A stretch of 64,000 nucleotides of DNA from Hellea sp. (GTDB taxonomy: Bacteria; Pseudomonadota; Alphaproteobacteria; Caulobacterales; Maricaulaceae), in assembly GCA_013002305.1 (NCBI GenBank), contig JABDKG010000014.1, forward strand, positions 1 through 64,000. Direction: 5' to 3'. Shown here one piece after another: positions 1-64,000 of this stretch. Within the stretch, counting starts at the first letter, position 1. Each line of letters starts with the position of its first letter. Position numbers and translations under genes: made by a program. The notes under the pieces were generated by a model that was given only the letters and a program-made list of their open reading frames with translations, was not told where the DNA came from and searched no databases.

Positions 1-334
1 CTTTGCCGGACAGGACGATGAAAATCTCGTCCTCGTCATCATGTATGTGGGGCGGCGCGCCGAGCATTTTGGGCGCGAGGGTGAGCTCGGTCAAAGCGAC
101 CCCGGATGGCAGGTCGGCGGCCCGGACGTGGTGATAGACGTCATGGCCAGGAAAATTGACGATCTCGCCCTGCCCCAGCTTGGCAAATTTGGGCGTGGTC
201 ACGGAATCGGTTTTGGCTGTCTGGATGTTCTGTGCGGTTTTGACCGGTTTGTCCGGCGTCTGCGCGTCCGGGCTTGTCCCGCCGGAACAGGCTGCCAATG
301 AAAGACAAATTCCGGTGGTGATAATAAATTTCAT
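1..334 (-). CDS. Cupin-domain lipoprotein (3' end outside window)
   Basis: About 111 codons are visible, starting at an ATG at 334. The N-terminus is a lipoprotein signal with a lipobox ending LSLAAC (Cys about residue 16), followed by a Thr/Lys/Asp-rich linker. From about residue 55 a cupin core begins, with the metal-binding signature PPHIHDDEDEIFIVLSGK where the His-His-Glu pattern is visible. The protein is therefore probably an outer-membrane or periplasmic lipid-anchored cupin. Its substrate is unknown: cupin_2 folds occur in enzymes and in sugar- or metal-binding proteins. The second cupin motif lies beyond the window edge. No operon partner is visible within the window. Confidence 0.8.
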   Translation of the reverse strand, partial: MKFIITTGICLSLAACSGGTSPDAQTPDKPVKTAQNIQTAKTDSVTTPKFAKLGQGEIVNFPGHDVYHHVRAADLPSGVALTELTLAPKMLGAPPHIHDDEDEIFIVLSGK

Positions 335-405
335 GAGCCCCTCTTTCGCGCCGTTGTTTTTTGAGAGCTTAATCCGCGATGCCTATTTCGCAAAGCGAAT
401 TTCTT

Positions 406-1020
406 TTAGTTGGTTTTCGGATCCACAATCATTCCGTCGCGTATTTGTTCAAATCTTGGCAATGCGGTTTCCCACTCATCTTTAGGGGCATGGGCGATGA
501 TGCGGATGAACCGGCCTTCTGTTGAGAACATCATCCATTGCACCAAGAGCAGTTTTTCCTTGGTGTGGATGCCTTTGCCTTTGCCGAGGACTTCGGCCGA
601 GGGAAAATCGGCAATGGTGAGCAGGCTGGTGTCTTTGGTCTTGAGGGATTTAAACATGTCATCATTGAGATAAAACATCACCGCATTGACCAGTTCAAGA
701 TCGACTTCCTGGTCCGGGTCGTGCGAAACATCCGAGTCCGATGAGATGATAATCATGGTGGGCTGGGACTCCCGGTCCGCCGCTTCGAAGGCGCCGTCGG
801 TTAACATCATCGCGGTGCTGTCAGATTCGGGTAAAAGCTCAAGACCCGCGAGGTCGGTTAGTTTTATATTGTGAGCGTTACCGGGCGCATTGACCGGCGT
901 CTCCGCGGCCGTGATATTGGTGACCGGCGCCGGATCGGATTGCGCCTGAGCCACACATGTAAAATTGGCCCCGATCAATATTGCGCTAAGCGCGGCTGTG
1001 AGCCTAAATCGTGATTTCAT
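406..1020 (-). CDS. Secreted protein of unknown function
   Basis: The 204-residue product has a clear Sec signal peptide (residues 1-27, ending AQAQ). The mature part begins with a Pro/Thr/Ala-rich linker. The C-terminal half (about residues 110-200) alternates hydrophobic strands and helices, with a final segment of the form RFIRIIAHAPKDEWETALPRFEQI. That pattern (strand, Trp, then a helix ending the domain) resembles small alpha/beta domains of the PsbP/DUF1795 kind, but I cannot assign a family. There is no Cys in the mature region. It is transcribed alone, leftward, with about 300 bp of non-coding DNA upstream. Confidence 0.7.
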   Translation of the reverse strand: MKSRFRLTAALSAILIGANFTCVAQAQSDPAPVTNITAAETPVNAPGNAHNIKLTDLAGLELLPESDSTAMMLTDGAFEAADRESQPTMIIISSDSDVSHDPDQEVDLELVNAVMFYLNDDMFKSLKTKDTSLLTIADFPSAEVLGKGKGIHTKEKLLLVQWMMFSTEGRFIRIIAHAPKDEWETALPRFEQIRDGMIVDPKTN

Positions 1021-1319
1021 AAAAATTTCCCCAGGGTTTGATCAGACAATATGCGGATCACCAGACCCTGTAAATGCCAATCCTCAGCAGAACGAGCTGG
1101 CAGGCGATGTAGCTGCGTGGAGCACAGGACATTGCGTGGACACTCCACGTGGGGCGCTCGCTTTTGGGGTGTTTTTGAAGACAAAGGGGGGCGATTTTCG
1201 CATCGTTTTTGTGATTTTATAGACCGGGCCGAACGCGTTCCGCGCCTTTTATCCTGTGATATTTTATTTTTCTGACAATCGATTCCCCGGATCGATTGCC
1301 CAAGACGAAAAATCAAATA
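1021..1319. other. Intergenic stretch with small hairpin
   Basis: This 299-bp gap separates two leftward genes and must hold the promoter of the secreted protein gene ending its 5' side at 1020. A perfect 6-bp hairpin (CGTGGA-CAC-TCCACG, 1135-1149) and the 10-bp palindrome GAACGCGTTC (1231-1240) are visible. A 99-codon frame on the minus strand spans it, but its translation is rich in Arg, Ser and Lys without domain character. I do not recognise a tRNA, SRP RNA or 6S RNA. Confidence 0.4.
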
Positions 1320-2978
1320 TCACCTCTCGAATTTAACGAATTTGAGCTTTTTCGGCAGATCCGCATCGGGGCCGAGACGGCGTTTTTTGTCTTCAATATA
1401 ATCGGCAAAATTGCCTTCGAACCACTCGACATGGCTGTCGCCTTCGAACGCCAAAATATGGGTCGCGAGGCGGTCAAGGAAGAAGCGATCATGCGAGATG
1501 ACCACGGCGCAGCCGGGGAATTTTTCCAGCGCGACCTCGAGCGAGGCGAGCGTTTCGCGGTCCAGATCATTGGTCGGCTCATCGAGCAAAAGCACGTTGC
1601 AGGGCTTGGATAACATCTTGGCCAGATTGACCCGGTTGCGCTCTCCGCCGGAGAGCTGCCCGACATTTTTTTGCTGGTCTGTGCCTTTGAAATTAAACGC
1701 GCCGACATAGGCCCGGCTCGGGACTTCGCGCTTGCCCATGGTGATAATATCAAGCCCGTCCGAGACCGCTTCCCAGACATTTTTGGACGGGTCGAGATTG
1801 TCGCGCATCTGATCAACATAGCCGAGCTGGACGGTGTCGCCGACTTTGAACGTGCCTTCATCCGGCGTTTCGGCGCCCGTAATCATCTTAAAAAGCGTGG
1901 TTTTACCGGCACCGTTCGGGCCGATAATGCCGACAATTCCGCCGGGCGGAAGACGAAAAGACAGGTCTTTGATCAGGAGTTTATCGCCAAAAGCCTTGGT
2001 GATATTATCGGCTTCAATGACGACGCCGCCGAGCCGCTCGCCCATGGGAATGCGGATATCGGCATGGCCGACGACTTCATTGGCCGCTTCGTCGCGAAGT
2101 TTGTCATAGGCGCTGATCCGGGCTTTGGACTTGCTTTGGCGGGCTTTGGGATTGGAATTAATCCATTCCAGCTCGCGTTTGAGAGCCTTGGTTTTTGAGT
2201 CCGCTTCGCGGCCTTCCTGATCCATGCGTTTGGCTTTGGCGGCAAGCCACGAGGAATAATTGCCCTCATGCGGAATGCCGCGGCCTCTATCGACTTCGAG
2301 CGTCCAGGACGTGATATTGTCAAGGAAGTAGCGATCGTGGGTAATCAGAATGATCGCGCCTTTGTAGTTGATCAAATAATTTTCCAGCCAGGCGACGGTT
2401 TCGGCGTCGAGATGGTTGGTCGGTTCATCGAGCAGGAGCAGGTCCGGCTTGGACAGCAGCAGTTGGCAGAGCGCGGTCCGGCGCGCTTCACCGCCCGAGA
2501 GATTATCGACCGGACTGTCTTTGGGCGGGCATCGCAGCGCCTGCATCGCCATCTCGATTTTACTATCAATATCCCAGGCATCGCGCGCGTCGACCTGTTC
2601 TTGCAGCGCCGTCATTTCTTCCATGATTTCGTCAGTATATTCCTCGGCCATTTTGGCGGCGACGGCGTTATATTGATCGAAAATCTGTTTGTCCTCACAG
2701 CCCTCAATGACATTTTCCCAGACGGTTTTGGAATTATCAAGGCGCGGTTCTTGTGGTAAATATCCAACCTTGACGCCCTCGGCTGCCCAGTGCTCGCCGG
2801 TCACTTCCGTGTCGAGCCCGGCCATGATTTTCATCAGGGTCGACTTACCCGCGCCGTTGACGCCGACGAGTCCGATCTTGGCATCCGGATAAAAGGATAA
2901 ATGGACATTATCCAGAATGGTCTTATTGCCGAACTTCTTGGTAAGGCCCTGCATATGATAACAAAATTGGCGTGCCAT
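1320..2978 (-). CDS. ettA: Energy-dependent translational throttle protein EttA (ABC-F)
   Basis: The 552-residue protein matches the EttA subgroup of ABC-F ATPases in length (about 555) and sequence. It has two ATP-binding cassettes without membrane segments. Walker A motifs are GVNGAGKST (about residues 39-47) and GPNGAGKTT (about 350). Signature motifs LSGGEARR and LSGGERNR precede Walker B motifs LLLLDEPTNHLD and LLLLDEPTNDLD. The charged linker between the cassettes and the arm insertion in the first (rich in Met, Glu and Ala, about 110-140) fit EttA. The family binds the ribosomal E site and gates entry into the elongation cycle according to the ADP/ATP ratio. It appears monocistronic and leftward. 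Confidence 0.96.
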   Translation of the reverse strand: MARQFCYHMQGLTKKFGNKTILDNVHLSFYPDAKIGLVGVNGAGKSTLMKIMAGLDTEVTGEHWAAEGVKVGYLPQEPRLDNSKTVWENVIEGCEDKQIFDQYNAVAAKMAEEYTDEIMEEMTALQEQVDARDAWDIDSKIEMAMQALRCPPKDSPVDNLSGGEARRTALCQLLLSKPDLLLLDEPTNHLDAETVAWLENYLINYKGAIILITHDRYFLDNITSWTLEVDRGRGIPHEGNYSSWLAAKAKRMDQEGREADSKTKALKRELEWINSNPKARQSKSKARISAYDKLRDEAANEVVGHADIRIPMGERLGGVVIEADNITKAFGDKLLIKDLSFRLPPGGIVGIIGPNGAGKTTLFKMITGAETPDEGTFKVGDTVQLGYVDQMRDNLDPSKNVWEAVSDGLDIITMGKREVPSRAYVGAFNFKGTDQQKNVGQLSGGERNRVNLAKMLSKPCNVLLLDEPTNDLDRETLASLEVALEKFPGCAVVISHDRFFLDRLATHILAFEGDSHVEWFEGNFADYIEDKKRRLGPDADLPKKLKFVKFER

Positions 2979-3009
2979 AGCGGTCTATCCTAAAAGCTGT
3001 GAGTGCAAA

Positions 3010-3038
3010 CAAAAATACGCGCCGCATATGCGGCGCGC
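3010..3038 (-). terminator. Rho-independent terminator
   Basis: Read leftward, a perfect 20-bp palindrome (3018-3037, CGCGCCGCAT and its complement) is followed at once by TATTTTTG (3017-3010). It lies 57 bp past the stop of the secreted-protein gene 3095-3538 and before ettA, so it should end that transcript. Because the stem is a palindrome it may also act as a site for DNA binding, but the T-run orientation favours termination. Confidence 0.7.
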
Positions 3039-3094
3039 GAGGGAAAATTTCAAGAGCTGATTTCGCTCTTATGTCAGATTAAAAGTCTGATCGA

Positions 3095-3538
3095 TTAGTC
3101 TTTCGGGACCTTATTGCCTTTTTGGTTTTTCCCGAGATATTGCGACTGGGTTGAAAAGCCCATCCGTGTACAGGTCAGCGTACCACTGCCGTCATCGGTC
3201 CAGCTAAAGGTCACCCATGAAAAACTGTTGATCTCCCGGATGGTTTGAATCAATTCAGGATTAAAAGTAAAACAGGTCGCCCTATCGCCATCGGCGTCCT
3301 GGCCCTGACAGAAAGCCCAGCTGTAAAGGCTGCCATCTCCGAGCTCTAAGTTGCGGGTTCCGCAGCCCAGAAACACATCGTCATTCTTATCATCCCGAGC
3401 CGTCAACAGGTCTCCTGCCGCGAACATATTGTCGAGATCGACGTCCAATACTTGCGGATTGACTTGCCCCGCCTGGGCCGGCATGGCCATCAGCGCTGTG
3501 CCTGCTAATATCATCAGGCTTCTCTTTAATTTAGTCAT
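3095..3538 (-). CDS. Small secreted protein of unknown function
   Basis: The 147-residue product starts at an ATG with a strong site AGGGAGA seven to eight bases upstream. A Sec signal peptide (residues 1-23, ending AQAG) is evident. The mature protein has four Cys (in GCGTR, AFCQG, ATCFT and LTCTR), an even number that suggests two disulfides in the periplasm. Aromatic-rich strands dominate the second half. I recognise no family. It lies 33 bp downstream of the anchored coiled-coil-like gene 3572-4069 and could be cotranscribed with it; a terminator follows. Confidence 0.7.
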   Translation of the reverse strand: MTKLKRSLMILAGTALMAMPAQAGQVNPQVLDVDLDNMFAAGDLLTARDDKNDDVFLGCGTRNLELGDGSLYSWAFCQGQDADGDRATCFTFNPELIQTIREINSFSWVTFSWTDDGSGTLTCTRMGFSTQSQYLGKNQKGNKVPKD

Positions 3539-3571
3539 GTTGTCTCCCTTTCACACTAAATTTGGTTGGTT

Positions 3572-4069
3572 TTAAAATCTCACATTAATATAACCGGCAT
3601 TGATCGCGCGGTTAAGTTCTCCAAGCGCTTGGGCTCGATGCTCGGCCGGTAATTTGGCGAGATTGGTTTCTAGCTTGGCCATCTCCGCCTGTGTGGCAGT
3701 CCCTGCCGAACTTAGGGCACTGATTTGAGCTGAAATATCAGCGCGAATTTTCTGGGTCTCCGGCGTATCTACACTGACGACCTGTTTCCCGGGCCGGTAT
3801 TTCGTCGTGGCGCCCTGATCCATCATTGATTCAATCGGCGCGAGTTCTTCCTGTATGATACGGCGTATATCCCGGCTTGTTAATGTCTCCGTCGTCGGGA
3901 CAAAGCCGGGCTGAAATTCACTTTCGCGAACAGGTTCAACCACCGGCGCGGCCTGGATTGTTTTAAGCGCGCTAATCTGTTTCTGCAGTCCTATTTGGGC
4001 ATATGCGAAATAAGCCAGTAGCGCGGTTTGCACTGCCAGCAATATAATAATTGCCTTTTGATTGACCAA
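3572..4069 (-). CDS. Membrane-anchored protein of unknown function
   Basis: The frame starts at TTG (4069) behind AAGGGG six bases upstream; no ATG is available nearby. Of its 165 residues, about 7-26 form one membrane helix (IIILLAVQTALLAYFAYAQI). The remainder is predicted outside, with a Pro/Glu linker, a short region with TLTSRDIRRIIQEEL, and a helical C-terminal half rich in Ala, Glu and Gln ending GYINVRF. It is probably a bitopic inner-membrane protein with a periplasmic helical domain. Family unknown. The downstream secreted protein gene is the likely operon partner. Confidence 0.65.
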   Translation of the reverse strand: MVNQKAIIILLAVQTALLAYFAYAQIGLQKQISALKTIQAAPVVEPVRESEFQPGFVPTTETLTSRDIRRIIQEELAPIESMMDQGATTKYRPGKQVVSVDTPETQKIRADISAQISALSSAGTATQAEMAKLETNLAKLPAEHRAQALGELNRAINAGYINVRF

Positions 4070-4207
4070 TTCCTGCCCCTTTGCGCCTTGGGACTAATGT
4101 TAAGTTTATTAGGCCCCATCAAGTCTCGAAATTATCAGTAACTTGAAGGGTTAATATAATTTGATTTTCAACAAATGTCAATTTTTCTATCGTCTAATTT
4201 TCGGGTG

Positions 4208-4945
4208 TTAGACACTTCCGATGCCGTGATTGCCAAATACTTCACACAATAAGTCAATAGCCGTCATCCAGGAGCGCCGCTCGGAATCAACATTGTGCTT
4301 GAGTACGCCGTCGCCTGTATCGACGCCCGGCACGGTAAACGCATGGGTTGTCCCGCCATAGGCATGGATCTGCCAATCGGACCCGGCTTTGGTAAGCTCA
4401 TGTCCGACCGCGACAACTGCATCAGGCTTGGCCATGGGATCGTCCCAGCCATGGGCGATCAGGACTTTGCTTTTATTTTTCTTGGTTGGGTAATCCGGCG
4501 CATCAAGCAGGCCATGAAAGCTGATCGCGGCTTTAAGGCCAAGGTCTGCGCGTACCATATCGAGCGTGCACAGACCGCCGAAACAATAGCCAATTGCGGC
4601 CATATGATCGGCGTCAACTTCGTCAAGATTTGCCGCGGCTTTCATACCGGCTTTAAGACGTTTTAGAAGCTTTTTACGATCCTCTTTAAGCGGTCCCATC
4701 AGAGCCATTTTATCATCGACGGTTTCGGGCAAAGCCCCATCGCCATAATTATCCATCGCAAATCCGACATAGCCAAGGGCCGCCATTTGAATGGCTTTGT
4801 CTTCGGCGAATGCGTCCTTGCCGCCCCAGGCATGATTGACCAAAACGCAGGGTTTGGGATCGCCATAAGATTCGTCCCAGGCCAGCATGCCAACACATTT
4901 TTGTTTGCCGTCCATATATTCAACAGGTTTGGTCGTGATCGTCAT
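4208..4945 (-). CDS. Dienelactone hydrolase family protein
   Basis: This is an alpha/beta hydrolase of the dienelactone hydrolase type, 245 residues from the chosen start. The Cys-His-Asp triad is visible: nucleophile in GYCFGG, Asp in AHGWDDPM, His in GTTHAF. The family hydrolyses dienelactone in chlorocatechol pathways, but many members act on other esters, and no catabolic neighbours are present, so the substrate is open. An upstream in-frame ATG exists at 4966. I prefer 4945 because GGAG lies five bases before it. The gene stands alone. Confidence 0.88.
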   Translation of the reverse strand: MTITTKPVEYMDGKQKCVGMLAWDESYGDPKPCVLVNHAWGGKDAFAEDKAIQMAALGYVGFAMDNYGDGALPETVDDKMALMGPLKEDRKKLLKRLKAGMKAAANLDEVDADHMAAIGYCFGGLCTLDMVRADLGLKAAISFHGLLDAPDYPTKKNKSKVLIAHGWDDPMAKPDAVVAVGHELTKAGSDWQIHAYGGTTHAFTVPGVDTGDGVLKHNVDSERRSWMTAIDLLCEVFGNHGIGSV

Positions 4946-5092
4946 AAATTCTCCAAAATATCGCATGGTTTTTAACGGGCATTTTTAAACCGTCAACCTG
5001 AACAAGCTCCGGAGCATATAGAAGTTGGGGCTATTAAGACAAAATTAGCCATATTTGCCGATGCTCATGTCCGAATAATCTGGAGATAGGCC

Positions 5093-6007
5093 ATGTCCGT
5101 TCGCAACCTCGCTTTAGCCGCTGCCATAGGCGCGCTCCTTCCGGCCTGCGCGTCCAATGACAAGAGCCCGATCTACACACAAAATCAGAATACGACCTAT
5201 AAGATCCATTCGCCTTATCCGGCAACGGCGCCTGCGACCCAGCAAGCAACCTATTCGGCAAATTCGTCAGCGCCGACAATCAGCGCTGCAACACCGGTCG
5301 CGACGACAACCGAATCCCTGCGATACGGAACGCCCGTTGATCCGTCGGTATATCAAGAAACCCAATCCAGTCAGGTCATTGCAACCGGCACAATCGTCGC
5401 CGCCGAGCATCCGAGCTGTGATTATTTTTGCGAACAGCAAAAAACGTCTGGGTTTACGACCTCTAGCACAAATCCGTATGTCGTGGGCTCGGAAATCAAT
5501 GTCAGCACGACCAGCCCCGACCCGTCTTTGGAGGTCACGACCGCACCAACCGACCAAGCTTACGGCGAAACCTTTGGAACCCCGGGATATCATGCCTTGC
5601 ACGCCAATGGCGAACTTGACGGGACCATGACGGCGTCCACCCAAACGCCCATCGCTGCGCCTTCCATCACTGCGCCTACCATTCCGCAAGCGAATTTTGG
5701 TGCCAACCCGATGACATCATCCGGATCTGTCGCCGAGTCCACTATCGGGCTAGCCGGAGGCTCTGGCATCGGAGGATATCCGGTCACCACACCACCGTCG
5801 GTCGCGGCGCCCGTCACGACGCCGACGAGTGATCCCTATTCCGCAAACGGCATGACTATGCACCGGGTCGTCGAAGGCGATACAGTCTACGCCTTGTCGC
5901 GCCGGCTTTGCGTCGACGTTGATGACATCAAGAGCCTGAATAGCCTGAACACCGAGTTTTACATTCGGCTCGATGATCTTATCAAACTGCCCGCTTCACG
6001 CTGCTAA
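5093..6007 (+). CDS. LysM-domain lipoprotein
   Basis: The 304-residue protein has a short lipoprotein signal (ALLPAC, Cys19). A long low-complexity region follows (about 25-250), rich in Thr, Pro, Ser and Ala, and including one CDYFC motif. At the C-terminus is a single LysM domain (about 256-300: HRVVEGDTVYALSRRL, then a strand ending LIKLP). LysM binds peptidoglycan, so the protein probably links the outer membrane to the wall, as NlpD-type proteins do. It lacks the M23 peptidase domain of NlpD. The final residue is Cys. It is followed by pyk with a 100-bp gap and is probably transcribed separately. Confidence 0.82.
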   Translation: MSVRNLALAAAIGALLPACASNDKSPIYTQNQNTTYKIHSPYPATAPATQQATYSANSSAPTISAATPVATTTESLRYGTPVDPSVYQETQSSQVIATGTIVAAEHPSCDYFCEQQKTSGFTTSSTNPYVVGSEINVSTTSPDPSLEVTTAPTDQAYGETFGTPGYHALHANGELDGTMTASTQTPIAAPSITAPTIPQANFGANPMTSSGSVAESTIGLAGGSGIGGYPVTTPPSVAAPVTTPTSDPYSANGMTMHRVVEGDTVYALSRRLCVDVDDIKSLNSLNTEFYIRLDDLIKLPASRC

Positions 6008-6110
6008 AACTTCAGCTCTCTTTTTAAATATTGGGCCTATAAATCCGCAATAAGATCAGCTATGACAACGCTGTCATTGACTATTGAAGCCGCATAAGAG
6101 AATGGAAATC

Positions 6111-7523
6111 ATGGAGCATCGCTTTACGAAAATTTTGGCGACCATTGGGCCGGCTAGCGCTGCGCCCGATACGCTTCGCCTGCTGCATGATGTCGGCGTA
6201 GATGCTTTTAGGCTCAATTTTTCGCACGGGACCCATGAAGATCACGCAAAGTCAGTCGAGCGCATCCGAAAAGTTGCCGACCAATCGGGAAAACCGATTT
6301 GTATCGTTGCAGATATGCAGGGGCCAAAGCTACGTGTGGGCACGTTCAAAGAAGGGGCGAAAGAGCTGCGATATGGCGAGGAAGTCACCCTAAAGCTTGG
6401 TAAAGAGCCGAGTGACGGCGATGTCATCATGGTCCCCCATCCCGAGCTTTTTAAAGCCTTATCGCCGGGACATATTTTGAAATTTGATGACGGAAAACTG
6501 CAAGTCACCGTCCTTAAGAATGACGGAAAAAACATCACAGCCAAGGTCGATGTGCCCGGCAAACTGTCCAATAAAAAAGGTCTGAATGTCATCGGGGCCG
6601 TGCTGCCTATGTCAGCTATGACGGAGAAAGACCGCGTAGATATGGCATTCGCTCTGACCCAGAATGTCGATTATATCGCTCTTTCTTTTGTCCAAACCGC
6701 TCAAGACGTCAAAGATGCCCGCAAAATCATCGGCGATAAGGCCGGCATAATTGTCAAAATTGAAAAGCCCTCCGCCGTTGAAGAGCTGGATGAGATATTA
6801 AAGTTTACGGATGCTGTTATGGTTGCGCGCGGCGATCTCGGCGTCGAGCTTCCTCTGGAGCGTGTCCCGATAGTGCAGCGCCAGATCATTCGCAAAGCGC
6901 GGGCACTCGGCAAACCGGTGATTGTCGCCACCCATATGCTCGAGAGCATGATCGATAGTCCAACGCCAACGCGGGCTGAAGCTTCGGATGTTGCGACCGC
7001 CGTTTATTTAGGGACAGACGCTGTGATGCTTTCGGCCGAAACGGCGGTTGGGCGACATCCCGCAACGGCCGTTGCGATAATGGACCGGATTATTCGCGCT
7101 GCTGAAACGGATCCGGAATTTTGGGATTATTTTCGCAATCGCCGACTGCGCCATGACACCACCGCCGAAGACGCGATCAGCCATTCTGTCCGGGGCATAG
7201 CCGAAATAATGGCCTGTAAAGCGGTCTTTGGATATACAGCCTCTGGCTCGACTGTTCAGCGTATTTCGCGCGAACGCCCGCCATGTAAAATTGTCGGACT
7301 AACGCCGCACGAAGCCACAGCCAATCGAATGGCTTTGTCCTGGGGCGTGCAGCCTTTGAAGACAATGGATCCGGCTAATTTTGATGAAATGCTGCGCCAC
7401 ATCCAACATCTGGCGAAAGATTATATTGGGCTTTCCAAAGGCGATCAAATTATGATTTCCGCCGGCATTCCGTTTGGCCGTCCAGGTTCAACCGATACAT
7501 TAAAGGTCGCCACCGTCGATTAG
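6111..7523 (+). CDS. pyk: Pyruvate kinase
   Basis: The 470-residue product converts phosphoenolpyruvate and ADP to pyruvate and ATP in glycolysis. Diagnostic parts are the N-terminal TKILATIGPAS, the substrate/metal-site segment IVKIEKPSAVEELDEI, MVARGDLGVELP, and ATHMLESMIDSPTPTRAE. The C-terminal domain is present (GRPGSTDTLKVATVD at the end). Candidate starts are TTG 6084, ATG 6102 and ATG 6111. I chose 6111 since AAGAGA lies about ten bases before it and the family begins a few residues ahead of TKIVATxGPAS. It appears monocistronic, with a lipoprotein gene 57 bp downstream. Confidence 0.96.
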   Translation: MEHRFTKILATIGPASAAPDTLRLLHDVGVDAFRLNFSHGTHEDHAKSVERIRKVADQSGKPICIVADMQGPKLRVGTFKEGAKELRYGEEVTLKLGKEPSDGDVIMVPHPELFKALSPGHILKFDDGKLQVTVLKNDGKNITAKVDVPGKLSNKKGLNVIGAVLPMSAMTEKDRVDMAFALTQNVDYIALSFVQTAQDVKDARKIIGDKAGIIVKIEKPSAVEELDEILKFTDAVMVARGDLGVELPLERVPIVQRQIIRKARALGKPVIVATHMLESMIDSPTPTRAEASDVATAVYLGTDAVMLSAETAVGRHPATAVAIMDRIIRAAETDPEFWDYFRNRRLRHDTTAEDAISHSVRGIAEIMACKAVFGYTASGSTVQRISRERPPCKIVGLTPHEATANRMALSWGVQPLKTMDPANFDEMLRHIQHLAKDYIGLSKGDQIMISAGIPFGRPGSTDTLKVATVD

Positions 7524-7579
7524 AATTGGACAAAGTCCGATTACGCCGTCATAATTGAGCAAACAAATAGGGGCAAATA

Positions 7580-7909
7580 ATGGTGCAATATTCCAAGATA
7601 GCGAAGCTGGCTTCAGGTCTGATTTTATTTGGATTGGCAGCCTGCTCTGGCTCGTCATTGGCGGAAGATTTTGACGAAGCCTGCCTTACAATGCTTAAGA
7701 CGAATGACAATATGTCTGCAGATGAAGTCACCGAACTTTGCAGCTGCGCCTATCAGCAGTTTGATGCCAACGCGACCGAGGACGAGATTATAACGATGAC
7801 GAAGATATTCGCGTCTTCGACTGAGCAGGAAGTCGACGAAAAACTTGAATTAGAATTTGGCGAAACCCGATATGAAGAACTTGGCGAATTCGTCGAAAAG
7901 TGTGATTAA
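7580..7909 (+). CDS. Small Cys-rich lipoprotein, copy 1 of 3
   Basis: The 109-residue protein has a lipoprotein signal ending GLAAC (Cys22). The mature acidic, helical domain shows the pattern FDEAC...ELCSCAY...ELGEFVEKCD, giving four Cys besides the lipidated one. The same pattern recurs in the next two genes, so the three are paralogues. Four conserved Cys suggest two disulfides or a metal site in the periplasm. A repeated motif in the C-terminal half is DEIxxxTxxF followed by FGExRxEEL. No known family is recognised. It is the first gene of a three-gene run on the same strand. Confidence 0.75.
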   Translation: MVQYSKIAKLASGLILFGLAACSGSSLAEDFDEACLTMLKTNDNMSADEVTELCSCAYQQFDANATEDEIITMTKIFASSTEQEVDEKLELEFGETRYEELGEFVEKCD

Positions 7910-7931
7910 TTTGCAAATTAAGGGGCTAACC

Positions 7932-8264
7932 ATGCAAAATATTGATCTTAAAAAATTGGCGCTGATCGGATTATCCACGATGATTTTGACAGCGTGTTCC
8001 GGGGGCTCGCCGGAGAGCGATTTCAATGCCGCCTGTTCAGCGACTTTTATGGCCGAAGAGGAAGACATTAGCGAAGCTGAAGTCAATACGATGTGCGAAT
8101 GTTTGTTTACCGGCCTTGAAGGCAAAGCCAGTAAAGACGAGATAAAGCTTTTGACAGAAACTTTCGATGAAGTGTCAAAAGGCGCGTCGGACTCTCTTTT
8201 CGAGGAACGCTTTACGGATAAGCGATTGGAAGAATTAGAAGATGCTGTCGATCATTGCGATTAA
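7932..8264 (+). CDS. Small Cys-rich lipoprotein, copy 2 of 3
   Basis: The 110-residue paralogue starts at ATG 7932 (with AGGGG 6-7 bases upstream), 22 bp after copy 1. The lipobox ends LTAC. The conserved Cys pattern is present: FNAAC, MCECLF, and HCD at the C-terminus. It also has DEIKLLTETFDE, matching DEIITMTKIF of copy 1. The final helix reads RLEELEDAVDHCD. Function is unknown. Tight spacing suggests cotranscription with copies 1 and 3. Confidence 0.75.
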   Translation: MQNIDLKKLALIGLSTMILTACSGGSPESDFNAACSATFMAEEEDISEAEVNTMCECLFTGLEGKASKDEIKLLTETFDEVSKGASDSLFEERFTDKRLEELEDAVDHCD

Positions 8265-8299
8265 TCGACATTCAGAAAATTAAAAAGGGAGGCGCAATT

Positions 8300-8626
8300 A
8301 TGCACAAATTATCAATCGGCCTATTAGCTATTTCAGCCTTGGCACTCACCGCTTGCTCGGGCAATGGTCAGGAAAAAGCATTTACTGAAGGATGTCATAA
8401 TGTCTTTCTCGATGACGTCGGTGATGCTGCAGAAACCACCGAGTTTTGCGGATGTCTGTACGTTAAATTTGAATCCACTCTCGAAAAAGATGAGCTCCAT
8501 AAAATAACGAAGTTGTTTAAAGACTCTGCAACGGAGCGGGATTTCATGGACGACGGAGAGGCAATGTTTGGCGAAGATCGTTTCCGGGAATTCGGCGACA
8601 TCGCTGACAAATGCGAACCTGATTGA
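8300..8626 (+). CDS. Small Cys-rich lipoprotein, copy 3 of 3
   Basis: The 108-residue paralogue starts at ATG 8300, with a strong AGGGAGG eight bases upstream, 35 bp after copy 2. The lipobox ends LTAC. The Cys pattern FTEGC, FCGCLY and DKCEPD matches the two preceding genes, as does DELHKITKLF and FGEDRFREFG. An upstream in-frame non-ATG extension is unlikely because it lacks a ribosome site and would hide the signal peptide. The run ends here and meets a convergent flavoenzyme gene 47 bp on. Confidence 0.75.
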   Translation: MHKLSIGLLAISALALTACSGNGQEKAFTEGCHNVFLDDVGDAAETTEFCGCLYVKFESTLEKDELHKITKLFKDSATERDFMDDGEAMFGEDRFREFGDIADKCEPD

Positions 8627-8673
8627 TTTAACCCGCCGCGGTTCGACCGCATTCGATAGTAAACGCCAACGCC

Positions 8674-10083
8674 TTATCCAGTTGGCCTTTCCAATTGCGA
8701 CAGATATTGCTGTAGCTTCATTGCTGCCATGGGGGCAGATTTCCGGATCCGTTTTAAGATTGCAATTTTGTCTGCGTCCTCAGGATCAACATTAGCGGCC
8801 ATTTTTGAGAACCCGTCGAGGCGGTTATCCAGCAGCCAATGGCGCATGCCGCGATCCTGCCCCCAATTATATTGGTTCATCATGAAAGCGGCAGTGAAGC
8901 GGATATAATCCGTATCATGATTGGGCAGCGGTACAACGCCGCAAAGCCGGTTTTTTTCGTCCTCATCCTCATAGGCCGCCTCGACATGGGCGATGGCAGC
9001 CGCGCTAAAAACGGGCTGATAAGAGCGCACCATTTGCGGTGTGATCAATTTGCCCTCAAATACGGGCTTGATCTCTTCATTGGACACAGCGCGCGCTGAG
9101 CAATCAACATGAATAATATCGGCACGCGTTGGTATAATGCCCTGATCAAGAATTATCTCAGTTTTAGTAATGCGCTGTACGCGCCCCAAACGAATGACTT
9201 GTTTGACCCGGCGAAGTTCCTCGACTTCCATTTTGCTGATGGTTGCGCCGTGAAACATTTTCGGACGAACATTTTTATCGATGCGGAGGAAATAGCCGCA
9301 ATCTTCCAACCGGTTAAACATATCTTCGATCGACTTTGACGCGATTATAGCTTCAAACTGACTTGCCTGAGCGCCCATTGTGTTTTCAAAAAACGCTTCG
9401 GAAGGCTGAGTGTTTTTCCGGTCCAGAAGCCAGGCATCGCGCGGCATGATCCAGCGAATATTATCGGGATCAACCCGGTTCTCAAGTAGCCACAAGACCG
9501 CATCAATGCCGGTTTTGCCAGCACCGATTACGACATAGCCGTCGGGCGCTTTAGTGATCTTGGTCAAGTCATTGAGCGGGATAAAGTTAACCCCGTCCTC
9601 GACTTTAAAATTGGGTTTATGAGTCGAAGGGACAGAGGTTTTGAGCCATGTTGCATCGACCATTTTCTGATGATCTACGGTGTAGGTTTTACCGGATAGC
9701 ATGCATACAAACCGGCCATCGCCGAGAAAGTTGCACATCGGGAAATATTGAACGCGGCCGGATGGCAGGAACTGATGGCGCATGACATCATCATAATAGG
9801 CCGAGACCGCCTGCCCGCTGGCCAAATCGGATAAACCCTTGTTCAGACCTATCTGATCTTTGAGGCCGCTCGATAATTCTTTGGAACTAACGCCGTAATA
9901 TTGAGAAGGTTGATGAAGGGTCACGTAGGGATAGGCGACATTCCAGTGCCCGCCCGGTTTTGGATAGCGATCAACAAGGATAATATCTTTATCCGTTTCC
10001 GATAAGATGATATCCGCAAAGGCCATCCCGACAGCGCCGGAGCCCGCGATTAGGTAATCCGTCTTAAGCTTGATGTCGCTCAC
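8674..10083 (-). CDS. FAD/NAD(P)-dependent oxidoreductase (flavin monooxygenase-like)
   Basis: The 469-residue flavoprotein has an N-terminal FAD-binding Rossmann motif (LIAGSGAVGMAFAD, about 12-25), then PKPGGHWNVAYPYVTLHQPS, which is typical of FMO/Baeyer-Villiger-like enzymes. A second nucleotide-binding motif, VVIGAGKTGIDAVLWLL, follows mid-protein for NAD(P)H. The exact FMO fingerprint FxGxxxHxxxY is not seen, so the reaction is open: it may hydroxylate or simply oxidise a small molecule. The start is GTG at 10083, and it overlaps the stop of the upstream antiporter gene by one base (TAGTG), which implies translational coupling. Confidence 0.82.
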   Translation of the reverse strand: MSDIKLKTDYLIAGSGAVGMAFADIILSETDKDIILVDRYPKPGGHWNVAYPYVTLHQPSQYYGVSSKELSSGLKDQIGLNKGLSDLASGQAVSAYYDDVMRHQFLPSGRVQYFPMCNFLGDGRFVCMLSGKTYTVDHQKMVDATWLKTSVPSTHKPNFKVEDGVNFIPLNDLTKITKAPDGYVVIGAGKTGIDAVLWLLENRVDPDNIRWIMPRDAWLLDRKNTQPSEAFFENTMGAQASQFEAIIASKSIEDMFNRLEDCGYFLRIDKNVRPKMFHGATISKMEVEELRRVKQVIRLGRVQRITKTEIILDQGIIPTRADIIHVDCSARAVSNEEIKPVFEGKLITPQMVRSYQPVFSAAAIAHVEAAYEDEDEKNRLCGVVPLPNHDTDYIRFTAAFMMNQYNWGQDRGMRHWLLDNRLDGFSKMAANVDPEDADKIAILKRIRKSAPMAAMKLQQYLSQLERPTG

Positions 10084-11435
10084 TAGAAAAGCTCAGGATC
10101 GACCGATTTTTCAACCACCTTCTTGATCGTCAGACCTTGAACGATGATCGAGAATACGACGACGCCGTAAGTCGCGGTCAGGATCAACGGCTTATACTCG
10201 CTTGGTGGTAATGATAGAGCAAGCGCAACAGAAATTCCGCCGCGAACGCCGCCCCAGGTCAGGACCGGGATCGCGCCTTTGGTAAAAGTTTTAAACAGGC
10301 CCAAAAAACGCATCGGTATCGATACGGCCGTAAATCGCGCCAGCAATATCAGCGGAATGCACAGGAGCGTCATCCAGATAAAGGAGGAGGAAAACGCGTC
10401 TTCACCGCCAAACAAAACCAATAGTTCGAGGCCGATAAGCAAGAATAAGACCGCATTTAAAATCTCGTCAATCATCTCCCAAAAGCCGAACAAATAGGTT
10501 TGGGTGCGTTCGCTCATGGCATATTCCGCGCCTTTATTGCCGATCATAAGACCGGCGACGACTACGGCAATCGGGCCAGACAGATGATGGTCTAAAATCT
10601 CAATACGTGATGCCAAAGCGTAGGCCCCGGTTACGCAACCCAATGTAATTAATATTTCGATGGCGTGATCATCGACTTTGGCCATTGCCTTATAAGTTAT
10701 CCAGCCCGCAATAAATCCGAGTATTGCCCCGCCTAAAGCTTCGACAGCAAACAATTCCGCAACATCCATCGGACCCGTTGGACCGTGACCTGCGATTGGG
10801 GCGGCGATCGCGACAATAATCGAAAATACAACAACGCCGACACCATCGTTAAACAGGCTTTCGCCGGCTATTTTCGCTTCGAGCGAATGAGGCATATTGA
10901 CGGTTTTAAGGATCGATAAAACCGCGACAGGGTCGGTCGGGCTAATCAGTGCGCCAAAAACCAAGGCCCAAATATAGGGGAGTTCTATACCAAATAATTG
11001 CGCCAGATAATAAAATCCTGTTCCGACAATAAAAGTCGAAATGATAACGCCGATGGTCGCCATCGACCCGATCGCATATTTCGCATTGGCGAGAAATCCC
11101 AGATTAACGTGCAAAGCGCCCGCGAACAGCAAGAAAGCCAACATGCCTTTCATCAGCGTTTCGTTAAAATCAATCTGTCCAATCGCCCCTTGCAAAGAAT
11201 TGGTCATCCCTATTTGCGGAAAGGCCACTTCCAGCGCCAATAAAACCATCGAGGCAATCAAAGCGATTACCAAAAGCCCGATCGTATGGGGAAGTTTGAA
11301 AAGCACTTTGTTGAGCCAAGAAAAGGCAGCAGATAGAACCAGTAGCAAGGCGCAAATCTCGAAGATTGACAGAAGTGATTTTTCAGCTTGTAGCTCTGCA
11401 GCGGACGATGCGGCTAAGGTGATAATTGATAGCAT
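10083..11435 (-). CDS. Na+/H+ antiporter, CPA1/NhaP type
   Basis: The 450-residue membrane protein has about 12 hydrophobic segments. CPA1 hallmarks are [30 protein letters not shown] (with the ND pair of the ion site) and [18 protein letters not shown]. It has no long cytoplasmic C-terminal domain. The protein should exchange Na+ or K+ for H+ across the inner membrane and serve pH and salt homeostasis, which fits a marine habitat. Its stop overlaps the start of the downstream FMO-like gene by one base, so the two are made together, although no functional link is known to me. Confidence 0.9.
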
Positions 11436-11595
11436 GCGAATCCTTTTTGACTTGCCCTTGCTTAATTAAACCCGTGCGCTGCTTCAATGTAGAAATTACC
11501 AGTCTCGCCGGTAAAATTGCGATTTATTTTACGACTTGTATCAGCTCAAAGCGGTGTTTATGCTAATTTGGGGAACGAGAGAGAGACACATATTC

Positions 11596-11988
11596 ATGTT
11601 CACACATGATGATATTTTATTGCCGCTCGCCCTGACGGTAATGATTGACCATAAAATCAAAGATCCGGAACTCAAGGAGTTACGGCAACAGGCAAGTGCG
11701 CTGTTTAAATTGTTTGAATTAGACCCCAAAGAAGATGACGAATTAACCCGCTGGTTCGAAGACATAGAAACCGAGCTCAATGGCACGCTCAATGGACGGC
11801 GAAAAAATACTGTCATTCTGCGCGCACTCACTCGCTTTAGCGAAGATGCCCATGTCGAAGCTATGTATGACGCAATGGTTTCAATATCCGTTGCCGATCA
11901 GGAATATCGCCGCGAAGAATCTGAGCTTGTTAGGTCCGCCGCCGCAATTTGGGGCTTTCAGCGACCACCGCTCAAAGTGGTGGATTAG
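11596..11988 (+). CDS. TerB-like small protein
   Basis: From ATG 11596 (purine-rich GAGAGAGAGAC upstream) the product is 130 residues, all helical. The closing segment ISVADQEYRREESELVRSAAAIWGF resembles the TerB/TerB-like pattern of an Asp-rich turn, then a Glu, then a final helix. TerB domains bind metal and occur in stress modules and as stand-alone proteins of unknown function. I place it there tentatively. An upstream ATG at 11560 would add 12 residues with no better ribosome site. Its 3' end overlaps the convergent gene 11972-12268 by 17 bp. Confidence 0.6.
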   Translation: MFTHDDILLPLALTVMIDHKIKDPELKELRQQASALFKLFELDPKEDDELTRWFEDIETELNGTLNGRRKNTVILRALTRFSEDAHVEAMYDAMVSISVADQEYRREESELVRSAAAIWGFQRPPLKVVD

Positions 11989-12268
11989 GCGAAGCACCGG
12001 TTAACCACATTTTGCCTTTTTTACGATCATGTCCCAGCTCGCCGCGGGCCTCCATATCCAGCTTTACCGTCACTGAATACCAAGCCCCTGACCCTTCCAT
12101 TCGCCCATTCAGACATTCACCAATAGCAACAAACATCTGCCTTGGTTTAATTCCGGGATTTTTGCCTATCACTTCGACGATGGCGGATCGCACCAAATCA
12201 TATTTGGCCCGCTCTATATTGACACCTTTTTTGTCAGGATCAGGATGAAGGGTTTGGATTTTACCCAT
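11972..12268 (-). CDS. Small conserved-looking protein, possibly winged-helix
   Basis: The 98-residue protein begins MGKIQTLHPDPDKKGVNIERAKYDLVRSAI. The middle portion (GIKPRQMFVAIGECLNGRMEGSGAWYSVTVKLDMEARGEL) looks like helix-turn-helix plus a two-strand wing, and the end reads GKMWLT. This could be a small winged-helix DNA-binding protein, but I cannot name a family with confidence. The start ATG overlaps the stop of the upstream lipoprotein gene in TAATG, indicating coupled translation. Confidence 0.55.
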   Translation of the reverse strand: MGKIQTLHPDPDKKGVNIERAKYDLVRSAIVEVIGKNPGIKPRQMFVAIGECLNGRMEGSGAWYSVTVKLDMEARGELGHDRKKGKMWLTGASPNPPL

Positions 12269-12711
12269 TAATCGACGCAAAGAATAGGCGTCGCTTTACC
12301 TTTGGTTACTCGCGCATGGCAGCCAAAAACTTCGTCCGTATCCGTGCAAACACCGACTGCGTCCGCGCCGATATCATAGTCCTTATCGGCCGGAACATAA
12401 CATTCGCCTAGACATTCGCCGCTATCGGCACAGGCCTTTCCGGCGTCGGGTAATTCCTGGATACAATGTTCCCAACCCGCCATTCCGGCTGGCTTGACGA
12501 TTCCACCAGCCTTTTCGCAAGCGGCCCGTTCTTCGGCTGTCGCTTTTTCGCCAGCAACAGAGACTCGCATATAGTTTTGCTCGGCAATGGTTTGATCACC
12601 GCTTGTCGCTTCTGGCGCAGCCTTTTCACCTTTGTCAGCTGACCCGCAGGCCGCTAACGCCAAGACACACGACATGGCGGTGAGTTTTAGAAAATTAGAT
12701 CGAATCGTCAT
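12268..12711 (-). CDS. Cys-rich lipoprotein of unknown function
   Basis: The start at 12711 is supported by GGAGG six bases upstream; a longer in-frame extension to 12810 would bury the signal. The 147-residue product has the lipobox ALAAC. The C-terminal half has eight further Cys (for example EHCIQ, KACADSGECLGECYVP, VGVCTD, FGCHA and ILCVD), so several disulfides in the periplasm are likely. The arrangement CADSGECLGEC recalls small secreted Cys-rich domains, but no function can be assigned. It is coupled to the downstream small gene (TAATG). The tyrosine operon ends only 31 bp upstream, so it may be read through from there. Confidence 0.68.
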   Translation of the reverse strand: MTIRSNFLKLTAMSCVLALAACGSADKGEKAAPEATSGDQTIAEQNYMRVSVAGEKATAEERAACEKAGGIVKPAGMAGWEHCIQELPDAGKACADSGECLGECYVPADKDYDIGADAVGVCTDTDEVFGCHARVTKGKATPILCVD

Positions 12712-12742
12712 TAATGCCTCCGCAGGTTCGCGGCGGACTATA

Positions 12743-13756
12743 TCAGGCTTTTTCGTATTTGACGACTTTGTTATGAATGCGGCCAAAAATGGAGTTTCCG
12801 TTCTCGTCATTCATTTCAATCCCGACCTCATCGCCGAAGCGCATAAAGGGTGTTTGAAATTCGCCGTTCTGGATTTTTTCGATCATCCGGATCTCGGCAA
12901 TACAGCTATATCCCACGCCGCCATCTTCGATTTTCTTACCTTCGCCGCCCTTAAATTTGTTCGAAACAGTACCTGAGCCAACAATCGTTCCGGCGCAAAG
13001 ATTCCGCGTCTTAGCGGCGTGGGCGACAAGCTCATTCATATTAAACGTCATATCGGTTTTGACATTGGCCTTGCCAAACGGCGCGCCGTTATAGTCGACC
13101 AATAGCGGAAGATCGATTGTACCATCAGCCCATTTACCTCCCAACTCATCCGGCGTAACCGCCACAGGCGAAAAAGCTGAGGATGCTTTGCCGTGCAAAA
13201 ACCCGAAGCCTTTGCGAAGTTCGTTCGGGATTAGGCCACGCAAGCTGACATCATTAACGAGCATGATCAGTTTGATGTGCCCCGCCGCCTCATCCGGCGT
13301 CACGGCCATGGGAACATCATCGGTAATGACGGTGACCTCTGCTTCCATATCAATGCCGAAGTCTTCGCTCTCGGCGACGATATCGTCACGCGGCCCGATA
13401 AACGTATCGCCGGCGCCTTGGTACATAAGGGGGTCAGAATAGAAGCTCTCCGGTACTTCCGCGCCGCGCGCTTTACGCACCAGCTCGACATGGTTGAGAT
13501 AGGCACTGCCATCAACCCATTGATAGGCGCGCGGCAGCGGAGACGCGCACGCTTCCTGGTTAAAATCAAAAAGGTCCCCTTCGCCTTTATTGACGTCATC
13601 ATAGAGCGCTTTGAGCTTCGGGGATAGCTCGCCCCAATTGTCAAGCGCATCTTGAAGCGTTCCAGCGATGTGGCCCGCGCTCGCGGCTTTGGTGAGGTCG
13701 CGAGAGACGACGACCAGATGGCCATCACGGCCGTGTTTTAAAGATGCTAGTTTCAT
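12743..13756 (-). CDS. fahA: Fumarylacetoacetase (FAH family)
   Basis: The 337-residue enzyme belongs to the fumarylacetoacetate hydrolase family. Metal-site elements include EAEVTVITDDVP and the preceding IDME, and the catalytic core shows MLVNDVSLR, then FLHGKASSAFSPVAVTPDEL and GTIVGSGTVSNK. In tyrosine breakdown it cleaves fumarylacetoacetate to fumarate and acetoacetate. Some FAH-family proteins act on other beta-diketones, but the position after hppD makes the tyrosine role likely. Its ATG overlaps the stop of the VOC gene by four bases (ATGA). It is the last catabolic gene of the operon. Confidence 0.88.
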   Translation of the reverse strand: MKLASLKHGRDGHLVVVSRDLTKAASAGHIAGTLQDALDNWGELSPKLKALYDDVNKGEGDLFDFNQEACASPLPRAYQWVDGSAYLNHVELVRKARGAEVPESFYSDPLMYQGAGDTFIGPRDDIVAESEDFGIDMEAEVTVITDDVPMAVTPDEAAGHIKLIMLVNDVSLRGLIPNELRKGFGFLHGKASSAFSPVAVTPDELGGKWADGTIDLPLLVDYNGAPFGKANVKTDMTFNMNELVAHAAKTRNLCAGTIVGSGTVSNKFKGGEGKKIEDGGVGYSCIAEIRMIEKIQNGEFQTPFMRFGDEVGIEMNDENGNSIFGRIHNKVVKYEKA

Positions 13757-14304
13757 GTTGTTTCGTTCCTGATTTTCTCATGTAGCCAGGCTGCGTGCCG
13801 CGGCGCTTTTTTTGTTGTTGACCATTCTTCGAGCATGTCCGGCGCGACCTCGTGCAGCTGCGTCATTTGCTCGGGCGTAGCAATATCGGCAACGAGTTCA
13901 AGGCGATGGCCGTTCGGATCAAAGAAATAAATTGATTTGAAAATACCGTGATGGGTCGGGCCAAGGACATCAAAGCCATTGTCTTCGAGATGTTTCTTTG
14001 CTTCGAGCAGTTTATCCATGCTCTCAACCCGCATCGCGATATGCTGAACCCAAACAGGCGTGTTTTGGTCCCGGTCCATTTCCGGCTGTTCCGGCAATTC
14101 AAAAAAGGCCAAAACATTGTCATTTCCGGCATCCAGGAAAATATGCATATAGGGATCATATTCGCCGGTTGACGGGACATGATCTTCGGCGATCGCGAGC
14201 TGGAAATCCATGCCGAGAATGCCGTTATAAAACTCGACCGTTTCTTTGGCGTCTTTGCAGCGATAGGCGACGTGGTGAAATCCTTGAATGTTTGGAACTG
14301 CCAT
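13753..14304 (-). CDS. VOC-superfamily metalloprotein in the tyrosine operon
   Basis: The 183-residue protein has the paired beta-alpha-beta-beta-beta modules of the vicinal oxygen chelate fold. Likely metal ligands are His in GFHHVAYRCKD, His in VQHIAMRVES and Glu in HRLELVADI. The family includes glyoxalases, extradiol dioxygenases and isomerases. It sits between hppD and the fumarylacetoacetase gene, 2 bp after hppD and overlapping fahA by 4 bp, so a role in tyrosine breakdown is nearly certain, but the step is unknown. No homogentisate dioxygenase or maleylacetoacetate isomerase gene is present in the operon. Confidence 0.82.
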   Translation of the reverse strand: MAVPNIQGFHHVAYRCKDAKETVEFYNGILGMDFQLAIAEDHVPSTGEYDPYMHIFLDAGNDNVLAFFELPEQPEMDRDQNTPVWVQHIAMRVESMDKLLEAKKHLEDNGFDVLGPTHHGIFKSIYFFDPNGHRLELVADIATPEQMTQLHEVAPDMLEEWSTTKKAPRHAAWLHEKIRNETT

Positions 14305-14306
14305 AT

Positions 14307-15395
14307 TTACTGCCTCGCTATATCTAGCACACCGCGATTAATCTGATCGCGCTCGATGGATTTGAAAAGTGCTTTAAAATTGCCCTCGCCAAAGCCTTCT
14401 TTGTAATCGCCTTTACGCTGAATGAACTCAAAGAATACCGGGCCGATTTTGGGTTCGGCGAAGATTTGCAACAGCAGGCGCGGTTCGCCATGCTCTGTTG
14501 TTCCGTCCAGCAAAATACCCCGTTTTTTAAGGCCGGCTTCATCTTCGCCGTGCCCGGGCAGTCGCTCTGACAACATCTCATAATAAGTATCCGGCGGCGC
14601 CGTCATCAGCTCGACCCCGCCAGCACGAAGTTTGTCGACGCAGGCGTATAAATCATCGCATGCCAGCGCGATGTGCTGGATACCTTCGCCGCGATGTTCG
14701 AGCAAATATTCTTGTATTTGGCCTTTTCCATTATCGCTCTCTTCATTGAGTGGAATACGGATTTTACCGTCCGGCGCCGTAAGCGCGCGGCTGGTAAGCC
14801 CGGTATATTCGCCCTTAATATCGAAATATCGGATCTCGCGAAAATTAAACAGGCGCTCGTAATATTCGGCCCAATAATCCATTCGGCCCTGATAAACGTT
14901 GTGGGTCAAATGATCGACGACATTAAAACCATAGCCAACGGGATTTTGATCCGCGCCTTCAATCTCGTTAAAATCAATGTCAAAGATATTGAGATCATCA
15001 CCGTATCGGTCGATGAGATAAATCACCGCCCCGCCAATCCCGCGAATAGCAGGTATCGCCAGCTCCATCGGCCCCGGATGGTTTTCAATCGGTTCTGCGC
15101 CCCGCTTGAGCAGCTCGGCATAGGCCTTGGCGGCGTCCTTAACCCGAAATCCCATGCCGCAAGCCGACGGACCATGTTCACGGCAGAAATAACCGGCTGG
15201 AGACTTTTCCTCATAATTGGTGATCAGATTGATCCCGCCCTGCTTCCAAAGGTCAACATCTTTGGAGCGGTGAGTCGCGATTTTGGTAAATCCCATGGCC
15301 GCGAATATTTTTTCCAAGAGCCCGCGCTCCGGCGCTGAAAACTCTATAAATTCAAAGCCGTCCAGCCCGATAGGATTATCAAAAATATCCGCCAT
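14307..15395 (-). CDS. hppD: 4-hydroxyphenylpyruvate dioxygenase
   Basis: The 362-residue enzyme converts 4-hydroxyphenylpyruvate to homogentisate with Fe(II) and O2. The three iron ligands are recognisable: His in [11 protein letters not shown], His in [11 protein letters not shown], and Glu in FFEFIQRKG near the C-terminus. The start is the second ATG of ATGAATGG, with GGAG about eight bases upstream. It is the first gene of a three-gene operon with a VOC protein and a fumarylacetoacetase. The divergent MarR gene and two palindromes between them suggest that aromatic intermediates or tyrosine relieve repression. Confidence 0.95.
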
Positions 15396-15412
15396 TCATG
15401 CGCTCCATTTAT

Positions 15413-15430
15413 TAGTTGTGATGACAACTA
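15413..15430. promoter_or_regulatory. Palindromic operator 1 (probable MarR site)
   Basis: TAGTTGTGATGACAACTA is a perfect 7-bp inverted repeat with a 4-bp centre, 17 bp upstream of the hppD start. It shares the core GTTGT-x-AT-xx-CAAC with operator 2, whose start is 26 bp away. MarR proteins bind 16-20 bp palindromes of this kind. Bound regulator here would block hppD transcription or initiation. Confidence 0.7.
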
Positions 15431-15438
15431 TACAATAA

Positions 15439-15456
15439 TGGTTGTTATTGCAACCT
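15439..15456. promoter_or_regulatory. Palindromic operator 2 (probable MarR site)
   Basis: TGGTTGTTATTGCAACCT has 5-bp arms GGTTG/CAACC and aligns with operator 1 over 18 positions. It overlaps the candidate -35 element of marR (15442-15447), so it probably serves autoregulation as well as control of hppD. Confidence 0.65.
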
Positions 15457-15469
15457 TTTTTGTTATCAT
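15442..15469 (+). promoter_or_regulatory. Candidate sigma-70 promoter of marR, leaderless
   Basis: TTGTTA (15442-15447) and TATCAT (15464-15469) are separated by 16 bp. A start about seven bases beyond would fall on the marR ATG itself (15476). No Shine-Dalgarno sequence precedes that ATG, which supports a leaderless transcript. Confidence 0.5.
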
Positions 15470-15475
15470 ACATTT

Positions 15476-15910
15476 ATGCAAATCGACCCAATCATAAAAC
15501 TGGATGACTACTGGCCCTATCAGGTTAGCGTTCTGGCCGATCTCATTGCCAAACATACCACATCCGTTCTCAAAGCGCACGGAGACCTGAATCTTTCGCA
15601 GTGGCGCGTCCTTGCCGCCGTCGCAGAATTACCCGGCCGCACCGCCGCTGAGGTCGTGACCGTTACGCCTATGGATAAAGGTATTGTCAGCCGGGCGACG
15701 GCTACGCTGGTGGCTGATGGCATTTTAGAAAAAATTGGCGATGCAGATGATAAAAGACGGTCGAGGCTCTATGTAACGAATTCTGGCGCGAAATCCTACC
15801 AAGCTATTCGGAAAGCATTGACCTCTCAAACTGCGGGAGTGCAGACCAAAACAAGTCTGAACACCGATTTGCTCCTTGCGATAAAGAAGATGAAACAACT
15901 CAATATTTGA
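15476..15910 (+). CDS. MarR-family transcriptional regulator of tyrosine catabolism
   Basis: The 144-residue protein has the MarR winged-helix fold: LNLSQWRVLAAVAELPGRTAAEV (helix-turn-helix entry), VTPMDKGIVSRATATLVADGIL (recognition helix) and the wing DADDKRRSRLYVTNSGAK with the typical Asp-x-Arg pair. It is divergent from hppD with two matching palindromes between them, so I infer it represses that operon and itself until a ligand such as 4-hydroxyphenylpyruvate or homogentisate binds. HmgR-type regulation is known in other proteobacteria. Translation appears leaderless. Confidence 0.88.
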   Translation: MQIDPIIKLDDYWPYQVSVLADLIAKHTTSVLKAHGDLNLSQWRVLAAVAELPGRTAAEVVTVTPMDKGIVSRATATLVADGILEKIGDADDKRRSRLYVTNSGAKSYQAIRKALTSQTAGVQTKTSLNTDLLLAIKKMKQLNI

Positions 15911-15941
15911 CGCGTCGTTTTAGCCTGCTTAATGACCTTTT

Positions 15942-17357
15942 ATGAACCTTCCATTTCGCCTGCTTACTATTTTATTTTCCGCCGTGCTTTTGGTTGCTTG
16001 CGGTGAAACTAAACAGGCGTCCGAGCCTGTAGAAACCGAATCTCTTGCCCCTGCACCCATAACGATCCCACAAGCCGAGCAAATCTTCGACTATGCCTAC
16101 CCGCTGGTGATTATGAAAATCAGTCAGGATGTGATGTTCACCGTGCCATTTGGTGACAAGGGCACCATCAATGATTTCATGCATTTTAAAAGGATTGCAG
16201 GACCTAAAGAACGCGCGGTTGTGCTGGCCAATCGGAACACTCATTACAGCGTCGGTTGGGTCGATCTTAGCGAGGGCCCTGTTCTGTTTGAAATCCCGGA
16301 TATGGGTGATCGATATTATGTCATGCCGCTACTCGATGCCTGGTCCAATACATTTGCGAGTCTTGGCTCACGGACTACCGGCCAAGGCCCGCAGCGCTAT
16401 GCGCTCACAAATCAGGATTGGAGCGGCGAAGCAATCAGAGGATATGAACATATTATCAGTCCGACCAATATGGTCTGGATAACCGGCCGTATTCAGGCCG
16501 ACTCCCACGCAGAAAAAGAGCAAGTGGCGGCTTTGCAGGACGGTCTTTCTCTTCAAAGCCTTGATCTCGCCCGAGGTCTTGATGATCCATTTGCCGCCTA
16601 CAAGCCCGAATTTGCGGCCATTCAAGTCCGAAAGCCTGTGCCGTTCTCGCTCAAAATGCAGGCGGATAAATACTATGATACATTCTTTGCGATGTGGGCC
16701 AATAACGGCTCTCCGATAGCTGATCAGCCTATAGTCGACATGATGGAGCCAGCGGGCATCTCGCGCGGAACTGCCAAGTTTGCAGAGCTCTCTCCAGAAG
16801 TTCAGGCTGTTTTAGCAGCAGCCCTTAAATCTAAACAGGAACAATATTTAAAAGCCTTTTACGAAGGATCAGCTCAAACCGAACCTTGGATTTTCAATAT
16901 TGATCCAAATATGGGCAATTGGGGTACGGAATATGAGCGCCGTGCCTATTGGTCCATGTGGGGGCTCGGCGCCAACATTGCCCAAGACGCAGTTTATGGA
17001 GTCACTCAGCTTGATCAGGACATGCAGGCGCTAAACGGTCAAAATGTCTACAAAATACACTTTGAGCCAGATACTTTGCCGCCGACCAACGCATTCTGGT
17101 CCGTCACCTTATATGATGAAGAAGGTTATATGGAGCCCAATGATCATGACTGTTATGATCATGGCAGCAATCATGATCTCGCGGTTAATGACGATGGGTC
17201 AATTGAATTGATTATGAGCCACGAAAAACCAGCCAGTGCAAAAAACTGGATTCCGGCTCCAAAAGAGAATTTCAAAATTCTGCTTCGGATCTATTGGCCC
17301 GACGAAAAAGTTTTAAAAGGTGAATGGAATTTGCCTGCAGTTAAGCGATTAAAGTAG
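15942..17357 (+). CDS. DUF1254/DUF1214-domain lipoprotein
   Basis: The 471-residue protein has a lipoprotein signal (LLVAC, Cys20) and a short Glu/Pro-rich linker. The DUF1254 domain follows (FDYAYPLVIMK..., HFKRIAGPKERAVVLANRNTHYSVGWVDLSEGPV). The C-terminal DUF1214 part contains NAFWSVTLYDEEGYMEPND and the end KNWIPAPKENFKILLRIYWP, a hallmark of the family. These large secreted proteins are widespread in marine bacteria with no settled function. It lies 31 bp after marR but is probably independent of the tyrosine genes. Confidence 0.88.
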   Translation: MNLPFRLLTILFSAVLLVACGETKQASEPVETESLAPAPITIPQAEQIFDYAYPLVIMKISQDVMFTVPFGDKGTINDFMHFKRIAGPKERAVVLANRNTHYSVGWVDLSEGPVLFEIPDMGDRYYVMPLLDAWSNTFASLGSRTTGQGPQRYALTNQDWSGEAIRGYEHIISPTNMVWITGRIQADSHAEKEQVAALQDGLSLQSLDLARGLDDPFAAYKPEFAAIQVRKPVPFSLKMQADKYYDTFFAMWANNGSPIADQPIVDMMEPAGISRGTAKFAELSPEVQAVLAAALKSKQEQYLKAFYEGSAQTEPWIFNIDPNMGNWGTEYERRAYWSMWGLGANIAQDAVYGVTQLDQDMQALNGQNVYKIHFEPDTLPPTNAFWSVTLYDEEGYMEPNDHDCYDHGSNHDLAVNDDGSIELIMSHEKPASAKNWIPAPKENFKILLRIYWPDEKVLKGEWNLPAVKRLK

Positions 17358-17456
17358 AATTTACATTCAAACTTCTGCATGGCTCCGCATATAGCGCTGG
17401 ACTTTCCGCGCAAATCCCCTAAAGCGCCTTCGAATTCTCATTCATTGGAAGACATG

Positions 17457-19310
17457 ATGACCGACTCGATCGAATTTTTGCGCAATGTGGCTATTGTGGC
17501 GCACGTTGACCACGGCAAGACCACGCTAGTGGATTGTTTGCTACGTCAGTCCGGAACGCTAGAAGAGCGCGGCGAACAGTCTGAGCGTGTCATGGATAGC
17601 GGCGATATCGAAAAAGAGCGCGGCATTACTATCCTTGCAAAGAACACCGCGATAGCCTGGAATGATGGCGCGCAGAATTGGCGCATTAATATTGTCGATA
17701 CGCCGGGACATGCCGATTTTGGCGGCGAAGTTGAACGCGTCCTCTCCATGGTCGATTCTGTCGTACTCCTGGTCGACGCCGTTGAAGGCCCGATGCCGCA
17801 AACGACATTTGTGACCAAAAAGGCCCTCGCCCAAGGCCTCAAACCAATCGTAGTCGTCAATAAAGTAGACCGAAACGGCTCTCGCCCCGACTGGGCCGTT
17901 GATCAGACTTTTGATCTGTTTGACCGGCTCGGTGCCACCGATGAGCAGCTCGACTTTCCGGTGGTCTACGCGTCAGCGCTAAACGGCTGGGCCAGTACGG
18001 ATGTGTCGGCAACAGATGGCGATATGACGCCGCTTTTCAAAACGATTGTCGAGCATGCACCCGTCCCGGATGTCGATCCCGCCGCACCGCTACAGCTTCA
18101 AATTTCTGCGCTTGATTACAATTCATACCAGGGCGTGATTGGCATTGGCCGTGTCGTGCGCGGCAAGCTTAAGAAAAACCAGCAGGTCGTCATTGCATCT
18201 CCAGATGGAACCGAGCGCAAGGGCAAAGTGCTTCAGTGCTACGGTTTTATGGGCCTTGACCGTGTTGAAATGGACTCAGTCTCCGCTGGCGATATCGTCG
18301 CGTTTAATGGCATTGATGGACTGGGAATATCGGACACAATTTGCGATCCGGACCATGTCGAGCGTTTAGCAGCACTTTCGGTCGACGAACCCACCATGTC
18401 GATGACCTTCCAGGTCAATAACAGCCCGTTTGCCGGCCGCGAGGGCAAATATGTCACGTCGCGTAATATTAAAGACCGCCTCGATAAAGAGCTGATCCAC
18501 AATGTGGCGCTCAAGGTTGAGCAGCTTGATGATGCCGATAAATTTCGGGTATCCGGACGGGGCGAATTGCACCTGTCTATCCTGATCGAAAATATGCGCC
18601 GCGAAGGCTATGAGCTTGCAATTTCGCGTCCGCAAGTAATCAATAAGGAAATTGACGGCATACTTTGCGAGCCATGGGAGGCTTTGACGGTTGATGTGGA
18701 AGAAGATCATCAAGGCTCAATCATGGAGAAGCTTGGCGAGCGCAAAGGCCAGCTTAAAGACATGATGCCAGACGGCAAAGGTCGTGTTCGGATCGATTAT
18801 GATATTCCGACACGGGGTATGATTGGATTTCGCTCGGAATTTCTCACTTTAACGTCAGGTACCGGTCTAATGTATCACGTCTTTGACCGCTACGCGCCGC
18901 GCACCAAAGCCGGTATTGGACGTCGCCAGAAAGGCGTCCTGATCTCCAAGGAAACGGGCAAAGCAGCAGGCTTCGCGCTTTGGAATCTGCAGGAGCGCGG
19001 GAAAATGTTCGTCGGCCACGCCACTGAAGTTTACCAGGGTATGGTCATCGGCATCCACGCCCGCGACAATGATCTGACGGTCAATCCGCTAAAAGGCAAG
19101 CAGCTCACAAACGTCCGGGCTTCTGGAACGGATGAAGCCGTGGTCCTAACGACGCCGATTAATGTGACCCTCGAATACGCGCTGGAATTTATCAATGATG
19201 ATGAACTGGTTGAAGTCACGCCGGAAAGCATCCGTATCCGCAAGCGCTTTCTGGAAGAGCATGAGCGCAAAAAAGAATCCCGCCGAGTGGACGCGCTCGA
19301 AGCTTCCTAA
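17457..19310 (+). CDS. typA: Ribosome-associated GTPase TypA/BipA
   Basis: The 617-residue protein is a translational GTPase close in length to E. coli BipA (607). G motifs are [11 protein letters not shown] (P-loop), [11 protein letters not shown] (G3) and VVNKVDR (G4). The EF-G-like domains follow, with [24 protein letters not shown] and the BipA-specific C-terminal domain. Its role is 50S assembly and translation under cold and stress. The frame is open to 17379, but the start at ATG 17457 (GGAAG upstream; a second ATG at 17454) fits the family N-terminus. Confidence 0.96.
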
Positions 19311-19382
19311 ATATTATTTGCATCCATATTTGAGCTTCGCTCCGTCTAACAGATAACAACAGTTATTTATTAGGAGAGTATA

Positions 19383-19742
19383 ATGGAAGCCATTGGACCA
19401 ATTGCATTATTTGCAGCTGTGGCCGCGATCGTCTGGATTGTATTTCACAATAAGACCAAATCCCAGAAACAGTCATTTGAGATCATCGAAAAGATGGTCG
19501 ATCGCGGTGATAAAATTGATGAGGAAACGGTAAAAGCGCTAGGCGTTCGGCCAGCGCCCGCTGAAAGGGATCTCAAAATCGGTATGATTTTGGTCGCGAT
19601 CGCCTGTGGGTTCTTTATCTTTGCCGGTATGATCCCGGAAGAAGAAGGTCAGATTGCGCTTCGCGGTATTGGCTCATTTCCGCTTTTGGTAGGTCTGGTC
19701 TATTGTGCCTTCTGGTTAATGTTTGGCCGCAACAAATTTTAA
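19383..19742 (+). CDS. Two-helix membrane protein (DUF6249-like) upstream of an ECF sigma gene
   Basis: The 119-residue protein starts at ATG 19383, after AGGAGAG. It has an N-terminal membrane helix (about 3-21), a cytoplasmic stretch with SFEIIEKMVDRGDKIDEETVKALG, and two further hydrophobic segments (about 66-80 and 98-113). The middle motif matches the small membrane proteins often found before ECF sigma factors in alphaproteobacteria and annotated DUF6249; that label is from memory. It is the first gene of a three-gene cassette. Its TAA lies in the same reading frame as the sigma factor that follows. Confidence 0.7.
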   Translation: MEAIGPIALFAAVAAIVWIVFHNKTKSQKQSFEIIEKMVDRGDKIDEETVKALGVRPAPAERDLKIGMILVAIACGFFIFAGMIPEEEGQIALRGIGSFPLLVGLVYCAFWLMFGRNKF

Positions 19743-19751
19743 GGCATCTGT

Positions 19752-20237
19752 ATCCGACAGACCGACACATTCACGCCTATTGTCCGTGCCCATCAGGGCG
19801 CGGTCCGGACGTTTTTACGCCGTCTAACCCGCAATCAGGCTCTGGCAGATGATCTTTCGCAGGTTACGTTCATGAAGGCGTTTCAGAAATGGACGGCCAT
19901 TCAGGACCAAAAAGCGGTCAAAGCCTGGCTCTTTAGCATCGCTTACCGCGCATTTCTGGATCACTACCGCAAAGAAAAAAGGCGCAAAGAACTGACGCCA
20001 GAATTTGACGATCCCGTCGCCCAGGCCACCATGGGCGCAGCTATGGATATCGCTGATGCTATGGCAGAATTGCCCGAAGATTGCCGCGCCGCGATTATGC
20101 TAAACTTGGCTTATGGATATTCCCATGACCAGGTTTCAAAAATATTAGACATGCCGCTTGGTACTGTGAAATCGCATGTGCAGCGCGGAAAAACCCGCCT
20201 TAGGGATTTCCTACAGGCTTATGAAGGTGTAAGATGA
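19752..20237 (+). CDS. ECF-type RNA polymerase sigma factor, non-standard start
   Basis: Region 2 is intact in this frame: FTPIVRAHQGAVRTFLRR followed by ADDLSQVTFMKAFQKW. Region 4 follows (AMAELPEDCRAAIMLNLAYGYSH, then LDMPLGTVKSHVQRGKTRLR). However, there is no ATG, GTG or TTG in frame between the upstream stop (19740-19742) and ATG 19872, and starting at 19872 would delete most of region 2. I place the start provisionally at ATC 19752, seven bases after AAGG, giving 161 residues, normal for the family. Readthrough of the TAA or a sequence error are alternatives. The stop overlaps the next gene (ATGA). Confidence 0.72.
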   Translation: MRQTDTFTPIVRAHQGAVRTFLRRLTRNQALADDLSQVTFMKAFQKWTAIQDQKAVKAWLFSIAYRAFLDHYRKEKRRKELTPEFDDPVAQATMGAAMDIADAMAELPEDCRAAIMLNLAYGYSHDQVSKILDMPLGTVKSHVQRGKTRLRDFLQAYEGVR

Positions 20238-20563
20238 ACCATATGTCCTTACCTGACGAAAATTTTCAGATGCTGTTGGCCGATTATGCGCGAGACACGA
20301 AGGATAATGGCTTTTCGGAGGCTGTTGTCACCCGGATTGCGGCCCAGTCTCAATCCGAGGCGAGAATTAGACGCTATGGGATTATGGGCGCTATTTTAGT
20401 CGGCGGCGCAATTGCCGGTACTCAAATATTGCAGTTTTCGAAAATTTTCGACGGCGCAGCAATTAGCGGGGCCTTTTCATCGCTGCCATTAGTACCGCTA
20501 GCGGCAGCTATTTTCATTCCATTCATGGTCTGGCTATTGGAACAACGCGAAATTTCGCTCTAA
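20234..20563 (+). CDS. Putative membrane anti-sigma factor
   Basis: The 109-residue protein overlaps the sigma gene by four bases (ATGA), the usual arrangement for a sigma/anti-sigma pair. Its N-terminal 50 residues are soluble and helical (LPDENFQMLLADYARDTKDNGFSEAVVTRIAAQ). Two membrane helices follow (about 53-70 and 84-101). I see no zinc anti-sigma HxxxCxxC motif, so if it is an anti-sigma factor it is of a non-ZAS type. The assignment rests mainly on position. Confidence 0.6.
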   Translation: MNHMSLPDENFQMLLADYARDTKDNGFSEAVVTRIAAQSQSEARIRRYGIMGAILVGGAIAGTQILQFSKIFDGAAISGAFSSLPLVPLAAAIFIPFMVWLLEQREISL

Positions 20564-20621
20564 AGCTTGCCTTTCAGCGGCATTGTCGCCATTTATGCGC
20601 GCCTAACCGGAGTTTCCGACA

Positions 20622-23195
20622 ATGCGCACCGATTCAGCACCCATCCCGACACGCCTGGCCGACTACACACCGACAAATTTCCAAATCAATAGCGTATATC
20701 TGGATTTTGATCTAAACCCAAACACAACAAGGGTCCGCTCCCGTCTGCAATTAACACGGCTATCAGGTGGCGATTTAGTGCTCGACGGCGAGGATATTTC
20801 TCTAAAATCTGTCCGTATTGACGGAAAACACCTCAAACGGAGCGAATATAAGCTGACGCAAACCCAGCTTATTCTTAATAACCTGCCGGATAGCTGTGTT
20901 CTTGAGATAGAAACCGTCTGTAATCCATCTACCAATTCAACTCTTATGGGCCTTTATGTTTCTGGCGGCCGGTTCTGCACGCAATGTGAGGCTCAAGGAT
21001 TTCGCCGGATGACTTATTATATGGACCGACCAGACGTCATGTCCGTGTTCAAAGTCCGAATCGAAGCCCCTAGAGAGAAATATCCTTACCTACTAGCCAA
21101 CGGCAATTGTATCGAACAAGGCGAACTTCCCGGCGGCAAACATTTCGCAATCTGGGAAGATCCGTTTAAAAAACCCTGCTATTTGTTCGCGCTCGTCGCC
21201 GGTGAATTTGATTTATTGGAGGACAGTTTTAAGACAATGAGCGGGCGCGATATTCCTTTAACCATCTATGTCGATCCTGGCGACGCGCCGCGAGCCGAAT
21301 ATGCCATGGACAGTCTTAAGCGATCCATGAAATGGGACGAGGAAGCTTTTGGTCGGGAATATGATCTAGACCGTTTCATGATCGTCGCTGTCCGCGATTT
21401 CAATTTCGGCGCCATGGAAAATAAAGGTCTGAACATTTTTAATTCCGCGCTTCTTTTAGCTGACGCTGAGACAGCAACCGATTTGAATTTTGAACGGATC
21501 GAAAGCGTTGTTGCCCATGAGTATTTCCACAATTGGACCGGCAACCGGATCACGTGCCGCGACTGGTTTCAGCTATGCCTTAAAGAAGGCTTTACGGTTT
21601 TTCGAGATCAGGAATTTTCAGCCGATATGCGCGGCGCGACGGTCCAGAGAATTAAAGATGTGCGCGCTCTGAGATCTCGTCAGTTTCCTGAAGATCAAGG
21701 CCCGTTAGCTCACCCTGTCCGCCCGACCGAATATCTTAAAATTGACAATTTCTACACGGCGACAATTTATGAAAAAGGCGCCGAAATTATCCGCATGTTA
21801 AAAACAATGCTCGGCAGTGAGATGTTCCGAAAAGGCTGCGATTATTATTTTGATAGGCTCGATGGTACGGCGTCAACTGTCGAAGAATTCATCCACTGTT
21901 TCGAAAATATTTCTGGAAAAGATTTGTCACAATTTATGCGCTGGTACGAACAGGCCGGAACGCCGATGATTCAGGTTAATAAGTCCGGTCAAAACATTGA
22001 ATTAAAACAATTTAATAGACCGACACCAGGGCAATTAAATAAAAAAGCAAAAGTCATTCCGTTGAGTTGGGCCACAGTTCACGACAACGGCAAAAATAGC
22101 GAAGAGCAGCTCACAATTTTAGACAGCGCCTCCATCCGTTTGAGCGCAGAGAACGGCACGCCGTCATTATTTCGGAATTTCTCAGCCCCCGTCGTTTTGA
22201 AAACGAATTTTGAAACCAGTGACTATCTGCGTTTGATGGCCCATGACAAAGATGGCTTTAACCGCTGGGAAGCTGGCCAGACTATCGCAAGGCAATTATT
22301 GAGTGGCGCAACGCAAGCCATTCAGCAAGGCATTGAGCCAGAGATCAATCCTGCTTTACGCGGTTATACAGAAGCCTTAAAAAACACACTTTTGGACAAT
22401 CAATTCGACCCTGCTTTTAAAGCGCTCGTTCTGACTCCTCCGGACGATACTGAAATCATTCAGGCCCTGGAAAATACAGATCCTATTGCCGCAAACTTGG
22501 CCGGTCGATGGTTAAAGCGAGCCATTGGTGACCACCTGCGTGCAGAGTTACTCGAGACTTACCATGCGATGAAAGAACAAGGCCCATTTTCGCCCTCTGC
22601 CGAAGCTGCCGGCCGGCGCGCGCTCGGTAATCAAGCCTTAGCTCTCCTTGCGTCACGACTTGACCCTCAAGCGGCGCCGCTCGCGATTGATCAACTCAAC
22701 CGCGCTACCAATATGACACATGAGTTAGCTGCCCTAATCACCCTCACTCACTTAGGCGGCCGCCGCATTGACCAGTCGTTGGAAAATTTTTACGAAAAAT
22801 GGAAAGATAAACCGTTGGTAATCGACAAATGGTTTGGTGTCGGAGCCGCCCGGCCCGGCCCTCACAGTCTAATACACGTCGAGGCATTGACCGAACACCC
22901 TGCCTATGACGCAACAAATCCTAACCGGGTTCGGGCGTTAATTGGTACGTTTGCGGTTCGAAACCCTGAAGGATTTCACAGTCATGACGGCTCCGGTTAT
23001 GCTTTTTATGCCCGCCAGATTTCACACCTTGATAAGCGTAATCCGTCTGTCGCCGCCCGGCTATTGGGGGCATTTGAAATTGCGCCAAAACTAGACCAAC
23101 ATCGTCAAGATTTGATAAGAGCGGAACTTAAATCCATTATAGCCTCCAAGCCGTCAAAAAATGTCCTTGAAATTGCTAGCAAAATTCTTGGGTAA
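20622..23195 (+). CDS. pepN: Aminopeptidase N (M1 family)
   Basis: The 857-residue metallopeptidase is close to E. coli PepN in length (870). The exopeptidase motif is GAMENKGLNIFN, and the zinc motif HEYFH (299-303) is followed by LKEGFTVFRDQEF, which supplies the third ligand. Further family landmarks are the N-terminal beta domain and the helical C-terminal half beginning after FRNFSAPVVLKTNF. It trims N-terminal residues from peptides in the cytoplasm; no signal peptide is present. The gene is separate from the sigma cassette (58-bp gap). Confidence 0.96.
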   Translation: MRTDSAPIPTRLADYTPTNFQINSVYLDFDLNPNTTRVRSRLQLTRLSGGDLVLDGEDISLKSVRIDGKHLKRSEYKLTQTQLILNNLPDSCVLEIETVCNPSTNSTLMGLYVSGGRFCTQCEAQGFRRMTYYMDRPDVMSVFKVRIEAPREKYPYLLANGNCIEQGELPGGKHFAIWEDPFKKPCYLFALVAGEFDLLEDSFKTMSGRDIPLTIYVDPGDAPRAEYAMDSLKRSMKWDEEAFGREYDLDRFMIVAVRDFNFGAMENKGLNIFNSALLLADAETATDLNFERIESVVAHEYFHNWTGNRITCRDWFQLCLKEGFTVFRDQEFSADMRGATVQRIKDVRALRSRQFPEDQGPLAHPVRPTEYLKIDNFYTATIYEKGAEIIRMLKTMLGSEMFRKGCDYYFDRLDGTASTVEEFIHCFENISGKDLSQFMRWYEQAGTPMIQVNKSGQNIELKQFNRPTPGQLNKKAKVIPLSWATVHDNGKNSEEQLTILDSASIRLSAENGTPSLFRNFSAPVVLKTNFETSDYLRLMAHDKDGFNRWEAGQTIARQLLSGATQAIQQGIEPEINPALRGYTEALKNTLLDNQFDPAFKALVLTPPDDTEIIQALENTDPIAANLAGRWLKRAIGDHLRAELLETYHAMKEQGPFSPSAEAAGRRALGNQALALLASRLDPQAAPLAIDQLNRATNMTHELAALITLTHLGGRRIDQSLENFYEKWKDKPLVIDKWFGVGAARPGPHSLIHVEALTEHPAYDATNPNRVRALIGTFAVRNPEGFHSHDGSGYAFYARQISHLDKRNPSVAARLLGAFEIAPKLDQHRQDLIRAELKSIIASKPSKNVLEIASKILG

Positions 23196-23257
23196 ATTTT
23201 CGGAAGTTTGATGCCTATGTAAGGACTTTCTTTAGGCCTATCTGTTAACTGGGACGG

Positions 23258-23989
23258 ATGATTGATCCTAGAACTTTTCACGGATTTCGCGAACATGTGT
23301 CAGAACACATGTACCGGGTCATGAAGCAGCCCATTGTCGAGCTCGATTCCGGTGAAATATCCCATTATGAGTGGCTTGTTCGATTTGAACATGAAGCCGG
23401 TGTGGTCGGGGTAATTCGCCCGGCGGAACTTTCCGGCGCGATAAAGGATCTTGACCTGTCCATGCTCGCGCGCGCTGTCCTGACTTTGAACAAATATCCG
23501 GATGGCCACGGAATGGCCGTAAATTTATCGGGAGCATCGATAGATCTTCCGGGTTTTGAACATGCATTAATGGCGTGTCTTTCCGCCTTGGAAGGACCGC
23601 CGTCGAAATTAATGATCGAACTCACTGAAACATGGGATTTGGACAACCTCCACAAGGCCAAGGATATTCTGATCAAACTTCAAGATCGCGGGCATAAGAT
23701 ATGCCTTGATGATGTTGGCGCCGGGGCGGCCTCAATTCGTTACCTGCGCGCCCTACCTGCCGATTATCTCAAAATCGACGGAGAATTTGTCGTTTCCGCT
23801 ATGACTAATGAACGAGAAGAAGCAATTTTAGACGCGTTATTTACACTTCGGGATAGCCTTGGTTTTAAATTCATAGCCGAAGGCGTCGAGACCGACCAAA
23901 TTATGGATTTCATACGCCAAAAAGGTTTTGACGCCGCCCAAGGCTATGCAATTGGGAAACCAACGCCGGAAACCAGACTGGATAACTAG
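23258..23989 (+). CDS. Stand-alone EAL-domain protein (probable c-di-GMP phosphodiesterase)
   Basis: The 243 residues are almost entirely one EAL domain. The signature loop reads EWLVRF instead of EALLRW, keeping Glu and Leu. Other catalytic positions appear intact: AVNLSG (Asn), IELTET (Glu), LDDVGAG (Asp-Asp), YLKIDG (Lys), AEGVET (Glu) and AQGYAIG (Gln). It should therefore hydrolyse c-di-GMP to pGpG. There is no GGDEF, PAS, receiver or membrane segment, so input must come from partners. It precedes a PleC-like kinase by 68 bp in the same direction. Confidence 0.85.
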   Translation: MIDPRTFHGFREHVSEHMYRVMKQPIVELDSGEISHYEWLVRFEHEAGVVGVIRPAELSGAIKDLDLSMLARAVLTLNKYPDGHGMAVNLSGASIDLPGFEHALMACLSALEGPPSKLMIELTETWDLDNLHKAKDILIKLQDRGHKICLDDVGAGAASIRYLRALPADYLKIDGEFVVSAMTNEREEAILDALFTLRDSLGFKFIAEGVETDQIMDFIRQKGFDAAQGYAIGKPTPETRLDN

Positions 23990-24057
23990 CAATGCTTTGT
24001 GTTTTTAAGCTATTTCGGTGAAACTGTAACAAAAAGAATGATTCGAAAAGACGCTGA

Positions 24058-26916
24058 GTGAACCAACCCTATCCACATCAACCCGGAATACCGGCCCAGC
24101 ACGGAAATCAGCGCAGTGTCGCGCCCCCTGCGCCGCCGCCTATGCCGCAGCGTTCCGGAAATCCCAGACAAACCCTTTCGGGGCAATCTTATGAGCCCAA
24201 TCGCGTCGAGGTTGAGGATAGACGGACAAAAGAAAAACAGAGTAGATTTAGCGAGCTTTCGGAGAGCTTAGAGCATACATCTTTGAAAAATATTCTGCTC
24301 GCGATCATTACCTTTCTTTTGTTTTTCGCATTATTGGCCTTTCTGATCGTTTCGGAACAAAGAAGACAAGAAGGAACTTCCTACCGCGCCCAGCTTTCTG
24401 CACGGCTTCAGCTGGATACGGCGAACGCGAAAGCCTATTTGGACAATCAACTTGCCTGGATTGATAACGGGTTGGTTTCTGGTTCCAATGCAGCACAACT
24501 TGTAAATATTGTGGCAAAATCACCGACTGTGTCAGATGTTGCGATTGTGGACGGATCCGGAAATGTTTTGGCAGGTACACCTAACGCCCAAAGCCTATCA
24601 CAAATTAGTACCAACTCCATTCCGCAATCTGGCGTTATGATCACTTCATTGATTTCACCGCAGGGCCAAATAAATCCCGTTATTGTTAAAAAATTAAATA
24701 GCGCCTCACTGATCACAGTTTTGACCCCGGGTTCATTGTTGGGCCAGAATGCCGGCAAGACCGCAATTGTAGACATGAATGGCCGTGCAATTGACGGTCC
24801 CACTCTTCTCGGTCAATCTGATTCAGCTCGTTTTTACAACATGCCAGCGAGCGAATTGCGGGGTCATTTTAAAAGCGGCGACTTAGGCGCAACCAAAACG
24901 AAAATATCGGGTTCGAAAAGTTGGTTGGGATATCAAAAAATCCCTGACTCCACGCTCTATGTCGTCAAACCCGCACCGTTTTACCCAGATTCTAAATGGA
25001 AAATGACATTTGGATTTCTGAGTTTGTTGTTCATGGGCACACTGGCGATGCTTTGGTCACTTTTCAAGAACATGCAGGCTCAAGTCGACACAGCGGTCGA
25101 AACTACATCTGCCAATGAAGTTTCTCAACAGCGCTACCGTGCTGCCCTCGATGGCTCACGCGGCGGTGTTTGGGAGGTCAATCTTGCGGAGAATACAGCT
25201 TATATTAGCCAATCTTTGTCCCGTCTGCTGGGCATGCCTGAGCAAGAACACACGATGCCTGTTCCGCAATTTCTAGCGTTGTTTCATGACTCGGACCGCG
25301 AGAAACTATTATATAATATTCGCCGCGCCCACATGACGGGAGACTTTGATGTTGATATTAATGTGGCCCGGCTTCCATTAACAGTTGCTTGCCGCGGCAG
25401 GCCTTCGACACGCGGAATGGACCACTCACGTGTCGTGATCGGTATGGCGCTGGATGTTTCAGAGCAGCGCGGCGCACAATTACGTCTCCAAGCCGCAGAG
25501 GCCCGCCTTCACGATGCACTCCGTGCAATGAACGATTCATTTGTGATTTGGGATCAACGTGACCAGCTCACACTTTGGAATGCCAAGTTTGAAGACTTTT
25601 TTGGCTTCCAACCCGGGACGTTAATGCCCGGCATGGACCATACAATTGTCAACTATACAGCTAGCAACGCGATTATGGACAGTCTCGAGGCGGGTGACGG
25701 CCATGGCTATGAAATCATGCTAAAAGACGGACGCTGGATTCGCTATCTTGAAACCCCGACTGGAGATGGTGGCCGTGTCTCTATTGGGACTGAAATTACT
25801 GCGATCCGGACTCGAGAACACCAGCTTAAAGAAAATGAACAAGCGCTTCAAAAAACCGTCAATGTTTTGCGCAAGTCACAAAGCCGTATCGTCGAATTGG
25901 CTGAAAGCTACGAGCAAGAAAAAATTCGCGCTGAAGAAGCCAACCAATCGAAAAGCGAGTTTTTGGCAAATATGAGCCACGAGCTTCGAACGCCGCTTAA
26001 CGCCATCAATGGCTTTTCGGACATCATGAAAAAAGAAATGTTCGGACCACTTGGAGATCCTCGATACAAAGAATATGTGTCGGATATTCTATTTTCGGGA
26101 CAACATTTACTCTCCCTTATCAATGACATTTTAGACATGTCAAAAATTGAAGCTGGTAAGATGACACTACATGTCGAGAGCCTCGATATTAATGATCTGA
26201 TCCAGCAAGTTATTCGGATAGTTCGCGGACGGGCCGAAGATAATAGCCAAAAACTGGTCTTCCAGCCAGTGGACGCAAGAGAGATCGAAGCCGATCCTCG
26301 CGCAGTCAAACAAGTCCTACTTAACCTCATTACAAATGCAATCAAGTTTACGCCTGAAGGCGGCGTGGTAAGCGTCGACATCGACGTCAAATCAGCCGGG
26401 ATAATCGTCCAGGTTTCAGACACAGGTATTGGTATCGCTGCCGACGATCTGGCAAGATTGGCCCAACCATTTGAGCAGGTCGAAAACAAGGATTCCCGTA
26501 AGACCGAGGGCACAGGTCTTGGTCTAGCATTGTCCAAATCACTGGTCGAACTTCACGGCGGTAATTTCCGGATCGAGTCAACGGTCGGCGAAGGCACCAG
26601 CGTTATATTTACCTTACCGAACAAACCCATCATCCGCACCGAAGAAGAAACGGATACAGAGGTTGCGGACGAAATTTCCCGTCTGGCTCAAGATATTGCT
26701 GAAGTATTGGATGAAAACATTGGCGATGCCGCGTCCGCTGAAGACGTGCCAGTTTATGTGGCGCAAGTGCAGGAGCAACCGCCCAATAACAGCTATATCC
26801 CTAGCCATGAAGGCGCTACTGCAGGCCCGTTCAATCCTAAAGGAAATACAAATTCCCAAGACACGCAAAACACCCAGGAAATCCAGCCGCCTATGCCGAA
26901 CCCTTACGCGGCGTAA
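24058..26916 (+). CDS. PleC-like PAS sensor histidine kinase
   Basis: The 952-residue protein starts at GTG 24058. It has a Pro/Gln-rich cytoplasmic N-terminus (1-75), membrane helices at about 78-98 and 318-338 enclosing a periplasmic sensor, and two PAS-like regions (about 355-470 and 480-575). A coiled linker leads to HisKA with SHELRTPLNAINGFSDIM (phospho-acceptor His641). HATPase motifs are NLITNAIKFTPEGG, DTGIGIAADDL and EGTGLGLALSKSL. The DHp motif EMFGPLG...YVSDILFSGQHLL is typical of PleC/DivJ-type kinases acting on DivK. An acidic, Gln/Pro/Asn-rich tail of about 90 residues follows. It has no receiver domain. It converges on glnE, overlapping by 26 bp. Confidence 0.85.
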   Translation: MNQPYPHQPGIPAQHGNQRSVAPPAPPPMPQRSGNPRQTLSGQSYEPNRVEVEDRRTKEKQSRFSELSESLEHTSLKNILLAIITFLLFFALLAFLIVSEQRRQEGTSYRAQLSARLQLDTANAKAYLDNQLAWIDNGLVSGSNAAQLVNIVAKSPTVSDVAIVDGSGNVLAGTPNAQSLSQISTNSIPQSGVMITSLISPQGQINPVIVKKLNSASLITVLTPGSLLGQNAGKTAIVDMNGRAIDGPTLLGQSDSARFYNMPASELRGHFKSGDLGATKTKISGSKSWLGYQKIPDSTLYVVKPAPFYPDSKWKMTFGFLSLLFMGTLAMLWSLFKNMQAQVDTAVETTSANEVSQQRYRAALDGSRGGVWEVNLAENTAYISQSLSRLLGMPEQEHTMPVPQFLALFHDSDREKLLYNIRRAHMTGDFDVDINVARLPLTVACRGRPSTRGMDHSRVVIGMALDVSEQRGAQLRLQAAEARLHDALRAMNDSFVIWDQRDQLTLWNAKFEDFFGFQPGTLMPGMDHTIVNYTASNAIMDSLEAGDGHGYEIMLKDGRWIRYLETPTGDGGRVSIGTEITAIRTREHQLKENEQALQKTVNVLRKSQSRIVELAESYEQEKIRAEEANQSKSEFLANMSHELRTPLNAINGFSDIMKKEMFGPLGDPRYKEYVSDILFSGQHLLSLINDILDMSKIEAGKMTLHVESLDINDLIQQVIRIVRGRAEDNSQKLVFQPVDAREIEADPRAVKQVLLNLITNAIKFTPEGGVVSVDIDVKSAGIIVQVSDTGIGIAADDLARLAQPFEQVENKDSRKTEGTGLGLALSKSLVELHGGNFRIESTVGEGTSVIFTLPNKPIIRTEEETDTEVADEISRLAQDIAEVLDENIGDAASAEDVPVYVAQVQEQPPNNSYIPSHEGATAGPFNPKGNTNSQDTQNTQEIQPPMPNPYAA

Positions 26917-29623
26917 AAATGTATTTTTCGACAAGGCTCTGAACAAATTGGAAATTCTTATCCAAATTTCGTTTTAATTCTTCCGCTGTTTTAAATCCCG
27001 TCAATTCAGCTAAAACCTGTTGATTGGCGTGTGTCGGTGGTTCTTTACTCTCTGCTTGCACCAACGCTTGGCATTGCACGGTCGCTAAATATAGATCGTA
27101 AATCTCGATGAGTTTTTGGGTAGATTTGGCGCCCAGTTCCAACGGAAAAGCCTCGAAAGTTTCTGAGATTGTTTTTGGCGTTTGGGAAAAATTTGATCGA
27201 TTTAACAAGAACATTTTTTGAGCAATAAATTCAATATCTCGAATTCCGCCGACGATGTTTTTTAAATCCCATGCATGGTGCGGTGGTTTTTCTTTTCGCA
27301 AAAGATTTAGCATCTCACCTACATCCTTTGAGATACTCAAATCTGGCCGTTCCGATCTTAAAGCCTGTTCATGTATCCGCTCTAGCTCTCTTCCCGCCTC
27401 AGGGCTTGTGGCGTAAATTACGGAAGATCGACTGAGGGCCATAAATTCCCATGTCCACGCTTTCTCTTCATAATAGCGCCGAAAAGATTCAAAAGTCACA
27501 GCCACGGGTCCTGCCCGCCCCGACGGTCTCAACGCCATATCGACGTCATAGAGTGGCCCTTCTTCCGTCACGGCGGACAACGCGCTGACAAGCCTTTGGG
27601 TGATCTTGGCGAATAGGCCTGCATCCTCACCTTCGATGGGTTGGTACAGAAGCATAATATCCAAATCCGAGTTCAGACTGAGGTCACGGCTAGCTAATTT
27701 TCCCATAGCTAAAATGCAAACCGATCCGGAAATTGGGCCTCTTCGGCGCTCTACTTCTGCAATCGAAGCAGGTACGAGAGCATGAATGACGCCTATTGCA
27801 AGCTTTGAATATAATTGTCCGGCGACCTTAGGAGAAACTTGCTGGCTTAAAAGCGCAGCGCCTATTCTGAATTTCTGTTCCCGGGCCCACCGACGGGATA
27901 AATTAATAGCGCTTTCAAAGTCATCTGAGGCCAAGACACTGTCTTGCCCTTCCAGGATAGAGTGCTCGTCGACATGCAGAAAATCTGGATCTGAAAGCGC
28001 ATCTAAAATTCCCGGACGAGTTGCAGCCCAATTGGCCATGCGGTCAGATCTTACCAATAACGAGATGAAAAAATCCAAATGGCGCGTTCGCTGTAGGAAC
28101 ATGGAGAATACCGTAACACCGCTATTAAGGCGTGTTATGAAGCCTGAGAACGCTGAAAAAGCCCTGTCGGGCTGGCCGGTCGAGGCTAAGATATCAATGA
28201 GACGCGGCGCAAGAGCAGTCAACAATTCACGCGCCCTTTCTGAACGGGTCGCATTAATCCTACCGCCAAGCCAAGCCGCCATGTCATGCCACACTTGGTC
28301 GCCATTTCTAAATCCGAGTTCGCTAAAAGTTGCCAATGTGCCCGGGTCAGGGTCGACCCCTGTAAACACCATATTTCCCGCGCTAGACGAAAGCGTCTCA
28401 GCGTTAGGAAATAATGCCGCATATATTTGACGTACATCGAATAGGGTCTCTCTAATAACGGATGAAAGCGTTTCAAAACTTTCATATCCGGCGAGATCGG
28501 CGAACTGGTTTTGTTTTACGGCGTCTTCGGGAACTTTATGGGTTTGCTCGTCTGCCATCATTTGCGCGGCATGCTCTAATTTTCTAAGAAATCCATAGTG
28601 GCCTTTCATAGCCTCAGCTTCATCAGGTTCGACAAATCCTTTTTGCGCCAATTGATCTAGCGCGGACACGGTACGGGTTTCCCGAAGTTCAGGATGCCGT
28701 CCGCCTAAAATCAGCTGCTGTACCTGTGCGTAAAACTCTATCTCGCGGATACCGCCAGTCCCGAGTTTCAAATGATGGCCGGCAATCCTTATACCGTCAT
28801 CCCCAATTTTTTGATGGATCTGGCGCTTAATGGCCATAATGTCGTCAATCGCCGCATAATCCAGGTTTTTGCGCCAGATAAAGGGCGTTAGGATCTGCTC
28901 GATAAATTCCTCTCCGCAAGCTTTGTCGCCAGCACAACACCTCGCCTTAATCATCGCAGCCCGTTCCCAGTTTTGACCAAGGCTTTCATAATATCGTTCG
29001 GCCGTATGGGTTGAAACAGCAATTGCATTTGAACGCGGATCAGGCCGCAATCTTAAATCGGTCCGAAAAATATATCCGTCTGTTGTGATCGCTTCCATCC
29101 CGCGTATCAGGCCCTGAATGGTTTTAATCAAAGCTCGTTCCGGCCGGGCCGGATTTGGCATTGTAACCAACTCAGGATCATAAAACACGTTGAAATCTAT
29201 ATCGCTGGAGTAGTTGAGCTCTCGTGCGCCATATTTTCCAACAGCGAGCACAAATAATCCCGGAACAGGATTCTCATCCGTCCCGTCAATATTTTGCGCT
29301 AAAGCCGACGCCCGTAAAATTCGCGACATGGCAATATCTGCGAGTTGGGAAAGATATTCTGTAACCTCAACCCAGCTCCAACATTGCGAGATGTCTGAAA
29401 GCGCAATTATTAAATGACATTGCCTTTTTAACTGGCGCAATGACACCATTTCAGTATCGAGGTCACCGACACTCCCGGAAATACTTTCGAATAGAGAGGA
29501 TAGAATTTGCTCTGGGCTCTCTTTAAGGAACCGGTCCGAGAGTGTTGGCCAGAAATTTAGGCTTTCCTTGAGATAGGAAGAATTATTTCGCGCGCAGTCC
29601 ACGGCCTGTTGCGACGACATCAT
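26891..29623 (-). CDS. glnE: Bifunctional glutamine synthetase adenylyltransferase/adenylyl-removing enzyme
   Basis: The 910-residue protein has two nucleotidyltransferase domains. The first shows GKYGARELNYSSDIDFNVFYD (deadenylylating half); the second shows GKLASRDLSLNSDLDIMLLY (adenylylating half). Each is followed by a helical regulatory domain. GlnE adjusts glutamine synthetase activity in response to PII and glutamine. Its ATG (29623) overlaps the stop of the upstream histidine kinase gene in ATGA, so it is translated with that operon. The final coding bases overlap the convergent PleC-like gene. Confidence 0.95.
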   Translation of the reverse strand: MMSSQQAVDCARNNSSYLKESLNFWPTLSDRFLKESPEQILSSLFESISGSVGDLDTEMVSLRQLKRQCHLIIALSDISQCWSWVEVTEYLSQLADIAMSRILRASALAQNIDGTDENPVPGLFVLAVGKYGARELNYSSDIDFNVFYDPELVTMPNPARPERALIKTIQGLIRGMEAITTDGYIFRTDLRLRPDPRSNAIAVSTHTAERYYESLGQNWERAAMIKARCCAGDKACGEEFIEQILTPFIWRKNLDYAAIDDIMAIKRQIHQKIGDDGIRIAGHHLKLGTGGIREIEFYAQVQQLILGGRHPELRETRTVSALDQLAQKGFVEPDEAEAMKGHYGFLRKLEHAAQMMADEQTHKVPEDAVKQNQFADLAGYESFETLSSVIRETLFDVRQIYAALFPNAETLSSSAGNMVFTGVDPDPGTLATFSELGFRNGDQVWHDMAAWLGGRINATRSERARELLTALAPRLIDILASTGQPDRAFSAFSGFITRLNSGVTVFSMFLQRTRHLDFFISLLVRSDRMANWAATRPGILDALSDPDFLHVDEHSILEGQDSVLASDDFESAINLSRRWAREQKFRIGAALLSQQVSPKVAGQLYSKLAIGVIHALVPASIAEVERRRGPISGSVCILAMGKLASRDLSLNSDLDIMLLYQPIEGEDAGLFAKITQRLVSALSAVTEEGPLYDVDMALRPSGRAGPVAVTFESFRRYYEEKAWTWEFMALSRSSVIYATSPEAGRELERIHEQALRSERPDLSISKDVGEMLNLLRKEKPPHHAWDLKNIVGGIRDIEFIAQKMFLLNRSNFSQTPKTISETFEAFPLELGAKSTQKLIEIYDLYLATVQCQALVQAESKEPPTHANQQVLAELTGFKTAEELKRNLDKNFQFVQSLVEKYIFTPRKGSA

Positions 29624-31098
29624 GATTTAAGCTTATCTCGCATTTGAGGCCTTAGATGTCGACGCCGCGGAAAAATAATCTCGACCGAAAGACCGACACC
29701 ATTGTCGTTCGGCAAACCGTCGCTCAGTTTAAATTCCGCCTCATGAAGTGTGGCGATCGCATCAACCATGGCCAATCCCAAGCCGCTGCCCGGCGCAGTA
29801 CGGCTTTTGTCGAGCCTGACAAACCGTTCTTTGACTCGCTCACGATCCGGCGCAGGAATACCCGGCCCATTATCCATAACCGCAACCCTTACCCGGCCAT
29901 TTGAATTACGGTCCAGAACCAGTCGAATTTTGCCGCCGGCCGGCGTATATTTAATCGCGTTTTCAACCAAATTGGAAACGGCCTGAGATAGTAATCCGCG
30001 GTCAGCTAGGATAAGCAAGCCGTCTTTTATCTTCGATTCAAAATCAAGCTGCGCGTCTTCACATGCCGGTTCATAAAATTCGGCCATATCCTCAAGAACA
30101 GTCTTGGGATTAACTTCTTGTAGCATTTCCCTTTGCTCTCCGGCTTCCAGGCGAGCAATACGAAGGACTTTGTCAAAAGTGCTCAACAGTTGATCCGCAT
30201 CCTCGGCCGCAGACCACAATATATCCGACATATTGTCATCTTTTATTTCTTGAGCCGTGCTCTCCAGACGTGTCCGCAAACGTGTCAGCGGCGATCTTAA
30301 GTCATGAGCGATACTGTCCCCAGCATACCGCATGGCCTTCATAAGCCGGTCGATATGATCGAGCATGGCATTAAGGTGCTCCGCTAATAAATCCAGCTCA
30401 TCTTCTGAATAATTTCTGGGAGCACGCCGATCAAGTTGCCCGGAGCGGACATCGGTCGCCAACCGGTTAAAGGCATCGATCCGGCGTGTAAATCGGCGCG
30501 AAACAAAGAAACTTGATAACAATCCCAATATCAGCGCAATTAAGGCCGAGATCACGAGGGCGCGCCAGATTCGGTCACCGGTTCGGCGGGTAGCTTCGAC
30601 GTCCCGACCGACAATCAGTCCGGCAACCGGGTTATTCTCATTATCAACGATGAACCCTGCCAAAGCCAATACGCGGCGATCCTGGAGATCTTCCACATCT
30701 TCAGTATCTTCATCATAACTGAATTCAAGCTTTACAAACGGCCCGCCTGGTTCGGCGTCGATCTGCTCAAATGTGCGCATGCTTTCTTCGCTGAAATTTT
30801 TCTCGGGAATATTTCCGACCTGCCCATTATACGTATCGAGCAAATACATACCCTCACCTGAGGTCACGCGCAGGAACATTTCTGTTTGGACCTGGCTAAG
30901 GCCTTCATTATCATAGAGAGCTTGCAGGTCGGCGACTTCGGCGCGCAGTGTATTTTCGACCCGCCGCGTGTCCTCAACAACCGTCGCGTAATAGACATAG
31001 CCAAGGCTCACGAAAAGCGAGACAACAAACAACACAGCCCCGAGAAGGCTGAGCCGGAATAAAGTATTCCGGTAAAGCTTGGAAAATGCCTTTAGCAT
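29620..31098 (-). CDS. Envelope-type sensor histidine kinase
   Basis: The 492-residue kinase has membrane helices at about 15-38 and 178-200, a periplasmic sensor of about 140 residues between them, a HAMP domain (about 200-252) and HisKA with SIAHDLRSPLTRLRTRL (His265). HATPase motifs include NLVENAIKYTPAGG, DNGPGIP and GSGLGLAMV. It lies 23 bp after a response-regulator gene, its obvious partner, and overlaps glnE (ATGA). Association with a DegP-type protease upstream suggests sensing of envelope stress. Confidence 0.88.
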   Translation of the reverse strand: MLKAFSKLYRNTLFRLSLLGAVLFVVSLFVSLGYVYYATVVEDTRRVENTLRAEVADLQALYDNEGLSQVQTEMFLRVTSGEGMYLLDTYNGQVGNIPEKNFSEESMRTFEQIDAEPGGPFVKLEFSYDEDTEDVEDLQDRRVLALAGFIVDNENNPVAGLIVGRDVEATRRTGDRIWRALVISALIALILGLLSSFFVSRRFTRRIDAFNRLATDVRSGQLDRRAPRNYSEDELDLLAEHLNAMLDHIDRLMKAMRYAGDSIAHDLRSPLTRLRTRLESTAQEIKDDNMSDILWSAAEDADQLLSTFDKVLRIARLEAGEQREMLQEVNPKTVLEDMAEFYEPACEDAQLDFESKIKDGLLILADRGLLSQAVSNLVENAIKYTPAGGKIRLVLDRNSNGRVRVAVMDNGPGIPAPDRERVKERFVRLDKSRTAPGSGLGLAMVDAIATLHEAEFKLSDGLPNDNGVGLSVEIIFPRRRHLRPQMRDKLKS

Positions 31099-31121
31099 AT
31101 TAGCTAGCTAAAGGCTGTTTA

Positions 31122-31793
31122 TCAGTGCTGCAAGCGGTAACCCGCGCCGCGGACAGTATGGAGCATCGGGCTTTCAAAATCCTTGTCGATTTTTCCACGC
31201 AAACGGGAAATGTGAACATCGATCACATTGGTTTGGGGATCGAAATGATAATCCCAAACTTTTTCCAAGAGCATCGTCCGCGTAACAACCTGCCCGGCAT
31301 TGCGCATCAAGCATTCCAATAATCTGAATTCACGAGGCTGGAGCAGAATATTTTGACCGTCCCGGCGAACCGTACGCGCGAGTAAATCCATTTCAAGCTC
31401 GCCTACTTTGAGTTTGGTAACAGCGGCCGTCGGATCGCTACGGCGGCCAATTGCTTCAACCCGTGCAAGAAGCTCCGTAAAAGCATAGGGTTTGGCAAGA
31501 TAATCATCGCCGCCGGCGCGTAATCCTTCGACTTTTTGATCGACTTCTCCTAAAGCGGACAGGATTAAGACGGGAGTTTTATCTTCGTCAGCACGCAGGG
31601 ATTCCAGCAATTCAAGTCCATCAAGTTTTGGCAGCATGCGGTCCAGTATTAAAGCGTCATAATCGGCGGCTCTTGCCATCTCCAGCCCAAGATCTCCGTC
31701 CGGCGCTAAGTCCACAACATGTCCAGCCTCCATGAGGCCTTTTCGGACGAACTCCGCCGCCACTTGATCATCTTCCACCACCAATATCCGCAT
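31122..31793 (-). CDS. OmpR-family response regulator
   Basis: The 223-residue regulator has an N-terminal receiver (acidic EDD at 7-9, phospho-acceptor Asp51 in LILDRMLPKLDG, Lys in LAKPYAF) and a C-terminal winged helix (LLQPREFRLLECLMRNAGQVVTR...VDVHISRLRGKID...TVRGAGYRL). It lies between the protease gene (12 bp gap) and the kinase gene (23 bp gap), which indicates one operon. It probably regulates the operon promoter upstream of the protease. Confidence 0.9.
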   Translation of the reverse strand: MRILVVEDDQVAAEFVRKGLMEAGHVVDLAPDGDLGLEMARAADYDALILDRMLPKLDGLELLESLRADEDKTPVLILSALGEVDQKVEGLRAGGDDYLAKPYAFTELLARVEAIGRRSDPTAAVTKLKVGELEMDLLARTVRRDGQNILLQPREFRLLECLMRNAGQVVTRTMLLEKVWDYHFDPQTNVIDVHISRLRGKIDKDFESPMLHTVRGAGYRLQH

Positions 31794-31805
31794 TCTTTTT
31801 CTCCT

Positions 31806-33272
31806 TTAGTCGGGGTTATAAACCGCCCGGCCGGCAAAATAGTCTGTGAGAGGCAAAACAGCATAATTCTCGCTGCCATCCTCAAGTCTCACCAATAGTA
31901 GGACTTCTCTCTGTCCGGATTCCGCTGCAACTTGCATCATTGCGCTTAAATGCCGAACACTCGGTACAGGTTCCTGTTCCATTTCCAGAATGACCATATT
32001 TGCCGTTAAGCCAATGCTGGCTGCAGTGCTTCCAGGAACTATCCCTTCTACGTAAACGCCGACTTGATCATATCGCATGCCGATTGATTGCCGGAATGCC
32101 GATGATAGATCGACTAGCATTAATCCCGTTGCGCTTAAATTCGATGCCGAACCAGGCGGTAGTGCAGGTGCGGGGCTTGATTGCGGCGCGCTTTCATATC
32201 TCGGAGCACTTGGGCTAGCCGGAGCCGAATAGGTCCCTTCTGCCATGGCACGATCGACTTCTTCCTTGCTCGGCCGTTCGGCCATTTGAAGCGTGATAGA
32301 CATGGGCTGTTCATTGCGCTCAATCATCATAGTGACCCGCGCATCCGGTCCCAAATCACCGATAAGGCGGGTTGCTTGCGTCGCGCCAGTTACGGACTGT
32401 CCGTCAATATTGAAAATAATATCATCAATCTGTAGTCCAGCTAAATGGGCAGGACTGCCTGCAATGACATTATTGACATTGGCCCCGCCTGTATATTGCT
32501 TACTGCCGGAAAATTCGGCGTCGCGAAGCCCAGCACCGAGCCAGCCCCGGCGTACGCGTCCATCTTTGCGAATTGCATCTATGACGTTGCGGGCGGTTTG
32601 ATGAGGAATTGAGAATCCAATCCCTACACTGGCGCCCGTCGGCGAAAAAATAGCAGAGTTCACTCCGATAACCTCACCTTCCGGATTAAATAGCGGGCCT
32701 CCGGAATTACCACGGTTTATTGTAGCGTCAGTTTGGATATAGTCGACATAGGCCCCAGACTCGACACGGTCACGGCCAATGGCCGAGATAATACCCAAAC
32801 TGGTTGACTGCCCAATACCAAAAGGATTTCCGATCGCGATCACCCAATCGCCAACGCGAATAGGGTTGCCTTCATACCATCTTACAGCCGGAAAACTCGA
32901 ATTCCCATTTACTTTCAAAAGCGCCAAATCGGTTTCTTCGTCAGTTCCAACAATTTGGGCGTAAAAATTTTCACTATTGTTGAAAACGACACTAATGGAA
33001 TCGCCACCTTCGATCACGTGATAATTGGTTACGATTTCGCCGTCGGTGGAAATTACGAATCCAGACCCTTGACCTTCAGACGTCGTTTGACCGTCGTCGG
33101 TTGTCACGACGATATTTACAACGGCGGGGCTAACGGTTTCGACAAGGTCGGCAATCGAATTGTTCGAGTTTAACTGGGATTGAGCCAGGCTTGGCGCAGC
33201 AAAACATGTCAGTGCTGATGCCAACATTAATGTTTTGACTAATTGTGCGGTTTTTACAGACCGGTTTATCAC
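31806..33272 (-). CDS. degP: Do-family periplasmic serine protease (DegP/HtrA)
   Basis: The start is GTG 33272, with GAGGAAA six bases upstream; the open frame to TTG 33296 is less likely. The 488-residue protein has a signal peptide (ending SLAQS, about residue 31). The trypsin-like domain shows the triad His (TNYHVIE), Asp (ETDLALLKV) and Ser (RGNSGGPLF). Two PDZ domains follow (about 260-350 and 395-475), separated by a Ser/Pro/Ala-rich linker. It degrades or refolds damaged periplasmic proteins. It is the first gene of the chain protease, regulator, kinase, glnE. Confidence 0.92.
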   Translation of the reverse strand: MINRSVKTAQLVKTLMLASALTCFAAPSLAQSQLNSNNSIADLVETVSPAVVNIVVTTDDGQTTSEGQGSGFVISTDGEIVTNYHVIEGGDSISVVFNNSENFYAQIVGTDEETDLALLKVNGNSSFPAVRWYEGNPIRVGDWVIAIGNPFGIGQSTSLGIISAIGRDRVESGAYVDYIQTDATINRGNSGGPLFNPEGEVIGVNSAIFSPTGASVGIGFSIPHQTARNVIDAIRKDGRVRRGWLGAGLRDAEFSGSKQYTGGANVNNVIAGSPAHLAGLQIDDIIFNIDGQSVTGATQATRLIGDLGPDARVTMMIERNEQPMSITLQMAERPSKEEVDRAMAEGTYSAPASPSAPRYESAPQSSPAPALPPGSASNLSATGLMLVDLSSAFRQSIGMRYDQVGVYVEGIVPGSTAASIGLTANMVILEMEQEPVPSVRHLSAMMQVAAESGQREVLLLVRLEDGSENYAVLPLTDYFAGRAVYNPD

Positions 33273-33330
33273 GATGATTTCCTCATACAGGCGCAATGTG
33301 GGTTCGGGCGACTATCCTAATTCTTACCAA

Positions 33331-33352
33331 AACATGACAAAACCGTCATGTT
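33331..33352. promoter_or_regulatory. 8-bp inverted repeat upstream of degP
   Basis: AACATGAC (33331-33338) and GTCATGTT (33345-33352) form a perfect inverted repeat with a 6-bp centre, 58 bp before the degP start and just past the DUF938 stop. On the minus strand it also contains GTTTTG-TCAT-GTTTTG, a 10-bp-spaced direct repeat of the sort OmpR-family regulators bind. Only TTTT follows on that strand, so it is at best a weak terminator. An operator for the adjacent regulator is my preferred reading. Confidence 0.45.
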
Positions 33353-33357
33353 ACCCC

Positions 33358-34002
33358 TCACGTCCTAGAAAAAATCAAAATTCGGTTTTCCGCAGGCATT
33401 TCGATCCGAGCGGAAAGAGTAAAACCGACATCTGCAAATATATGCTTAACAGAATCCAAAGAACGCACGCCCCACGACGGATTGCGCGTTTTTAAATTCA
33501 TATCAAACCGCAAATTGGATTCCGCCGTCTGCTCGCCTTCTAGAAAAGGCCCATAGAGAATTACTGTCCCCCCTTTTCCAATTAGAAGTTCAGCGCCCTT
33601 TGCGAGCCCTAGCGCGGCTTCCCATGGCGCGATATGAATCATATTCGCGCAGTAAATTGCATCATAGTCTTGCAATTCAGACCACCAGTTCTGCTGCGTC
33701 GTATCGATTGCCAATGAGTTCGCTAACTGGTTCGGTAAATCTTCTCGCCACCCGTCCTGACTCTGCCGCGATCTTTCGTCAGGATCGGAGTTTTGCCAGG
33801 TCAAATCCGGCCGTTTTGAACAGATCGAGACGGCATGCTCTCCCGTCCCCGACGCGATTTCCAAAACGCGCGCATTTTCAGGCAAAACTTCGACAACTAT
33901 GTCGGCGATGGGTCCCGCATTCCGACCGGCTGATGGCGATTGCAATCTTAACCCTGCAACGGCGTCGCGCCTCTCTAAGTGAATTGGGTCTTTGGAACTC
34001 AT
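33358..34002 (-). CDS. DUF938-family SAM-dependent methyltransferase-like protein
   Basis: The 214-residue protein has the class I methyltransferase motif VLEIASGTGEHAVSI and the DUF938 landmarks WQNSDPDE, AIYCANMIHIAPW and VILYGPFLEGE. The substrate is not known for this family. Its start overlaps the stop of the preceding kinase gene by four bases (ATGA), so it is the tail gene of the two-component operon, although a functional link is not obvious. Confidence 0.88.
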   Translation of the reverse strand: MSSKDPIHLERRDAVAGLRLQSPSAGRNAGPIADIVVEVLPENARVLEIASGTGEHAVSICSKRPDLTWQNSDPDERSRQSQDGWREDLPNQLANSLAIDTTQQNWWSELQDYDAIYCANMIHIAPWEAALGLAKGAELLIGKGGTVILYGPFLEGEQTAESNLRFDMNLKTRNPSWGVRSLDSVKHIFADVGFTLSARIEMPAENRILIFSRT

Positions 34003-35405
34003 ATGCGTCCTGGCAATTTGATCGTCACTGACAGGCCCCCTAATTTAGATTTCCCGAGACTCAGATGCCCATTATATGCTCGTGCAAGGTCATCAACAAT
34101 TGGCAGTCCAAAGCCTGTACCAGGCGTTGCTTCATCCAATCTGGACCCGCGTTTAAGCGCTTCTCCATATTGGTCTTCAGATAGTCCAGATCCATTATCA
34201 CCGACTTCTATCGTGATTTGACCCTCTTCATTTTCTGCTAAGCCGGAACTGATCATTACCTTCGATGATGTCCATTTGCAGGCATTATCGAGCAGATTTC
34301 CAACCATCTCATCTAGATCTCTTTTTTCACCGCGAAACATTAGTCCTGTCGTGAGATCTAGATCAAATTCAATATCTTTGTCCCGATAAATCCTTGAAAG
34401 AGTTCTGACCAGCGGCTGGATAGATTCTTCAACGGATGTACTCACGCCAACGACTTGACCGCGAGCAGCTGCTCGGGCCCGCTGTAAATGATGGTCGACT
34501 TGTCGCTGCATCGACTGAGCCTGGCGCGCTACAATTTTCGACAAGCCTGATTTGGAAGTTTCTGCCTCATTTAGGAGCACAGCCAGCGGGGTTTTAAGAC
34601 CGTGCGCCAAATTACTGACGTGAGTACGGGCGCGCTCAACGATGTCTTTATTGTGACCAATCAATGTATTAAGTTCATTCGCAAGCGGCGCGATCTCGGA
34701 AGGAAAAACCCCATCTACATGATCCGATTTTCCTTCACGGACGTCGGCAACTTTCTGTCGGAGTGTGAACAAGGGCTGCAGGCCATTGCGAACCTGCCAA
34801 AAAACGGCGAAAATAACGGCCGCAATTAACAGCAACATTAGGCTCGTCGCAATTAAAGCAAATCTCCGAACATCACTTTGCAACGCTCTAACATCCGCTG
34901 CCGCGGCCATGAGAACGGGCTCGCCATTTGGCAAAATAACCGGCCGGACAAGCACGCGTAGTGGTTCCTCATCGGGACCCTGTGCTGTCGTACGAATTTC
35001 TTCATTGGGCTGGGCGTCAAGTGCGCGTTTTACGTTGGGAAGCAATTGCAAAGTCTCACCCGATAAGGATGGCGACGCCCGAAGCGGCATTAATACACCG
35101 CTATCTTCAAATTGCCCGATCATCCAATAACGACCGGATAATGCCCGTTGATAATCGGGATCAAGCGGTTCTCTAGTTAGGTAAAGTATACCCTGATCGG
35201 GGGCGCCGTCGCCGGTTTCGGCCGCGGCTATCAGGTTCGTGATGACATTCTCTAACGGCTCGTCAAACAATTTATAGGTCTGTGACCTGTAAAACCAGGT
35301 CAGGGTCATGGCTGTGAGAGCTAAAAGCGGAATCATCCAAAACACGGCGCTGCGGACCAGCCGCGATACCAAAGATTGTGGTGTCTTTTTCTTGAATTTT
35401 TCCAC
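33999..35405 (-). CDS. FeuQ/PhoQ-like sensor histidine kinase
   Basis: The 468-residue kinase has membrane helices at about 21-38 and 182-203, a periplasmic sensor of about 140 residues, a HAMP-like linker, and the dimerisation helix HVSNLAHGLKTPLAVLLNE (His268). The HGLKTPL form is characteristic of PhoQ/FeuQ-type kinases. HATPase elements include NLLDNACKW, GDNGSGLS and GTGFGLPIV. It is 7 bp after the regulator gene. FeuPQ in rhizobia responds to hypo-osmotic conditions and PhoPQ to cations and peptides; the signal here is unknown. Confidence 0.85.
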   Translation of the reverse strand: MEKFKKKTPQSLVSRLVRSAVFWMIPLLALTAMTLTWFYRSQTYKLFDEPLENVITNLIAAAETGDGAPDQGILYLTREPLDPDYQRALSGRYWMIGQFEDSGVLMPLRASPSLSGETLQLLPNVKRALDAQPNEEIRTTAQGPDEEPLRVLVRPVILPNGEPVLMAAAADVRALQSDVRRFALIATSLMLLLIAAVIFAVFWQVRNGLQPLFTLRQKVADVREGKSDHVDGVFPSEIAPLANELNTLIGHNKDIVERARTHVSNLAHGLKTPLAVLLNEAETSKSGLSKIVARQAQSMQRQVDHHLQRARAAARGQVVGVSTSVEESIQPLVRTLSRIYRDKDIEFDLDLTTGLMFRGEKRDLDEMVGNLLDNACKWTSSKVMISSGLAENEEGQITIEVGDNGSGLSEDQYGEALKRGSRLDEATPGTGFGLPIVDDLARAYNGHLSLGKSKLGGLSVTIKLPGRI

Positions 35406-35412
35406 TCGAAGG

Positions 35413-36093
35413 CTACTTTTTATTCGGAACGTTATCCGGATCGATTAAACGGTAACCTAAGCCTCTGACAGTTTCGATACGATCGGTCCCGATTTTACGC
35501 CGTAGTCGCCCAACAAAAACTTCGATCGTATTGGAATCACGGTCAAAATCCTGATCATAAATATGTTCGACGAGTTCAGTCCGGGAAATAACTCGGCCCC
35601 TGTGCATTGCCATATAACTCAACAAACGAAACTCGTGTGAAGTCAGTTTTATTGGCATTCCGTCGACGAAACAGCGTGCGGCACGATTATCAACATGTAA
35701 TGCGCCAATATCGATTGAGTCTGTCGTATGCCCGGCCGCTCGTCGTAATATCGCGCGTATACGTGCCAGTAACTCTTCGTGATGAAAAGGCTTGGTCAAA
35801 TAATCATCAGCACCGGCGTCAAATCCTGAAACTTTTTCGCTCCATTGATCTCGGGCCGTCAAAATGAGCACTGGAAAAGTCTTCCCGTCAGCGCGCCACT
35901 TTTGCAGAACGCTAATTCCGTCTATTATCGGAAGTCCCAAATCTAAGACGACGGCATCATAGGGTTCTGTATCGCCCATAAAATGACCGTCTTCGCCATT
36001 ATCAGCCACGTCAACCGCATAACCTGAGTCTTTTAAAGCCTCGGAAAGTTGACGGGAAAGATCAGGATCGTCTTCAACAACCAATATTCGCAT
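35413..36093 (-). CDS. FeuP/PhoP-like response regulator
   Basis: The 226-residue OmpR-family regulator has a receiver domain with Asp51 (VVLDLGLPIIDG) and Lys in LTKPFHHEEL. Its winged-helix effector reads KLTSHEFRLLSYMAMHRGRVISRTELVEHIY...VFVGRLRRKIG...TVRGLGYRL. It is encoded with the kinase downstream and a PepSY protein 28 bp upstream. The three-gene order PepSY, regulator, kinase recurs around PhoP-like systems. A dyad upstream of the PepSY gene is a candidate binding site. Confidence 0.9.
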   Translation of the reverse strand: MRILVVEDDPDLSRQLSEALKDSGYAVDVADNGEDGHFMGDTEPYDAVVLDLGLPIIDGISVLQKWRADGKTFPVLILTARDQWSEKVSGFDAGADDYLTKPFHHEELLARIRAILRRAAGHTTDSIDIGALHVDNRAARCFVDGMPIKLTSHEFRLLSYMAMHRGRVISRTELVEHIYDQDFDRDSNTIEVFVGRLRRKIGTDRIETVRGLGYRLIDPDNVPNKK

Positions 36094-36121
36094 GAATTAC
36101 CCCTGTTAGGTTCGGGTAGTC

Positions 36122-36487
36122 TTATCGGACACGACCGGTGATCGCGTCAACTTTTACTTCTTTAATCTTATTGTTTTTTAGAAGTAATTTTACGCGGTAC
36201 ACATTTCCGTCCAAATACATATCGATATATTTCGCGCCAGGATATTTGGCCAAAGCGGCCGATTTGGCCTGACTGAAGGATATACGCTGCTGGGCCCATT
36301 GCGGTAGCGTGTTACGTTCTGCAGGCACATAATTAGGCGCAAATAGAGGCGAACTAATAGTGAAATCACCAACTTTTTTTCTATCTTTGTCATGGGCAGG
36401 TGGTTTTGCAAACGCGTTCGTTGCGCTACCAAGGGCCATCAAAGATGCCGCCGCCAAAAGGCTGATATGCCGAATTTTCTTCATCAT
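36122..36487 (-). CDS. Periplasmic PepSY-domain protein
   Basis: The 121-residue protein has a signal peptide (1-27, ending AFAK). A basic linker leads to a PepSY-like domain: ISFSQAKSAALAKYPGAKYIDMYLDGNVYRVKLLLKNNKIKEVKVDAITGRVR. PepSY proteins commonly bind and restrain peptidases or sensor domains. Its position directly before the FeuP/FeuQ-like genes suggests it may act on the kinase's periplasmic domain, as FeuN does for FeuQ in Sinorhizobium. That comparison is by position; I cannot confirm homology. Two adjacent ATGs (36487 and 36484) are possible starts. Confidence 0.85.
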   Translation of the reverse strand: MMKKIRHISLLAAASLMALGSATNAFAKPPAHDKDRKKVGDFTISSPLFAPNYVPAERNTLPQWAQQRISFSQAKSAALAKYPGAKYIDMYLDGNVYRVKLLLKNNKIKEVKVDAITGRVR

Positions 36488-36511
36488 TTACCCCTATCTA
36501 TCGTGCAACCC

Positions 36512-36539
36512 CTGAACATAATCTGAATATTAGGTTCAG
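36512..36539. promoter_or_regulatory. Interrupted dyad upstream of the PepSY/FeuPQ-like operon
   Basis: CTGAAC-a-TAAT (36512-36522) pairs with ATTA-g-GTTCAG (36529-36539) around a 6-bp centre. On the minus strand the same segment contains TTCAG twice at 11-bp spacing (TTCAGATTATGTTCAG), the geometry of PhoP/OmpR-type boxes. It lies 25 bp before the PepSY start and 17 bp after the dnaJ-like stop. No T-run follows, so autoregulation is more likely than termination. Confidence 0.5.
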
Positions 36540-36556
36540 CTTTCAGTTGGATTACA

Positions 36557-37471
36557 TCACAGAATATTTTCGCGAGGGTTAAAGTCATTTTCGCTTTCAT
36601 CACCCTTTGCCCAATCAATTAAAGCTTTGTTTTTAGGATCTTTTAAGACGATTTGCGTTTTTACAAGCAAATCGCCACCCTTCACGCCTTTCCCTTTTAG
36701 GCGAAAAGTCTTTCCTGAATTTGTACCGGCAGGCAGCGTTAATTGTACAGAACCGCCGGGCATGAGTACTTTTATCTTCCCGCCGAGAATCGCCTCTTTA
36801 AGAGAAATAGGCAGGGCCAGACGGAGATTTTTCCCCTCACGGCGTAAATGTTTATGGGTGCCGACTTCTATGTCAATCTTAGCATCACCAGCAGGACCGC
36901 CATTTACCCCGGGCTGACCTTTTCCGCGAAGGCGGAGTGTGGTGCCATCTTCGACGCCGACGGGAATTTTGAGGCTCAAGGGTTTACCCGCACCGATTTT
37001 AACGTTCTTTGTTCCGCCAGTTAAAGAGTCGATGAATGAAATTTGAAGACTTGCGCGAATATCTGCGCCTTTTTGCGGCCTCGGCCTGGCTTGCCGAAAA
37101 CCCCCGCGATTAGGGTTCATACCGCCCATATTCATGCCAAAAAGCGACGCAAACAAATCCGCCATCTCATCTTGTCCGCCCGAGGTCCGCTGAAAACCGC
37201 CTTGATTAAAGCCTCCAAAACCGCCGGCTCCAAATGGATTTTGTTGTTGACCTGACGCGTCAACCTGTCCGCTATCATATTGCTCCCGCAATTCTTTATT
37301 GGACAGCAGATTATATGCCGCTGTTACCTCTTTGAATTTGGTCTCAGCCGCTTTGTCCCCGGGATTTACATCCGGGTGTAGTTTTTTAGCGAGCGCACGA
37401 TAGGCCTTTTTAATTTCAGCTTCCGTCGCGGTTTTAGACACGCCTAGTAATGTATATGGGTTCTTAGCCAT
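36557..37471 (-). CDS. DnaJ-class co-chaperone without zinc finger (CbpA type)
   Basis: The 304-residue protein has an N-terminal J domain (about 4-68) with the HPD motif in KKLHPDVNPG, a Gly/Phe/Gln-rich linker (about 73-130) and the beta C-terminal substrate-binding domains (about 135-290). The zinc-binding CxxCxGxG repeats of DnaJ are absent, which makes it a class B J protein like CbpA. It should stimulate DnaK. The start has AGGAG six bases upstream. The gene appears monocistronic. Confidence 0.92.
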   Translation of the reverse strand: MAKNPYTLLGVSKTATEAEIKKAYRALAKKLHPDVNPGDKAAETKFKEVTAAYNLLSNKELREQYDSGQVDASGQQQNPFGAGGFGGFNQGGFQRTSGGQDEMADLFASLFGMNMGGMNPNRGGFRQARPRPQKGADIRASLQISFIDSLTGGTKNVKIGAGKPLSLKIPVGVEDGTTLRLRGKGQPGVNGGPAGDAKIDIEVGTHKHLRREGKNLRLALPISLKEAILGGKIKVLMPGGSVQLTLPAGTNSGKTFRLKGKGVKGGDLLVKTQIVLKDPKNKALIDWAKGDESENDFNPRENIL

Positions 37472-37712
37472 AAAATCTCCTAGACTTTATTTAGGTAAAG
37501 CTAGGGTTTTCGCAATGGTTACGCGCAACTAATCTTGACGAGATTTTTATTGGTTTGCCTGACTTAACGTCACTTTTAAAAAAAAAGTCTGCCGAGCAAA
37601 TTTCAACCCAATTATAAATCCGCCTTTGTGTGACCGAGTTGGCCCGCGCGACAAGATCGCTATTTACCTATGTGCATATTATTGCATATGGTGCTTCTGA
37701 AAAGAGGCCTTC

Positions 37713-38873
37713 ATGGAAATTTACACAGATAGTCACCGCGAAATTCAACGGACCCTGATAAAGATTATTGAAAAAGACATAAACCCTTATGTCGATCAGT
37801 GGGAAAAGGACCGGATTTTCCCAGCTCATGAAGTGTTCAAAAAACTTGGCGATGCGGGCCTGCTTGGCATACAAAAACCGGAAAAATATGGCGGCATGGG
37901 CCTTGATTATTCATACCAGGTCGCGGCTATCGAAGCGCTCGGCCACATAAACTGCGCCGCCATTCCGATGGCCATTGGCGTGCAGACTGACATGGCAACT
38001 CCCGCGCTGGCCCGCTATGGAAGCGAAGAGCTTTGCGAGCAATATCTCCGCCCGGCGATCAAGGGCGATATGGTGGCCTGTATCGGCGTTTCAGAACCTC
38101 ACGCCGGCTCAGATGTAGCCAATATTAAAACAAAAGCGGTCAAAGACGGTGATGATTACATTATCAATGGCGGTAAAATGTGGATCACAAATTCGTTTCA
38201 GGCCGATTTTATGGTCGCGCTTTGCAATACGGGTGACGGCAACCGTCATGCCAATAAAAGTTTGATTGTCATACCCATGGATACGCCAGGCGTGATCCGC
38301 GCTAAAAAGCTTGAGAAAATGGGAAACCACGCATCCGATACCGGCCAAATTTTCTTTGAGGATGTCCGTCTCCCGCAGCGCAACCTCATCGGATCGGAAG
38401 GCGCAGGTTTCATGTATCAAATGCAACAATTTGAAGAAGAACGTCTTTGGGCTGTTGTTAGTACGGTGAGCGGCCTTCAAGCCTGTATCGACGAGACGAT
38501 CGACTATACGCGCCAGCGCGAAGTATTTGGTAAACCTATCCTCGATAATCAGGTCGTTCATTTCAAACTGGCCGAGCTACAAATTGAAGTTGAGCTGTAT
38601 CGAGCTCTCATGGAAAAATGCGTCAAACAACATGCCGAAGGCAAAAACATCACAAAATTGGTCTCGATGTTGAAAGTAAAATCGGGCCGCCTCATGCGCG
38701 AAGTCACTGATACATGCCTGCAATATTGGGGCGGTATGGGATATATGGACGAAACTTTGATTTCGCGGCGCTACCGTGATGGGCGCCTCGCCTCTATTGG
38801 CGGCGGCGCTGACGAAGTTATGCTGCAAGTTGTTTGCAAAATGCTCGGCACGCTTCCCGGCAGGAAAAAGTAA
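37713..38873 (+). CDS. Acyl-CoA dehydrogenase
   Basis: The 386-residue flavoenzyme has the three-domain acyl-CoA dehydrogenase layout. Signature segments are CIGVSEPHAGSDVANIKTKA, GGKMWITNSFQADFMVAL, and the C-terminal helical part with YTRQREVFGKPILDNQ and LQYWGGMGYMDE...YRDGRLASIGGGADEVM. Overall character recalls AtuD-like citronellyl-CoA dehydrogenases, but substrate cannot be settled from sequence alone. It oxidises acyl-CoA to 2-enoyl-CoA. There are no carboxylase or hydratase genes beside it. The start has AGAGG five bases upstream. Confidence 0.9.
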   Translation: MEIYTDSHREIQRTLIKIIEKDINPYVDQWEKDRIFPAHEVFKKLGDAGLLGIQKPEKYGGMGLDYSYQVAAIEALGHINCAAIPMAIGVQTDMATPALARYGSEELCEQYLRPAIKGDMVACIGVSEPHAGSDVANIKTKAVKDGDDYIINGGKMWITNSFQADFMVALCNTGDGNRHANKSLIVIPMDTPGVIRAKKLEKMGNHASDTGQIFFEDVRLPQRNLIGSEGAGFMYQMQQFEEERLWAVVSTVSGLQACIDETIDYTRQREVFGKPILDNQVVHFKLAELQIEVELYRALMEKCVKQHAEGKNITKLVSMLKVKSGRLMREVTDTCLQYWGGMGYMDETLISRRYRDGRLASIGGGADEVMLQVVCKMLGTLPGRKK

Positions 38874-38877
38874 GTTT

Positions 38878-39774
38878 TTAGCGCTCTTCCAATCCGGTCA
38901 TCAGCTTCTTGATCCGAGCGGCATTTGCGCCCAAATCGGACTGACCGACCCGGCTCACAGATCGCATATCAATGATGGATCCTCCATTTATAGATGGCCG
39001 TATTCGGATGATCACGTCGTCCTTAAAGCCAAACCAGAAACTTGAATCTACGGCTTCAATGATCCGTTTGTCAGAGTCCTCTGTAACAATTTTCCAGTTT
39101 TTATCCCGGACCAAAGCCAAGGCCTCCCCAAAAATCACATCCGGTTTTTCCGATCGATTGACCGTATTGATTTTTGGATAATGTTTAGACTGAAGAACCG
39201 ACACAAGAGTATTTTCCCGGACATCTTTCTTTTCGAAATAGTCAAGTGTGTTCACACCATCTACCTTGTTGCGACGCTCCACAATAGCGCTCGTGAACAC
39301 AGGCGGATCTTCAGTGTCGGTTGTAATATCGTGAATCACGGGCAGCCGGCTCGCGGTATTTTTAATCGAAAGCCCTTTATACATTGCCAATAACGGAATA
39401 ATTAGAGCCAGAATTGCCGTGAAGACACCGCGTCTTGGCTGAACTACGAATGCGAGTGCCAATCCAGCCACTCCAGCAAACAAACCCGCGTAAATCAAAT
39501 ATTTAATTGCGGTAAAAGTAATAAACCCGAACCCGAATTTATAACCCCAAATCCCAAACTTGGTTCCAAATGCACCGATTACAAATGTCAGAGGGATAAG
39601 CAGCGCAATCAATAATGCTATTTTCAAAACAAGGCGGCGCAACCGTTGTCGCTTATTGTCAGTTACATGAGGATGCTGAATTATATCAGATTTTCGCTCC
39701 GTTTTATTCGGCTCGATAATTTCTATGACAGGTTTTTTATTGCCATTTCCGCTGCCGTTATCTTCATTGCTCAT
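38878..39774 (-). CDS. DUF1499-domain membrane protein
   Basis: The 298-residue protein has a charged N-terminus (1-47), then hydrophobic segments at about 48-67, 85-108 and 113-130. A C-terminal DUF1499 domain follows (about 150-295: PVIHDITTDTEDPPVFT..., then DVIIRIRPSINGGSIIDMRSVSRVGQSDLGANAARIK). The motif IDMRSxSRxGxSDxGxNAxRI is characteristic of the family. Function is unknown. It converges on the acyl-CoA dehydrogenase gene with 4 bp between the stops, and follows the small gene 39785-40204 by 10 bp. Confidence 0.88.
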   Translation of the reverse strand: MSNEDNGSGNGNKKPVIEIIEPNKTERKSDIIQHPHVTDNKRQRLRRLVLKIALLIALLIPLTFVIGAFGTKFGIWGYKFGFGFITFTAIKYLIYAGLFAGVAGLALAFVVQPRRGVFTAILALIIPLLAMYKGLSIKNTASRLPVIHDITTDTEDPPVFTSAIVERRNKVDGVNTLDYFEKKDVRENTLVSVLQSKHYPKINTVNRSEKPDVIFGEALALVRDKNWKIVTEDSDKRIIEAVDSSFWFGFKDDVIIRIRPSINGGSIIDMRSVSRVGQSDLGANAARIKKLMTGLEER

Positions 39775-39784
39775 GGCTCGCCCC

Positions 39785-40204
39785 CTAAACGATTGATCTG
39801 ATATAAGCGACGACCATGCCGATCACAAATATGATTAAAATATTGCTCAACGTGAGAATACCAGGACCTGCGCGCTGTCCCCAATTGGCCGTCCTGTGAC
39901 GGTTTTTATCGGCAGCGGCTTTTTCATTGGTCCCAATTATATCAAACTTATCTCTAACCTGACGCTTTGCCGCCTTTGATATTGTTTTGGCAACTTGTCG
40001 CTGTCCAAAGGCCTGTCCTGCGGCTTTCGCCCTTTCTTGATAAGCTTTTTTTTCATCTGAATTTTCATAGGACATAGGATCGCCGCCTTGCGCTCGCCAA
40101 GGCGACGGTTTGCTTGGGGTTTTTTTCAAGCTCTTTTCACCGATTGAACCCAAGATGTTGAGAACAATGATAACTAAAAATATCCAGAAAATGGCTTGGC
40201 CCAT
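39785..40204 (-). CDS. Small membrane protein of unknown function
   Basis: The 139-residue protein has hydrophobic helices at both ends (about 4-20 and 117-136) and a basic, Ala/Lys/Gln-rich soluble middle with a tract AAGQAFGQRQVAKTISKAAKRQVRDKF. This could form an amphipathic helix near the membrane surface. I recognise no family. It lies between pdxH (24 bp upstream) and the DUF1499 gene (10 bp downstream), so the three may form an operon. Confidence 0.6.
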   Translation of the reverse strand: MGQAIFWIFLVIIVLNILGSIGEKSLKKTPSKPSPWRAQGGDPMSYENSDEKKAYQERAKAAGQAFGQRQVAKTISKAAKRQVRDKFDIIGTNEKAAADKNRHRTANWGQRAGPGILTLSNILIIFVIGMVVAYIRSIV

Positions 40205-40228
40205 AAAGTCGTTCTATCCTAGTTGCGT

Positions 40229-40909
40229 CTAAGGAAAAAGTCTTTCTTTCGTCCAATCATCACCTGACCGTGTAAATCGTAGCCGGTCATGCAGCCGAAA
40301 TGGCCGATCGCGCCAAAATTCTATCTGCTCTGGCACAACCCGCCAGCCGGTCCAGTAAGGCGGCCTCGGTATCACCGCGTCCTGATCATATTCAGCTTCC
40401 GTTGCCCGTATTCTTTCTTCAAACAATTCTCGGCTCGCAAGCGGCCGTGATTGATCCGATGCCCAGGCCCCGATCTGGGAACCACGTGCACGACTTGCAA
40501 AATAGGCGTCGGCATCCGCTTCGGAGACGCTTTCAACCCGACCCTTGATGCGAACCTGCCGCCGAAGGGATTTCCAATGAAGGCAAAGAGCCGCAACCGG
40601 ATGCTCCGACAATTGATTACCTTTACTAGACTCGCGATTTGAGTAAAAAACGAATCCAGTCGGACTAAATTTTTTGAGTAAAACAATTCTAACATCTGGA
40701 TTGCCGTCTCTATCAACTGTGGCGAGCGACATTGCATTTCCATCATTGGGTTCATGAGCGCGCGCTTCGGCCATCCACTGCGAAAACAAAGAAAATGGTT
40801 CATCGCGATCAAAAATCTCTACAGTGTTTCGGGCTGCTTGTTCCCGATATTGAGGATCTTGAGTGTAATCTTTGGGGCTTGGCGTGGGCGGGATAGTAGA
40901 ATTACTCAT
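40229..40909 (-). CDS. pdxH: Pyridoxamine 5'-phosphate oxidase
   Basis: The 226-residue FMN enzyme oxidises pyridoxine or pyridoxamine 5'-phosphate to pyridoxal 5'-phosphate. Family landmarks are MSLATVDRDGNPDVRIVLLK, FVFYSNRESSKGNQL, RGSQIGAWASDQSRPL and the C-terminal PPYWTGWRVVPEQIEFWRDRPFRLHDRLRF. Length and order agree with the family. It is divergent from a minimal J-domain gene with 118 bp between starts. Confidence 0.96.
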   Translation of the reverse strand: MSNSTIPPTPSPKDYTQDPQYREQAARNTVEIFDRDEPFSLFSQWMAEARAHEPNDGNAMSLATVDRDGNPDVRIVLLKKFSPTGFVFYSNRESSKGNQLSEHPVAALCLHWKSLRRQVRIKGRVESVSEADADAYFASRARGSQIGAWASDQSRPLASRELFEERIRATEAEYDQDAVIPRPPYWTGWRVVPEQIEFWRDRPFRLHDRLRFTRSGDDWTKERLFP

Positions 40910-41027
40910 TTTTTGTCCTTAAATCACTGATTAACCATAAAAATCAGGATGTTGTTAACTTTGTTCCGCTTTGTATAAGCGCAGGATTAAATTTCATTTC
41001 AAGCACTATACTGCATTTGGGGAATAT

Positions 41028-41243
41028 ATGACACGTCAGGACGCCTTGATGACATTGGGCCTTAATATGGCCGCCCGCGAAATCGACATTCGAGGCGCTT
41101 GGAGAAAAAAGGCGAAGTTTTTTCACCCCGACAGCCCCTACGGCGATGTTCATGCATTCATGCAAGCTAAATCTGCCTATGAAACATTAATTCCGCCTGC
41201 TCCGAAAGCGTACCGCGTTCAAGCCGGATCCCGTGCCTTTTAA
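41028..41243 (+). CDS. Minimal J-domain-like protein
   Basis: From ATG 41028 (GGGGA a few bases upstream) the 71-residue product reads as an isolated J domain: DALMTLGL, then the helix IRGAWRKKAKFFHPDSPYGD with the HPD motif, and AFMQAKSAYETL. It lacks any G/F linker or substrate domain. Isolated J domains usually recruit Hsp70 to a partner. The usual YxxLG opening is replaced by LMTLG. An upstream extension to 40971 is possible but lacks support. The 3' end overlaps the convergent VIT-family gene by four bases. Confidence 0.65.
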   Translation: MTRQDALMTLGLNMAAREIDIRGAWRKKAKFFHPDSPYGDVHAFMQAKSAYETLIPPAPKAYRVQAGSRAF

Positions 41244-41956
41244 ACCGGAACGTTAAAAAGCGTCCCTATTCCGTAAGCGACCAGCAAAGCCGCAATCCCC
41301 AGAATTGTTACTCTCACAACTGCGCGCACAATGGGCGCGCCGCCAATTTTTGCGCTAATTGCGCCCAACACTCCGAGCGTTACTACCGTCGAGGTCACGA
41401 GACCGGGAAATAAGTATTCTACCGGCGTCAGATAAACCATGATGATCGGCAGGAGCGCGGCCACGCTAAATGAAGCCGCCGATGATATCGCCGCCATTAT
41501 TGGATTAGCCTGCTGAAGTTCATGTATCCCAAGTTCATCGCGTATATGAGCATCGAGTGCATCGTGATCCGTTAGTTCTTTGGCCACCAACCGCGCCGTG
41601 TCTGGATTGAGGCCTCGCATTTCGTATATGGCCGCAAGTTCTTCGAACTCGTCTTCGGGATGTTCAAGCAAATGTTGCCGTTCGCGTTCAATGTCAGCCT
41701 TTTCGAGATCTTTCTGCGAAGAAACTGAAACATACTCGCCGGCCGCCATAGAAAGTGCTCCAGCAACCAAACCCGCGCCTCCGGTCAATAACAAAGCCGA
41801 TTTGGGCATGCCTGCGCCAACGACGCCCATTAAAAGTGCCGCGACTGAGATTATCCCGTCATTTGCGCCTAGAACTGCAGCCCGTAGCCAGCCCGTTCGA
41901 GCGACAAAGTGTATGTTTTCGTGGGCAGACGGCGGATGTGAATGACTATGTTCCAT
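41240..41956 (-). CDS. VIT1/CCC1-family metal transporter
   Basis: From ATG 41956 the protein has 238 residues, opening with a His-rich segment (MEHSHSHPPSAHEN). Membrane helices follow, with the family motifs GANDGIISVAALLMGV and AGALSMAAGEYVSVSSQKDLEKADIERE. A Glu/His-containing cytoplasmic loop (about 85-150) probably binds metal. Relatives carry Fe2+ or Mn2+ out of the cytosol. A TTG-initiated extension to 41986 is open but less likely. It is divergent from aroC. Confidence 0.88.
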   Translation of the reverse strand: MEHSHSHPPSAHENIHFVARTGWLRAAVLGANDGIISVAALLMGVVGAGMPKSALLLTGGAGLVAGALSMAAGEYVSVSSQKDLEKADIERERQHLLEHPEDEFEELAAIYEMRGLNPDTARLVAKELTDHDALDAHIRDELGIHELQQANPIMAAISSAASFSVAALLPIIMVYLTPVEYLFPGLVTSTVVTLGVLGAISAKIGGAPIVRAVVRVTILGIAALLVAYGIGTLFNVPV

Positions 41957-42061
41957 GGCCAGACTTCTACGCTCATGAAAGATCAAAAATCAACGCCTTG
42001 CAGAATTATTTCAAACAAAAATTGCTGGCTTCAACGGCCCTAGCCCCTTACAAGAACGCCC

Positions 42062-43132
42062 ATGTCACACAATATATTTGGACATCTTTTTCGTTTTACG
42101 ACTTGGGGCGAAAGCCACGGCCCAGCGATTGGCTGTGTTGTCGACGGTTGTCCGCCTCTGCTTGAGCTAGCCGAAACGGACATTCAACCTTTTCTCGATG
42201 CTCGCAAACCGGGCACAAGCCGCTTTGTCACGCAGCGTAAAGAACCGGATCAAGTCAAAATTCTATCCGGTGTATTTGAAGGCAAAACGACAGGAACCCC
42301 GATCAGCCTGATTATTGAAAATACCGATCAACGCAGCCGCGACTATGCAGAGATTAAGGAGCGCTATCGCCCCGGCCATGCTGATCTTACTTATGATGCC
42401 AAATATGGCATTCGCGATTACCGCGGCGGCGGACGCTCAAGCGCACGCGAAACAGCCAACCGCGTTGCCGCAGGCGCTATTGCCCGTAAAATTCTTGGTG
42501 ATGATATCATCATTCGCGGCGCGGTTGTGCAAATTGGCGCGCACATGATCGACGCTGAAAACTGGGATTGGAAACAAGTGTCCAAAAACCCATTCTGGTG
42601 CCCCGACGCCAAGGCTGCCAAAGACTGGGAGAGTTATCTGGACGAGATTCGAAAATCCGGAAATTCCATAGGCGCCATCGTTGAAGTCCACGCCGAAAAC
42701 GTGCCCGCAGGGTGGGGCGCGCCGGTTTACGGCAAGCTAGATTCAGATATTGCCAATGGGCTTATGTCGATTAATGCGGCAAAAGGCGTTGAAATCGGTG
42801 CTGGTTTTGCCAGCGCGTCATTTACAGGCGTTGAAAATGCCGATGAAATTCGCATGGACGACGGCGATTATACCTTTCTGGGCAATAATTCCGGCGGTAT
42901 TTTGGGCGGTATCTCGAACGGCGACACGATCGTTGCGCGAATGGCAATCAAGCCAACATCGTCAATGCTATCCGTGCTTAAATCAGTGACAAAGTCTGGC
43001 GAAGAAATCGATGTCAGAACCAAAGGCCGTCATGATCCTTGTGTTGGCATTCGCGCTGTTCCTGTTGCGGAAGCTATGCTGGCCTGCGTTCTAGCAGATC
43101 ACAAACTTAGGCACCGCGGCCAAGTCGGTTAG
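42062..43132 (+). CDS. aroC: Chorismate synthase
   Basis: The 356-residue FMN-dependent enzyme makes chorismate from EPSP in the shikimate pathway. Signatures are [51 protein letters not shown] and the C-terminal [18 protein letters not shown]. The length agrees with bacterial AroC. A methyltransferase gene begins three bases after its stop and may be cotranscribed. Confidence 0.97.
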
Positions 43133-43135
43133 ACA

Positions 43136-43765
43136 TTGCCCCGTGATCCGCAAAATAATCCAAAACGCGAACACTGGGAAGCGCGTTGGGCGCAAGCCGA
43201 TTTTCGTATGGCCTGGATGACGCAAGAAATTCCGCCTTTAGTGACTGAATTGCTAAATACAGGTAAATTGACCTCGCAAGATCGGCTATTAGATATTGGA
43301 TGCGGCAGCGGGGAGCTGGCATTGGGACTGGCCCGCGCTGGTATAGAAATTGTCGGAGTAGATTTTTCCGACACGGCCATTTTGAAGGCCCGGGAGGCTG
43401 GCCATTACTTCCCGGATCTAAGACTGAAATTTCAGGTCGGGGATTTTTGTGACCCTAATTTTCGGCTGGGTAAATTTTCATGGCTGATTGATCGCGGATG
43501 TCTACATGTAATACCGGATGATCAAAAACAGGCCTATTTTAATAATGCGGCGCGAGGATTAAGTGCAAATGGGAGTTTCCTCATTTTTCACAAGTCTAAT
43601 CTTGGCGACAAAAATAACGCAATTTCGCTAGACTCCCTGAAAAAGATGATTGCGACCTATGGAGGTCAAAACTTCGAACTCATTACGACCAAGCCTTACG
43701 ACTTTTCCGAAGGAAAAAATGAAAAGGTTGGATTTGCGCTTTATCTAAAACGCAGCGCGACCTAA
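43136..43765 (+). CDS. Class I SAM-dependent methyltransferase
   Basis: The 209-residue product begins with TTG at 43136, three bases after the aroC stop; there is no clear ribosome site, and coupling to aroC is plausible. Motif I is LLDIGCGSGELALGLARAG, followed by IVGVDFSDTAI and the core strand WLIDRGCLHVIP. The HWEARW N-terminus and DRGCLH recall the thiopurine methyltransferase/TehB-like group, which methylate small thiols, metalloids or tellurite. The exact substrate is unknown. Confidence 0.8.
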   Translation: MPRDPQNNPKREHWEARWAQADFRMAWMTQEIPPLVTELLNTGKLTSQDRLLDIGCGSGELALGLARAGIEIVGVDFSDTAILKAREAGHYFPDLRLKFQVGDFCDPNFRLGKFSWLIDRGCLHVIPDDQKQAYFNNAARGLSANGSFLIFHKSNLGDKNNAISLDSLKKMIATYGGQNFELITTKPYDFSEGKNEKVGFALYLKRSAT

Positions 43766-43793
43766 TAACGACCTTAAACACGCTGAGAAAAAC

Positions 43794-44831
43794 ATGCTTT
43801 TTACCAAATTCGCCTTAATGGGCCAAAACCTTTCAAAATATGATCGCGACTGGCCAATTAGTTTCGATACAGACCCGAATTCAGACGGTGCCAAAGCGGT
43901 TGAAAACTATTTGGTCGAGAATTTTATCAACCCTGCAAGCGGAAACAGCTCCGTAACTGAAAAATTATCAGCCAAACGCGCGCGATTTGAAAGCAATGGC
44001 TTAAGCCGAGAAATTGACGGCGAATATCGTGAGGGCATTGCAAATTTTGGAGACATAAGCGTTTCCGGCGAATGGTCACTGGCAAAAGGTTCCGACGCCG
44101 ATAGACGTATACTTTATATACATGGCGGCGCTTTTACTGTTGGAAGCGCTGTTAGCCACAGAGCTATAACGGGAAATTTGTCAAAGAAAACAGGCTGCGC
44201 TGTATTCGCGCCGAACTATCGATTAATGCCCGAGAACTCGCGTTTGGCCAGCGTTGAAGACTGCCAAGCGGCCTATCGCTGGATTTTAGAAAATGGCCCT
44301 GACGGCCCCAAGCCGATCGAAAAACTTGCAATCGTTGGAGATTCAGCCGGCGGAAATTTGACGCTCGTTATGGCGCAGTGGGCCAGAGACAATGGGGTTA
44401 GACCTGCAGATGCGATTGTCGGTATTTCCGCTGCGACGGACAGCACATATGCCAGTCCTTCAATAAAAGACAATTTTGACACAGATTTGATGTTAAAGCC
44501 TTTGGCGGCACCGCTTTTAAAGATTCCGCGCCCATTATTAGTTTGGTTCGTTTGGAAGCAACTCGGAGTCAGGCCGACCGACCCGCGCGTCTCGCCGCTT
44601 CGCGGCGATTTATCCGGACTTCCGCCAACCCTGCTTCACGCCAGCGCTCATGAAATGATGTTTGATGATAGCGCCCGCTACGTTGCCAAAGCACAATCAC
44701 AGGGGAGCGACGCCAGACTTCAGAGCTGGTCTCACCTCTGTCATGTCTGGCATATGTTTGATACGATGCTGCCAGAAGCGCATGAGGCGATAGATGAAAT
44801 TGCGAATTTCATAACCGATCAGATGGAGTAA
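43794..44831 (+). CDS. Alpha/beta hydrolase of the hormone-sensitive-lipase family
   Basis: The 345-residue esterase has the oxyanion motif YIHGGAFTVGS, the nucleophile elbow VGDSAGGNLT, an Asp in the region HASAHEMMFDDS, and the catalytic His in HLCHVWHMFDTML. No signal peptide is seen, so it is probably cytoplasmic. It should cleave short to medium acyl esters. It is 28 bp after the methyltransferase gene and 3 bp before a small secreted protein gene. Confidence 0.88.
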   Translation: MLFTKFALMGQNLSKYDRDWPISFDTDPNSDGAKAVENYLVENFINPASGNSSVTEKLSAKRARFESNGLSREIDGEYREGIANFGDISVSGEWSLAKGSDADRRILYIHGGAFTVGSAVSHRAITGNLSKKTGCAVFAPNYRLMPENSRLASVEDCQAAYRWILENGPDGPKPIEKLAIVGDSAGGNLTLVMAQWARDNGVRPADAIVGISAATDSTYASPSIKDNFDTDLMLKPLAAPLLKIPRPLLVWFVWKQLGVRPTDPRVSPLRGDLSGLPPTLLHASAHEMMFDDSARYVAKAQSQGSDARLQSWSHLCHVWHMFDTMLPEAHEAIDEIANFITDQME

Positions 44832-44834
44832 CGG

Positions 44835-45263
44835 TTGAGATCTAGATGGATATGGTTGCCAGTAGCCGGCCTTGTTCTATCCACAACAGCTAACGCTGAC
44901 GCGCTGGATTGGGCGAACGGATATTGGGGTGTCAGCCCCAAGGATTTAACGTCAGAAGAATATAAAGACCGTAATTGCGAAGACCGGCCCGTATCGATCA
45001 ATATCGATCGGGAAAACAATATCTATTGGTCGCAAATCGGAGATGATACACCGCGCAGCGCTGCCATAAGCGACATTACGCGGACCAGCTTCACTCTCAA
45101 TTATGTCAATGAAACCCGAACCATGGATGACGGACGGCTCCATATCTGGACCATTCAATTTTCAAACGCCGATAGTTTTTATTGGATTCGCGAGGACTGG
45201 AAGTCAGATGACACAGCGCGCGGTACAGTCATGCGCTACCGATGCGAGATCAAAATCAGCTAA
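44835..45263 (+). CDS. Small secreted protein of unknown function
   Basis: The 142-residue product starts at TTG 44835, with GGAG about eight bases before it, overlapping the end of the esterase gene. A signal peptide ends near TANAD (residue 21). The mature part holds three Cys-poor beta-rich segments with DWANGYWGVSP at the start and TVMRYRCEIK at the end; two Cys (NCEDRP and RCEIK) could pair. I recognise no family. The translational context links it to the esterase. Confidence 0.65.
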   Translation: MRSRWIWLPVAGLVLSTTANADALDWANGYWGVSPKDLTSEEYKDRNCEDRPVSINIDRENNIYWSQIGDDTPRSAAISDITRTSFTLNYVNETRTMDDGRLHIWTIQFSNADSFYWIREDWKSDDTARGTVMRYRCEIKIS

Positions 45264-45338
45264 AAGTCCAATTGTAATGTTCCTGAACTGAAAATGAATT
45301 ATGATCTCAGAACGCGTTCAGCGACGATTCTCTAAGTA

Positions 45339-45375
45339 GGTCTCATACGGATTGGACAGGCCGATCCGGGAGACC
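45339..45375 (+). promoter_or_regulatory. Hairpin in the 5' leader next to the ribosome site
   Basis: GGTCTC (45339-45344) pairs with GAGACC (45370-45375), and inside it CGGAT (45348-45352) pairs with ATCCG (45364-45368). The ribosome site AAGGAG begins two bases later (45377), before the ATG at 45389. The stem-loop may stabilise the message or control initiation of the glycine-zipper gene. Confidence 0.5.
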
Positions 45376-45388
45376 AAAGGAGCTACTC

Positions 45389-46243
45389 ATGAAAACGTTC
45401 TCTCGCAAAAATACAATGGCCGCCGTCGTTTTGGCAGCGGCAAGTGTTGGATTACCAACAACTACATTAGCCGACCCAGCTAATTCAGGCTATCGCTATG
45501 AAGAGTGCAAACGTCAGGATACAGAAAGCCAAATCATTGGCGGACTGGTTGGCGCAGTCGCTGGCGGTTTGCTCGGATCCGAAATTGCAGGACGCGGCGA
45601 TGGCACTGAAGGTGCTGCTGTCGGAGCAGCCTTAGGCGCTGCAGCCGGTATCGCCATCACAGATAGTGAATGTGACGAGCGTGGTCGACGCAGAGTCTAT
45701 TCTTCTAATACACGCTACCCTTCCAGCAATGCTTATGGCACCCGGACTTACCAAACCAGCCATCGCAGCCATTCCGGTTCGCGCAACCACGGATACAGCC
45801 ATCGTAGCGGTGGTTATTATGGCGGATCAAACAATTATGGCTACGGTAATTCAAATAATCGATATTACGGCAGCAATGGCGGTTATTACGGCGGCAACAA
45901 CGGATATTACGGCAATAATAACGGTTATTACGGCGGGTCACGCGGATATAATCGCGGTCACGGCTATGGTAACATCAACAGCTCACGCTGGGGCTATAAT
46001 GCCAGTTCCCATGTCTGCGGCGCAACTGAAACCCGCCTGCAACATATTGACTGGCAAATGAAAGAACTGCGCCGTGAACGTGATTATCTGGAACGTAAAC
46101 GAAAATATTCCGGCTATGATCGTCAGATCGACCAGCGTATGTGGCAGATTGGCGAAGAGCTTGCCCGTTTAAAGTATGAGGAAAAATCCCTCAAACGTAA
46201 CAAACGTCACTCAAATCACTATTATTATGATTATGACGACTAG
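45389..46243 (+). CDS. Secreted glycine-zipper protein with Tyr/Gly/Asn-rich linker
   Basis: The 284-residue protein has a signal peptide (1-28, ending LADP). A glycine-zipper pair follows (about 50-92: IIGGLVGAVAGGLLGSEIAG and AAVGAALGAAAGIAI), then a low-complexity zone of short Tyr-Gly-Gly/Asn repeats (about 110-205). The C-terminal 70 residues are a charged helix (RLQHIDWQMKELRRERDYLERKRK...) ending in a His/Tyr/Asp tail. Glycine-zipper 2TM domains occur in outer-membrane lipoproteins such as SlyB, but this one has no lipobox. It is the first of three related adjacent genes, each followed by its own hairpin. Confidence 0.8.
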   Translation: MKTFSRKNTMAAVVLAAASVGLPTTTLADPANSGYRYEECKRQDTESQIIGGLVGAVAGGLLGSEIAGRGDGTEGAAVGAALGAAAGIAITDSECDERGRRRVYSSNTRYPSSNAYGTRTYQTSHRSHSGSRNHGYSHRSGGYYGGSNNYGYGNSNNRYYGSNGGYYGGNNGYYGNNNGYYGGSRGYNRGHGYGNINSSRWGYNASSHVCGATETRLQHIDWQMKELRRERDYLERKRKYSGYDRQIDQRMWQIGEELARLKYEEKSLKRNKRHSNHYYYDYDD

Positions 46244-46277
46244 GGCGATTATCGCCTTCCCTTCCTAGGCGAATGTG

Positions 46278-46299
46278 GCCCGGCTTTGCCGGGCTTTTT
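46278..46299 (+). terminator. Rho-independent terminator
   Basis: A perfect 7-bp stem GCCCGGC/GCCGGGC with loop TTT (46278-46294) is followed by TTTTT. It ends the first glycine-zipper gene, 34 bp past its stop. Confidence 0.88.
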
Positions 46300-46443
46300 C
46301 GTGCGTGTGTATTAAGTGATTTACAGCTTCACCTCGCCCCTTCATGGTTAAGACGTGTCAGGATGGCCCAAACCAATACCGATAAAATGGCGAGCTTTTC
46401 GCAAATTTGGCACCAATGTTAGGCGAATAGGGAGCTAGAAAAC

Positions 46444-47511
46444 ATGAAACGATTTATCATAGGCGTAAGTACGGTGGCTATTATGGCCGTGCCCGCGACA
46501 GCAAGTGCACAATTTCAAAATATCGATACAGACGAAGTTTTAGGAACTTTGGCAGGGGCCGGGATTGGCGGAGCAATCGGCTCTAATCTTGCAGCCAATA
46601 ATACGCGCGACGAAGGCACGGCCATTGGCGCGCTTGCTGGAGGATTGATAGGATATGGCCTAACAAGCCGCGGAAATTCTCATTACGGTTCTTCCTATGG
46701 ATCGCGATACGGATCCCAGCACAGCGGCGGACATCATGGCAATCGATATATGGGTACCGGCTCTCGCTATGGATATCATTCTGGCGCCCGATATCAAGGA
46801 TCATCGCGATATGGCAATTCCTACAGCTATGGTTATCGATATGGCGGGCATTATGGCGGCGCTGTTGCGGCCCCTGTTATGCCAGCACCTCATGCTGTTC
46901 ACAGCGGGCATTATGTGACAAGCAGCTATGTCACGCAGCCGCAATATCGAACCGTCACGGTACATCGTCCGATTACAATTACAAAAAACGTGACAAAGAT
47001 GCAGGCGCATACTGTGCAAGTGCCGGTAACCGTTCAAACACCGCACTCGGTTCAGCGCGAAGTAACAGTGATGAAACCCGTCACCACGATGAAAGAAGTC
47101 ACGCGACAACGCGAAATTACGAAATCGCGGCCCATCAGCCGCACCAGAGAAGTCACGGTGATGAAACCTGTCACCGTCTTGAAGCCGGTAACTGTTATGA
47201 AGGAATTTACCGAATTGCAGCCTCAAACAGAGTTGCAGACTTATACCGATTACGAAAACTATACCGACTATGAAAGCTATACGGAAATGCAGCCGCAAAC
47301 CGAAATGCAGCCCCATACTGAGTATAAAACCGAAACAGTCATGAAGTCCGTGACGGAAATGCAGTCGAAAACAATTATGAAACCGGTAACGGTCCAGAAA
47401 ACCATTCACACAACCCAGCCTGAAACGATCCGTCAGCCGGTCGGTGAAGTCTACTGTTACAGCGGCAGTTCTGCCCAGTATGACGCGCAAGGTCTTAAGA
47501 TTAAATGCTAG
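46444..47511 (+). CDS. Secreted glycine-zipper protein with Thr-hexad repeat array
   Basis: The 355-residue protein has a signal peptide (1-22, ending ASAQ), a glycine zipper (about 34-72: LAGAGIGGAIGSNLA and IGALAGGLIGYGL), and a Tyr/Gly/Ser/His-rich linker (about 78-140). Residues 167-328 are 27 consecutive hexapeptides with Thr in 24 and Ser in two of the sixth positions; typical units are VMKPVT, ELQPQT and EMQPHT. The last 25 residues contain two Cys (VYCYS and the terminal KC). Strict alternation suggests a beta-structured stalk. There is no known family that I recognise. AGGGAG eight bases upstream supports the start. Confidence 0.82.
   Translation: MKRFIIGVSTVAIMAVPATASAQFQNIDTDEVLGTLAGAGIGGAIGSNLAANNTRDEGTAIGALAGGLIGYGLTSRGNSHYGSSYGSRYGSQHSGGHHGNRYMGTGSRYGYHSGARYQGSSRYGNSYSYGYRYGGHYGGAVAAPVMPAPHAVHSGHYVTSSYVTQPQYRTVTVHRPITITKNVTKMQAHTVQVPVTVQTPHSVQREVTVMKPVTTMKEVTRQREITKSRPISRTREVTVMKPVTVLKPVTVMKEFTELQPQTELQTYTDYENYTDYESYTEMQPQTEMQPHTEYKTETVMKSVTEMQSKTIMKPVTVQKTIHTTQPETIRQPVGEVYCYSGSSAQYDAQGLKIKC
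46942..47427 (+). repeat. 27 tandem 18-bp coding units (Thr-hexad array)
   Basis: The array is exactly 486 bp (27 x 18) without insertion or deletion. Each unit encodes x-x-[KQR]-x-x-T, with frequent VMKPVT. Nucleotide copies have diverged strongly while phase and the Thr codon are kept, which implies selection for the period rather than recent slippage. Confidence 0.85.
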
Positions 47512-47537
47512 TCTAACCCGATCGGAGTTTCGACCGG

Positions 47538-47572
47538 ACGGTCTGTCGGCATTGGCTGACGGGCCGTTTTTT
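47538..47572 (+). terminator. Rho-independent terminator
   Basis: A 10-bp stem ACGGTCTGTC/GACGGGCCGT (two G-T wobbles) with a 10-base loop is followed by TTTTT, 26 bp after the Thr-hexad gene. Confidence 0.8.
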
Positions 47573-47686
47573 ATGTGAGTCTAGTCTTTGATTATTGCGA
47601 TAAGTTAAGGCATATTAATGTTTATGGGGATCGAGACAGTGGAGCCGGGACGCACGCCTGTTACATAACCCTCATAGGAGAAAAAT

Positions 47687-48304
47687 ATGAAACTCAAATT
47701 TGGCCTCGTGATAGGCGCGGCAGCGGCAATGATTGTTGCTCCCATCACCGCTTCGGCCCATGATAATGGGTATCATCATCGTCACCAGAATAGCGGCGAC
47801 GAATTACTCGGTACCGCAGTCGGTGCCATAGCTGGCGGTCTTATTGGATCTGAAATTGCCGGACATGGCAATCGTAATGAAGGCGCTATAATTGGCGCTC
47901 TTGTTGGCGGCGCAGCAGGATATTCCATCGCCGATGGAAATCACAGCAATTACCGTCACCGCGGAAACACTTACTACGGAAACGGATATAATAACGGCTA
48001 CTATAATAATGGTTATTATAATGGCAGTTATAGCGGTGGGTATTCGTCAGGAGGTTACTACAATACTGGCCACTACCCGAACTATTATAATAATGGCTAC
48101 TATTCTCGGCCCAATTATTTCCAGACAGGCTACAGCCAGCCCTATTATGCCGGAAACTATTACCGCCGCCCTGGTTTGACCATTTCATTGGGATCAAATC
48201 GTCAATATCGGCCTCGATATTATAGTAATAATTATAACAGCCATTACCGCCCGCGCAGTAATAATCGACATCGTCACGTTCACAACAGATCTTGCCGGCA
48301 CTAG
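47687..48304 (+). CDS. Secreted glycine-zipper protein with Tyr/Asn/Gly-rich tail
   Basis: The 205-residue protein starts at ATG 47687, behind AGGAGAA. It has a signal peptide (1-24, ending ASAH), a glycine zipper (about 40-82: LGTAVGAIAGGLIGSEIAG and AIIGALVGGAAGYSIA), and a tail dominated by Tyr, Asn and Gly (units such as NNGYYNNGYY). It ends in a basic His/Arg-rich stretch with one Cys. The zipper is closely similar to that of the gene at 45389 (GGLxGSEIAG), so the two are paralogues. The tail could bind wall polymers, nucleic acid or metal; this is speculation. Confidence 0.8.
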   Translation: MKLKFGLVIGAAAAMIVAPITASAHDNGYHHRHQNSGDELLGTAVGAIAGGLIGSEIAGHGNRNEGAIIGALVGGAAGYSIADGNHSNYRHRGNTYYGNGYNNGYYNNGYYNGSYSGGYSSGGYYNTGHYPNYYNNGYYSRPNYFQTGYSQPYYAGNYYRRPGLTISLGSNRQYRPRYYSNNYNSHYRPRSNNRHRHVHNRSCRH

Positions 48305-48324
48305 TCAGTAATTATTAGCAATTC

Positions 48325-48348
48325 AACCCGGGCTATAACCCGGGTTTT
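48325..48348. terminator. Hairpin between convergent genes
   Basis: AACCCGGG (48325-48332) and CCCGGGTT (48339-48346) form an 8-bp stem with a 6-base loop, followed by TT. On the plus strand it ends the third glycine-zipper gene. It just touches the stop of the convergent tlyA gene (48347-48349). Confidence 0.65.
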
Positions 48349-49075
48349 ATTTGCGCGCGTAGAGCAAATATTCGATATTGCCGTCTCCGCCCTTTATCGG
48401 CGAAAGGTTCGTAGCCCGGACTTCCCAGCCCAATTCGCTGACCCAGTTTACAACAAATGTAAGGGCTTTTTTGGCCAATTCTTCGGTTTTGACGAGACCG
48501 CCGCGTCCAATATTCTCGCGGCCGACTTCGAATTGCGGTTTTACCAAACTGATAAGAACCGCGCCGGGCTGGACAATTGATAAAGGCTTTTCCAATATTT
48601 TCGTCGCCGAAATAAAACTGGCATCACAAACCACTATTTGCGGCAGCGGATCAAACATATCAGCTCGCAGAGTGCGCGCATCCGTTTGTTCCATGGATAC
48701 GACTTTGGGATGGCCTTTCAGTTTATTGTGCAGCTGTCCTTGACCGACATCTACCGCATAAATTTTACGGGCTCCGTTATCGAGCAGGACCTCGGTAAAT
48801 CCGCCCGTTGAGGAACCGACATCCAGACAGGTTTTGCCGGAAACATCAATGTTAAAAAGTTTTAAAGCGTGAGCCAGTTTGATCCCCGCGCGGGACACCC
48901 ATGGATGTTCTTGTTCGGCTTCAATGATATTATTATTAGCGACTTTTTGAGACGGTTTCGTGGCAGTTTTACCGTCGATTTTCACATGTCCGGTTTTGAT
49001 CGCGGATGCGGCGCGGGCGCGGCTCTCATACAGGCCAAGCTCAACCAGCTTTATGTCAAGACGCGTGCCGTCCAA
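48347..49075 (-). CDS. tlyA: TlyA-family rRNA 2'-O-methyltransferase (hemolysin A homologue)
   Basis: The 242-residue protein has an N-terminal S4 RNA-binding domain (about 4-60: RLDIKLVELGLYESRARAASAIKTG) and an FtsJ-like methyltransferase domain with CLDVGSSTGGFTEVLL and VKPQFEVGRENIGRGGLV. Relatives methylate cytidine 2'-O in 16S/23S rRNA. The start is TTG at 49075, directly abutting the dxs stop, so it is coupled to dxs. Linkage of tlyA to dxs/ispA is common in bacteria. Confidence 0.93.
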   Translation of the reverse strand: MDGTRLDIKLVELGLYESRARAASAIKTGHVKIDGKTATKPSQKVANNNIIEAEQEHPWVSRAGIKLAHALKLFNIDVSGKTCLDVGSSTGGFTEVLLDNGARKIYAVDVGQGQLHNKLKGHPKVVSMEQTDARTLRADMFDPLPQIVVCDASFISATKILEKPLSIVQPGAVLISLVKPQFEVGRENIGRGGLVKTEELAKKALTFVVNWVSELGWEVRATNLSPIKGGDGNIEYLLYARK

Positions 49076-50986
49076 TTAAGCCAGAATGCTTTGCCGATGA
49101 AATTCCCGGCCCAATACCTTGAAGACTTCTTCGACTATTCCATCTGCGTGAAGGCCAGCCTGCTCATACATATTGGCGGGCGTGTCATGATCGATGAAAA
49201 TATCCGGCAGGACCATCGTTCTAACTTTAAGGCCGTAATCCAGCCGGCCAACCGACGCGAGCGCTTGAAGAACAGCCGCACCAAATCCCCCTTTGGAGCC
49301 CTCTTCAATTGTAATTAAAACTTCATGCTCATCTGCCAGACGGTTGATCAAATCCGCATCTAAAGGTTTGGCGAATCTTGCATCGGCGACCGTTGCGCTC
49401 AGGCCAAGCGTATCAAGCTGCTCTGCTGCTTGCATCGCTTCGCCGAGACGCGTTCCAAGAGATAAGATCGCAATTCGATTACCTTCGCGGATAATTCGGC
49501 CTTTACCGATTTCCAGCGCCTTCGGGTTTTCAGGAATGTCGATACCCGTTGCCTCACCACGCGGATATCTAAAGGCTATTGGGCCACTATCATGGTCAAC
49601 CGCCGTTTTGACCATTCGGGCCAGTTCAGCTTCGTCGGCCGCGGCCATAACCACAAAATTTGGCAGACAGCAAAGATAGGCGAGATCAAATGAACCGGCG
49701 TGGGTTGGGCCGTCGGCGCCGACGAGGCCAGCCCGGTCAATCGCAAATCTGACGGGTAGATTTTGAATGGCGACGTCATGGACAACCTGATCATAGGCGC
49801 GCTGCAAAAACGTCGAGTAGATTGCGGCAAAAGGTTTAAACCCTTCCGCGGCCATACCGGCGGCAAACGTAACGGCATGCTGTTCAGCAATTCCAACGTC
49901 AAACATTCGATTAGGGAATTGTTCTTCGAATAGTTTCATGCCGGTGCCGCTCGGCATTGCCGCAGTTATCCCAACGATTTTATCGTCTTTTTCAGCCTGC
50001 TTAATAAGTTGATCGGCAAAAACTTTTGTATAACTAGGGGCATTAGCCACCGTTTTACTTTGCTCGCCAGTCACTACATTAAATTTGGAAACGCCGTGAT
50101 ATTTATCGGCGGAGTTTTCGGCAGGTGCGTAACCTTTGCCTTTTTGTGTGACCACATGGACCAGCACGGGTCCATTTTTCATGTTTTTGACGTTTTCAAG
50201 GATCGGTATCAATGCGTCGAGGTCATGTCCGTCGACAGGTCCGACATAGTAAAAACCCAGCTCTTCGAACCAAGTGCCGCCAGTAACCATGCCGCGGCCA
50301 TATTCTTCGGCTTTTCGGGCCGTGTCTTTTATCGAACGCGGTGCGTTTTCGACAATATTCTTAGCAAATCCTCTGACAGCCTGATAACCGCCAGATGAAA
50401 CGATACGGGCCAGTACGCCGCTCATAGCACCGACAGGCGGAGCGATCGACATGTCATTGTCATTCAAGATCACGATCATCCGCGAGTCTGACGCGCCAGC
50501 ATTATTCATCGCCTCATAGGCCATGCCAGCTGTAATCGCGCCGTCACCGATGACGCTAATGATGTGATTGTCTTTCCCGGCCAGATCGCGCGCAGCCGCA
50601 AAGCCCATGCCTGCAGAAATAGACGTTGAAGAATGGGCCGCGCCAAACGGGTCATATTCACTTTCGGCGCGCTTTGTAAATCCAGATAAACCGCCGGCTT
50701 TTCGTAGTGTTCGGATGCGGTCACGGCGCCCGGTCAGAACTTTGTGCGGATAGCATTGATGCCCGACATCCCATACCAGAATATCATCCGGTGTGTTGAA
50801 CACATGATGGATCGCGACGGTCAATTCAACGACGCCCAGACCGGCGCCGAGATGTCCTCCAGTGACAGAAACGGCGTCGATGACTTCCGAGCGCAGCTCA
50901 TCGGCCAGCTGTCTAATTTCGTCACGCGAGAAGTCTCGCATGTCTGCGGGATATTTTACTGTATCCAATAATGGCGTTTTGATCAT
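49076..50986 (-). CDS. dxs: 1-deoxy-D-xylulose-5-phosphate synthase
   Basis: The 636-residue thiamine-diphosphate enzyme joins pyruvate and glyceraldehyde 3-phosphate in the first step of the MEP isoprenoid pathway. It has the TPP-binding segment [18 protein letters not shown], the catalytic [11 protein letters not shown], the transketolase-like [15 protein letters not shown], and FRYPRGEA. The length is normal. It follows ispA by 27 bp and abuts tlyA, giving an isoprenoid operon. Confidence 0.97.
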
Positions 50987-51013
50987 GTTCGTCTCTTGGC
51001 CGGAGTTGCGGGG

Positions 51014-51901
51014 CTATTGGTCCCGAACAACAATATAGTCAACCGTCTGTTCCAGTATTTGGGCCCTTTTACCAAAGACTTCAAGGCGTCCTTTTGCCCT
51101 ACCTGCCAGTTGCAAAGCACGTTCTTTCGCGCCGGCAAGGCCAAGAATTGACACAAATGTGGCTTTTCCAAGGTTTTCGTCTTTTCGAGCCGCCTTGCCC
51201 ATTATCGCCGCGTCGCCTTCCACGTCTAGAATATCGTCCGTAATTTGGAACAACAGTCCCAGATCATCAGAAAATTTTGAGAGAACTTCCAGCTCTTGAT
51301 CATCGGCCCCCGCCAATAATGCGCCCGACATCACCGCATAGCTGATAAGCGCGCCCGTCTTGAGGGACTGAAGCTCTGTGATCAGGCTTTCCGTACGATC
51401 GGCTTCATCAAGCGTAATATCTATGACCTGCCCTCCGATCATTCCGTTTGAGCCTGATGCCAGAGCCAAACCCTGAACAAGCGTAAGGACTTTTTTTGAA
51501 TCGGCGTTGAGCGTGCTCATGAGCTCAAATCCCATAGTCAACAAAGCGTCACCGGCAAGCACGGCAATGGCCTCGTCAAAAGCTTTGTGAACGGTTGGTT
51601 TTCCGCGGCGAAGATCATCATCATCCATACAAGGCAAATCATCATGGATCAGCGAATAAACATGGACGCATTCGAGCGCGGTTGCGGCTTGCAGGACATC
51701 AGGCCCCGGCTTTTCAAATAGCCGATTCGTTTCGACCATCAGAAAAGGACGCAATCTTTTTCCGCCGCCTATGGCCGCATATCGCATGGCCTCAACGATA
51801 ACGGCCTGATGGCCGTCGGGTTGTGGCAGTAAATTGTCGAGAGACTCATCAATTTGTGACTGAATTTGGCGCAGGCTGGATGTCAGAACAGGCGCGGTCA
51901 T
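51014..51901 (-). CDS. ispA: Farnesyl diphosphate synthase (polyprenyl synthetase)
   Basis: The 295-residue prenyltransferase condenses DMAPP/GPP with IPP to farnesyl diphosphate. The first Asp-rich motif is HDDLPCMDDDDLRRG and the second is FQITDDILDVEGD; the region GGKRLRPFL is also conserved. It lies between xseB (6 bp) and dxs (27 bp), the classical order xseB-ispA-dxs. Confidence 0.95.
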   Translation of the reverse strand: MTAPVLTSSLRQIQSQIDESLDNLLPQPDGHQAVIVEAMRYAAIGGGKRLRPFLMVETNRLFEKPGPDVLQAATALECVHVYSLIHDDLPCMDDDDLRRGKPTVHKAFDEAIAVLAGDALLTMGFELMSTLNADSKKVLTLVQGLALASGSNGMIGGQVIDITLDEADRTESLITELQSLKTGALISYAVMSGALLAGADDQELEVLSKFSDDLGLLFQITDDILDVEGDAAIMGKAARKDENLGKATFVSILGLAGAKERALQLAGRAKGRLEVFGKRAQILEQTVDYIVVRDQ

Positions 51902-51907
51902 AACGGC

Positions 51908-52144
51908 TTAGCTATCCAGCGCCTCTGTCCTGGCATTGCCCTGGCCATCAAGTACGATTTTTTCGACTTTAAGCTGGGCGTTTTTGAGCTTGGATTCGCA
52001 ATGTTGTTTGAGCTGCGCGCCGCGTTGATAGATTTTGATGCTTTCTTCCAGCGGAGCATCGCCTCGTTCAAGTTTCTCGACAATGGTTTCAAGCTCTTCT
52101 AGGGCCTGCTCAAAACTCATGTCAGCTATTTTTTTATCGCTCAT
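51908..52144 (-). CDS. xseB: Exodeoxyribonuclease VII small subunit
   Basis: The 78-residue protein begins [19 protein letters not shown]; the XseB core is [25 protein letters not shown], followed by the helical [27 protein letters not shown]. It binds XseA to form an exonuclease acting on single-stranded DNA. ATG 52144 lies inside the end of the phosphatase gene (11-bp overlap), implying coupling. A longer frame to 52198 is read through that gene and is not the start. Confidence 0.95.
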
Positions 52145-52739
52145 TATAATAATCCGTTTCGCGTTCCATAATCCGGTGGCTCCAATGCAAGTCGCCATTT
52201 TGACTGATGCATTTCCAGCCTTGCGTCATCAAAGACCCTTTGACCATCCTATTATACCAGCCATGGGCCGTCACCAATACAAGTTTACCGCCGGTTGCCT
52301 GAGATTCAAGTTTAGCGGCCATGACATTCGCTCTGATCCGGGCATCTGAATGGCTTTCCATCCCATCTGCCCATCCGACATACCATACAATCCGGGCTAA
52401 GAATCCCCATGTCTGAGGTCTTAATTTCAAAGCGCCTAATTTAGGTGATGGAAGATCGGCTTCAACTAAGTCGGGGTCTGTCAAATCCGGCGGCTTCCCG
52501 CGCAGCAATGTTGCCGTTTCGACAGCGCGCCTGAGCGGACTGGAAATTACGATGTCAGCTTGTTTGGCCAGCTCTATCACTTTGGGCGGAATCTTTTGAT
52601 TTTCATCGAGGCCGCCCTCATCATATTTCAGCCACCAATCACGGTATTCCCGCCACGTCAACCGAACCTTACGGGACAGTGCTGGCAAACCATGCCGGAC
52701 CAGAACTATTCGGTCAATTTGTTGATCTTTTTCGGCCAT
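52134..52739 (-). CDS. Histidine phosphatase family protein
   Basis: The 201-residue protein has the phosphohistidine motif LVRHGLPA near the N-terminus and a second catalytic His in [25 protein letters not shown] matches the family's RAxxTA signature. The family includes mutase-like and small-molecule phosphatases; the substrate is not clear. It heads a run leading into xseB-ispA-dxs-tlyA, with a promoter probably in the 63-bp gap beyond lepB. Confidence 0.85.
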
Positions 52740-52802
52740 TGCGAGCTTTTGGGTTGATTTTTGGGTGGCGTCGAGTCTTTAAACGAATAGAGCGACAAAT
52801 TG

Positions 52803-53654
52803 CTACCGAATGGGAGACAAATAGCGTCGTTTGGGACAGTAAAGCCCCGGCTCTTTCTTGCAGCGCTTGAAAGAGAACATGATTAAGTCAGCCCGGCCGA
52901 TGAGATGATCAAGAGGAACAAATCCCGGCCCTGAATCTGATTTAAGACTTTCGTGAGCTAAGAAGCGACTATCTCTGGAATTATCCCGATTGTCGCCCAT
53001 GAAAAAAATTGTGTCCGGCGGCACAGTTGTTTCATCATAGCTATTCGCGACACCGTAACCCGGATTGTCATATTCCTCGTAAATAATGTGCGGCTTTTTC
53101 TCGCCTTCGAATTGCTCTTCATAAACTGTGACGTCGTTAATATCAGGCACCTTTTTGCTTTTTTTATTCTTTTTATGTTCCCGATATTTAAGCTGATCGA
53201 TTATCTCCCGTTCAACCATCTCTCCATTGACATATAGCCGTCCGGCTTTAACGGCAACTTTGTCACCGGGCAGACCCACGGCTCTCTTGATCATAACAAT
53301 TTTAGTGATCGGGTTTCGGAATACGACGACATCCCCGCGTTTGGGCAGTCGGGAGAAAATCTTTCCGCGTTCAGGCAGAAATGGTAATTTATGCAGGCCA
53401 AGCGGCAAGGAATGCCGGCTATACCCGTAGGCAAATTTTGAGACATAGAGATGATCACCGACCTCAAGCGTTGGCTGCATGCTCTCACTTGGAATCTTGT
53501 AATGACCAAAAATTGTCGTCCAAAACACTAAAAGGAAGACTGCAAGACCGGCAAAAAATTTGACTTCGGACATAATTTTCTGACGCAAAGTCCGATCGTC
53601 GACTTCCTTGTCGTCCTTATCGCCTTTTTTGGTTTTATTTTCTGTGTCAGCCAT
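52803..53654 (-). CDS. lepB: Signal peptidase I
   Basis: The 283-residue membrane protease has a charged cytoplasmic N-terminus (1-28), one membrane helix (about 31-50), the catalytic Ser in IPSESMQPTL and the catalytic Lys in VMIKRAVGLPGD. Boxes GDVVVFRNP and FFMGDNRDNSRDSR are also present. A Lys-rich insertion (about 150-200) is larger than in E. coli domain II in that region. It cleaves signal peptides of exported proteins, many of which occur in this window. It is divergent from the Sua5 gene. Confidence 0.96.
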   Translation of the reverse strand: MADTENKTKKGDKDDKEVDDRTLRQKIMSEVKFFAGLAVFLLVFWTTIFGHYKIPSESMQPTLEVGDHLYVSKFAYGYSRHSLPLGLHKLPFLPERGKIFSRLPKRGDVVVFRNPITKIVMIKRAVGLPGDKVAVKAGRLYVNGEMVEREIIDQLKYREHKKNKKSKKVPDINDVTVYEEQFEGEKKPHIIYEEYDNPGYGVANSYDETTVPPDTIFFMGDNRDNSRDSRFLAHESLKSDSGPGFVPLDHLIGRADLIMFSFKRCKKEPGLYCPKRRYLSPIR

Positions 53655-53764
53655 AATGTCTCATGTTGCGCTGCTAGCGACTTTGCAAGTTAGGGTATGG
53701 TCATATTTTCATAGGATTCGACCCTGCAACCCCTTATAGGCTAGCCCATAGAGACGCAAACTAT

Positions 53765-54730
53765 TTGAATGAAAAACAGGATCAGTACAAGGTGAGCCGG
53801 ATCGTCAAATCAAGTCCTGAGAGTTTTGCCGAGGCCGTCAAAATCCTACGAGCCGGCGGGTTAGTCGCTTTGCCAACCGAGACCGTATACGGCCTCGCTG
53901 CTGATGCGCGTAATGACGAAGCTGTTGCCAAAATTTTTAAAGCCAAAGGCCGGCCGTCGCATAATCCGCTGATTGTCCATATTTTTGATCCGGCAGACTT
54001 GGGTAAATGGGCCGAAGCGAATGAAATGGCAAAATCTTTGGCCAAAGTTTTTTGGCCAGGCCCTCTGACATTGGTGCTGCCTAAAGTCACCGATGAACTC
54101 AGCGCGATCGCCGGTGCTAATCTTTCAACTCTGGCTATTCGTTGCCCAGAAAACAAATGGTCCAAAGCGTTTAAGGAGCTTGGTTTTAACGGCCCTATTG
54201 TCATGCCCAGCGCCAACCGTTCGGGCCATATCAGCCCGACCCGCGCCCAGCATGTTGCCGACGATCTCGGCGATCAGGTTGACCTGATCATTGACGGCGG
54301 CGAGTGTGACAACGGAATCGAGTCAACCATTTTAAAAATAGAGAAAGATCGTGCTGTTCTTCTAAGACCCGGTGTCATTCCTGTTGAGGACTTTGTGCCC
54401 TATATCTCAGATTTACGCCTGCCTGAAAAAGCGGCCCAAACAAGCGCGCCGGGCATGTTAAAAAGCCATTACGCTCCTAAAGCGCGTGTCAGGTTGAACG
54501 CGATGGAGCGGCGAAGCGGCGAGGCCTATCTTGCCTTTGGTCATACGGAGGTGATTGCCGATATGAACCTCTCCGCCAGTGCTGATCTCGCAGAGGCTGC
54601 ACGAAACCTCTATGCAGCTTTAAGATCGCTTGATAAAGTTGAGGTCATCGCCGTCGCGCCAATTCCACCGCACGGTATGGGCGCCGCGATTAATGATCGT
54701 TTACGCCGCGCCGCAGCCGACCGAGATTAG
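53765..54730 (+). CDS. L-threonylcarbamoyladenylate synthase (Sua5 type)
   Basis: The 321-residue protein has the TsaC/YrdC domain (ALPTETVYGLAADARND, AKGRPSHNPLIVHI, PGPLTLVLPK, MPSANRSGHISPT) and the additional Sua5 C-terminal domain joined through TSAPGMLKSHYAPKA. It makes threonylcarbamoyl-AMP for the t6A37 tRNA modification. The start is TTG 53765; GTG 53792 is an alternative with AGGA upstream. An FAD-oxidase gene begins 3 bp downstream. Confidence 0.93.
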   Translation: MNEKQDQYKVSRIVKSSPESFAEAVKILRAGGLVALPTETVYGLAADARNDEAVAKIFKAKGRPSHNPLIVHIFDPADLGKWAEANEMAKSLAKVFWPGPLTLVLPKVTDELSAIAGANLSTLAIRCPENKWSKAFKELGFNGPIVMPSANRSGHISPTRAQHVADDLGDQVDLIIDGGECDNGIESTILKIEKDRAVLLRPGVIPVEDFVPYISDLRLPEKAAQTSAPGMLKSHYAPKARVRLNAMERRSGEAYLAFGHTEVIADMNLSASADLAEAARNLYAALRSLDKVEVIAVAPIPPHGMGAAINDRLRRAAADRD

Positions 54731-54733
54731 AAA

Positions 54734-56119
54734 ATGAGCGGATTGAAAAAACTCAAAAACGCGCTGCCAGAAGCAAGCTGGACTGATGATAAACAACTGA
54801 TTGCGCCTTGGGTGGTTGAATGGCGTGATAAATACCAAGGCAATACACCGCTCATGGTGATGCCATCATCGTCGGGAGAAGTCCAAACTATCGTCAATAT
54901 ATGCCGCAATCAGCGTTTAAAGATTGTGCCGCAAGGCGGCAATACGGGACTCGTTGGCGGCAATACGCCTTATGGTGAAGTTCTTCTGTCGACACGGCGT
55001 ATGAATAGAGTTCGGGATATCAATCCGGTCACAAATTCCCTGATAGCCGAGGCGGGGACAACACTGTTGAGCGTTCAGGAAGCGGCTGCCTCCATTGATC
55101 GAAAATTTCCTTTGTCGCTGGCATCGGAAGGCTCTTGCACAATTGGCGGCAATCTCTCGACCAATGCCGGCGGCGTCCACGTTCTTAAATACGGCACGGC
55201 AAGAGATCTTGTATTTGGAGTCGAAGCTGTGCTGCCGAGCGGCGAAATATTCAACGGACTGACCAATCTTCGCAAAGATAATACGGGATATGATCTGTCG
55301 CGACTTTTTCTTGGCGCAGAAGGAACGCTCGGAATTATCACGGCCGCGAGCCTTAAGCTTTTCCCGCGCGCCGGCCATGTCCAGCGCGTCATGGTAGGGC
55401 TTGAAACCATCGCCGATGCAATCTCGCTTTTGGATCATTGCCGTGCCGGAAATGCGCTGTCGATGTTCGAAGTCATGCCCAGGATTGGGCTTGAGCTTGT
55501 GACACGTCATATCCCTGATCAGAAAGATCCTTTTGAGGACGTGTACCCATGGTACGCGCTGATCGATTGGGAAGTCGGGGACGAAGCAATGGGGCGCGCC
55601 ATTTCGGAAGACAAATTGATGGGCGCCTCCCAAGAAGGCCTCATTGAAGATGCAATCATCGCGCAGTCTGAAACGCAGGCTGTGTCGCTATTGGCTCTAC
55701 GCGAGAATATGTCAGCGGGTCAGAAATTTCTCGGCGGATCAGTGAAGCTCGATATTACCATTCCGATTGACCGCATCTCGGAATTTTTATGTGAGGCGGA
55801 CCAGGCCGTCGAAAAAATTGTGCCGGCGTGCCGGCCTGTTGCCTTTGGCCATCTGGGCGATGGCAATATTCACTATAATGTTGGCGCGCCGGAAAATGCC
55901 GCAACGGAAGAATTTTTATCGAATTGGCAAAAAATTAGCGACGCTGTGTTTGATTTGGTCGATAAATATCAAGGCTCAATTTCAGCTGAGCATGGTATCG
56001 GTACAATGAAAAAGGACGATCTCGCGAAGCGCGCCGACCCGGCCAAAATCAAGATGATGCGCGCGATCAAACAATCACTTGATCCTGATAATATGATGAA
56101 CCCTAGAGTAATGATTTAG
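54734..56119 (+). CDS. FAD-linked oxidase of the GlcD/D-2-hydroxyglutarate dehydrogenase type
   Basis: The 461-residue protein has a PCMH-type FAD domain ([43 protein letters not shown]) and a C-terminal cap domain ending [29 protein letters not shown]...NPRVM. These enzymes oxidise D-2-hydroxy acids such as D-2-hydroxyglutarate or D-lactate and pass electrons to a quinone or flavoprotein acceptor. It is in an operon with the Sua5 gene (3-bp gap). The precise substrate cannot be told from the sequence. Confidence 0.9.
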
Positions 56120-56213
56120 TGGCTCCGACAGCATTACTGTTGAAAAATGCAGCAAAAAAAGGAATTTGCACCGCATTCCTAACGCTCTAACAAATGCTTC
56201 AAAGGACTTAAAA

Positions 56214-57119
56214 ATGAAAATCGCTATGCTCGCCAGAAATCCTAGTCTCTACTCACATAGGAGATTAAAAGAAGCCGCTGAACAGAGGGGACATCGGCTT
56301 GATATAATTGATACACTTAGATGTTACCTTAATATTCGTCCTAAAGGATCGACCTTATCCTATAGAGGCAAAACTCTTGGAGCATATGACGCCGTTATTC
56401 CTCGTATTGGCGCTTCGGTCACGTTTTACGGATTAGCCGTTTTGAGGCAGTTTGAAATAATGGGTACATTTCCGCTTAATGAATCTGTTGCTATCGGACG
56501 TTCTAGGGACAAATTACGGTCAATGCAGTTACTCGCACGCGAAGAAATTGGGTTACCCAACACCACTTTTGCTCATGATTCCCGATATACAGAAGAGATT
56601 GTTGAAACGGCTGGCGGTGCACCGGTTGTCATCAAACTCTTGGAAGGCACGCAAGGCATCGGTGTGGTCCTCGCCGATACAACACGTTCAGCCACGTCAA
56701 TCGTGGAAGCGTTTCGCGGCGCAAATGTCAATATTTTGGTTCAAGAATTTATCAAAGAAGCGGGCGGCGCGGACATAAGGGCATTTGTCGTCGGCGGAAA
56801 AGTAATCGCTGCAATGTTGCGTCAAGGCGCCGATGGCGAATTTCGCTCCAACCTCCACCGCGGCGGATCGGCAAGCCTGATAAAATTATCTCCCGCCGAA
56901 CGGAAAACGGCCGTAAGATCCGCAAATGCCATGGGACTAAATGTATGTGGCGTCGATATGTTGCGTTCCAGCAATGGGCCCGTCGTCATGGAAATCAACT
57001 CTTCGCCGGGCCTTGAGGGCATTGAAAATGCAACGGGTATGGATATCGCTGGAAAAATTATAGAATTCATTGAAAAAAACGCCGCACCGAATAAAACTAA
57101 AACCAAAGGAAAAGGCTAG
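56214..57119 (+). CDS. rimK: RimK-type ATP-grasp ligase
   Basis: From ATG 56214 (AAAGGAC upstream) the protein has 301 residues, nearly the same as E. coli RimK (300). Landmarks are the N-terminal [17 protein letters not shown], the ATP-grasp [18 protein letters not shown], the C-terminal [28 protein letters not shown] and the metal-binding NSSP. RimK adds glutamate residues to the C-terminus of ribosomal protein S6. A TTG-initiated extension to 56166 is less likely. The gene precedes a metallocarboxypeptidase-like gene by 2 bp. Confidence 0.95.
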
Positions 57120-57121
57120 GC

Positions 57122-58228
57122 ATGACGACCAAGAAAAAGCCCGCCAGTTCAGGGAAGGAAAAAAAGAAAGCAAGTAAGCCCAAAGCGGCTAAACGAGCAG
57201 ACTTTCATATTGGCAGTGATACGATTAAAGCGGGTACGCGTAAAATTATTGACTTGCCGATCAGCGCTCTTCCAAATCGGCTACAAATGAACTTGCCGGT
57301 TCACGTATTTCATGGCCGCCGCGACGGCCCGACAATGTTTGTCAGCGCCGCGGTTCATGGTGATGAAATCATCGGTGTCGAGGTTATTAGACGATTGGCG
57401 CAGCGTCCGGCTCTCAAACAGCTTAAGGGAACTCTTTTGCTTGTTCCTGTGGTGAACGGCTACGGCTTCCTTAATCACTCGCGGTATTTGCCAGACCGGC
57501 GGGATTTAAACCGATGTTTTCCCGGCAGCGAAAAAGGGTCTTTGGCCAGCCGGTTAGCGAATGTGTTTCTCAATCAGATCGTCAAGGTTTGCGATTATGG
57601 AATTGATTTGCATTCGGCGGCCCTTCACCGAGACAACCTCCCCCAAATTCGTATCACAAAAAATGATGATGCTATATTAGAGCTAGCGCGTGTTTTCAAT
57701 GCGCCAGCAATTCTCCATTCAAATTTGCGAGAAGGGTCTTTGCGGAAACATGCGGCTGAACTGAATGTGCCTGTATTGCTTTATGAGGCAGGTGAAGCAT
57801 TGAGGTTTGATGAAAAAGCAGTCCGGACCGGTCTGTCGGGCATCCTGCGTGTCATGCAGCATATCGGCATGATTAGGGTTGATAAAATACCAAAAAAGCG
57901 AACGGACCCAACAGTATTTATTAAAAGTACCTGGCTGCGCGCGCCGACAGGCGGCCTTCTACGTTTGTTTAAAGGCCTTGGCGAAACGGTCGAAAAAGGC
58001 GAACGCATCGGCGTGGTCAGTGATCTACTGGGAGAAATGGATATTGATGTCGTTTCCACTCGCACCGGGATGATTGTCGGGCGAACCAATTTGCCAATTG
58101 TCAATGGTGGCGACGCCCTAGTGCATATTGCACGTGCATCATTAGAGGAATCTGAACTCAGTAGTGCTGAAGCGCTGGGTGACGACGAAGATAGTGAAAA
58201 CCTGTTTTATGAAGACGAAATTATATGA
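57122..58228 (+). CDS. Succinylglutamate desuccinylase/aspartoacylase-family protein
   Basis: The 368-residue protein has a Lys-rich N-terminal tail (1-25) before a zinc-carboxypeptidase-like domain. Zinc ligands are His and Glu in AAVHGDEIIGVEVIRRL and His in YGIDLHSAALHRDNL; RYLPDRRDLNRCFPG is the conserved substrate loop. A beta-rich C-terminal domain follows and then an acidic tail. It directly follows rimK (2-bp gap), an arrangement seen elsewhere with rimK. It may cleave or process glutamyl or N-acyl amino-acid products; this is inferred from position. Confidence 0.88.
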   Translation: MTTKKKPASSGKEKKKASKPKAAKRADFHIGSDTIKAGTRKIIDLPISALPNRLQMNLPVHVFHGRRDGPTMFVSAAVHGDEIIGVEVIRRLAQRPALKQLKGTLLLVPVVNGYGFLNHSRYLPDRRDLNRCFPGSEKGSLASRLANVFLNQIVKVCDYGIDLHSAALHRDNLPQIRITKNDDAILELARVFNAPAILHSNLREGSLRKHAAELNVPVLLYEAGEALRFDEKAVRTGLSGILRVMQHIGMIRVDKIPKKRTDPTVFIKSTWLRAPTGGLLRLFKGLGETVEKGERIGVVSDLLGEMDIDVVSTRTGMIVGRTNLPIVNGGDALVHIARASLEESELSSAEALGDDEDSENLFYEDEII

Positions 58229-58249
58229 TGGCGCTTTTAGGATACGGAT

Positions 58250-59611
58250 ATGGATGAAGCACAAGCCGCGGAAGGCGCATCAAATTTTTCAAGCGCCGAG
58301 ACGATAGAAAAATTACAATTATGGTTTGAAAATTTCTTGGATGGGCTTTGGTCAATTGCGACGCTCTACCAGCTATTCGCTATTATTTTGGCCGTGACGC
58401 TTGGGTGGGCACTATCGCGCAGGCCAGTCAAGAACTTCTCGACAAAAGCCAAGGCGAATGAAAACACAGAAATTACACACAGGTTTTACAGCAGTCTGGC
58501 CGCTGCCATGCTCCCTTTGTTATCTGTCATCTTTATATGGATTGCTGTTTCAATATTTGGCGCTTTTGACCTCCCCAATGAAAAACTACGCATCGTTGCT
58601 AGTCTCTTAAACGCCGCTCTGATCGTTCGGGTCATTACCACCAATATGAAGCCTGGGTTATGGCGAACAGCACTGGCATGGATTGCATGGGTAATCGCGG
58701 CGCTCTATATTTTACGCGCGCTTAAGCCAGCCCTCGCCATGCTCGATGCTACGGCATTTACACTGGGTAGTAGCCGTCTTTCCGTCTTACAGATTGCCTC
58801 CAGCGTTGTAATCGCAGGGATCGCGCTTTGGGTCGGGCGGATTTTGGGCGAAACCATACAATCTCAGCTCAAACAGAACCAACGTCTAACTCCGTCCATG
58901 TCAGGACTTTTGGGACAGGTCATAAAAATAGGCCTCATGGTTATTGCAGTGATGGTTGCGCTCAATGCTGTTGGTGTCAATTTCGCAGCGTTTGCCGTGC
59001 TATCCGGCGCTATCGGGGTTGGTATCGGTTTTGGCCTGCAATCCATATTTTCAAACTTTGTCTCAGGCATCATCATTCTCTTTGAAAAGTCAGTCGAAGT
59101 TGGCGACTTCATTCAATTGCAATCGGGTACGACAGGGCAGGTCAAGGAGATCAATATCCGCGCCACGCTCGTGACGACCAATGACGATGTAGACATTTTG
59201 GTGCCAAACGAAGAATTTATAAAAGCACAGGTGATTAACTGGACCTTGCGCGATGCCCGCCGCCGGATGAAAATTGGTTTCGGCGTTGCCTACGGTGCTG
59301 ACAAAGATATCGTCAGAAAGGCTGGCCTAGAAGCCGCTGCCGAGGTTCAATGGACCGATAAAAGCGCCGGACGAGAGCCCGAAGTTTGGCTCGTAGAATT
59401 TGGTGATTCCAGCCTCAATTTTGAACTTGTGGTCTGGCTCTTGGCCGAGGCCGTACAACGACCCGGAACCGTATTGGCGCAATATAATTGGGCCATACAC
59501 ACGGCGCTACAGAAATACGGCATCGAAATTCCATTCCCGCAGCGTGATATCAATATTCGGCAACCGGCGGAATTAACGGTCAAAATCAGCGAGGGTCGCA
59601 GCAAAAAATAA
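58250..59611 (+). CDS. MscS-family mechanosensitive channel
   Basis: The 453-residue protein has about five N-terminal hydrophobic segments, then the pore helix and MscS core: FAVLSGAIGVGIGFGLQSIFSNFVSGIIILFEKSVEVGDFIQL. The cytoplasmic beta domain shows NIRATLVTTNDDVDILVPNEEFI and a final part ending PFPQRDINIRQ. It should release solutes under hypo-osmotic shock. It lies 21 bp downstream of the aspartoacylase-like gene and may share a transcript with rimK. Confidence 0.93.
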   Translation: MDEAQAAEGASNFSSAETIEKLQLWFENFLDGLWSIATLYQLFAIILAVTLGWALSRRPVKNFSTKAKANENTEITHRFYSSLAAAMLPLLSVIFIWIAVSIFGAFDLPNEKLRIVASLLNAALIVRVITTNMKPGLWRTALAWIAWVIAALYILRALKPALAMLDATAFTLGSSRLSVLQIASSVVIAGIALWVGRILGETIQSQLKQNQRLTPSMSGLLGQVIKIGLMVIAVMVALNAVGVNFAAFAVLSGAIGVGIGFGLQSIFSNFVSGIIILFEKSVEVGDFIQLQSGTTGQVKEINIRATLVTTNDDVDILVPNEEFIKAQVINWTLRDARRRMKIGFGVAYGADKDIVRKAGLEAAAEVQWTDKSAGREPEVWLVEFGDSSLNFELVVWLLAEAVQRPGTVLAQYNWAIHTALQKYGIEIPFPQRDINIRQPAELTVKISEGRSKK

Positions 59612-59654
59612 TGGCATGACCTAGTCAAAGATTTAAGTCCCGATCTAGCAATCA

Positions 59655-60124
59655 TTGCGCGACGGTAACACGGCTGTGATGGCGGGTTTTCTGGGTATGA
59701 TAGAGGATGGTCGTATCTCAAAGCTTGGTCGCGGCTTATCCGATACTACGGCTAAAGCGTTGGCCGTTGCTTTAAAAGCGGATCGATGTGATATCTACAC
59801 GGACGTGGACGGTATTCATACGATTGACCTTTGGATAGTGTCAGTTGCTTGGCGTCTTAATTAAACTACATTTGAAGAATTGATAAAACTAGCGTCGTTT
59901 GGCGCCGAAGTATTACACGTCCGCTACATAAAGTTGGCCCTAAATCATAACCTCCTATCAGAGTGCTGACTAGCTTTGCTGTCTCCACCTCGGACAATAC
60001 TGGGCTACAGGTCTGTCTAGAGGGCGATCAGATGGAAGAACGTGTTGTTAGCAGCGTTGCCTATTCTCGCGACGAGGCACAAGCTACAATTCTTCGGCTT
60101 GCTTTTGAGCTTGAAGTTGGTTAA
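59655..60124 (+). pseudogene. lysC: Broken aspartokinase (lysC) fragment
   Basis: Translation gives VMAGFLGMIEDGRISKLGRG, then ALKADRCDIYTDVDGIHTID, the hallmark of aspartate kinase after the catalytic core. The frame stops at TAA (59862-59864), but the homologous continuation TTFEELIKLASFGAEVLHVR resumes in the same frame right behind it. A frameshift near 59957 then leads to IRVLTSF and VVSSVAYSRDEAQATI, corresponding to the junction with the ACT domain, ending at TAA 60122-60124. The N-terminal kinase part and most of the ACT domains are missing. It is a decayed duplicate; a working copy must be elsewhere. Confidence 0.85.
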
Positions 60125-60163
60125 TTTTTAAGCGATCAGAAGTTCTAAAAAGCGCAGGACCGT

Positions 60164-61138
60164 GTGATTTTTAATCTGTCAAAATCTCCTTATATTCGAC
60201 ACATCATTATTCATATTGGGCGGCATAAGTCGGGAACGACTTCACTTCAACATCACTTTCATCGCAATAAAAACGGGTTGGATAGTCGCTGCATATTATA
60301 TCCGGTGACAGGACGCGGTCATAGTGTTGCGCACCATCAATTTGCGAGAGCTTGTAACCCAAAAATCAGTCGGTCAATCGATGATTTCAATCGATTGAAA
60401 GCTGAATTAATGGCGGAGATCAAGCCGCATCATCACACATTGTTGATTTCGAGCGAATCATTTCAAACCTTGGAAAATACAGTGCGCCTTAAAACGCTGT
60501 TGAAGTCATTTAAAGCGGAAGTCCAAATCGTTTGTTATTTTCGCGAGTATGCAGATTACATGATGTCTTCATTTCGGCAGGCGACGCAAAATCAAAAGCG
60601 ATTTCGAACCTTTAGCCAATTTTTAAAGCATCGATATAAATTGGAAAAATTTATCGCTCAATGGCAAAACCTCGGAACTTTGCGTATGAAATGGTTTAGT
60701 TCGGAGTCGTTGGTTAACGGAGACGTAATTGCGGATTTTCACTGCCTAACAGGATTACCATCTTTAGAAGTTCTGCGCGAGAAGAAAAACACTTCCATTG
60801 GCGGAAACATTTTGTTTTTCAAACTGGCCAGTAACCAGAAGGGTATTCAGACTTTTGAGTACCATGAACTTGCTGATATTGCAGCCCGACGGGCGCGGTT
60901 TCAGAAACCATTTTTTGTCACCCGTGAGCGCATAGATGCCGCGCGAAAACGAAATGACTATAATGACATATTACAGAAATATATGGGCGAAGTCTCATTG
61001 AGATATTGGGACCAATTTGAGCCTCTACCACGCGCCGGGATGATAAAAGAGGATATCGAAATTATTAATTCGCTTTATCCACATATCCAATTGAAATCAT
61101 TTGAAGCTATGGTCGAAGAAGGTCGTGACTGGTTTTAG
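60164..61138 (+). CDS. Sulfotransferase-like P-loop protein
   Basis: The 324-residue product starts at GTG 60164, with AGGA a few bases upstream. The N-terminal strand and loop HIGRHKSGTTSLQHHF match the 5'-phosphosulfate-binding P-loop of sulfotransferases (K[TS]GT[TS]). LLISSESF and VQIVCYFREYADYMMSSFRQA correspond to the second conserved region with the 3'-phosphate-binding Arg/Ser. The C-terminal half is divergent. It may transfer sulfate to a surface polysaccharide or other carbohydrate. By eye it is AT-richer than flanking genes and sits between a pseudogene and an ORF remnant, which suggests acquisition. Confidence 0.72.
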   Translation: MIFNLSKSPYIRHIIIHIGRHKSGTTSLQHHFHRNKNGLDSRCILYPVTGRGHSVAHHQFARACNPKISRSIDDFNRLKAELMAEIKPHHHTLLISSESFQTLENTVRLKTLLKSFKAEVQIVCYFREYADYMMSSFRQATQNQKRFRTFSQFLKHRYKLEKFIAQWQNLGTLRMKWFSSESLVNGDVIADFHCLTGLPSLEVLREKKNTSIGGNILFFKLASNQKGIQTFEYHELADIAARRARFQKPFFVTRERIDAARKRNDYNDILQKYMGEVSLRYWDQFEPLPRAGMIKEDIEIINSLYPHIQLKSFEAMVEEGRDWF

Positions 61139-61142
61139 GCCT

Positions 61143-61274
61143 TCAAGTTTTTTGTTCCAGTTCTTCTACTCGTTTAATAAAATCATCCAATTCGTTAGAT
61201 TTCACAGCTTCTTCAACAAATACTTCAACGAGTTCGAGAAGATCATCTGTGTCAGTTGGTTTTCTTGATCCACT
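61143..61274 (-). pseudogene. Short coding-like remnant
   Basis: On the minus strand about 43 codons read as an acidic helix (TDTDDLLELVEVFVEEAV, then ELDDFIKRVEELEQKT) up to TGA 61143-61145. An in-frame TGA lies just upstream, and there is no start codon. The low-complexity acidic/amphipathic pattern looks like the tail of a former gene, but chance is possible. Confidence 0.3.
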
Positions 61275-61479
61275 TCAACGGATTTTATTTTGTGGAGGAG
61301 TCTTTGAATTCAAACCTGCAAACTAGACTCGCGCGATTAAATTTGCTTATTATAAAGATCTAGACGTTTGAAGATGTCTTAAACATGCTGCTGTGCTTTG
61401 ACAGAATCGCTCACGCCCCCTATATCTAACCCCGTACCCACGCGTACAGACATCCCGTCGACGTTAGGAGGAAACAGAT
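61275..61479. other. Leader region of yaaA
   Basis: Apart from the promoter described at 61397-61425 I see no gene. AGGAGG (61469-61474) lies about six bases before the yaaA ATG. Confidence 0.45.
61397..61425 (+). promoter_or_regulatory. Sigma-70 promoter of yaaA
   Basis: TTGACA (61397-61402), a 17-bp spacer and TATATC (61420-61425) form a near-consensus promoter. A start near 61432 gives a leader of about 48 bases containing a strong ribosome site. Confidence 0.75.
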
Positions 61480-62268
61480 ATGTTGACACTATTATCCCCT
61501 GCCAAAAAAATGAAATTTGATCCGGCCGAAACCGGACTTCAAATGACCCTGCCCGTTTTGCCAAAAGACACACGCGAGCTCGCCGCTGTCGCTAAAAAGC
61601 AAAGCGCGGCCAAGCTTAAAAAACTCATGCATCTTTCAGATAATCTCGCCAATCTTAACGCCGAGCGGTTCAAGACCTTTAATTTGGACGGCCAAAGCAA
61701 TAGCGCGGCCCCGGCCGGCCTGACCTTTGACGGTGATGTTTATTGGGGGCTTGAGGCCCGCACCTGGACCGATTCAGACCTTTCTTACGCCCAAGATCAT
61801 CTTCGCATTCTTTCGGGTCTTTACGGCGTGCTCCGCCCGATGGACGCCATACAGGCTTATCGCCTTGAAATGGGCACACGGCTCGCGACCAAGCGCGGGG
61901 AAAGCCTGTATGATTTCTGGGGCTCGACCATCGCCGAAACGCTTAATGACGACATCGCAAGTCACAAAGACCAGACCATCGTCAATTTGGCATCAAAGGA
62001 GTATTTCAAGGCCGTAGACCTATCGGCTCTCAGCAAGCCGGTGATTGAGGTCAAGCATCTCAATATCAAAGACGGCAAAGCTAATAACATTCAATATTAC
62101 GCCAAATTCGGCCGTGGCCTGATGGCCAAATGGATCATGCAAAACCGGATCGAAAAAGCTGATGATCTTCGCGGGTTTGACCTCGAGAATTACAAATTCG
62201 ACAATAATTTGTCAGAAGACAACACGCTCGTATTTATTCGCAAGCAACCGCCGCCGAAAAACGGGTAA
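61480..62268 (+). CDS. yaaA: YaaA-family peroxide stress protein (UPF0246)
   Basis: The 262-residue protein carries YaaA signatures: LTLLSPAKKMKF at the start, GDVYWGLEARTW, LRILSGLYGVLRPMDAIQAYRLEMGTRL, NLASKEYFKAV and KIxDGK-like NIKDGKANNI, followed by YYAKFGRGLMAKWIM. In E. coli YaaA limits free iron and protects DNA from peroxide. The start has a strong AGGAGG. The convergent SRAP gene stops exactly at the next base. Confidence 0.94.
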   Translation: MLTLLSPAKKMKFDPAETGLQMTLPVLPKDTRELAAVAKKQSAAKLKKLMHLSDNLANLNAERFKTFNLDGQSNSAAPAGLTFDGDVYWGLEARTWTDSDLSYAQDHLRILSGLYGVLRPMDAIQAYRLEMGTRLATKRGESLYDFWGSTIAETLNDDIASHKDQTIVNLASKEYFKAVDLSALSKPVIEVKHLNIKDGKANNIQYYAKFGRGLMAKWIMQNRIEKADDLRGFDLENYKFDNNLSEDNTLVFIRKQPPPKNG

Positions 62269-62937
62269 TCAGGCCTTCTTGATTAAGTGCTCACCTTTAG
62301 AGCGCCCGGAATTGACTTCATCTGAAACCTCATACCAAACCAGATCATCGGAGCCCTTCTTGGTTTCGAGTATTTTGGCAGGATTACTATCCCCGTCCAT
62401 CCACGCATCCCAATATTCTTCGGGGAGCCGCACGGGCATACGGTGGTGGAGATGTTTCATCCCGCCTGTTGCGGCGGTCGTTAACATGGTTGCAGATAAA
62501 AGTGTTATGCCCTCATCGATGCGCCACTGGTCCCACAGTCCTGCCATAACCGTAAACTCACGGTCTTTTTCGTGGATATAAAACGGACGTTTCGCGCCCT
62601 CAAACCGGTCCCATTCATACCAGCCATTTGTCGGGATCAGGCAACGACGGCGTTTAAACGGCGTTCTGAAGCTTGGTTTCTCGGCCGCAGTTTCGACGCG
62701 GGCATTAAACATGGGCCGACCCTCTGGCGGCTCTTTGCGCCAATGCGGATGCAGCCCCCAGCGCATCGGTACGACTTTGGGCGTTCTTTTGCCATCAAGC
62801 GCAACCACCGGAATGACGGTCGCGGGCGATACATTATAGTTCGGCTCCCAATCCCATAGACCGTCTTCGCCGATCTCTGCGCTAAACAGATCGGCTATTT
62901 CCTTGAGGGATTTATGAAGTGCAAAACGGCCACACAT
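62269..62937 (-). CDS. SOS response-associated peptidase (SRAP/YedK/HMCES family)
   Basis: The 222-residue protein begins MCGRFAL, placing the catalytic Cys at position 2 after Met removal. Other SRAP elements are NVSPATVIPVV, MRWGLHPHW, FNARVETAAEKPSFR, RCLIPTNGWYEW, and LLSATMLTTAA with HLHHRMPV. It forms a thiazolidine crosslink with abasic sites in single-stranded DNA and so shields them. It is divergent from the NUDIX gene and convergent with yaaA. Confidence 0.95.
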   Translation of the reverse strand: MCGRFALHKSLKEIADLFSAEIGEDGLWDWEPNYNVSPATVIPVVALDGKRTPKVVPMRWGLHPHWRKEPPEGRPMFNARVETAAEKPSFRTPFKRRRCLIPTNGWYEWDRFEGAKRPFYIHEKDREFTVMAGLWDQWRIDEGITLLSATMLTTAATGGMKHLHHRMPVRLPEEYWDAWMDGDSNPAKILETKKGSDDLVWYEVSDEVNSGRSKGEHLIKKA

Positions 62938-62953
62938 AAGCTAACGCTAATCC

Positions 62954-63367
62954 ATGTCGGAAGAGAATAAAAGCCCGATCGACTGTGTCGGTGTCGTCTG
63001 TTTTAAAGGCTCAGACGTGCTTTTGATCCGGCGCGGAAAACCGCCGCGTATGGGGGAATGGTCTATTCCCGGCGGCCGGATCGAACTGGGTGAGACCGAG
63101 CGCGAAGCTGTTCTTCGCGAGCTTAACGAGGAAACCAATGTCGACGCCGAAATTTTGGGGAAAATAGAAATCATCGACGCGCAGTTTGATGGCGAGCCAT
63201 TTCGCCTGCATGATTATGCCGCCATTTGGACAGGTAAAAATGTTAGGGCCGGAGATGATGCCGCCCACGCGGAATTCGTTGAGATGTCCAAAATCGGACA
63301 GCTATCTATGTGGCCTGACACGGTCCGGATAATCCAGAAGGCCCGGCAGTTGTTTCCTGCAAAATAA
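62954..63367 (+). CDS. NUDIX hydrolase
   Basis: The 137-residue protein has the NUDIX box GRIELGETEREAVLRELNEETNV; the position usually Gly near the end is Asn. IPGG precedes it. An ADP-ribose- or nucleotide-type substrate is likely, and the beta-rich end HDYAAIWTGKNV fits that class. The neighbouring TIGR02301-like gene (36 bp downstream) is a common partner in alphaproteobacteria. Confidence 0.92.
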   Translation: MSEENKSPIDCVGVVCFKGSDVLLIRRGKPPRMGEWSIPGGRIELGETEREAVLRELNEETNVDAEILGKIEIIDAQFDGEPFRLHDYAAIWTGKNVRAGDDAAHAEFVEMSKIGQLSMWPDTVRIIQKARQLFPAK

Positions 63368-63403
63368 TATTCCAATCTTGGTCTGCATCGTTATTATCCC
63401 CTT

Positions 63404-63832
63404 ATGCTCAAGCCTTTGATCATTATCGCTGCTTTCTCTCTGCCCCTTTCGGCGGCGGCGCAGTCTAATGACGCAAAAGCCCAGAAAGAGCGCGAAAACG
63501 CCGAGCTCAGAGTCGAATCTGAAATGGTGCAGCTCAACTCAATCGTCGAAGCCATGTCGATGAATTTGGGGCAACTTCATTATCTGCGTACGCTCTGTTT
63601 TGGCAATAATGACCAAAAGTGGCGAGAATCTGCTAGTCAGATGATGAATGTCGAAGCGCCCAATGACGGCGCTCGTCGCAAAAACCTCATACAGGCATTT
63701 AACAAAGGGTATTTTCTAGAAAAAGACCGCCACCAAAGCTGCTCACAATCTGTGTCACTTGACGTCGCGGCGCTGGCTGAAAATGGACGCAAACTCGCCG
63801 GAATGCTTGGCGATCCCTACCGGGAGGATTAG
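63404..63832 (+). CDS. TIGR02301-type secreted protein
   Basis: The 142-residue protein has a signal peptide (1-19, ending AAAQ). The mature protein is helical: LHYLRTLCFGNNDQKWRESASQMMNVE, then RRKNLIQAFNKGYF and CSQSVSLDVAALAENGRKLAGMLGDPY. The final LAxxGRxLAxxLxxPY and the two Cys match the TIGR02301 family as I remember it. Function is unknown. The stop abuts the TTG of the following lipoprotein gene. Confidence 0.8.
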   Translation: MLKPLIIIAAFSLPLSAAAQSNDAKAQKERENAELRVESEMVQLNSIVEAMSMNLGQLHYLRTLCFGNNDQKWRESASQMMNVEAPNDGARRKNLIQAFNKGYFLEKDRHQSCSQSVSLDVAALAENGRKLAGMLGDPYRED

Positions 63833-64000
63833 TTGTTATTGGCGAGAATAATTCCGGCTTTAGTCGGTACACTTGTTTTGGCGGCTTGCGCCAAAGCCGT
63901 CACGGGACCCAATTCCGCAAAAGACCTGACTTCATTGGCCGGGTCCGAATGGGGCTTTGAGGGCAAGGACGAACCCTTTGTTAATTTTGACAATGATGGA
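63833..64000 (+). CDS. META-domain lipoprotein (5' part, runs off window)
   Basis: The frame begins at TTG 63833, directly after the previous stop, with GGGAGG six bases upstream. A lipoprotein signal (LVLAAC) is followed by DLTSLAGSEWGFEGKDEPFVNFDNDG, which matches the opening strand of META/HslJ domains (LxGxxWxF...). Fifty-six codons are visible. HslJ-like proteins sit in the envelope and are linked to stress resistance. It is probably cotranscribed with the TIGR02301-type gene. Confidence 0.75.
   Translation, partial: MLLARIIPALVGTLVLAACAKAVTGPNSAKDLTSLAGSEWGFEGKDEPFVNFDNDG

Follow-up and report, generated by a model that had tools for sequence, protein, structure and literature searches.

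The window, a 64,000-nucleotide stretch of DNA from Hellea sp., encodes a glycine-zipper protein whose hexapeptide array is predicted to form one giant self-complementary antiparallel β-hairpin. Judging from sequence patterns and structure models together, we give this reading a probability of about 0.7. The array repeats strictly in units of six residues and is divided into two arms of matched length. Blocks of one arm face blocks of the other, and the peptide pattern is under selection.

Domain organization and the hexad array

The elements of the window protein and its neighbouring genes are listed in Table 1. A preliminary description of this DNA, made from the sequence alone, had called the product a secreted glycine-zipper protein, and database comparison bears this out. 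The PF05433 match over residues 33-71 scores 28.3 bits, above the curated Pfam cut-off of 24.2, and chain 7ojf_A of SlyB matches residues 19-83 (E 3.8e-5) in a PDB sequence search. AlphaFold2 (AF2) places the zipper helices at residues 29-50 and 55-77 with low confidence. The C-terminal tail is 25 residues long and contains the only cysteines of the protein, C338 and C355. Three consecutive glycine-zipper genes occupy positions 45389-48304 of the window, and similar groups of two or three are found at other loci of the family (L010, L013, L021, and L022).

Table 1. Features of the window protein gene and its neighbours (positions in the window)
Feature	Position	Strand	Basis or remark
Whole gene, 355 aa	46444..47511	+	Signal peptide, glycine zipper, Gly/Tyr/Ser linker, predicted hexad hairpin, two-Cys tail
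Probable Sec signal peptide, residues 1-23	46444..46512	+	Sequence reading; ends ASAQ, without lipobox Cys
Glycine-zipper 2TM domain, residues 33-71	46540..46656	+	PF05433 E 1.6e-6; SlyB 7ojf_A
Gly/Tyr/Ser/His-rich linker, residues 78-166, length varies	46675..46941	+	Alignment of eight genus proteins; AF2 pLDDT below 50 as far as residue 165
N-arm, mainly basic: hexads 1-13, residues 167-244	46942..47175	+	
N-arm K/R block, hexads 10-12 (RQREIT KSRPIS RTREVT), faces the D/E/Y block	47104..47157	+	
Conserved tip VLKPVT VMKEFT, residues 245-256, basic-to-acidic junction	47176..47211	+	AF2 turn 246-254
C-arm, mainly acidic: hexads 16-27 plus two residues, residues 257-330	47212..47433	+	
C-arm D/E/Y block, hexads 17-19 (ELQTYT DYENYT DYESYT)	47230..47283	+	
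C-terminal two-Cys tail, motif CYSGSSAQYD...C	47434..47508	+	Variant form in array-less relatives
Neighbouring glycine-zipper gene, 284 aa	45389..46243	+	PF05433 E 5.1e-6
Neighbouring glycine-zipper gene, 205 aa	47687..48304	+	PF05433 E 9.4e-8

The array (residues 167-328; 46942-47427, + strand) consists of 27 gapless hexads, of which 24 end in Thr, two in Ser, and one in His, exactly as previously counted. In 100,000 shuffles of the residues, no more than 16 Thr ever fell in a single phase, so that the observed 24 was never attained. The underlying DNA comprises 27 units of 18 bp with no identical adjacent units, and hexad-final Thr is encoded by all four codons (ACG 8, ACC 7, ACA 6, and ACT 3), in agreement with the earlier statement that the units are of exact length with diverged codons. 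Adjacent units display a pS of 0.78 and a pN of 0.46. The array is mostly basic through residues 245-256 and mostly acidic thereafter, with a mixed stretch near the base. This division into a basic and an acidic arm, together with the tip and the mirror-image order described below, had been missed in the preliminary description.

The arrays of the eight genus proteins, including the window protein, contain 27, 29, 29, 39, 41, 45, 49, and 49 hexads. The period is unbroken in all eight, each array comprising complete hexads and two additional residues. Every hexad count is odd, which the hairpin would account for and which could also be due to chance. The Thr ladder described earlier holds in the window array but is interrupted in relatives. 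Thr closes 260 of the 308 genus hexads, and the others end in E (17), Q (14), S (5), K (4), I (4), A (2), H (1), or M (1). Likewise, the hexad forms that had been named as common, VMKPVT, ELQPQT, and EMQPHT, occur just twice, once, and once in the window protein, but EMQPHT (49/308) and VMKPVT (30/308) are indeed common genus-wide.

Within the 308 hexads, Pro occupies position 4 in 179. Charged residues are absent from position 2 and make up 67% of position 3. Residue identity is 0.00-0.05 at odd lags and 0.07-0.14 at lags 2 and 4, a pattern suggestive of two alternating faces, as in a β-strand. Because six is an even number, each hexad would show the same two faces. One would be formed by positions 2, 4, and 6 (M/P/T, mostly neutral), and the other by positions 1, 3, and 5, which carry most of the charge.

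When the window protein is compared with its seven orthologues, the array has the lowest dN of five regions in six cases (0.19-0.22). Only L010 departs from this, with 0.39 in the array versus 0.37 in the zipper. The dN/dS ratio of the array is 0.05-0.16 in the five comparisons where it is defined, rough values with dS near or past saturation. Because the codons are scrambled while array dN is low, the peptide pattern of the array is selected. The synonymous and non-synonymous comparison thus agrees with the earlier proposal that the period and the Thr ladder are under purifying selection.

No Pfam or NCBIfam family scores above cut-off over the array, as anticipated by the earlier remark that no named family with its layout is known. 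Sub-threshold matches overlapping the array, such as those to DHX37_C (E 1.3) and EntB (E 0.17), are weak. The PDB sequence search leaves the array unmatched; its two matches, to SlyB and weakly to prion (E 0.3), lie at residues 19-96, confined to the zipper region and just after.

Matched arms and facing hexads

Arm lengths were measured between three homologous anchors at the start, tip, and end of the array. The outer anchors of the genus proteins were fixed before the AF2 result, and the tip anchor and all sister-genus anchors after it. The N-arms of the eight genus proteins are 84, 90, 126, 120, 138, 150, 150, and 90 residues long, and the N-arm exceeds the C-arm by exactly four residues in each of them (8/8). 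In the sister genus g13, the offset (N minus C) is -5 in all five proteins, with arms of 97/102 residues in four and 115/120 in L056. Both arms of L056 are thus 18 residues longer than those of the other four, representing one length change in g13. When the genus arms are re-paired, a constant offset is kept by 4 of 8! (40,320) arrangements, or ~1e-4, and the chance becomes 4e-4 if the close pair L008/L009 is counted once; both figures ignore relatedness. The 13 proteins are related, and their tree is mostly unresolved, with one of six inner branches supported.

The two arms also carry matching landmarks. All 13 proteins (8 genus and 5 g13) have a single copy of the junction motif, at the tip. 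The landmark VQR[AE]VT of one arm faces EYK[ST]ET of the other at an equal pair number in all seven proteins that possess both, at pairs 7, 8, 14, 13, 16, 18, and 18 from the tip. These landmarks are missing from L010 and the g13 proteins. Near the base, the order is reversed in six of the eight genus proteins (L004-L009), where an EMQPHT-type hexad in the N-arm faces VMKPVT in the C-arm. The reversed order is missing from L010, and in the window protein KMQAHT faces IMKPVT at this place.

Blocks of K/R and D/E/Y hexads face each other next to the tip. Their hexad counts are equal in six proteins (3/3 in the window protein, 4/4 in L004, 8/8 in L010, 3/3 in L012, 3/3 in L051, and 6/6 in L056), and the acidic block is longer by one in the other seven (3/4 in L005, L006, L008, L009, L048, and L050; 2/3 in L007). 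The rule for counting blocks was written after the hexad lists had been viewed; the arm-length counts are independent of it.

Facing hexads tend to be of complementary charge. Among 142 facing pairs in the eight genus proteins, 88 are of opposite and two of like net charge, the remainder having a neutral member. Both like-charged pairs belong to the window protein. Of 17 registers compared, the predicted one has the best mean charge product, and none of 5000 pooled permutations of the C-arm was as good. The signal is broad, with a score of -0.99 at register +1 versus -1.02 at register 0. Adding one pair at the base of each protein yields 90 opposite and four like of 150 pairs in the genus; counted in the same way, g13 has 45 opposite and nine like of 83. 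Within single proteins, the permutations as good as the observed order number 1112 (window protein), 376, 10, 21, 28, 0, 7, and 608 of 5000 in the genus, listed as in alignment A1. The g13 proteins, listed as in alignment A3, give 29, 98, 300, 141, and 0 of 5000. The charge permutation is not significant for the window protein (1112/5000), L010 (608), L004 (376), or L050 (300).

The predicted pairing can also be followed residue by residue. The number of Thr residues that directly face another Thr is highest at the predicted register, with 123 such pairs in the genus versus 104-105 one hexad off, and 77 in g13 versus 48-54. Charge complementarity between directly facing residues is modest, with 29 opposite and 17 like of 908 residue pairs in the genus and 25 opposite and nine like of 524 in g13. 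A strong charge signal is found at the diagonal offset of -2 (144 opposite and 6 like of 892).

Predicted fold and competing explanations

Two AF2 models were computed. Model 1 is based on alignment A1 of the eight genus proteins and shows two antiparallel strands, residues 168-245 and 255-332. The pLDDT is 80-86 in ten-residue blocks of both arms, 64-65 in two blocks around the turn, and below 50 nearly everywhere outside the array. Model 2 is based on alignment A3 of the five g13 proteins, with L012 in the first row. L012 has the same sequence as the protein encoded at the H. balneolensis locus L087, lacks a zipper, and has an array 49% identical to the window array (alignment A2). Its predicted strands comprise residues 37-139 and 147-249, with a pLDDT of 83-89 in most blocks and lower values around the turn (58-77) and at the base (71). 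Both models are centred on the same homologous tip Thr: paired residue numbers sum to 500 and 286, placing the centre at residues 250 and 143. The pTM is low for both (0.22 for model 1 and 0.25 for model 2), a result that a thin rod would give, but an incorrect model would as well.

We know of no experimental structure of a giant β-hairpin. Foldseek found no convincing structural relative of either model in the PDB; at E 0.001, model 1 has no match and model 2 has one, a phi29 collar entry (E 7.4e-4, TM-score 0.10). A search of the viral library BFVD with model 2 returned four matches below E 0.001, two of which are uncharacterised ORFs of herpesvirus 6. From these two we suspect that other repeat ORFs too are modelled as long hairpins, a possible warning on AF2. 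AF2 can invent confident folds for perfect repeats, with a documented bias towards solenoids (PMC11795689). Because it is known to give confident solenoids for such sequences, the models are not taken as the foundation of the case for the hairpin.

Several properties of the array would suit an intrinsically disordered protein, a charge-patterned spring or mesh former, comparable to titin PEVK or to a cytoskeletal repeat rich in valine, proline, and charge, in which the matched halves reflect overall charge balance only. The composition is rich in V, P, K, E, and T, and the eight genus arrays carry net charges of -1 to +5. The frequent Pro at position 4 (179/308) is unusual for a strand and counts against the hairpin, and AF2 confidence is unreliable on repeats (PMC11795689). 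Disorder is nevertheless unlikely. The net charge of the g13 arrays ranges from +4 to -14, yet the arm offset is still -5 in all five, and charge balance needs neither the mirror order, nor the facing landmarks (7/7), nor the whole-hexad period (8/8). It is slightly less probable again that the arms pair between molecules, either in an antiparallel strand-swapped dimer or through hairpins that assemble side by side as a sheet or tube. Such pairing would leave covariation identical to that of a hairpin, and glycine zippers oligomerise. Hairpins of TraT, moreover, join their neighbours into a continuous sheet (PMC12658005). Against pairing between molecules stands the conserved junction motif located at the turn, once in 13 of 13 proteins, and the frequent position-4 Pro would be expected to interfere with hydrogen bonds between the edges of neighbouring hairpins.

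The preliminary description had proposed a β-solenoid with stacked Thr or an extended stalk. Extended β structure is consistent with the AF2 hairpins; the solenoid is improbable. In left-handed hexapeptide helices, three hexads form one 18-residue coil, and the six-residue period of the array would allow the same construction. Three of the eight genus counts are multiples of three hexads (27, 39, and 45), and similarity at a lag of three hexads is slightly above that at two in L007 and L009 and equal to it in L008. However, the remaining five counts would not make up whole coils, the EMQPHT half lacks an aliphatic ladder, and both models are hairpins, against the bias of AF2 itself. Nor does a solenoid account for the lockstep lengthening of the arms, as a hairpin does. 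The mirror-ordered halves also recall a nucleic-acid stem, and selection could in principle act on an RNA or DNA hairpin. This is hardly credible: when the RNA of the window array alone is folded, only two of its 131 base pairs match the register of the protein, an equal or better fold is obtained from 35 of 100 synonymous shuffles, and synonymous sites are near saturation.

Relatives, known systems, and a proposed role

A single-protein query with the window protein returned 33 stretches and no relatives, and an alignment query returned 12 loci. Ten of these are from Hellea, including one from H. balneolensis DSM 19091, and two from uncultured Caulobacterales; their proteins coincide with the 12 relatives obtained from the genome scans, and with the window, the set comprises 13. 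A full orthologue with the array is present in eight of ten genus genomes, the window's own included. Of the other two, G003 has the zipper and the Cys tail with the array absent, and G005 has no match. The array profile matches 15 of 137 family genomes, namely eight of the genus, five of g13, G003, and G138. The last two match only the end of the profile, where the tail lies (positions 198-244 and 177-244). In samples of the order, class, and phylum, matches are found in 6 of 398 genomes (all within the same family), 5 of 385 (the window's own and four others), and 8 of 398 (the window's own and seven others), respectively. Class and phylum matches outside the family were mostly judged to be wrong-frame or low-complexity. 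At the search sensitivity used, the array is thus seen in two genera only.

Four of the matched loci (L070, L097, L100, and L103) seem to be genuine ORFs, each containing a different kind of repeat. L070 (G582), from another family of the class, has a likely signal peptide and a six-residue repeat of NINKNI / VYKPVT type that is possibly convergent. Hexad-like repeats matched by the array profile are also found in L097 (G912; ADKPVT/VDKPVT), L103 (G954; VPVTET-type), and L100 (G993; AMKPAD). Mirrored basic and acidic arms were not seen by eye in these three.

In g13, the array forms a separate secreted protein without a zipper (L012/L087, L048, L050, L051, and L056). A pair of Cys lies close to either end of this protein (in L012, 27/30 and 263/271), as if disulfides at the base clamp the hairpin. 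A separate array gene was not found in the window's own genome. H. balneolensis also encodes a zipper-plus-tail protein, L088, with a middle that differs from the array; the zipper-plus-tail relatives L017 and L088 carry Cys-containing middle repeats of CPSGTT or CPAGTT type. In L092, L093, L016, and L018 (G086, G074, G036, and G025), the hexads are replaced by an array of VDRPVVKEV / EKIVEKPVVQYVDR type. These proteins are composed of zipper, linker, array, and, where the contig reaches, a CYxxSxxRYD-type tail, and their arrays look alveolin-like by eye. The filling of the same slot by other repeats in related genomes suggests that its exact sequence is replaceable.

The window protein shares its N-terminal helix-pair domain with the SlyB / Rickettsia 17 kDa antigen family (PF05433), but lacks the lipobox Cys, and PF05433 is uninformative on the array. 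To our knowledge, SlyB and 17 kDa antigen proteins have no repeat ribbon. TraT, a surface-exclusion protein of conjugation, lies in the outer membrane, uses two α-helices, and has a hairpin at residues 180-205, which sits on a globular core in a homodecamer (PMC12658005). The window protein would likewise be an outer-membrane two-helix protein with a β-hairpin, a likeness that is drawn from its predicted fold and proposed location. Unlike the hairpin of TraT, its predicted strands and those of L012 are 78 and 103 residues long, built from hexads, and coreless. Alveolins, the IMC1 proteins of alveolates, are valine/proline-rich, with a consensus EKIVEVP within 12-residue repeats (PMC12465100). 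They resemble by eye the replacing arrays of G025, G036, G074, and G086. They differ from the window array in being eukaryotic and cytoskeletal and in their period of 12, and basic/acidic mirror halves are not seen in the portions of PMC12465100 on which this comparison draws. The alveolin Pfam profile does not match the window protein up to E 10.

Titin PEVK-type elastic polyampholytes share the composition and the charge blocks of the window array, being rich in P, E, V, and K. Their repeats are loose, longer, and disordered, and PEVK is not known to have a strict even period or matched arms. SasG/Aap-type β-rods, which consist of folded domains, and hexapeptide left-handed β-helices, which are three-sided coils with a six-residue repeat, are likewise elongated β-rich rods, but neither is a two-stranded hairpin. 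Planctomycete YTV repeat proteins are secreted and T/V-rich; the YTV repeat is absent from the Pfam matches of the window protein up to E 10. Searches of the open-access literature for giant, longest, or rod-like β-hairpins yielded nothing comparable. The hairpin itself is a known structural element, and we know of no precedent for unit-by-unit pairing of hexads with lockstep length change.

The window protein is best read as a putative glycine-zipper-anchored envelope protein with a predicted self-complementary β-ribbon stalk and a conserved tip. The basic arm, made of VMKPVT- and KxRPVT-type hexads, would run out and turn at the tip, V[ML]KPVT-VMK[EP][FV][TI]. The acidic arm, made of EMQPHT- and DYESYT-type hexads, would return in register, so that the hexads of the two arms face one another in mirrored sequence. 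In the resulting pairing code, VMKPVT would face EMQPHT, KxRPVT would face DYESYT, and Thr would face Thr. Position-4 Pro would lie on the outward edges, where no backbone NH is needed, and may discourage side-by-side aggregation. A ribbon of this kind would be ~26 nm long in the window protein (78 residues per strand at 0.33 nm per residue) and ~50 nm in the longest orthologue (~150 residues).

The glycine-zipper helix pair probably anchors the ribbon in a membrane, most likely the outer membrane by analogy with SlyB. The Gly/Tyr linker would provide slack, and the two-Cys tail may close the base of the ribbon. The whole would act as an envelope-anchored spacer that keeps the conserved tip at a distance from the base. 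Because array length varies while the tip stays constant, a role in presenting the tip is favoured. The ribbon may point outwards or into the periplasm, both being allowed; TraT is an example of an outer-membrane protein with two helices whose bulk is exposed on the outside (PMC12658005).

A broader claim, to which we attach even odds, is that complementary hexads pair unit by unit like a nucleic-acid stem, in ribbons of up to ~150 residues per arm, and that units are gained or lost in both arms with the register kept, over a more than 1.7-fold range of length, so as to constitute a repeat-protein class of their own. If this is true, the β-hairpin, usually a small element, could be stretched by a two-sided repeat into a rod tens of nanometres long. 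The two halves of the array would have to co-evolve in copy number, which gives a directly testable pairing code, and a design rule for long non-aggregating β-ribbons would follow. For the Hellea-like marine bacteria, which are prosthecate, it would provide a lead on the architecture of the cell envelope.
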